Virus record (IMG/VR): IMGVR_UViG_3300050123_000055
Span: 1 to 20,166 of that record
Reading direction: 5' to 3' (one strand)
Length of the DNA stretch: 20,166 bases
Source of the DNA: a virus
Under the pieces are notes generated by a model. It did not search any database. It saw only the letters and a list, made by a program, of their open reading frames with translations, and was not told the origin of the DNA. A program made the position numbers and the translations under genes. This document shows, one piece after another, positions 1 to 20,166 of this stretch; the first letter of the stretch is position 1, and every line of letters starts with the position of its first letter.

Positions 1-1503
1 CTGAGAAAGACTGCCAAACATCTGAAGCGCCGCATCCTGCGTCCATTCCTTTGCGGCTCCAATATCGATTTTAACGCTCCAAACCTTACCCTTTACCTTA
101 ACTGGGTCAAAATCAACAGGATATTTGTTGCCATCGGCATCTATTACCTCTCTCCAACGCGATTCTTTTATGTATGCAAGTGTCATGTCAAGCCAGTTTA
201 AGGCAAATTCACGGGCAAAATTATAATATCGGTTTTGAATTGTCTGAATCGGTATCTTTGACTGTGCGATTGCGGCCAACATGGCGTTGGCATTGGTGGG
301 ATTTATATTTCCAAGGCTCGCGTCACTGTACCCCATCATTTCAAGGGTGTTTTTCAAAAGTGTAGCGGGAAGATTATAAGCGTCTGACGCCATCGATGCA
401 GGTTGCAGATATTTGGCGGCAGAATTTACGTCTCCAATTACTGCAATAGGTTTGGTAATGGAGTTGTCCCACTTTGTCAAACCCGAAGAACGGCTATAAA
501 TGACCTTTGGGCTACTATTTGAAAGCACATATAAAATGGTATATGCAACCGATTTATTAATAGCCACCTGATTGGGGATAAGTCCTGTGATTTCAGCTCT
601 GCCGTGGCATGAATTCTTACGTATTTTCCAATTCATCATACTTATCGGGTATCTTTTTAAAAGCGTGTCCCATGCCTTGCGGATGATTACATTCTTGCAT
701 TGCTTTTGCGCCCATACTGTTCCGTTATCCCTGTAAAGATAGAGCAGGGTTATGACCTTGCCGTCAGCCTTATCCTGTAATTCGGTTTGCGACATGTCGC
801 CACTTTGATATTGATAATCGCTGTCTTTAGTAATAGCATCAACATCGTCCTGCTTTACTTTATTCTTTTTTGCCTCTGCCCTAACGTCCGACAACATTTC
901 ACGCCGAGCAATAATTATGTAGGGCTGTTTCTGCGGGTCACGTTCATTTGTATTACCGGGGTAGTAGTTGACATTGTCAATAGATTCAACTTCCATTTTA
1001 CCTTTTGCCGTCTGACCTGTTTCAGCCTCGTCATCCCAATATGAAAAGAGGATAAAATCACCTGATATACAAGCATCGAGCAACCCCTCTTGACTTATAT
1101 AGTCCATATTAAGGCGTCCCCAGTCCATTTCAAACATGCCGCTTAACTTTTGGGCTTCGGCTTCGTTCAAAAGGAATGGATTTTCACCTCCCGCGGCAAG
1201 CGTCGCAATATTCTGTTGATTTTGTGCGGCAAGTTCGGGAGTGACAACTTTGTCAGGCCAATTCGGAGCTGAAAACAAGACCGCAATTTTGTTTGTGAGG
1301 ACTGATGAAATTTTCTGACCCGTAGCCCTTTCAATAAAATTAATAACAGGCTTAGGAAGGTCAACCGCCGGAGAACCGTGCCACTGATCACCCGCATTAA
1401 ACCGCTCATTTCTCTTGACGGTTTCATAAAGGTTGATAGTGTTTTTATAGTCTATCCCCGATTGATACCGGCTCCATATATCCTCTATACTCGGAGTATT
1501 CAT
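1..1503 (-). CDS. Phage portal protein (3' end beyond the window)
   Basis: I translated the minus strand from ATG at 1503 and found 501 codons without a stop up to the left edge, so the C-terminus is missing. The N-terminus MNTPSIEDIWSRY is followed by an ETVKRNERFNAGDQWHG stretch and LPKPVINFIERATG, the pattern I know from portal proteins of clostridial siphoviruses. The portal is the dodecameric ring at one head vertex through which TerL pumps DNA and to which the tail joins. The start has an AGAGGTGTGACA leader, and the gene begins 2 nt after the stop of the small membrane-protein gene. Its place downstream of TerS-TerL fits the usual packaging order. The family call rests on sequence resemblance and synteny, not on a single catalytic motif. 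Confidence 0.88.
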   Translation of the reverse strand, partial: MNTPSIEDIWSRYQSGIDYKNTINLYETVKRNERFNAGDQWHGSPAVDLPKPVINFIERATGQKISSVLTNKIAVLFSAPNWPDKVVTPELAAQNQQNIATLAAGGENPFLLNEAEAQKLSGMFEMDWGRLNMDYISQEGLLDACISGDFILFSYWDDEAETGQTAKGKMEVESIDNVNYYPGNTNERDPQKQPYIIIARREMLSDVRAEAKKNKVKQDDVDAITKDSDYQYQSGDMSQTELQDKADGKVITLLYLYRDNGTVWAQKQCKNVIIRKAWDTLLKRYPISMMNWKIRKNSCHGRAEITGLIPNQVAINKSVAYTILYVLSNSSPKVIYSRSSGLTKWDNSITKPIAVIGDVNSAAKYLQPASMASDAYNLPATLLKNTLEMMGYSDASLGNINPTNANAMLAAIAQSKIPIQTIQNRYYNFAREFALNWLDMTLAYIKESRWREVIDADGNKYPVDFDPVKVKGKVWSVKIDIGAAKEWTQDAALQMFGSLSQ

Positions 1504-1505
1504 TG

Positions 1506-1772
1506 TCACACCTCTTTATCGCTTGGTAATTCTGCGTTATATGCCGCAAATCGTTCTAAATTTTCTTGCATCTTATCTGAGGACTTCTTACTTTCCGCGT
1601 CCTCCTGCATGGCTTGTACGCCCTCTACGACCGCCCTCACAGGGTTACTTAACTGTTGGGGCAGTTCGTTGCGGTATAACTGCAAGGCGTTGTGTTGCCC
1701 CTTGATAAAGCACCACATGCCAAATACGCAGGTTATCATTCCGCAGACTATTGCTATTAGAATATCAATCAT
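1506..1772 (-). CDS. Small single-pass membrane protein, unknown function
   Basis: This 88-aa protein starts at ATG 1772, preceded by GGAGGAATT; longer in-frame starts lack such a site. The N-terminus (IDILIAIVCGMITCVFGMW, residues 2-20) is a single hydrophobic segment, followed by a charged, probably helical cytoplasmic part rich in Q, E and K. Similar short proteins with an N-terminal membrane anchor occur between terminase and portal in Firmicutes phages; their role is not known to me. It lies between the terminator-ended RNA block and the portal gene and is likely co-transcribed with the portal. A holin is unlikely because only one membrane segment is present and the position is wrong. 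Confidence 0.75.
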   Translation of the reverse strand: MIDILIAIVCGMITCVFGMWCFIKGQHNALQLYRNELPQQLSNPVRAVVEGVQAMQEDAESKKSSDKMQENLERFAAYNAELPSDKEV

Positions 1773-1857
1773 AATTCCTCCATGCCCCGAAGGGTTGACA
1801 GTTTGGGTGAACTCTGTCAAACACTAAATTAGCGTGGTATGCCTCACGCGGATTTAC

Positions 1858-1891
1858 AAAAATAAAAGGGATACAGCCGAAGCCATACCCC
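1858..1891 (-). terminator. Intrinsic terminator ending the structured RNA block
   Basis: On the minus strand, bases 1891 to 1868 form a 10-bp stem (GGGGTATGGC with GCTGTATCCC, three G-U pairs) closed by a TTCG tetraloop. It is followed by a U-rich run, TTTTATTTTT (1867-1858). This is a textbook Rho-independent terminator. It sits inside the packaging operon, upstream of the membrane-protein and portal genes. Either transcription partly reads through, or a separate promoter drives the portal side. Confidence 0.8.
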
Positions 1892-2187
1892 ACTTACCGC
1901 ATTTAGCGGTTTGATTGTGGAGGCTCCGTGTTCGGGAGCAGGCCACTTGATATTTAATTAGTGTTAAGTCCCCACCGTACTTAACATGCAATCGACAGAC
2001 AAAGTTAAATTGTCAATTGCTCCCCACATAAAACTTACCGACAATAGATTCTGACTTTGTCGTACATATTCGGCCTGTATTGTGTGCAATGTTGTGCATT
2101 CCTGCTATCTCAAGTCGTCAATTTGTTAGCCGCCAGACGACAGGCGGCACTCGGGTGTGTTTAAGGTCTTCATCCCGACCGCTAAAG
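1892..2187 (-). ncRNA. Candidate structured RNA, segment 2 (3' part of the block)
   Basis: No convincing reading frame covers this stretch, but it is full of stems on the minus strand. They are GCCGCC/GGCGGC (2129-2148), GTCGTC/GACGAC (2114-2119 with 2136-2141, mutually exclusive or pseudoknotted with the former), YTTG/CAGG (2101-2114), CGACAA/TTGTCG (2039-2062), a 10-bp stem (1988-2020), an 8-bp stem (1962-1986), GCTCC/GGAGC inside GTGG/CCAC (1917-1946) and ACCGC/GCGGT (1896-1910). It ends in the terminator at 1858-1891. The core around 2101-2131 (GGCTAACAA followed by a C(C/T)TG-6nt-CAGG hairpin) recurs in segment 1 with the same spacing. It begins with GCATGTAG, which contains the stop of the upstream 45-aa gene. 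The RNA class is unassigned; large phage RNAs (GOLLD, ROOL) or HEARO/omega-type RNAs are candidates to test. Confidence 0.6.
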
Positions 2188-2189
2188 GA

Positions 2190-2327
2190 CTACATGCTTA
2201 GTCTTTTGATTTCTTCTGATGCCCTTTTGCATTCCTCAAAGAATTTAGGGTCTGTTTTTTGGCTCATAATTCTAAAAAACTCTTCTGTTTTTTCTGGTTT
2301 TACTATAAAAGCAATATTTTCGTTCAT
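2190..2327 (-). CDS. 45-aa phage protein of unknown function
   Basis: ATG at 2327 is preceded by AAAAGGAGCAGAT, a strong ribosome site. The product reads NENIAFIVKPEKTEEFF near the start, then a charged helical tail (DPKFFEECKRASEEIKRL). The VKPEK...EEF pattern reminds me of short clostridial phage proteins without known role. The gene is flanked on both sides by the structured RNA segments, and its TAG stop lies inside the GCATGTAG motif that begins segment 2. No membrane segment or metal-binding motif is visible. It is a real gene judging by its ribosome site and composition; the function cannot be inferred. Confidence 0.65.
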   Translation of the reverse strand: MNENIAFIVKPEKTEEFFRIMSQKTDPKFFEECKRASEEIKRLSM

Positions 2328-2349
2328 ATCTGCTCCTTTTATAAAGTAA

Positions 2350-2497
2350 GCATGTGGGCAATGGACTTTCACCATTGCATGAGAGACTAAATTCCCTGTT
2401 AATTCAGGTGTGCGGTTGTTAGCCCCGCGTTAAGGTTGCCTTCAACGTTACTCTCACGCTACCTACAAGCCTGCGTCTATATTCCGCCACCACATGC
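2350..2497 (-). ncRNA. Candidate structured RNA, segment 1 (closed multi-helix domain)
   Basis: The 148-nt stretch folds on paper into a closed domain. The ends pair as an 8-bp helix (GCATGTGG at 2497-2490 with CCACATGC at 2357-2350). Inside is a second helix (GCGTGAGAG, 2459-2451, with CTCTCATGC, 2385-2377, one wobble). It encloses a hairpin CGTT(G)AAGG/CCTTAACG (2428-2447), a GCGG/CCGC stem around GGCTAACAA (2412-2428) and a CCTG/CAGG hairpin (2395-2408). Next to the closing helix is a perfect 6-bp hairpin CAATGG-TGAAAGT-CCATTG (2359-2377). It lies between the stop of a 39-aa gene and the ribosome site of a 45-aa gene. The function is unknown; it may be part of one long RNA with segment 2. 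Confidence 0.65.
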
Positions 2498-2501
2498 GTA
2501 T

Positions 2502-2621
2502 TTACTTAGAATTTAATATTTTTAAATATTTTCTTTTACTTATATGACCTGCGTAAAATGAATTATGTAGTTCTCTTGTTAGCGATTTTACTTTAAAATA
2601 AGAAACTATTTTATTAATCAT
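2502..2621 (-). CDS. 39-aa basic small protein
   Basis: ATG at 2621 follows an excellent ribosome site, AAGGAGGAAAT. The 39-codon frame encodes a Lys/Arg-rich peptide (INKIVSYFKVKSL, then RELHNSFYAGH and KRKYLKILNSK) with no acidic cluster and no membrane segment. It could be a small RNA- or DNA-binding peptide, or a remnant; nothing specific is recognised. The TAA stop sits 4 nt before the closing helix of structured RNA segment 1. Evidence for translation is the ribosome site and the position between other minus-strand genes. Confidence 0.5.
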   Translation of the reverse strand: MINKIVSYFKVKSLTRELHNSFYAGHISKRKYLKILNSK

Positions 2622-2638
2622 ATTTCCTCCTTAAGTAT

Positions 2639-2821
2639 TTACTTATACCCTTTGCATTTCGTCATGTCTTGATATGCCCTATTTGTGCAATGGCCTTGAT
2701 TATACAAACAGTTTGTATCACCGCAATGTCTAAGCCGTATAACCTCGGGGCAGACGTTCTGACAGTCCTGAACGCATAAAGGTTTTACTGAGGGATTGCA
2801 TATTTCGCAAGGTGAAAACAT
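2639..2821 (-). CDS. 60-aa cysteine-rich small protein
   Basis: The 60-residue product has ten cysteines, spread as CEIC, C..DC...C, C....C and later single cysteines, so it probably binds zinc or is a compact knot. There is no signal peptide, so disulphides are less likely than metal ligands. The start at ATG 2821 has an upstream AGGTGG-type site in TAGGTGGTGGGCTAA. It follows the metallopeptidase gene by 15 nt. Similar Cys-dense small proteins are frequent in clostridial phages without assigned function. Confidence 0.7.
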   Translation of the reverse strand: MFSPCEICNPSVKPLCVQDCQNVCPEVIRLRHCGDTNCLYNQGHCTNRAYQDMTKCKGYK

Positions 2822-2836
2822 TTAGCCCACCACCTA

Positions 2837-3124
2837 TTATTTGAATATGCCAGGGTTGTCTATGATTACCGAATAAAGTCCGCAAGCCATTTGGTCTATT
2901 TGCTTCTCACTTAATCCTGCATGATATTCATTGTCAATCGCATGTAATGCCTCATGCCAAAATGTTTGCTTAATTTTTTGTTCTGAATAGTCTTTCTCAA
3001 TAGATATTTCAAGGGCTTCATAATCGCAAGTCCCATATGCTTTATTTAATCCATGACATACGCCTTTTTCTATTGACACTCCATAAGTAAGACCGGCTAT
3101 TTTTACTTTATCGGGTATGTTCAA
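2837..3124 (-). CDS. Small HExxH zinc metallopeptidase-like protein
   Basis: The 95-aa product contains FWHEALHAIDNEY (about residues 58-70): an HEALH (HExxH) zinc-peptidase motif with a downstream DNEY that could supply the third ligand. The N-terminal NIPDKVKIAGLTYGV and the order 'beta strands, then HExxH helix' match small phage metallopeptidases encoded beside terminase genes (SprT/ImmA-like minimal fold). I chose TTG at 3124 because GGAGG lies 8 nt upstream, inside the last codons of TerL, and the stop of TerL is 1 nt before it; earlier in-frame starts only translate TerL sequence in the wrong frame. The substrate is unknown. A role in head maturation, or cleavage of a host factor, is conjecture. 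Confidence 0.78.
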   Translation of the reverse strand: MNIPDKVKIAGLTYGVSIEKGVCHGLNKAYGTCDYEALEISIEKDYSEQKIKQTFWHEALHAIDNEYHAGLSEKQIDQMACGLYSVIIDNPGIFK

Positions 3125-3125
3125 A

Positions 3126-4532
3126 TTACCATCCTCCTGTGAGATATTCTTCCGTGACTTCGCCACCAAAAAAACTATCAGTGGGTTCTTTAGGTGTGAA
3201 CATTGAAAATGCATCCTGCGGTATTTGTGGCTCAATGTATGTAGCGCACGGCCTTGAAATCGCCCAATACCTTAATGCGTCTGGCAGATGGCTTATGTCA
3301 TGCGGCTCAGGCGAAGTATCGTTGCCATCTTTTGCGCTATACTGCATAAGCGGTAAACACCGAATGAGATTTACGCAATTTTCAAATATCTGTAACCTCG
3401 CCGTGGCCTTACCGCCTTTGTCAAACACTTTCATCCACTCTTTTAGGGCGAGCCATCCCGACACTCTATCGTTGCTTGCTTTCATGTAATAAAGACCGTG
3501 ATTTGCAAAAATCTCTATGGAATTTACCCCCGAGTCTGATTTGCGCGACCATAGATCGGGTGGGGCTATCCTCATGGTTATTTCATCGGTTTCGAGTGAC
3601 TTGATTTTATTTGCTGCCTCACTAACTATCAAACCGTTGTTGTCTCTTGCATCTTTCCCGCTGAAAACTTCCCGATAGACATAGGCCACGTTGTCGGGGG
3701 ATATAGCAATCCAAAGACCAGCGAGAGCATCAAGACCGTAATCTATTACGTTGTATTTGTTCCACCCACTCGGGATGGGAATAGGCTTACACACATGAAT
3801 ATTCTTGTCGAATTCGGTAAAGTACTGCCCTGAGAACGTGTCCCATTCTCCGTTAAGCCATGCCCTACGCAAATTTTCATCCTGGATAGTTTCAAGCGAT
3901 TCTAAGTAATCGGGATCATTCTTCATCAGCCAGTCATTATCGAATACTTTAGCTGGGATAAAACTGAAATCTCTTTTCTTCTCTTTGCCCCTGTACTGTT
4001 GGTCTATAAATAATCTCTTGACCCATGCATGCCCAACGCCCCCGGGGTTACAGGTTATATAAAATCTTTTGGGGTGAAGTGGCATTCCGCCCCTTAAACA
4101 AGCTCTCAAACATGTAAATTGAAACTCGGTAAACTGTGTTCCCTCGTCCATGCATATGATGTCGTATTCCTGCCCTTGATATTGGAGAACGTCTGCCTCT
4201 GCGTCGCAATATCCAAGCTTTAAACGGCTGCCATTTGGAAAGAGAAAAGCCTTTTCATCGTCGTTATAAGTAGCGACACCGTTGAGAATCCCCCGCAGCG
4301 GAATAATATGGTTTTCTCTAAGCTCCTGTATTGTGCGGCGTATCAGTAATATTCTTATCCCTGGATATTCTACTGATAAAAGAATAACTTTCATCCGCAG
4401 CGCCCATGACTTTCCGCCGCCCCGGGCCCCGCCATATGCTATGTATCTACTCCTTGCCTCAAAGAACAGTGTTTGGCGCGCAGATGGTTTGCAGTCGAGC
4501 CAAAGCGTATTCTTCGTTACTTTCTGTCTCAT
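3126..4532 (-). CDS. terL: Terminase large subunit (packaging ATPase/nuclease)
   Basis: The 468-aa protein shows the two-domain layout of the packaging motor. The ATPase domain has Walker A GGARGGGKS (residues 34-42), Walker B IICMDE (125-130) with catalytic Glu, and coupling motif TCNPGG (160-165). The C-terminal RNase H-like nuclease has IDYGLD (first acidic strand) and HDISHLPDALRYW (last metal-site Asp). Together with TerS it recognises and cuts concatemeric DNA and pumps it through the portal. Length is normal for the family and there is no truncation. The start ATG overlaps the TerS stop by 4 nt (ATGA), indicating translational coupling. The ribosome site of the next gene is embedded in its last codons. 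Confidence 0.95.
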   Translation of the reverse strand: MRQKVTKNTLWLDCKPSARQTLFFEARSRYIAYGGARGGGKSWALRMKVILLSVEYPGIRILLIRRTIQELRENHIIPLRGILNGVATYNDDEKAFLFPNGSRLKLGYCDAEADVLQYQGQEYDIICMDEGTQFTEFQFTCLRACLRGGMPLHPKRFYITCNPGGVGHAWVKRLFIDQQYRGKEKKRDFSFIPAKVFDNDWLMKNDPDYLESLETIQDENLRRAWLNGEWDTFSGQYFTEFDKNIHVCKPIPIPSGWNKYNVIDYGLDALAGLWIAISPDNVAYVYREVFSGKDARDNNGLIVSEAANKIKSLETDEITMRIAPPDLWSRKSDSGVNSIEIFANHGLYYMKASNDRVSGWLALKEWMKVFDKGGKATARLQIFENCVNLIRCLPLMQYSAKDGNDTSPEPHDISHLPDALRYWAISRPCATYIEPQIPQDAFSMFTPKEPTDSFFGGEVTEEYLTGGW

Positions 4533-4936
4533 CTCGCCAACTTCTTCAATTCGGGCGGCAGTTCAATCTTAATCGTCCCCGAAACATTCACATTGTTATT
4601 TGTGTCAACCCTATATCCGAAGTGCTTGTTAAGTATTAAAGCCGCTGCGGCGGTTCTCTTAGTAGGTTCCTCCGCCATCCAGTCGAGTATCCTATTTTCA
4701 AGAACAGTGTAGAGGTTTTCTACAAGAGTTTTATAACTGAAGTCAGCCTCTGTTGACCCGAATGTGTTGTTGTTGTAGTGGCTATCATCTGTACGGTAGT
4801 TATAGAGCGTCTTGAGTGTTACCCCAATATAAGCGGCTGCATGTGAGGGAGTATTTAAACCTGTTTGAGTGTCAAGGTATTCCGCTATTTTGGCTTTGAG
4901 TATATCATATTGGAATTTTGTTCTATTGGTAACCAT
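4529..4936 (-). CDS. terS: Terminase small subunit (DNA-recognition)
   Basis: The 135-aa product has an N-terminal helix-turn-helix region (HAAAYIGVTLKTLYNYR), a helical middle and a C-terminal segment (AAALILNKHFGYR, then VSGTIKIELPPEL) typical of small terminase subunits. TerS binds the packaging site and recruits TerL, encoded immediately downstream with a 4-nt overlap. The ATG at 4936 has AAAGGAG 9 nt upstream; an in-frame GTG three codons earlier overlaps that site and is less likely. The gene is first in a late operon whose probable promoter is at 5223-5251, leaving a leader of roughly 280 nt that carries a GC-rich block. Confidence 0.88.
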   Translation of the reverse strand: MVTNRTKFQYDILKAKIAEYLDTQTGLNTPSHAAAYIGVTLKTLYNYRTDDSHYNNNTFGSTEADFSYKTLVENLYTVLENRILDWMAEEPTKRTAAAALILNKHFGYRVDTNNNVNVSGTIKIELPPELKKLAR

Positions 4937-4965
4937 TGTAAACACTCCTTTGAGAGTTAAAATAT

Positions 4966-5045
4966 CGGGTGGGGGTGTATATATACGTACTGGCAGAACG
5001 GGGGATAGTCTTTCTTCCTGCCCCCCCCCCTGGGCCTCTACCCTT
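4966..5045. other. GC-rich block with 10-C tract, cos/pac candidate
   Basis: In otherwise AT-rich DNA just upstream of terS, the plus strand carries GGGTGGGGGTG (about 4968), GGGGG (about 5000) and exactly ten C at 5021-5030 within GCCTG/CAGGC-like context. Packaging sites of many Firmicutes phages lie beside terS, and cohesive-end sequences are often G/C-only runs. The G-runs and C-run can also pair (GGGGG with CCCCC) in the terS leader RNA. This is inference from position and composition only. Confidence 0.35.
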
Positions 5046-5222
5046 TGCCTAATTGGTAATTGTCTATGCTCGTACTATACAAAATCATTGTTTTGACTAA
5101 TACGTTTATGTGCAACAATGGCTTACCTATGCGGTTTGTGCTACTTACTATTTATTTTGTTAATTGGTAATGCATATATACTGTATAAGTATGCAGTATT
5201 AATGTATATTGTGTATATTTAT

Positions 5223-5251
5223 ACTATATCACTATTGATAATGGTTGTCAA
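5223..5251 (-). promoter_or_regulatory. Consensus sigma-A promoter for the terminase operon
   Basis: On the minus strand, TTGACA (5251-5246) and TATAGT (5228-5223) are separated by exactly 17 nt, a near-perfect vegetative promoter. Initiation would be expected near 5216, giving a leader of about 280 nt before terS. It is the best promoter I see for the late/packaging genes. Confidence 0.75.
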
Positions 5252-5254
5252 TAG
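5232..5254. promoter_or_regulatory. Operator candidate overlapping the late promoter
   Basis: Half-sites CTATTGATAA and TTGTCAATAG are inverted repeats with nine of ten positions matching, separated by 3 nt. The repeat covers the -35 box and part of the spacer of the terminase promoter, where a bound repressor would block RNA polymerase. The cognate protein is unknown; the winged-helix, RHH and double-HTH proteins in this window are candidates. Confidence 0.5.
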
Positions 5255-5505
5255 CATTTTAGGAAAAAGAAAACTCGCCTGTTATAATCTATCCCAACCT
5301 CTACAATATGGCTTATCTACGCCACTTTACCCAAATACACATCTCTAATTACATATGCTCTTATCTCACCTAATCAACACTATCTCTATATATAAGTTAT
5401 CCTATTACATTACTTATCATAGTGTATACCCTTAATCCAAAGTAAACTTATAGGATATAATATGATTGAATGAGTTAAATTGATTATACGGCTTTATTTG
5501 TGTCC

Positions 5506-6024
5506 TCAATCCTTATTATTAAACCACGCTATTACTGTTGGCGTTAAATGCATGTCCAACTCATGTCTAAACATCATATATAATTCAGCCGACAACCATT
5601 TGCTCGTCATAAAATACAATGGGTTTGCGAAGTATCTTATTTCCGCTTTATCGGCACATATTGTTTGATTAAACATTACAACGCCTATGTCTATCATCCT
5701 GATTAAAAACTCTCTTGCATGTCTTGGGGTTAATCCTACAATCTCGGCAATTTCCGGTATTGTTGCCGGATGATATTTTCTGCTCTTATATATACCGATC
5801 ATGTTTGTATCTCTATATAGATGTTCGGCCAGGATGTGCATATTGGCGAAGTCCGCTTTACTGTTTATAACCTCAGATAATCTGATGCCCTGATAACCTT
5901 TTATGAAATTGCTGTTGCTGCGAAACAAATAACCTTTTTTATCATCAAATATCTTGAATTCATAATTTTGCTCTTTTACAACAACGCCCGTGTCATCAGT
6001 TATAATCCGTGTTAAATGTGGCAA
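5506..6024 (-). CDS. Winged-helix DNA-binding protein (RepL/MarR-like)
   Basis: The 172-aa product has a central winged-helix region: ATIPEIAEIVGLTPRHAREFLIR followed by MIDIGVV and an aromatic wing (EIRYFANPLYFM). The layout, with an N-terminal strand-rich part, helix-turn-helix and 'NPLYF' tail, resembles firmicute RepL/MarR-like phage and plasmid proteins. It may be a transcription regulator or a replication initiator. The start is taken as TTG 6024, with AGAGGTG 6 nt upstream. An ATG 4 nt earlier is out of frame and gives only ten codons. Two 16-bp palindromes lie 20-70 nt upstream, suggesting autoregulation. It stands alone between the RHH operon and the terminase promoter, so it could control the late genes. 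Confidence 0.75.
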   Translation of the reverse strand: MPHLTRIITDDTGVVVKEQNYEFKIFDDKKGYLFRSNSNFIKGYQGIRLSEVINSKADFANMHILAEHLYRDTNMIGIYKSRKYHPATIPEIAEIVGLTPRHAREFLIRMIDIGVVMFNQTICADKAEIRYFANPLYFMTSKWLSAELYMMFRHELDMHLTPTVIAWFNNKD

Positions 6025-6044
6025 TCATATCACCTCTTTTAATT

Positions 6045-6092
6045 TGTCGGTCGAGCGACATTTAAGCCCCTGTTTTTGTCGGTGCACAGACA
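6045..6092. promoter_or_regulatory. Pair of 16-bp palindromic operator candidates
   Basis: TGTCGGTCGAGCGACA (6045-6060) and TGTCGGTGCACAGACA (6077-6092) share TGTCGGT-N5-GACA and are each imperfect palindromes (TGTC...GACA). They start 32 bp apart, about three helical turns, so two dimers would lie on one DNA face. They sit directly upstream of the ribosome site of the winged-helix gene. Confidence 0.5.
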
Positions 6093-6312
6093 TTGTTTAA
6101 AATGCTTATAAATGGCTTGTGTATGCGTGTTTGCTGTGTTTTGGGCTCTTTAAAACTGCATAAGACCCTTTATTATCAAATGGTGGGTTGCAGTATCACG
6201 CCCAAATTACTCTCTGTTGATTTTTAATATACTAATTGTAATACGAAAATATATACAATTGCAAGCGGCGCAAACCAAAATAATGAGGCAAAATCATACA
6301 TGCTTTATAGGG
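6093..6312. other. Intergenic stretch, no gene seen
   Basis: Between the palindrome pair and the terminator of the RHH operon I see no supported gene. On the minus strand there is one weak hairpin (GGG-TCTT with AAGAgCCC, about 6145-6170) and no convincing -35/-10 pair, so the promoter of the winged-helix gene is not assigned. Confidence 0.5.
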
Positions 6313-6341
6313 CAAAAAAAGAGACCGCTTATTGGGCGGCC
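6313..6341 (-). terminator. Intrinsic terminator of the RHH operon
   Basis: On the minus strand GGCCGC (6341-6336) pairs with GCGGTC (6328-6323, one wobble) across a 7-nt loop, followed by CTCTTTTTTT (to 6314). It begins 8 nt after the stop of the 79-aa gene. On the plus strand the stem is also followed by six T, so it may act in both directions. Confidence 0.8.
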
Positions 6342-6348
6342 TTTTTTC

Positions 6349-6588
6349 TTATTCAAATTTAACTTTCCCATCTTCAATATTTTCATCTATTTCTATCGGT
6401 GTACCACATAGGGCTATTGTCATATTTTTGTCCTTTATGCTACAAACAACTTCTGGGCCACTTTTTAGCATTAATTCGGTTTTGCTATTGAATTTTGCTT
6501 TATGCGGGGGGATGCCATTATTTTCCCCAACAAATTTATAATATCCTTCCTTTGCCGATTCAATCGCTTTTAAATATTGCTCGTTCAT
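6349..6588 (-). CDS. 79-aa hypothetical phage protein
   Basis: The product starts NEQYLKAIESAKEGYYKFV and continues with hydrophilic sequence ending in an acidic segment (EIDENIEDGKVKFE). No metal-binding, membrane or DNA-binding motif is evident. The ATG at 6588 overlaps the TGA of the upstream 50-aa gene (ATGA) and has AAGGG-type sequence close by. It is the last gene of a three-gene operon (RHH protein, 50-aa Cys protein, this) that ends in a terminator 8 nt downstream. The function is unknown. Confidence 0.7.
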   Translation of the reverse strand: MNEQYLKAIESAKEGYYKFVGENNGIPPHKAKFNSKTELMLKSGPEVVCSIKDKNMTIALCGTPIEIDENIEDGKVKFE

Positions 6589-6737
6589 CCCTTATCATCC
6601 CTTTTCAGCTGCAGCTCTATCCGCTCAGCACATTTTTCACAATCCATTTTATCCTGGTCTTTACACCACACATTAAAATATTTACACTTCTTTGCGTCTG
6701 CAATATCAGCAATAAACTTAGGCTCATTCTTTCCCAT
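6585..6737 (-). CDS. 50-aa protein with paired cysteines
   Basis: A short frame from ATG 6737 to TGA 6585 encodes a 50-aa peptide with Cys18, Cys25, Cys33 and Cys36 (C-6-C-7-CEKC), plausible zinc ligands, and a charged C-terminus (ELQLKRDDKG). GGGAG lies 8 nt before the start. The start overlaps the end of the RHH gene by 14 nt, and the stop overlaps the next start as ATGA, so all three genes look translationally coupled. This nesting is strong evidence that the frame is used. The role is unknown. Confidence 0.72.
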   Translation of the reverse strand: MGKNEPKFIADIADAKKCKYFNVWCKDQDKMDCEKCAERIELQLKRDDKG

Positions 6738-6930
6738 TGTCTTCACTCCCTTTTAGCCGCTCTATACGCTCGTCTATGGCCTGTGTGACAAATGTATTGA
6801 GGCTCTCACCCTGCGACGCTGCAAGGGCTTTTAAATCTGCCTTGTAGCCTTTTGGTAATAATGTAGTTATCCGGTCAAATGTGTTTTTAATCCACTTATT
6901 AGTGGCCTTGATATGCGCTTTAGTCTGCAT
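6724..6930 (-). CDS. Ribbon-helix-helix (Arc-like) DNA-binding protein
   Basis: This 68-aa protein has FDRITTLLPKGYKADLKALA, then SQGESLNTFVTQAIDERIERLK: the beta strand followed by two helices of the Arc/MetJ ribbon-helix-helix fold, with the LPKGYK and 'GESLN.F...AI' signature of phage/plasmid members. ATG 6930 has GAGGTGATAAT upstream; its promoter (6948-6976) ends almost at the ribosome site. RHH proteins bind as dimers to inverted repeats, and a candidate repeat lies between this promoter and the divergent plus-strand promoter. It probably represses its own operon and may also affect the plus-strand cassette. Confidence 0.85.
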   Translation of the reverse strand: MQTKAHIKATNKWIKNTFDRITTLLPKGYKADLKALAASQGESLNTFVTQAIDERIERLKGSEDNGKE

Positions 6931-6947
6931 ATTATCACCTCTACAAT

Positions 6948-6976
6948 ATAATACCACTTTCAATGACATTTTGCAA
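6948..6976 (-). promoter_or_regulatory. Promoter of the RHH operon
   Basis: On the minus strand TTGCAA (6976-6971) is 17 nt from TATTAT (6953-6948). The start point would fall about 10 nt before the ribosome site of the RHH gene, giving a very short leader. The -35 box is part of an inverted repeat (GCAATGT ... ACATTGC). Confidence 0.6.
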
Positions 6977-7003
6977 TGTGATATAATGCACAAATAACAT
7001 TGC
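6973..7003. promoter_or_regulatory. Inverted repeat, probable operator between divergent promoters
   Basis: GCAATGT (6973-6979) and ACATTGC (6997-7003) form a perfect 7-bp inverted repeat 17 nt apart. They lie between the minus-strand RHH promoter and the plus-strand cassette promoter, overlapping the former's -35 box. Additional CAATG copies lie at about 6961. Binding by the RHH protein is an inference. Confidence 0.45.
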
Positions 7004-7046
7004 TAAAGATTGTGACTATTGCCGAATATTACTTTTTATTAGCCTA

Positions 7047-7074
7047 TTGACATGCCATTTATTAATGTTATTAT
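7047..7074 (+). promoter_or_regulatory. Promoter of the plus-strand cassette
   Basis: TTGACA (7047-7052) is followed after 16 nt by TATTAT (7069-7074). This is the only good plus-strand promoter next to the three plus-strand genes and would start transcription near 7081, about 30 nt before the first ribosome site. A TATAAT at 6982-6987 with a poor -35 box is a weaker alternative. Confidence 0.6.
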
Positions 7075-7092
7075 TAGAGTATCAAAAACGAA

Positions 7093-7290
7093 TTGAAAGA
7101 AGGCTTTTACAATGAGAACAGCAAACGCAATGATACACAGCTTAGGACACACAGCACAGGTCGAGATATCAGTGAGAATGGCAATAACAATGTAGTGGCA
7201 AAGTATGAGGGCAAGAAATACACAGCGGTCAACAATCCTTTCAGCGGCCTTTATTATGTTGATGATATTTATGGAGCAATCTCAGAGTGA
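7093..7290 (+). CDS. Small protein, start uncertain, possibly frameshifted
   Basis: The long frame runs from TTG 7093 to TGA 7288-7290 (65 aa). Its C-terminal half (VAKYEGKKYTAVNNPFSGLYY, then VDDIYGAISE) looks like real protein, but the TTG has no ribosome site. The only good site, AAGAAGG, is 8 nt before ATG 7112 in a different frame. That frame reads MRTANAMIHSLGHTAQVEIS and stops at TAG 7193-7195. A -1 shift near 7180-7193 would join the well-initiated N-terminus to the protein-like C-terminus. So this is an intact TTG-start gene, a recoded gene or a frameshifted relic. I recognise no classical slippery heptamer. Confidence 0.45.
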   Translation: MKEGFYNENSKRNDTQLRTHSTGRDISENGNNNVVAKYEGKKYTAVNNPFSGLYYVDDIYGAISE

Positions 7291-7293
7291 GCC

Positions 7294-7351
7294 TCCGCAA
7301 TAGCGGACGCAATCGCAAACAACCGGCTAATAGCCCGAACAGCCGATTCGG
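7294..7351 (+). other. Two hairpins before the 84-aa gene
   Basis: TCCGC-AATA-GCGGA (7294-7307) and GCCCGAA-CAGCCGA-TTCGGGC (7331-7351, a perfect 7-bp stem) lie in the 95-nt gap between two plus-strand genes. Neither is followed by a U-tract, so they are not terminators. They could be processing sites or leader structures upstream of the ribosome site at about 7375. Confidence 0.45.
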
Positions 7352-7385
7352 GCCCACGCAAATAAATAAATCGGAGGTGCAGAAG

Positions 7386-7640
7386 ATGAAAGCGATTAAA
7401 GGATATTGCAGTTATAAGCCCCTTATTGGAAAAACAATCAAAACACGCTGTCAAAAAGAACTTAACTGGCTCGCGAGTCTTGGCTTTCAGACGGGCGCCA
7501 AACCCAACACGGTTTATTCAGTTATTGACTACGTTGATGAAATTCAAAAAAATGGAACAGTCCTGAGTATTCCAGTTGTTACAGACGGAACCACAAACTA
7601 TAAATTAATCCATCGGGCAATGTATACAGTTAAGCGTTAA
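7386..7640 (+). CDS. 84-aa unknown protein of the plus-strand cassette
   Basis: ATG 7386 has CGGAGGTG 6 nt upstream; longer in-frame starts run through the hairpin region and lack a ribosome site. The product reads MKAIKGYCSYKPLIGKTIK, then SLGFQTGAKPNTVYSVIDYV and a Thr/Val-rich C-terminus. It has no membrane segment, and its short strand-like blocks suggest a small beta-rich fold. I do not recognise the family. Co-orientation with the DUF3560 gene 74 nt downstream suggests a shared accessory role. Confidence 0.75.
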   Translation: MKAIKGYCSYKPLIGKTIKTRCQKELNWLASLGFQTGAKPNTVYSVIDYVDEIQKNGTVLSIPVVTDGTTNYKLIHRAMYTVKR

Positions 7641-7714
7641 CCAATTTAACAGCCGCTCCACAGTCCCGAGCATCGGCCCTATTCCATCCCAAAATTTAAG
7701 GAGGCGTTTTATAA

Positions 7715-8419
7715 ATGGCAGGTAGAATTGATTATGAAGAGCGCAAAGAAAACAGGATTGAGCATTTACAATCAGCGGCGGCGAAAGCCGCAGAACGCAG
7801 CCACCAACTGAGTAAAGCATCAAGCGATATGATGTCAGCTATCCCAATGGGTCAGCCAATTATCACAGGCAGAGGCTCACGCACAACCGCAGATATAAAT
7901 TATCGGGAACGTGCCTGGAACAAGATGGGTAAGTCGGTTGGGGAAAGTGCAAAGTCAGATTATTATGCAGATAAGGCAGCATCAGCCGAAAGCAACACAG
8001 CGATATCAAGTGATGATCCGGCGGCAATTGAAAAGCTACGTAAAAAGGTTGCAAGGTTGGAATCCGAGCGGGAAAGAATTAAAGTTTTCAACAGGGAAGC
8101 AAAGAAAAACGGAACAGAGATATCCCCTTGGTACACACTCCCATACCTTGGTAGAGATATCAAGGCCGCAAAAGAGCGTATTGCAAAGCTTGAAAAGATT
8201 GATGCACGACCAGCCATAGAGGACATAAATTTTAACGGCGGCAAGATTGTTGAAAATGTTGATCAGAATCGGATACAAATAATCTTTGATGACCGGCCGG
8301 ATGATGACCGCATAGAGAAACTTAAAGGATGGGGTTTCCATTGGTCGCATGATGAAATGGCATGGCAGAGGTTTAGAAACGGCAACGCAATGTACGCAGC
8401 ACAACAAGCGATAAAATAA
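7715..8419 (+). CDS. DUF3560 domain protein
   Basis: The 234-aa product matches the DUF3560 family by recall. It has an N-terminal acidic/basic helical part (DYEERKENRIEHLQSAAAKA), a middle 'IPMGQPIITGRGS' motif, AISSDDPAAIEKLRKKVARL and a coiled-coil stretch, then a C-terminal module with LKGWGFHWSHDEMAWQR. DUF3560 proteins are known from conjugative elements and phages, often next to antirestriction genes, but no activity is established as far as I know. The start has AAGGAGGCG 9-10 nt upstream. The gene is last in the plus-strand cassette and is followed by a terminator. Opposite orientation and its own promoter suggest an accessory (moron-like) cassette. Confidence 0.82.
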   Translation: MAGRIDYEERKENRIEHLQSAAAKAAERSHQLSKASSDMMSAIPMGQPIITGRGSRTTADINYRERAWNKMGKSVGESAKSDYYADKAASAESNTAISSDDPAAIEKLRKKVARLESERERIKVFNREAKKNGTEISPWYTLPYLGRDIKAAKERIAKLEKIDARPAIEDINFNGGKIVENVDQNRIQIIFDDRPDDDRIEKLKGWGFHWSHDEMAWQRFRNGNAMYAAQQAIK

Positions 8420-8424
8420 GATTT

Positions 8425-8456
8425 AAGCCCCCAGCCATTACGGTTGAGGGCTTTTT
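8425..8456 (+). terminator. Terminator between convergent genes
   Basis: AAGCCCCCAGCC-ATTA-CGGTTGAGGGCTT forms a stem of about 11 pairs with one C/A mismatch and one G-U pair, then TTTTT. It ends the plus-strand cassette 6 nt after the DUF3560 stop. The minus-strand gene ending at 8458 faces it, and the same stem has only a short U-run in that direction. Confidence 0.75.
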
Positions 8457-8457
8457 A

Positions 8458-8859
8458 CTATCTCTGTGCTTTAATTATTTGCGATACTCTCATAGATGAC
8501 AGATTATATTTTGCTGCAATCTCCTTTTGTAACATGCTACCCGCAAGCCTGCGTATCTCCGCGTTTCGCTCTGCCGTTTTAAGGATTATGACTGCGCGCG
8601 GACGGATAATTTTGTATCTATACAAGGTGTCATTGACGGTTGATATTGACACGCCCAGAGCAAGTGCAATCTCGAGATATGTTTTGTGGTCGCCGTGCAG
8701 TGCTAAAACTTGCTTGTCTCGTTCAACTCGCTTCTCTTTGGCTGTCTCGAAATAATCACATGACCCAACTTTGTGGCATTCGACGCAGTGCTTTTTACAC
8801 TCAGTCAGACAGCAGAGGGTAATGTTTTTAGTTTCATGGCCGCAGATTATACAGATCAT
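8458..8859 (-). CDS. Zinc/double helix-turn-helix protein, candidate regulator
   Basis: The 133-aa protein has an N-terminal Cys-rich part (Cys3, 6, 16, 17, 21, 25, 28, 34) likely to bind one or two zinc ions. Two helix-turn-helix segments follow: YLEIALALGVSISTVNDTLY (61-80) and SMLQKEIAAKYNLSSMRVSQ (about 108-127). The second resembles sigma region-4/LuxR-type 'KEIA..Y..S...VSQII' helices. The start at 8859 has GAGGAGG inside the end of the previous gene, 1 nt before. It is the last gene of the long early operon, the position where phages often encode the activator of late transcription. DNA binding is well supported; the late-switch role is inference. Confidence 0.72.
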   Translation of the reverse strand: MICIICGHETKNITLCCLTECKKHCVECHKVGSCDYFETAKEKRVERDKQVLALHGDHKTYLEIALALGVSISTVNDTLYRYKIIRPRAVIILKTAERNAEIRRLAGSMLQKEIAAKYNLSSMRVSQIIKAQR

Positions 8860-8860
8860 A

Positions 8861-9187
8861 TTAGCCCTCCTCCACTTCTATAATTTCTAATTTCCATTCT
8901 TCAGCTAATATTTTTTCATGCCGACAGCCGTTTGATTCTCGCCAATTCTGGCATAATATAATTCCGTCACAGGCCTTTAATAGGCGGTCACACTTTCCCA
9001 TAGCTACCGGCTCCGGCGTGTTCGGCGGGATAATTGATAAAGGATTGATAATATATATCCCTATATTGTCCAATTTCAGTTCTACCTGTCTTGCCTCTTT
9101 CCTATTTAGATCAGGATCCCCGAATGTAAAGAGCGGGTGCGATAAAAAATAAAGCTTGTCCTTAGATGGTTCGTGACTTAGTTTCAT
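8861..9187 (-). CDS. DUF4406-like protein (deoxyribosyltransferase fold)
   Basis: The 108-aa product has LYFLSHPLF, then a helix, GIYIINPLS, and CDGIILCQNWRESNGCRHEK followed by LAEEWKLEII. This is the DUF4406 pattern related to nucleoside 2-deoxyribosyltransferases: a Rossmann-like fold with a 'W..S.G...E...A' active-site helix. The acid in HEKILAEE would be the catalytic Glu equivalent. Such proteins may act on nucleosides or nucleotides during phage DNA synthesis; the substrate is unknown. ATG 9187 has GGAGGAATCAAAT upstream and overlaps the previous TGA as ATGA. Confidence 0.75.
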   Translation of the reverse strand: MKLSHEPSKDKLYFLSHPLFTFGDPDLNRKEARQVELKLDNIGIYIINPLSIIPPNTPEPVAMGKCDRLLKACDGIILCQNWRESNGCRHEKILAEEWKLEIIEVEEG

Positions 9188-9435
9188 ATTTGATTCCTCC
9201 ACGGCCGTAATAGGTGTTGCCCACAACCTCGACAATAAAGATAATCCTCTTCCGCCAAAAACCCGCATGTCGGGCAATTTTCCTGCCAACCGAGTTCTTT
9301 AAGCGCCTTTTTGGGTATCTGCATTTCAAGGACGGCAAGGGCAATTTCAAGTGCCTCATTATGTTCAACCGTTGTCTTTTCTTGACCATGCCATTTATTG
9401 GTTGCCAATATGTTTTTTGCCTTTTCAATTGTCAT
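9184..9435 (-). CDS. 83-aa protein with C-terminal zinc ribbon
   Basis: The N-terminal half is helical (EKAKNILATNKW, then NEALEIALAVLEMQ). The C-terminus has CPTCGFLAEEDYLYCRGCGQ, a canonical zinc ribbon with two CxxC knuckles. The start at 9435 follows GCAAGGAAA; the longer in-frame start reads through the preceding gene without a ribosome site. It overlaps the upstream gene by 11 nt. Phage proteins of this architecture are common in early regions. Nucleic-acid or protein binding is plausible but unproven. Confidence 0.75.
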   Translation of the reverse strand: MTIEKAKNILATNKWHGQEKTTVEHNEALEIALAVLEMQIPKKALKELGWQENCPTCGFLAEEDYLYCRGCGQHLLRPWRNQI

Positions 9436-9763
9436 TTTCCTTGCCCCTTTCCAGCGCATCTTTCGCGGCTTGCTCGGTGAGAAAGACGGTCTTCCCGATG
9501 TTACCCAGCATAAAAGTAAATGGATATGCATCATGCTTATCACATTGCCAGCCAAACATTGCTATATCGTCAACTTGAATTGGAATAATTATCGGGTCTT
9601 CACTGTTGAGTTTTGCTGCAAGTTTGTAAACGGTATCCCCCACCTTACACGGCAACTCAATCACCGTCTTCCCCACGCTGTCAAAAAACTCCGGCAATAA
9701 ATTAAGCACCTCGGCAGGATTGCGCTGGTAGGCTGATTGTTGGCGGGATAAAATGTTAGGCAT
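9425..9763 (-). CDS. 112-aa conserved phage hypothetical protein
   Basis: The middle has CKVGDTVYKLAAKL, a strand-turn pattern, and the end has GKTVFLTEQAAKDALERG. This matches by memory a frequent phage hypothetical with 'vGdtvY...FLTreEAe.aL'. It is likely a small beta-barrel-like protein of unknown role. The ATG at 9763 follows AGGAGGGAAGACACA and overlaps the DUF4326 gene by 8 nt. No metal site or membrane segment is seen. Confidence 0.75.
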   Translation of the reverse strand: MPNILSRQQSAYQRNPAEVLNLLPEFFDSVGKTVIELPCKVGDTVYKLAAKLNSEDPIIIPIQVDDIAMFGWQCDKHDAYPFTFMLGNIGKTVFLTEQAAKDALERGKENDN

Positions 9764-10043
9764 TGTGTCTTCCCTCCTGCATTAATTTATTTGCTTCCTG
9801 CACCAGAAAATCCCCGTGGCAACGAAGCGGTTTGCAATAACAGCCTAAAACTTTACCTTGCAGTTCGTCCAGATGGTTTGGCAGTTCAGACTTCCAGAAA
9901 TAATCTTCATATTCGTCGCATACTCGGTCACGTTCATCTTGCGTGTGGTCGAGCATTTTAAAGGGATTTCCCCACTTGGAGCCGCGGCCTATGTATACGT
10001 CATATTTCTCTTTTCTGAGATTAACGGCACGAGTTTCAGCCAT
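9756..10043 (-). CDS. DUF4326 domain protein
   Basis: The 95-aa product carries the DUF4326 hallmarks: RAVNLRKEKYDVYIGRGSKW, GNPF, then GKVLGCYCKPLRCHGDFL near the C-terminus, with conserved Cys, Cys and His that suggest a metal or catalytic centre. The biochemical role is unknown to me; members are frequent in phages of many hosts. The true start is ATG 10043 (AAAGGACGGTAACA upstream). The longer frame upstream only reflects overlap with the previous gene. Overlaps with neighbours are 8 nt on both sides. Confidence 0.82.
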   Translation of the reverse strand: MAETRAVNLRKEKYDVYIGRGSKWGNPFKMLDHTQDERDRVCDEYEDYFWKSELPNHLDELQGKVLGCYCKPLRCHGDFLVQEANKLMQEGRHNA

Positions 10044-10290
10044 TGTTACCGTCCTTTCGTTCTCCCAAACCGCAATAATTTTCGTCACCGTTGGCCGCCC
10101 AAAGAAATAGCGGACATTTGTATTTATCTCGTTTGTTTTTACAATCTTTGCACCGCACAACATCATGATTTCTGACTATCTCAACGGCAACATCGAACGC
10201 TATATAATCCTCGGCATGATTGAAAAACATTTCATTCCGAATTATTTTAAGCCTCTCACAAATCTCTGCCGGTTGCTTTTTATTTGTCAT
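10036..10290 (-). CDS. 84-aa zinc-binding phage protein
   Basis: ATG 10290 follows GAGG with a 6-nt spacer. The N-terminal part is helical (PAEICERLKIIRNE). The C-terminus has VRCKDCKN, then CPLFLW and YCGLGERK, a four-Cys pattern recurring in clostridial phage early genes (CxxC, C, then YC..GERK). It likely binds one zinc ion. It overlaps its neighbours by 11 and 8 nt. The function is unknown. Confidence 0.75.
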   Translation of the reverse strand: MTNKKQPAEICERLKIIRNEMFFNHAEDYIAFDVAVEIVRNHDVVRCKDCKNKRDKYKCPLFLWAANGDENYCGLGERKDGNNG

Positions 10291-10624
10291 GGTCGGCCTC
10301 ACTTTCTATTTTCTTCCCACAAATCTGATATTCGCACGGCCCTTGCAATGTGCATGTGTCATAACCGTTCTTTTCACGCCCCAACTCGTTTTGAAGAATT
10401 CTTAATATCACTTTGCAATTTTTGATTCGTTCAAATTGAGTTTTAACTAAATTAATTCCATTTTCTCCGCTCATAAAAAATCCGTTAATCTCATACATAT
10501 CGAGCCTCCCATTTTGAAAATCTTTTTTAGAAATATCGCTGACTACTTTTAATGACATAAGGTTTTTCTCATGAAATTTAATCAAATTCCCAACATATTC
10601 TATCGACTTTTCAATCTTACTCAT
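10280..10624 (-). CDS. 114-aa hypothetical protein, helical with Cys tail
   Basis: The product begins MSKIEKSIEYVGNLIKFHEK and is largely helical, ending in DTCTLQGPCEYQICGKK with three cysteines and an acidic tail. GGAGGGG lies 5 nt upstream of ATG 10624, and the start overlaps the stop of the preceding gene by 8 nt. Phe/Met-rich segments in the middle are not long enough for a membrane helix. The family is not recognised. Confidence 0.7.
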   Translation of the reverse strand: MSKIEKSIEYVGNLIKFHEKNLMSLKVVSDISKKDFQNGRLDMYEINGFFMSGENGINLVKTQFERIKNCKVILRILQNELGREKNGYDTCTLQGPCEYQICGKKIESEADHDK

Positions 10625-10775
10625 TCTTCCCCTCCTGACTGTCATTGGTGGCCTCCTGCTCTTCTTGCCCAAAAGTTTTAAAAAGTTTATGGCCCTCATT
10701 GCAATCAACTAAAGGCAAATAACCATCACATCCATTGAAGCGGTAAGCACATTCTATACAATCACTTGCATTCAT
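10617..10775 (-). CDS. 52-aa cysteine-containing small protein
   Basis: ATG 10775 is preceded by AAGGAGGGGGAGAAAA, among the strongest ribosome sites in the window. The peptide reads MNASDCIECAYRFNGCDGY, then LVDCNEGHKLFK, followed by an acidic, disordered-looking tail. Four cysteines (CxxC, C, C) plus His could bind zinc. It overlaps the Ea22-like gene by 14 nt and the next gene by 8 nt. The function is unknown. Confidence 0.72.
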   Translation of the reverse strand: MNASDCIECAYRFNGCDGYLPLVDCNEGHKLFKTFGQEEQEATNDSQEGKNE

Positions 10776-11331
10776 TTTTCTCCCCCTCCTTGCTGTTGAT
10801 GGCGGAGCGGGCTTGCTGGATGAAATAATTCTTCCGCATGTATTCATAGTCCTCAAACCCTTTATGAGTTTTCCATTCATTCTCCCACAAAGAATATTTT
10901 GCTGCTATCTCCAGCGCCTTTGTGAAGGTGGCGGTGTCCTTTTTCAGCTCGTCGCGCTCGACCATAATTTTTGGCACATCATCGGCAGTAATTCCGAATT
11001 TCTTTTTAAAGGCTGTATTGATAGCTTTTAAAAATCCTTTCTCACCGATGTCAAACTCTACTTTTGTGCCCGCCGCAATCTGTTTTGGGGTAAGTCCAGT
11101 TGCTTTATAGGCGGCGTTTTCCTCCTGCAAGGCGGTGATCTGCTCCAACAGGTATTTGATATCATTCGGAGCGTGGGCGATAAACGTTCCATCATCTGCA
11201 TCTCTCACCGTAGCCAATAATGGGCCACGCTCCATGCTCACTTCTCTATACTCATTTCCAATCTCTCGGCTCCATTTTCCCGGTGTTGCCTTATTCAGCC
11301 TCTCGCGGATTTCTTCAATTCTTTCCATCAT
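10762..11331 (-). CDS. Ea22-like phage protein
   Basis: The 189-aa product has an N-terminal RLNKATPGKW motif, then VRDADDGTFIAHAPNDIKYL followed by a coiled-coil start (LEQITALQEENAAYK). This is the layout of Ea22-like phage accessory proteins (TPGkW...fIAhA..Di..Ll). The remaining part is helical and charged. Ea22-type proteins lie in early accessory regions, and their role is poorly defined. Its ATG overlaps the membrane-peptide gene by 4 nt. The two adjacent Met codons leave the exact start uncertain by one residue. Confidence 0.75.
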   Translation of the reverse strand: MMERIEEIRERLNKATPGKWSREIGNEYREVSMERGPLLATVRDADDGTFIAHAPNDIKYLLEQITALQEENAAYKATGLTPKQIAAGTKVEFDIGEKGFLKAINTAFKKKFGITADDVPKIMVERDELKKDTATFTKALEIAAKYSLWENEWKTHKGFEDYEYMRKNYFIQQARSAINSKEGEKNECK

Positions 11332-11507
11332 TCTCCCTCGCCCTCCTTATCCAGCCATTTTTCCAACTTTTTATAAACTCTTAAAATGGTTTCGTTATTT
11401 GTAGACACTCTTGTCCCCATCTGTTTCAGTTGTATAGCATTTTGAATTAGCCTAACAATTTGCGTTAAAACTAAAACGGTGGTAATTATTATTAAATAAA
11501 TTGTCAT
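11328..11507 (-). CDS. 59-aa membrane peptide
   Basis: ATG 11507 has AAGGAGGTC 8 nt upstream. The peptide starts with a hydrophobic segment (TIYLIIITTVLVLTQIVRLI, residues 2-21) followed by a basic/acidic helical tail ending DKEGEGE. It is probably a single-pass protein anchored in the host membrane, as found among phage accessory genes (superinfection exclusion is one known job for such proteins, not shown here). It overlaps the Ea22-like gene by 4 nt. Confidence 0.75.
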   Translation of the reverse strand: MTIYLIIITTVLVLTQIVRLIQNAIQLKQMGTRVSTNNETILRVYKKLEKWLDKEGEGE

Positions 11508-11556
11508 TCTGCTTTGACCTCCTTGAATATTTTTAGATTTTAACCTCATACTATTG

Positions 11557-11627
11557 ACACAAGGTAATGGATGATTTTCACACTTCACCCTTTTTTCCTT
11601 GTGTGGGGCACTCATCCGGGAGTGCCC
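11557..11627 (-). other. Nested hairpins upstream of the membrane-peptide gene
   Basis: On the minus strand GGGCACTC (11627-11620) pairs with GAGTGCCC (11613-11606) across 6 nt. Immediately after, ACACAAGG (11604-11597) pairs with CCTTGTGT (11564-11557), enclosing GGGTGA/TCATCC (11590-11585 with 11574-11569). The first hairpin is followed by TTTTT only on the plus strand, so as a terminator it would stop antisense transcription. The double structure in the minus-strand transcript may be a leader or processing element. Confidence 0.45.
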
Positions 11628-11637
11628 TTTTTATGTC

Positions 11638-11739
11638 CTATTCCTCCTTTACCCCTCCTAAAAATTCTTCTATTTCAACTTCAACTCTCGGATTTTTCGG
11701 GTCAACCTCAATTTTATGTAATACAGAGTGTATATATTT
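11638..11739 (-). other. In-frame open tail after the DUF1064-like gene
   Basis: Directly after the TAA of the nuclease gene the same frame stays open for 33 codons (KYIHSVLHKIEVDPKNPRVE, then VEIEEFLGGVKEE) before TAG. The composition looks protein-like, and there is no start codon with a ribosome site of its own. It may be the former C-terminus cut off by a nonsense change, or chance. Confidence 0.3.
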
Positions 11740-12042
11740 TTATGACCAATCTTCCGACTTTTCAAGCCGGTATTCGTATTCGGGATGTAATTCCTTGAGC
11801 CTTCTCCAACGAAGCATGAAGTCCCTTTGGTATTTTTTCACAAACGCTGATTTCATTTCAACAATTACTGTTTTACCTTTGCATTCAATCAAAAAATCCG
11901 GCGTAAATCTAATCTTCCTGCCCAGCTCTGATTTCTCCCACAAGGTGAATTGAGGTTGTGTTTCATAGCTTAATATTTCGCCTTTTCGCAGTAGTGGCAG
12001 GATATACAGGGTTTCATAATTCAACTCGGCTTTGCTTATCAT
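11740..12042 (-). CDS. DUF1064-like PD-(D/E)XK nuclease
   Basis: The 100-aa product has LRKGEILSYETQPQFTLWEK, then IRFTPDFLIECKGKTVIVEMK: the 'Q..F.L......y..DF.....g..vvE.K' pattern of DUF1064/Holliday-resolvase-like phage endonucleases. Asp in PDF, Glu in VEMK and its Lys form the PD-(D/E)XK active site. It may resolve branched replication or recombination intermediates. The usual N-terminal 'S..EA..' helix is shortened here, and the C-terminus may be truncated, since the frame stays open past the stop. The start at 12042 follows GAGGACAC. A GCGCCCCACAA motif lies about 25 nt before the start. Confidence 0.72.
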   Translation of the reverse strand: MISKAELNYETLYILPLLRKGEILSYETQPQFTLWEKSELGRKIRFTPDFLIECKGKTVIVEMKSAFVKKYQRDFMLRWRRLKELHPEYEYRLEKSEDWS

Positions 12043-12083
12043 GTGTCCTCTTCCCTCTCTGCCCTTGTGGGGCGCTACAATCG

Positions 12084-13334
12084 TTATATCAGCACATTGT
12101 CATATTGCATTAATTCCAATAAATCGCAACGCGGCGTTAAATGGTCGAATGCACATGGGCGCTTATCTAATAGCCATTCGCTGTCAACAAGATTTAATTT
12201 GATATCATTGCTTATTGCGCAGGCAAAGGTTTTCATTTCCCTCGCCATTCCGTATCGCATAAGCGCCTCCCATTTTTGCGGGTAATGCTTTCGCAAAATC
12301 TCGATATTATTTCCAATATAAGCTAAACCTGTTCCGCAACAGTAGCATCCGTTTCGCGTGAAAAGCTTTTTTCCATTTTCGTCGGTCAAATCGTACAGTG
12401 CAGAATATGGGCATTCCCTTGATCTGATATATTCCCAAACGTCGGTATCGCTGAATATTGATAACGGATTTGAGTATAGATATCCACTTTTTACTTTAAA
12501 TAAAAATCCATAGTCCAGAAACGTAAATGTTCTTCTCCGCGATTCACTTGCCATTAACCCCCGGAAAAGCGTGTCGCAGCCGAGTTTTTTTTGAAGTTTC
12601 TGCGACGGTTGCTCCTTGATAAAATTGCAGCAGGAATGGGATATACGCATGTCGGGGAAGTCTCTTAGCATGGTATAGTATTTTTCATTTCCCTTGCTTT
12701 CCTCGGTGCTGTATTTCAGAAAAACATTGATATTAATTCGCGGCGCGTCGAGTTTTGTTGCGTCTTTTCCGAGAATAGGAAACCCATATTGCTCAGCAAT
12801 AAACCAAAAGCTGATGATTGTTCCTGCTTCCCAAACAAGCTTTCTGTGCCTGAAATCTTCCCACATTTCGGGCGTGACCGCTTTGTTGAGCTTATCGGTA
12901 GATAGCAAACGTCCCTTTTTATTTAAATATTCGCCAACCTCACCGCGCTCCTCGATTGACGCCCATACCTCTTTTTGGGCTTCGTATTTAAGGCGCGGTA
13001 CTTTTAATCGGTCAAGTTTCGTTTCATAAAAGTTGCCTCCGCCCCATTCTTTCCCGAGTTTGCGGGCAAAATCTAACGATTCTTTATACTCAACGCCTGT
13101 ATTCCCGAAAATGATAATCATGTTTTTAGCTTCTTCGGGGCAGGTTTCTCGGATTAAATGCCATAATGCTGTACTGTCTTTGCCCCCCGAGAACGCGAGA
13201 GCTATTTTTTTACCGTGCTTAAACGTTTCTTGGATGATATGTTTGGCAATATTGACCTTGTATTTTAGTGGGAGCGCCTGCATTTTTTGCATTTGCGCAT
13301 ATGTATATACACTTTGCTTTTTATGCTCTGCCAT
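12084..13334 (-). CDS. PAPS reductase-family PP-loop protein
   Basis: The 416-aa protein has the PP-loop SGGKDST (49-55), FGNTGVEYKES (75-85) corresponding to the 'F.NTG.E..E' motif, RGLMASESRRR (257-267) and IFSDTDVWEYI (292-302), all typical of the PAPS reductase/DndC superfamily. Cysteines 234/235, 329, 331 and 332 could ligate an iron-sulphur cluster. Such enzymes adenylate or reduce sulphur donors; relatives include CysH and DndC of DNA phosphorothioation. Phage members are common but their role is mostly unknown. No DndD/E or IscS-like partner is in view. GAAAGGAG precedes the ATG by 5 nt. Confidence 0.85.
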   Translation of the reverse strand: MAEHKKQSVYTYAQMQKMQALPLKYKVNIAKHIIQETFKHGKKIALAFSGGKDSTALWHLIRETCPEEAKNMIIIFGNTGVEYKESLDFARKLGKEWGGGNFYETKLDRLKVPRLKYEAQKEVWASIEERGEVGEYLNKKGRLLSTDKLNKAVTPEMWEDFRHRKLVWEAGTIISFWFIAEQYGFPILGKDATKLDAPRININVFLKYSTEESKGNEKYYTMLRDFPDMRISHSCCNFIKEQPSQKLQKKLGCDTLFRGLMASESRRRTFTFLDYGFLFKVKSGYLYSNPLSIFSDTDVWEYIRSRECPYSALYDLTDENGKKLFTRNGCYCCGTGLAYIGNNIEILRKHYPQKWEALMRYGMAREMKTFACAISNDIKLNLVDSEWLLDKRPCAFDHLTPRCDLLELMQYDNVLI

Positions 13335-13470
13335 GTATTCTCCTTTCTCATCTATTGTGGGGCGCTGTGTTGCGCTTAGTCCTCAATCATATAGTTCCCA
13401 TGCTTTTATCTTGCTGGGCTACTGTGGGGGCTTGTGGAAGGGCTGACGGGGTTATTCCTCTCAATCTCTG

Positions 13471-13629
13471 CTATCGCTTTAAATACGGGCCGTGGCATCT
13501 TCCGGCAACAGCTTGACATGTGTTTTCGGATTTTTTGCAATATTTAAGCGAACGGTAAAGTGAATAAGCGTATTCTGATAAAACAATCCCGCAATAAATG
13601 CAATCTTGACATTTATGTTTTTGCTTCAT
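13471..13629 (-). CDS. 52-aa cysteine-rich small protein
   Basis: A short frame from ATG 13629 to TAG 13471 reads MKQKHKCQDCIYCGIVLS, then a Tyr/Ser stretch and CKKSENTCQAVAGRCHGPYL. Six cysteines (CxxCxxC, C, C, C) suggest zinc binding. GGTGAGGG lies 7 nt upstream. Between it and the upstream gene lies a 14-codon frame (13670-13626) whose start overlaps the previous TGA and whose TGA overlaps this ATG, so ribosomes could be handed down by stop-start coupling. The function is unknown. Confidence 0.68.
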   Translation of the reverse strand: MKQKHKCQDCIYCGIVLSEYAYSLYRSLKYCKKSENTCQAVAGRCHGPYLKR

Positions 13630-13666
13630 CTATTTCCCTCACCTCTCGCCTTAATCTCCGCAATCC

Positions 13667-13882
13667 TCATATCCCAAGTACCTCACAAAGCTTTTTAATA
13701 TTTTGCTCGTATTCTTTGGCAGGCAGGTTCAAAAGGCAAAGCCTAAACCGGTATTGAGTGTAGTTTTTGTAATCGCCTCGTTTGCCGTTTAAGCGGGCAT
13801 CTTCAAGGATGTAGGCGGCGTTTTCAACTATCGTGTTCCCACGCTCCTTTTTTGTCGGGCTTGTCCTCAAATTCGTTTTCAT
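13667..13882 (-). CDS. Small protein after dnaB, start uncertain
   Basis: From ATG 13882 the frame gives 71 aa, but the first 16 residues overlap the end of dnaB, and AAGGAG is 14 nt from that ATG, too far. The protein-like part begins IVENAAYILEDARLNGKRGD, then YRFRLCLLNLPAKEYEQNI, resembling short (about 55 aa) phage proteins I know only as hypotheticals. A second AAGGAG (in dnaB's last codons) is 9 nt before an ACG at 13834, which would give a 55-aa product of typical size. So either the ATG with poor spacing or a non-AUG start is used. The stop overlaps the next small frame as ATGA. Confidence 0.65.
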   Translation of the reverse strand: MKTNLRTSPTKKERGNTIVENAAYILEDARLNGKRGDYKNYTQYRFRLCLLNLPAKEYEQNIKKLCEVLGI

Positions 13883-15170
13883 AATTTATTTTGCCGCTCC
13901 TTTTTGGTTTGACGTAATCGCTTTTGACAAGTTGGCTATATCTCATATGTGAGCCGTCAAAAATGAGCTGTGCCTGTCCTAATCTCCCACGCCGGTTCTT
14001 GGCGACATCCACGGCGATAATGCCGGGGCTTATCTCCCACATGAGCATTACCTTATTTGCGTTCTGCTCCAGCTCCCCGCTGTCTCTAAGGTCAGCTATT
14101 GTCGGCTGCTTGTTGCCGCGCTTTTCAATGTCGCGGTTGAGCTGGGACAAGGCAAGAACAGGAACCTTTAAATCGTTGGCTATGAGTTTTAATTCTCTGC
14201 TTATGGCTCCGACTTCCTGATTGCGATTTTCGGTTTTTTTTGCACTTTGAATAAGCTGGAGATAGTCAACCACTATCAAGCCGAGATTTTTCGTCATGCG
14301 TGACTGCGCTCTGATCCGTGCCGGTGTGATACTTGCATCGTCCGATATATTCAAGGGCAGTTTATAAATACTGTCTATGCCCTGCGCGACTGCGGCTATA
14401 TCCTGCTGATTTTTTAAATTTCCCTCAATCAAGACGTCCATGTCAACACTGCTCTCGGCCGATACCATGCGTTCTAAAAGCTCGTCCTCTTCCATTTCAA
14501 GGGAATAAAAGTCTACTGTTTTGCCTTTCTTCGCGGCATTCTTTGCTATTTCACTCGCAAAAGCAGACTTACCAATCCCGGGGCGCGCAGCCAAAAGAAT
14601 AAGGTTGCCGTCCCACATACCTTTTAAGATTGCATCAAGGTCGCCGTAACCTGCGTCTATGCGGTTCTGTGCGCGAGTTTTGAATAGGTTGGTATACCAG
14701 TCTGTGGCCATAGATTTCACGGACTGTAGGCCTGTCTTGCGTTTTGTAGTTTCATCGTGCAAGCCACTCATAACTTTTTCAGCGACTTCATCCACATTTT
14801 CAGTGGTTAATGGCTCATATTCTGCCTCGGAGAAAATTCTTTGCACTTTCCTCACCTTGGCCGATTTTGCCACTATATCCGCATAAGCTCCGGCATTTGC
14901 GATTGAGGGAACCATTTGAGAAATTGTTAAAAGATATTTGTCGGCCGTTTCGCCGTCGATACTTCCGAGCTTGCCGGAAAGTGTCACAAAATCAATGGCA
15001 CTTGACGAGGCATACATTTCAAGCATTGCAGTATAAATTTTCCGATGCGGAACTATGTAAAAATCCTCGGCGGTAATAACGTCAATGACTATTGGCAATG
15101 CTCCAGTCGCGTCCATGAGGATCGACCCTAAAACAGACTGTTCGGCTTCGAGATTATAAACTTCGGTCAT
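13824..15170 (-). CDS. dnaB: Replicative DNA helicase, DnaB type
   Basis: The 448-aa product has the DnaB N-terminal domain (NLEAEQSVLGSILMD, residues 6-20) and the RecA-like C-terminal motor: Walker A ARPGIGKS (195-202), VDYLQLI (Walker B strand), SQLNRDIEKR, then DLRDSGELEQNANKVM and an arginine-finger region (VAKNRRGRLG). It unwinds DNA at the phage fork as a hexamer. Length is normal. The ATG overlaps the stop of the replisome-organiser gene (ATGA), with GGAGG 10 nt upstream. The neighbour supplies the loader/organiser function, so the two form the replication initiation module. Confidence 0.95.
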   Translation of the reverse strand: MTEVYNLEAEQSVLGSILMDATGALPIVIDVITAEDFYIVPHRKIYTAMLEMYASSSAIDFVTLSGKLGSIDGETADKYLLTISQMVPSIANAGAYADIVAKSAKVRKVQRIFSEAEYEPLTTENVDEVAEKVMSGLHDETTKRKTGLQSVKSMATDWYTNLFKTRAQNRIDAGYGDLDAILKGMWDGNLILLAARPGIGKSAFASEIAKNAAKKGKTVDFYSLEMEEDELLERMVSAESSVDMDVLIEGNLKNQQDIAAVAQGIDSIYKLPLNISDDASITPARIRAQSRMTKNLGLIVVDYLQLIQSAKKTENRNQEVGAISRELKLIANDLKVPVLALSQLNRDIEKRGNKQPTIADLRDSGELEQNANKVMLMWEISPGIIAVDVAKNRRGRLGQAQLIFDGSHMRYSQLVKSDYVKPKRSGKINYENEFEDKPDKKGAWEHDS

Positions 15171-15976
15171 TTGCGCCCGTCCTCCATCTGCATTTTGAGT
15201 TTGTCGTACTGTTCTCTAAGCTTTGAGGCTGATAAAATGTTTGACCGCCAAAACTCGCTATTCTGGGAATAAAACATAATGTCGTATATCTGACTTGATT
15301 TTCTTTTATCAATCCGTATCATCAAATCAAAAGTGCGCGACCATGATTGTAATTGTGCCTCCGTCTTTTTTTGAGCATCGGGATTATTAACCAATATCAT
15401 TTCTAAAAGTTTGGCAGCCAGTTTGTAAGGATTAGTTTCATGCTCAAAAATAGGTTTAGATTTCAATTTTTTAGGAACGTCCGAATTTAAGTTCGGACAA
15501 GATATATCTTCAGATATAGGTACTTCCTTTAGTTCCTTTAGTTCCTTTACTTTACTTTGTGTACTTTCTGCAACGGAAACATCAGCACTGCTATCATTAC
15601 TGTCGCAGATACTCGGCTTTTGAGGAATATTTAGCCCTCTTTTGCGATAAACTTCGCACAAACGGTCAACAAACTTTTGTATCCATATCACTTTTTGCTG
15701 CCATAGTTCTCTATCAATCGCGTCGACCTGTGACAGTGTATTTAGTATTTCCGTCGCAGTAACTTCGCTCACACGAGTTTTGGCTATCAGAAATAACCAG
15801 TCCGCAGGGTTGCGGCAATCGTAATAATGTTCACTTTGAGTGCCTATAATTTCAAGCAGTTTGAACCAAAAAGCATAGCCATCATTTCCATATTGGCTTT
15901 CGAGTGTAAAAATAGTTTTGCCGCTTGATGTGTCGTGTGAAAAGTAATCTACTCCGCTTTTCTTAGGTCTTGCCGT
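15167..15976 (-). CDS. Replisome organiser, DUF4373 type, apparent ACG start
   Basis: The frame encodes 269 aa if started at ACG 15976. The N-terminus ARPKKSGVDYFSHDTSS, then ESQYGNDGYAFWFKLLEIIG is the Lin1244/Lin1753-like (DUF4373) domain, where family proteins begin MARPKK. The C-terminus (WSRTFDLMIRIDKRKS, FWRSNILSASKLREQYDKL) is the conserved phage replication C-terminal module. An in-frame TGA at 15985-15983 excludes any upstream start, and there is no ATG, GTG or TTG before codon 69 (GTG 15772), which would delete the domain. GGGGGTGA lies 6 nt before ACG. A linker carries tandem 9-nt repeats (KELKELKE). It likely recruits DnaB, encoded next with a 4-nt overlap. Confidence 0.82.
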   Translation of the reverse strand, partial: TARPKKSGVDYFSHDTSSGKTIFTLESQYGNDGYAFWFKLLEIIGTQSEHYYDCRNPADWLFLIAKTRVSEVTATEILNTLSQVDAIDRELWQQKVIWIQKFVDRLCEVYRKRGLNIPQKPSICDSNDSSADVSVAESTQSKVKELKELKEVPISEDISCPNLNSDVPKKLKSKPIFEHETNPYKLAAKLLEMILVNNPDAQKKTEAQLQSWSRTFDLMIRIDKRKSSQIYDIMFYSQNSEFWRSNILSASKLREQYDKLKMQMEDGRK

Positions 15977-16014
15977 AGTTGTTCACCCCCATTCAGTTTG
16001 ATAAATTGTTGGCT

Positions 16015-16887
16015 TCACAATAAACTAAGCTGTTCTGATTCATCAACATTGCGGCAATTCGCCACAAGTTGCGTAAAATATGAGCCTTTTAATTCAACCA
16101 ATATCGCCTTGCGGTGCATCTTTAAAGCTTCATATCCGCTGCTGCCAATTCCCCCAAATGGATCTAAAATAGTGTCTTTAGGATTAGTCCACAATTCAAA
16201 GGCCCTGCGAATTACTGTTAATTGCAAAGGGCAGATATGGCGCTCGTCTTTTTCTTCTCTGGCGCTTTCTTTTTGCAGCGTGTCAGACGGGTTTATATCC
16301 ATCCATATGGGGCTGGCGTATCTCTGCCATAAATCAACTGGAAAGCTCTCACCTGTGTGTGTGACACGTTCGGGATTGTCCCCGGGTTTACGCATTGAAA
16401 TAAGGTAATCAGCTATGCCTTGACGGCTCATGCAACTGTCTTTTTTAATCTGCTTGTGCAACAACCCCAGCGCCTTTGTCCTCTGCATTGCAATCACGGG
16501 GTCTTTCCATATACAGACTTCCGAGTGATAAATAAATCCTGCATCTTGAAATATTTTTATTAAATCTCCTCGAAAGTCTGTAAGCCCGATATACCCGTCG
16601 CGCTCTTTACTTGTCGGTAAATTCATGCAATGGACTGCCATAATTCGTCCGGGCATTAAGCAGCGGTAAAGCTCCGAAACTATGAATTTAAAATTCTCAT
16701 AAAATTCCACTCTTGTCCGGCAATTTCCGAGATCGCGCGGACTGTTCGAGTAGGTGTAAAGGCTCGCAAACGGTGGGGAATAGATTTCCATATGGACTGA
16801 ATTGTCCGGTATTCCTTTCAAAATTTCGCAACTGTCGCCGCAATACGCTGCAAAGTTTTTACCTATATATTGGTCTTTTATTAACAC
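16015..16887 (-). CDS. DNA methyltransferase, beta class
   Basis: The 290-aa enzyme has motif IV SPPF followed by ASLYTYSNSPRDLGN in the N-terminal half, and the AdoMet-binding motif I DPFGGIGSSGYEAL with VELKGSYF at the C-terminus. This order (IV before I) marks a beta-class amino-methyltransferase. SPP(F/Y) is typical of N4-cytosine enzymes, although adenine specificity cannot be excluded. I place the start at GTG 16887, because AAAGGAG lies 7 nt upstream and the protein then begins LIKDQYIGKNFAAYCGD as relatives do; ATG 16908 lies inside the helicase end. GTG shares one base with the helicase TAG. No cognate nuclease is present, so it is probably a protective orphan. Confidence 0.88.
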   Translation of the reverse strand: MLIKDQYIGKNFAAYCGDSCEILKGIPDNSVHMEIYSPPFASLYTYSNSPRDLGNCRTRVEFYENFKFIVSELYRCLMPGRIMAVHCMNLPTSKERDGYIGLTDFRGDLIKIFQDAGFIYHSEVCIWKDPVIAMQRTKALGLLHKQIKKDSCMSRQGIADYLISMRKPGDNPERVTHTGESFPVDLWQRYASPIWMDINPSDTLQKESAREEKDERHICPLQLTVIRRAFELWTNPKDTILDPFGGIGSSGYEALKMHRKAILVELKGSYFTQLVANCRNVDESEQLSLL

Positions 16888-18302
16888 TAAGCCGCTCCTT
16901 TCAGCCATTCCGGCAATATCATTTCTTCTGTCGGGATGTAGTTGTCGCTCATGCGCTCGGTACCGTGGATTTCCTTGCGCAAAATATCTTTTGTGTACTT
17001 TACCATCTCGTTTGTCATGCGTTGCGCATCTGCCTGTTTGCGCTCGATATTTGCCTTTACAGCCCCCTCGGCGTCGCTGATGATAATATGGACGGTCACG
17101 GGGTTGCGCTGTCCGAAGCGCCAGCAGCGGCGTACAGCTTGATAATAAGATTCAAAACTATCTGACAAACCGCAAAATATAACCGTGTTGCAATTCTGCC
17201 AATTTATCCCGAACCCTGCGATTTTTGGCTTGCTGACAAGGCACTTAATATCTCCGCTTGCAAAATCAATCACAGAGTTAGTTTTGTGCTCGTCACTGTC
17301 CGCACCCTTGACCTCAACCGCTCCGTGTGTGGCGTTTGTGAGCTCCGCGCTCTCGTCGTTCAAATCGCACCATATAAGCACTTGACCGCCGGATACGTTG
17401 GCTATCTCTGCCGCCTTATTTGCCCTGTCCGAAAGGCTCTGCCGACGGGCGGCCCGTCTTTCATTTAGCGTCTGGACTGTTGGAGCAAATAAAACTGATT
17501 GACCGTCTGCGTCAAATTGCTGATCGACTTTTACAATGTGCTCTTTGACTTCAAGAGGAGGAAGAATATAATCCGTGCCGTCATAGCCGAGATCCGCAGG
17601 ATTTTGCATAACCACTGCCCACGAAGCTATCCACTGCCAAAACTTATCCTGTGCATGGCCTTTCAATCTCCATTTCGCCGTGTCTTTCATGTCATGCACA
17701 AAAAAGGTCGATAGCATTTCGGTTCGCGTCATAACCCCTAAAAATTCGCTGTGGTTTCCGAGTTCCATAAAATCATTCGGGGATGGTGTTGCGGTACAAG
17801 CCAGTTTGTAAGGCGTATGCTCAAACATATCAATAATCATCTGCCTTGTTTTACTGCTGTGGTGCTTTAGGATTGACGATTCGTCTAAAACAATCCCGAC
17901 AAATTGCGAAGTATCGAACCGCTCTAAACGCTCGTAATTTGTGATATTTACGCCCGACTTTACATCCTCGTTTTCTTTGCAAAGATTGACGCTTATCCCG
18001 AATTTTACGCCCTCCCTGACAGTCTGAGTAGATACGGCCAGCGGTGCGAGTATTAAGACATTCCCACCTGTGTGGATGCATACTTGATGCGCCCATTCGA
18101 GCTGCTGCGGGGTCTTGCCAAGTCCGCAATCTTCAAACAATGCTGCCTTGCCTTTTTTCAGCGCCCACCTGACAATATCTTTTTGCCAGTCAAAAAGCAT
18201 GGGATTTAATTCTGAAACCGATATATCAAATCCGCTTGATTCAACCGTTATTTCTTTTGACTTTAAAAACTGCTGATAGTTCGTTTTTATCCCCCCATTC
18301 AT
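16887..18302 (-). CDS. SNF2-like DEAD/DEAH-box helicase
   Basis: The 471-aa protein (numbering from ATG 18302) has FDWQKDIVRWA (Q-motif-like), Walker A EDCGLGKT (57-64), Walker B LDES (139-142), motif III ACTATPSPND (168-177) and C-terminal motifs V-VI with GFGINWQNC (364-371) and YYQAVRRCWRFGQ (386-398). It is an ATP-dependent DNA translocase or remodeller used in phage replication or recombination. The start is unclear. Relatives begin M.Y..FL.SK, which aligns with ACG 18284 (NYQQFLKSK), and GGGGGG is 6 nt before it. ATG 18302 directly abuts AGGTGG, leaving no spacer. The methyltransferase gene follows by one-base overlap. Confidence 0.92.
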   Translation of the reverse strand: MNGGIKTNYQQFLKSKEITVESSGFDISVSELNPMLFDWQKDIVRWALKKGKAALFEDCGLGKTPQQLEWAHQVCIHTGGNVLILAPLAVSTQTVREGVKFGISVNLCKENEDVKSGVNITNYERLERFDTSQFVGIVLDESSILKHHSSKTRQMIIDMFEHTPYKLACTATPSPNDFMELGNHSEFLGVMTRTEMLSTFFVHDMKDTAKWRLKGHAQDKFWQWIASWAVVMQNPADLGYDGTDYILPPLEVKEHIVKVDQQFDADGQSVLFAPTVQTLNERRAARRQSLSDRANKAAEIANVSGGQVLIWCDLNDESAELTNATHGAVEVKGADSDEHKTNSVIDFASGDIKCLVSKPKIAGFGINWQNCNTVIFCGLSDSFESYYQAVRRCWRFGQRNPVTVHIIISDAEGAVKANIERKQADAQRMTNEMVKYTKDILRKEIHGTERMSDNYIPTEEMILPEWLKGAA

Positions 18303-18325
18303 CCACCTAATTTATACGGAATGTA

Positions 18326-18649
18326 TTATTTACTGGGCTTGTTGCGGTAGGCATCAGAGGTAAACGAATTACGTCTGCACCCGAAACATGGATTTTCCTC
18401 TCCGAGTAAATATCTGCCCGATTTACTAAAACCATCATAGATGCATCCCTCACACGTCAAAGGTTCGTTCTGCTCACGGGTGAGTTGGGAGCGGAGAACT
18501 TGGAGTGCAACGTCACGAGCTTCGGCATAAAGGAAATCAGTTGTGGAAAGGTAACACCCTTTGTTCTCAGCTTTACAATCACAACATTCACGTTCCCAAC
18601 ATTTTTTCTCAGATTCAAAAACTTCTATTGCCTTTTCAATCTCGTTCAT
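18326..18649 (-). CDS. 107-aa small protein with C-terminal Cys cluster
   Basis: ATG 18649 is preferred (AAAGG 9 nt upstream); an ATG three codons earlier touches that site. The N-terminal half is charged and helical with CWERECCDCKAENKGC; the C-terminus has CEGCIYDGF, then NPCFGCRRN and DAYRNKPSK. CxxC pairs of this type followed by 'C.R....D.Y' recur in small clostridial phage proteins and suggest a zinc site. It lies 23 nt upstream of the helicase gene. The function is unknown. Confidence 0.75.
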   Translation of the reverse strand: MNEIEKAIEVFESEKKCWERECCDCKAENKGCYLSTTDFLYAEARDVALQVLRSQLTREQNEPLTCEGCIYDGFSKSGRYLLGEENPCFGCRRNSFTSDAYRNKPSK

Positions 18650-18672
18650 TTTTTCCATCCTTTCGGGCGGAA

Positions 18673-18981
18673 TTAGCCGCCCATAGCGTTTGATTTAAGC
18701 CTGTGTTTAATTTCGGAACAAGTGTAAACGTGCGGTACAAGTGCCATTTCAGGCTTTTTAAAAGTCTCTTTTCCGTCATATATTTTACAGTTGAGTAATA
18801 TTTCATGACGCTTGACCGCCGTCAAATGACCTGTGCCACGCTCAATTATTACTGGCTCCATATCGCACGGGCACCATGAATTATTTACCTTAACCCACTT
18901 CAAGGCGTTGTCACACAAAGGGCAACAGTCCCAGCCCTCACGCCTCCGGTACAGTTTCCAAATCGTCGATTGAGAAAGCAT
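18673..18981 (-). CDS. 102-aa Cys-rich protein overlapping the nuclease gene
   Basis: ATG 18981 has GGGAGGAAGATT upstream and overlaps the nuclease 3' end by 44 nt in another frame; a longer in-frame start lies fully inside the nuclease and lacks a ribosome site. The product has WDCCPLCDNALKW and WCPCDMEPVI, a four- to five-Cys zinc-ribbon-like N-terminus, then a basic region (KRHEILLNCKIYD). It may be a small nucleic-acid-binding or nuclease-associated protein. The unusually long overlap suggests coupling to nuclease translation. Confidence 0.72.
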   Translation of the reverse strand: MLSQSTIWKLYRRREGWDCCPLCDNALKWVKVNNSWCPCDMEPVIIERGTGHLTAVKRHEILLNCKIYDGKETFKKPEMALVPHVYTCSEIKHRLKSNAMGG

Positions 18982-19846
18982 AATCTTCCTCCCTCGTGTC
19001 TTTAAATTCGGGGTCAAGTTTGTAATATGGAATAATAGATTTAATCTTTTTAGTTGCTCGGCAGTAATCGCAAAGGCCGCAACGGTGGGGCAAAACCTCA
19101 TGATTTTTAATTCTGACAATGCGCACAATATTCTGCTTTATATTTTCGAGTTCATAATCAAAACGGGCCCGATGATTTACAAGGAGAATTTCTTTATCGG
19201 GATAATCCTGCTTTGAAATACAGATAAGGATAAACTTTGCATCAGTCTCAGACCCTGAGAATTGGCGCTCAATCTCGCAATAGATGGCAGCCCTCATAAC
19301 ATAGCCATAAGTCTCCACAAAGGTCTCGCGGGTCTTTGTAATGGGGTTATACTTCATTTCCTGAATGTTTGCACAGGTCTTGTAGTCAACAATAATCCGC
19401 TTGTCTCGTATGTACTTGTCAAGTTTGACTTTCCACGGAATCCCCCAAACTGTTCCAGTCATAAAAATTTCGTTGTCGCCGGGCATGTCGATAAAATTCT
19501 TCATTATCTCGTCGCCCTCAGCAACTTTTATCATCTTGTCAGCCTTTTCGTAAGGCGCGTATTTGCCATTAATAACCATGTTACCGAGCTTGTCCTTTTT
19601 GGTTTTATAGATTGCGTCGGCATGTTCTTGGCAGAATTTTTCATGTGCTTCCGGCCCCTCAAAATATGAGTGAAAATAGTTTCCGACTAAAAACGCCTCA
19701 CAATCTGCATCCGTCCAGCGTTTGTCTATTTTAGCGAGGGCCTTTGCTTCGCACTCCCGAAAAGCCTGATACTGCGAGCAGGACATAAAAGCCCTGTCCG
19801 CATCAGCCGTATAATAGTTGTCCTGAGTTAAAACAAAATCGCTCAT
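18938..19846 (-). CDS. PD-(D/E)XK exonuclease of a phage recombination system
   Basis: The 302-aa protein carries an N-terminal YMS-type entry (YYTADADRAFMSCSQYQAF), a conserved His in GNYFH (59), Asp in VKLDKY (143) and D-x-K in IVDYKT (154-156). These are the RecE/DUF3799-like (lambda-exonuclease superfamily) active-site residues. Near the C-terminus RCGLCDYCRATK (Cys256, 259, 262) may hold a metal or Fe-S site. It would resect double-strand ends to give single strands for the annealing protein whose gene ends at its start (ATGA overlap). The pair would form a two-component RecE/RecT-like module. Confidence 0.85.
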   Translation of the reverse strand: MSDFVLTQDNYYTADADRAFMSCSQYQAFRECEAKALAKIDKRWTDADCEAFLVGNYFHSYFEGPEAHEKFCQEHADAIYKTKKDKLGNMVINGKYAPYEKADKMIKVAEGDEIMKNFIDMPGDNEIFMTGTVWGIPWKVKLDKYIRDKRIIVDYKTCANIQEMKYNPITKTRETFVETYGYVMRAAIYCEIERQFSGSETDAKFILICISKQDYPDKEILLVNHRARFDYELENIKQNIVRIVRIKNHEVLPHRCGLCDYCRATKKIKSIIPYYKLDPEFKDTREEDYAFSIDDLETVPEA

Positions 19847-20166
19847 TTCTTATTGCCCAAAAAGCCATTGATTTCGTCGAGAGCGGCAGTATCGGCGCCG
19901 GACGTTACAATCGTTTCATCAACTTTTCCAAAAGCAACGTCAGCCTTAACAAACCCGTCTTTTATGGCGTTATAGAGATTGCGCAGTTTAACAATATCTT
20001 TCGGAGCAAGTTTGTCCCACTCCTTACCGACCTTTTCCGCAAGTTCTTTTTCGGTAATCCAATCAGCAAAACCTTGAAAAACTTTAAGCATTTTAGCTTT
20101 ATTTGCCTCCATGTCCTCCGGCTTAGTCTGCTGCTCCAACGTTTTTTCGCAAGCCTCGACTGCCTC
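19843..20166 (-). CDS. C-terminus of a probable RecT-type annealing protein
   Basis: The frame is open to the right edge (107 codons seen), so the N-terminus is missing; a TTG at 20139 is internal, since the frame continues upstream. The visible part is helical and acidic/basic with ADWITEKELAEKVGKEWDKL, then KDIVKLRNLYNAIKDGFVKA and a low-complexity end. A 'k.DI..LR..y.AIkdG' tail occurs on phage single-strand annealing proteins, and the next gene is the partner exonuclease, so RecT-type is the best guess. The catalytic core is outside the window, so the name stays provisional. Confidence 0.5.
   Translation of the reverse strand, partial: EAVEACEKTLEQQTKPEDMEANKAKMLKVFQGFADWITEKELAEKVGKEWDKLAPKDIVKLRNLYNAIKDGFVKADVAFGKVDETIVTSGADTAALDEINGFLGNKK

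Follow-up and report, generated by a model that had tools for sequence, protein, structure and literature searches.

The window analyzed here is the whole 20,166-nt stretch of the IMG/VR virus record IMGVR_UViG_3300050123_000055 (positions 1 to 20,166). On its minus strand, the genes for the terminase large subunit (TerL; 4532-3126) and the portal protein (1509-1) enclose an interval in which the original prediction had placed a dense block of stems, a closed domain (2497-2350), a possible pseudoknot (2148-2114) and an intrinsic terminator. All of these elements were found at those positions, which confirms that the block is structured. The decisive evidence came from the comparison with homologues; the folding energy was modest, with z = -2.68 for the whole block (0 of 20 shuffles folded as well), -2.41 for 2497-2350 (2 of 200) and -1.6 to -1.8 for the 3′ part. 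Because these energies are only moderately better than those of shuffled sequences, energy alone would not settle the structure. A blastn search of the block against the phage collection returned no homologues of note. A cmscan of window positions 1500-3000 against Rfam (E ≤ 5) gave chance hits only, in agreement with the earlier view that the block cannot be assigned to GOLLD, ROOL or HEARO, and in the Rfam scans of the other loci the domain homologous to 2497-2350 likewise matched no family (GOLLD, ROOL, HEARO, phi29 pRNA or any other). A 39-aa ORF (2502-2621) located just 5′ of the closed domain ends in AAGTAAATAC, as does the gene that precedes it; such a repeat around stop codons may be a sign of where modules begin and end.

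The original reading of the block missed the likeness of the 2497-2350 domain to a tRNA. The elements of this tRNA-like RNA (TLS) are listed in the table together with the other features of the block. Both their order and the D-arm sequence are those of a class II tRNA (Leu/Ser), and the acceptor-like stem, P1, is 7-8 bp long in the family. In the window, the D-arm has 3 bp, is of the class II (tRNA-Leu/Ser-like) type and lacks G18G19, and the G18G19-U55C56 elbow is absent (D-loop GAATATAGA, T-loop TGAAAGT). A normal anticodon arm is absent from TLS and is replaced by an insert, which ranges from 38 to 455 nt across the family, and no CCA is encoded. ARAGORN called neither a tRNA nor a tmRNA in the window, and no tRNA at the TLS of the other loci tested. 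The features by which the family is defined, P1, D-arm and T-arm in tRNA order with covariation across the family, are all found in the window.

Table. Features of the structured block, in 5′ to 3′ order along the minus strand
Feature	Position	Strand	Observation
Whole tRNA-like RNA (TLS), 148 bases	2350..2497	-	92.8 bits with model R1 (a training-set score; R1 was trained on 23 sequences, window included); covariation
Acceptor-like stem P1, 5′ strand GCATGTGG	2490..2497	-	pairs with 2357-2350 CCACATGC
U8-G9 (TG) and D-arm GCG-GAATATAGA-CGC	2473..2489	-	near-invariant family motif
Hypervariable insert, 94 nt, replacing the anticodon arm	2379..2472	-	unrelated even between similar cassettes
P3 stem GAGAG/CTCTC inside the insert	2455-2451 / 2385-2381	-	ends 2 nt 5′ of the T-arm
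T-arm GCAATGG-TGAAAGT-CCATTGC	2358..2378	-	7 bp, 7-nt loop, T54...A58
Acceptor-like stem P1, 3′ strand CCACATGC	2350..2357	-	family covariation
45-aa ORF (MNENIAFIVKPEK...) between modules	2190..2327	-	optional, not conserved
Pseudoknot: GCC...GGC hairpin, loop GTCGTC pairing with downstream GACGAC	2114..2148	-	recurs in 5 other contigs
Optional module M, ~147 nt	1958..2104	-	nearly constant where present
3′ module TCAAGTGGCCTG-stem-CCTCCACAA-stem-GTGGGG	1868..1950	-	includes terminator hairpin 1891-1868
U-tract of the intrinsic terminator	1858..1867	-	pattern scan
Right flank rejoined by L093	1838..1857	-	L093 reads ...AAGTAAATCCGCGTGAGG... directly, without the cassette

Each scan of the collection used a single arm, either the D-arm or the T-arm, and required neither P1 pairing nor the opposite arm. 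These scans recovered the same architecture in more than 60 viral contigs. The exact 18-nt D-arm string was present in 27 IMG/VR contigs, in most of which the 5′ flank, although different each time, was complementary to the segment directly after a T-arm located 40-450 nt downstream. The T-arm-only pattern matched in 26 contigs and 4 bacterial genomes, and in nearly all of these loci a D-arm and a matching acceptor stem were found 5′ of the T-arm; the exact T-arm pattern of the window's own TLS was not found elsewhere in the collection. Full-length matches to R1 were obtained at all 24 T-arm loci searched (48-99 bits), 11 of which are outside the training set, and true tRNA-Leu genes scored only 25-33 bits with the same model.

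The alignment of 23 sequences had 98.8% of its cells paired, with changes on both sides in 13 of the 18 pairs. The covariation score was 0.69, compared with 0.15 in shuffles, none of which (0 of 500) matched it, and the paired cells fell to 33-47% in every control in which the register was slid. The same picture was given by 91 matches to R1, an alignment that was fitted to this model and includes a few tRNA-Leu genes. Changes on both sides affect 7 of the 8 P1 pairs across the family, and the junction-proximal pair is invariably G-C in alignment A2. The D-arm stem shows a double change from GCG/CGC to GTG/CAC, and the T-stem shows double changes at all 7 pairs (91 model matches). The acceptor core comprises 7 bp, with each pair formed in 96-100%; an eighth pair is formed in 77%, and pairing decays further out. 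Thus, on the two points by which the original prediction proposed to be judged, the homologues covary strongly in the tRNA-like part, and the stems carry no conserved reading frame. The 2497-2350 domain almost certainly belongs to a widespread phage RNA family whose tRNA-like fold is under selection. The earlier suggestion of a possible new class agrees with the lack of any matching Rfam family and with the open-access literature, in which we found no description of this RNA; an earlier description might exist elsewhere. On that open-access basis, TLS is a new family within a known kind, the tRNA-like non-coding RNAs.

The D-loop and the T-loop change together. C56 was found in the T-loop of 9 of 9 members with AGG in the D-loop and in 2 of 40 members without it (Fisher 2.7e-8, a value that overstates independence, since members of the same subtype are partly related). 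We read this association as the G19-C56 elbow contact of tRNA. The elbow subtype with AGG and C56 is a minority that comprises phi3T, SBSphiJ, Goe3 and Paenibacillus members; the other subtype, to which the window belongs, has lost both sides, and G18G19/C56 is lost in most members of the family. Furthermore, the T-stem and the acceptor together often span 13-14 bp instead of 12. This length and the loss of G18G19/C56 indicate that many TLS members could not be handled as a normal tRNA.

Within the insert, P3 ends exactly 2 nt before the T-stem. In 42 members, the summed stem length at this position gave z = 10 relative to shuffled inserts, and the signal was at background (z near 0) from an offset of 6 nt on. 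The value of 10 was reached only with the fixed 2-nt tail; when P3 was sought with loose ends, the signal was weak. L005, L020, L024 and L041 belong to one phage group and share the acceptor stem and the flanks; their inserts are 70, 131, 84 and 109 nt long, respectively. The window, L039, L048, L104 and L105, which are similar in stems, flanks and 3′ module, have inserts that differ in length or show no relationship to one another. Enlarged D-loops occur in L039 and L045, and the T-loops of L104 and L105 have 8-9 nt extra between G55 and C56. Pairing of the P3 loop with the linker that joins the D-arm to P3, which would form a pseudoknot, is striking in L012 (TTAGGTA/TACCTAA) and L005, but p < 0.05 was reached in just 4% of members, and we rejected it as a family-wide feature. 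The hypervariability could also mean relaxed constraint on a spacer domain.

Among known RNAs, YrlA (RF02553), a non-coding RNA of phages and bacteria, resembles TLS in having a module made of a D-arm, a T-arm and an acceptor-like stem. A stem of YrlA binds Rsr/Ro60, and its tRNA-like module binds PNPase (PMC8394870). However, YrlA is circularly permuted, with the T-arm before the D-arm, whereas TLS keeps the tRNA order, and YrlA adjoins Ro60, which the window lacks. RF02553 did not match any TLS scanned. In L047, YrlA (2006-2112) and TLS (2243-2406) lie side by side as separate genes, and this coexistence, together with the different arm order, led us to reject TLS as YrlA. L047 is a large tRNA-array phage that carries, at 515-2508, a Ro60 (TROVE) gene, the YrlA-like RNA (36.6 bits, under the Rfam cut-off), a tRNA, TLS and a tRNA in tandem. 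Like TLS, tmRNA (RF00023) has the tRNA order and a long insert where a tRNA has its anticodon arm, but TLS has no tag ORF, a tRNA-Leu-like D-arm whose stem is 3 bp, and inserts that go down to 38 nt. The Rfam tmRNA model reached 6.8 bits in the window, outside TLS; neither ARAGORN nor Rfam called a tmRNA, no tag reading frame is present, and TLS as tmRNA was rejected.

The class II tRNAs (Leu/Ser) share with TLS the D-arm (GTGGCGGAAT..AGACGC), the 7-bp acceptor core and T54-A58, and differ from it in the normal anticodon arm, in G18G19, which TLS has mostly lost, in U55, which is G55 in TLS, and in the T-stem, which in TLS is often 6-7 bp. Judged by its sequence, TLS is not a functional tRNA. 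In two tRNA-rich phages (L008 and L016), ARAGORN does not call several genes that resemble tRNA-Leu but have oversized inserts; these are possible intermediates between tRNA-Leu and TLS. In engineered tRNA-scaffold RNAs, which are artificial, a tRNA body carries a cargo RNA where its anticodon arm would be; TLS has the same layout, but it is natural and its elbow contacts are degenerate. GOLLD and ROOL are phage-borne structured RNAs that are often found near tRNA islands (PMC12286853). TLS is far smaller, has another fold and has no Rfam match.

The cassette is absent from six contigs (L090-L095) with terminases 90-97% identical to that of the window. One of them, L093, is a clean empty site in which the flanks are joined directly, with the right edge exactly at window position 1857 and AAGTAAAT-type repeats at stop codons at the left edge. 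Since the cassette is missing in relatives with such similar terminases, it is accessory. It lies between TerL and the portal gene in the window and L105, and upstream of TerL in L048, L104, L106 and L039. Of the 39 loci whose large neighbors were scanned, the window counted, 12 have TerL at a distance of about 5 kb or less; this is a raw count, and the choice of large neighbors favors TerL. The other neighbors of the family include DnaB, UvsX, integrases, methylases, an RNA ligase and Ro60, and 12 of 52 members have a tRNA gene no more than 500 nt away, compared with 3.8 expected. Twelve of 100 Paenibacillus genomes have a family match (counted per genome, prophage or not). The phi3T member, flanked by yonK and the HU-like gene yonN, scored 50.5 bits with R1, and in Bacillus herelleviruses (the SBSphiJ and Goe3 groups) the member lies among RNA genes upstream of the portal gene. 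The annotated proteins phi3T_57 (L082 2616-2768) and Goe3_c06000 (L086 3084-3224) overlap TLS RNA and are probably spurious annotations. Downstream of the phi3T TLS there is a DUF3800-VIII RNA (RF03075; L082 3873-3938), with more long hairpins between the two. In L014, a skipping-rope RNA (RF02924; 7356-7438) begins 3 nt 3′ of TLS, an arrangement that suggests that phage RNA-gene clusters mix several RNA classes.

The 3′ part of the block (2148-1858) is a second conserved module, found 3′ of TLS in L039, L048, L104 and L105. The GTCGTC/GACGAC loop pairing of its pseudoknot is invariant in 6 loci and shows no covariation, and in the stem 1939-1935/1927-1923, 4 of the 5 pairs have changed on both sides across the 6 loci, a thin sample of six sequences that represent essentially two alleles. 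The terminator at 1891-1858, found by the pattern scan as GGGGTATGGCTTCGGCTGTATCCC-TTTTATTTTT with the hairpin helix GGGGTATGGC/GCTGTATCCC, is conserved in L048, L104, L105 and L106; in L039, the module runs into the start of the terminase gene before the terminator. L106 has an intact 3′ module 3′ of a truncated TLS, of which only the 3′ half is present (about 4300-4345, minus strand), with a canonical TTCAAAT loop in the T-arm; this is a truncated or recombined copy. Module M is present in the window, L039, L104 and L105 and absent from L048 and L106. The 45-aa gene that the original prediction saw embedded in the block does exist as a reading frame, but it is missing from every homologous cassette (L039, L048, L104, L105 and L106) and has no relative in phages and no Pfam family. 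The hairpin-rich stretches between TLS and the 3′ module at L104 5100-5330 and L105 4400-4640 differ between phages and are possibly further optional RNA modules.

These observations bear on the earlier model of a single ornate RNA of about 640 nt, in which TLS would be the 5′ domain. Such an RNA is distinctly unlikely, even though TLS and the 3′ module share one terminator in the window, L048, L104 and L105, and L039 keeps the 3′ module as far as the terminase start: most TLS members have no such module, there is free variation in the ORF, in module M and in how long the spacer is, L106 combines the module with half a TLS, and the closing helix TTTAGCGGT/ACCGCTAAA is not conserved. This long-range helix, proposed by the MFE structure, was dropped when its partner proved not to be kept in L104; a 9-bp long-range match of this kind was reached in 8 of 300 shuffles. 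Instead of one RNA, there are at least two separable modules, the tRNA-like RNA and the pseudoknot-terminator, between which optional pieces may lie. The comparison shows a mosaic of RNA modules that are gained and lost independently between phages. What stood of the original interpretation is the structured RNA, its place between terminase and portal genes and the lack of an Rfam class; the single large RNA did not.

TLS itself is very probably a trans-acting RNA gene. The opposite view, that the fold is a cis-acting element serving as an RNase P/RNase Z processing signal or as a leader that controls the downstream operon gene, draws on the ribosome-binding site and ATG within a few nucleotides 3′ of the fold in the window and L012, and on the usual orientation of members in the gene direction. 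It is nevertheless unlikely, as the 3′ neighbors differ (an ORF in the window, the pseudoknot module in L048, a tRNA gene in L047, L032 and L033, the skipping-rope RNA in L014) and a processing signal does not need a hypervariable structured insert of 38-455 nt. Adjacency to the terminase suggests a pRNA-like packaging RNA or a packaging-site element, and the relatives of the window do carry the cassette between TerS and TerL or between TerL and the portal gene. Nonetheless, the RNA is missing in phages that have the same neighborhood and a terminase 90-97% identical to that of the window, many members adjoin DnaB, UvsX, integrase, methylase or tRNA genes instead, and there is no Rfam pRNA match; with the TerL proximity described above as its other support, a packaging role is very improbable. 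Both the cis-acting leader and the packaging role are less likely than a decoy or adaptor. The idea that TLS members are decaying tRNA-Leu pseudogenes without function takes its appeal from the tRNA-Leu/Ser type of the D-arm and from the few loci that also carry tRNA-Leu genes. It is hardly tenable, because compensatory double changes in all helices in unrelated phages already contradict decay, the D-loop and T-loop change in a coordinated manner, and P3 keeps a fixed register.

The best explanation overall, to which we give a probability of roughly 0.6, is that small RNA genes make up the block and that the block is an accessory cassette; its main element would be a tRNA-derived non-coding RNA with a variable domain in place of the anticodon arm. 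The sequences by themselves establish the fold, the selection on it, the spread across unrelated phages, the dispensability in near relatives and the preference for the neighborhood of tRNA genes. Such an RNA would be transcribed within the late operon or a tRNA cluster, host enzymes that mature tRNAs would trim or protect it, and it would act in trans, with its tRNA body binding a host tRNA-binding protein; candidate partners are a defense effector, an RNA-decay enzyme and a tRNA-modifying enzyme. The variable domain would then give specificity or block the bound protein, which would make TLS an adaptor or a decoy for a host factor. We put this forward, tentatively, as the leading function. 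Phage elements that are accessory and diversify quickly often serve host conflict, which is one reason for this ranking. The other is an analogy, the binding of PNPase by the tRNA-like module of YrlA (PMC8394870). Against the overall explanation stand the missing CCA, the frequent 13-14 bp of T-stem plus acceptor, the loss of G18G19/C56 in most members, the alternative reading of the hypervariability as relaxed constraint, and the result that no anti-defense gene was consistently linked to TLS loci. It is possible, if doubtful, that TLS RNAs form a new and widespread class in which the tRNA body is a natural scaffold that displays the hypervariable domain in an accessory, RNA-based counter-defense, as a decoy or inhibitor of a host protein that targets or binds tRNA.

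Because phi3T, SBSphiJ and Goe3 carry members and grow on laboratory strains of Bacillus subtilis, the function can be tested now. The TLS family probably also explains some of the small hypothetical proteins annotated in these Bacillus phages as mis-annotated RNA. To our knowledge, RNAs that mimic tRNA are few, namely tmRNA, bacterial Y RNAs and plant-virus 3′ ends. Phages would have a new route to the host tRNA-binding machinery in a large family of RNAs that keep the tRNA order, have a degenerate elbow and carry a hypervariable domain where the anticodon arm would be.
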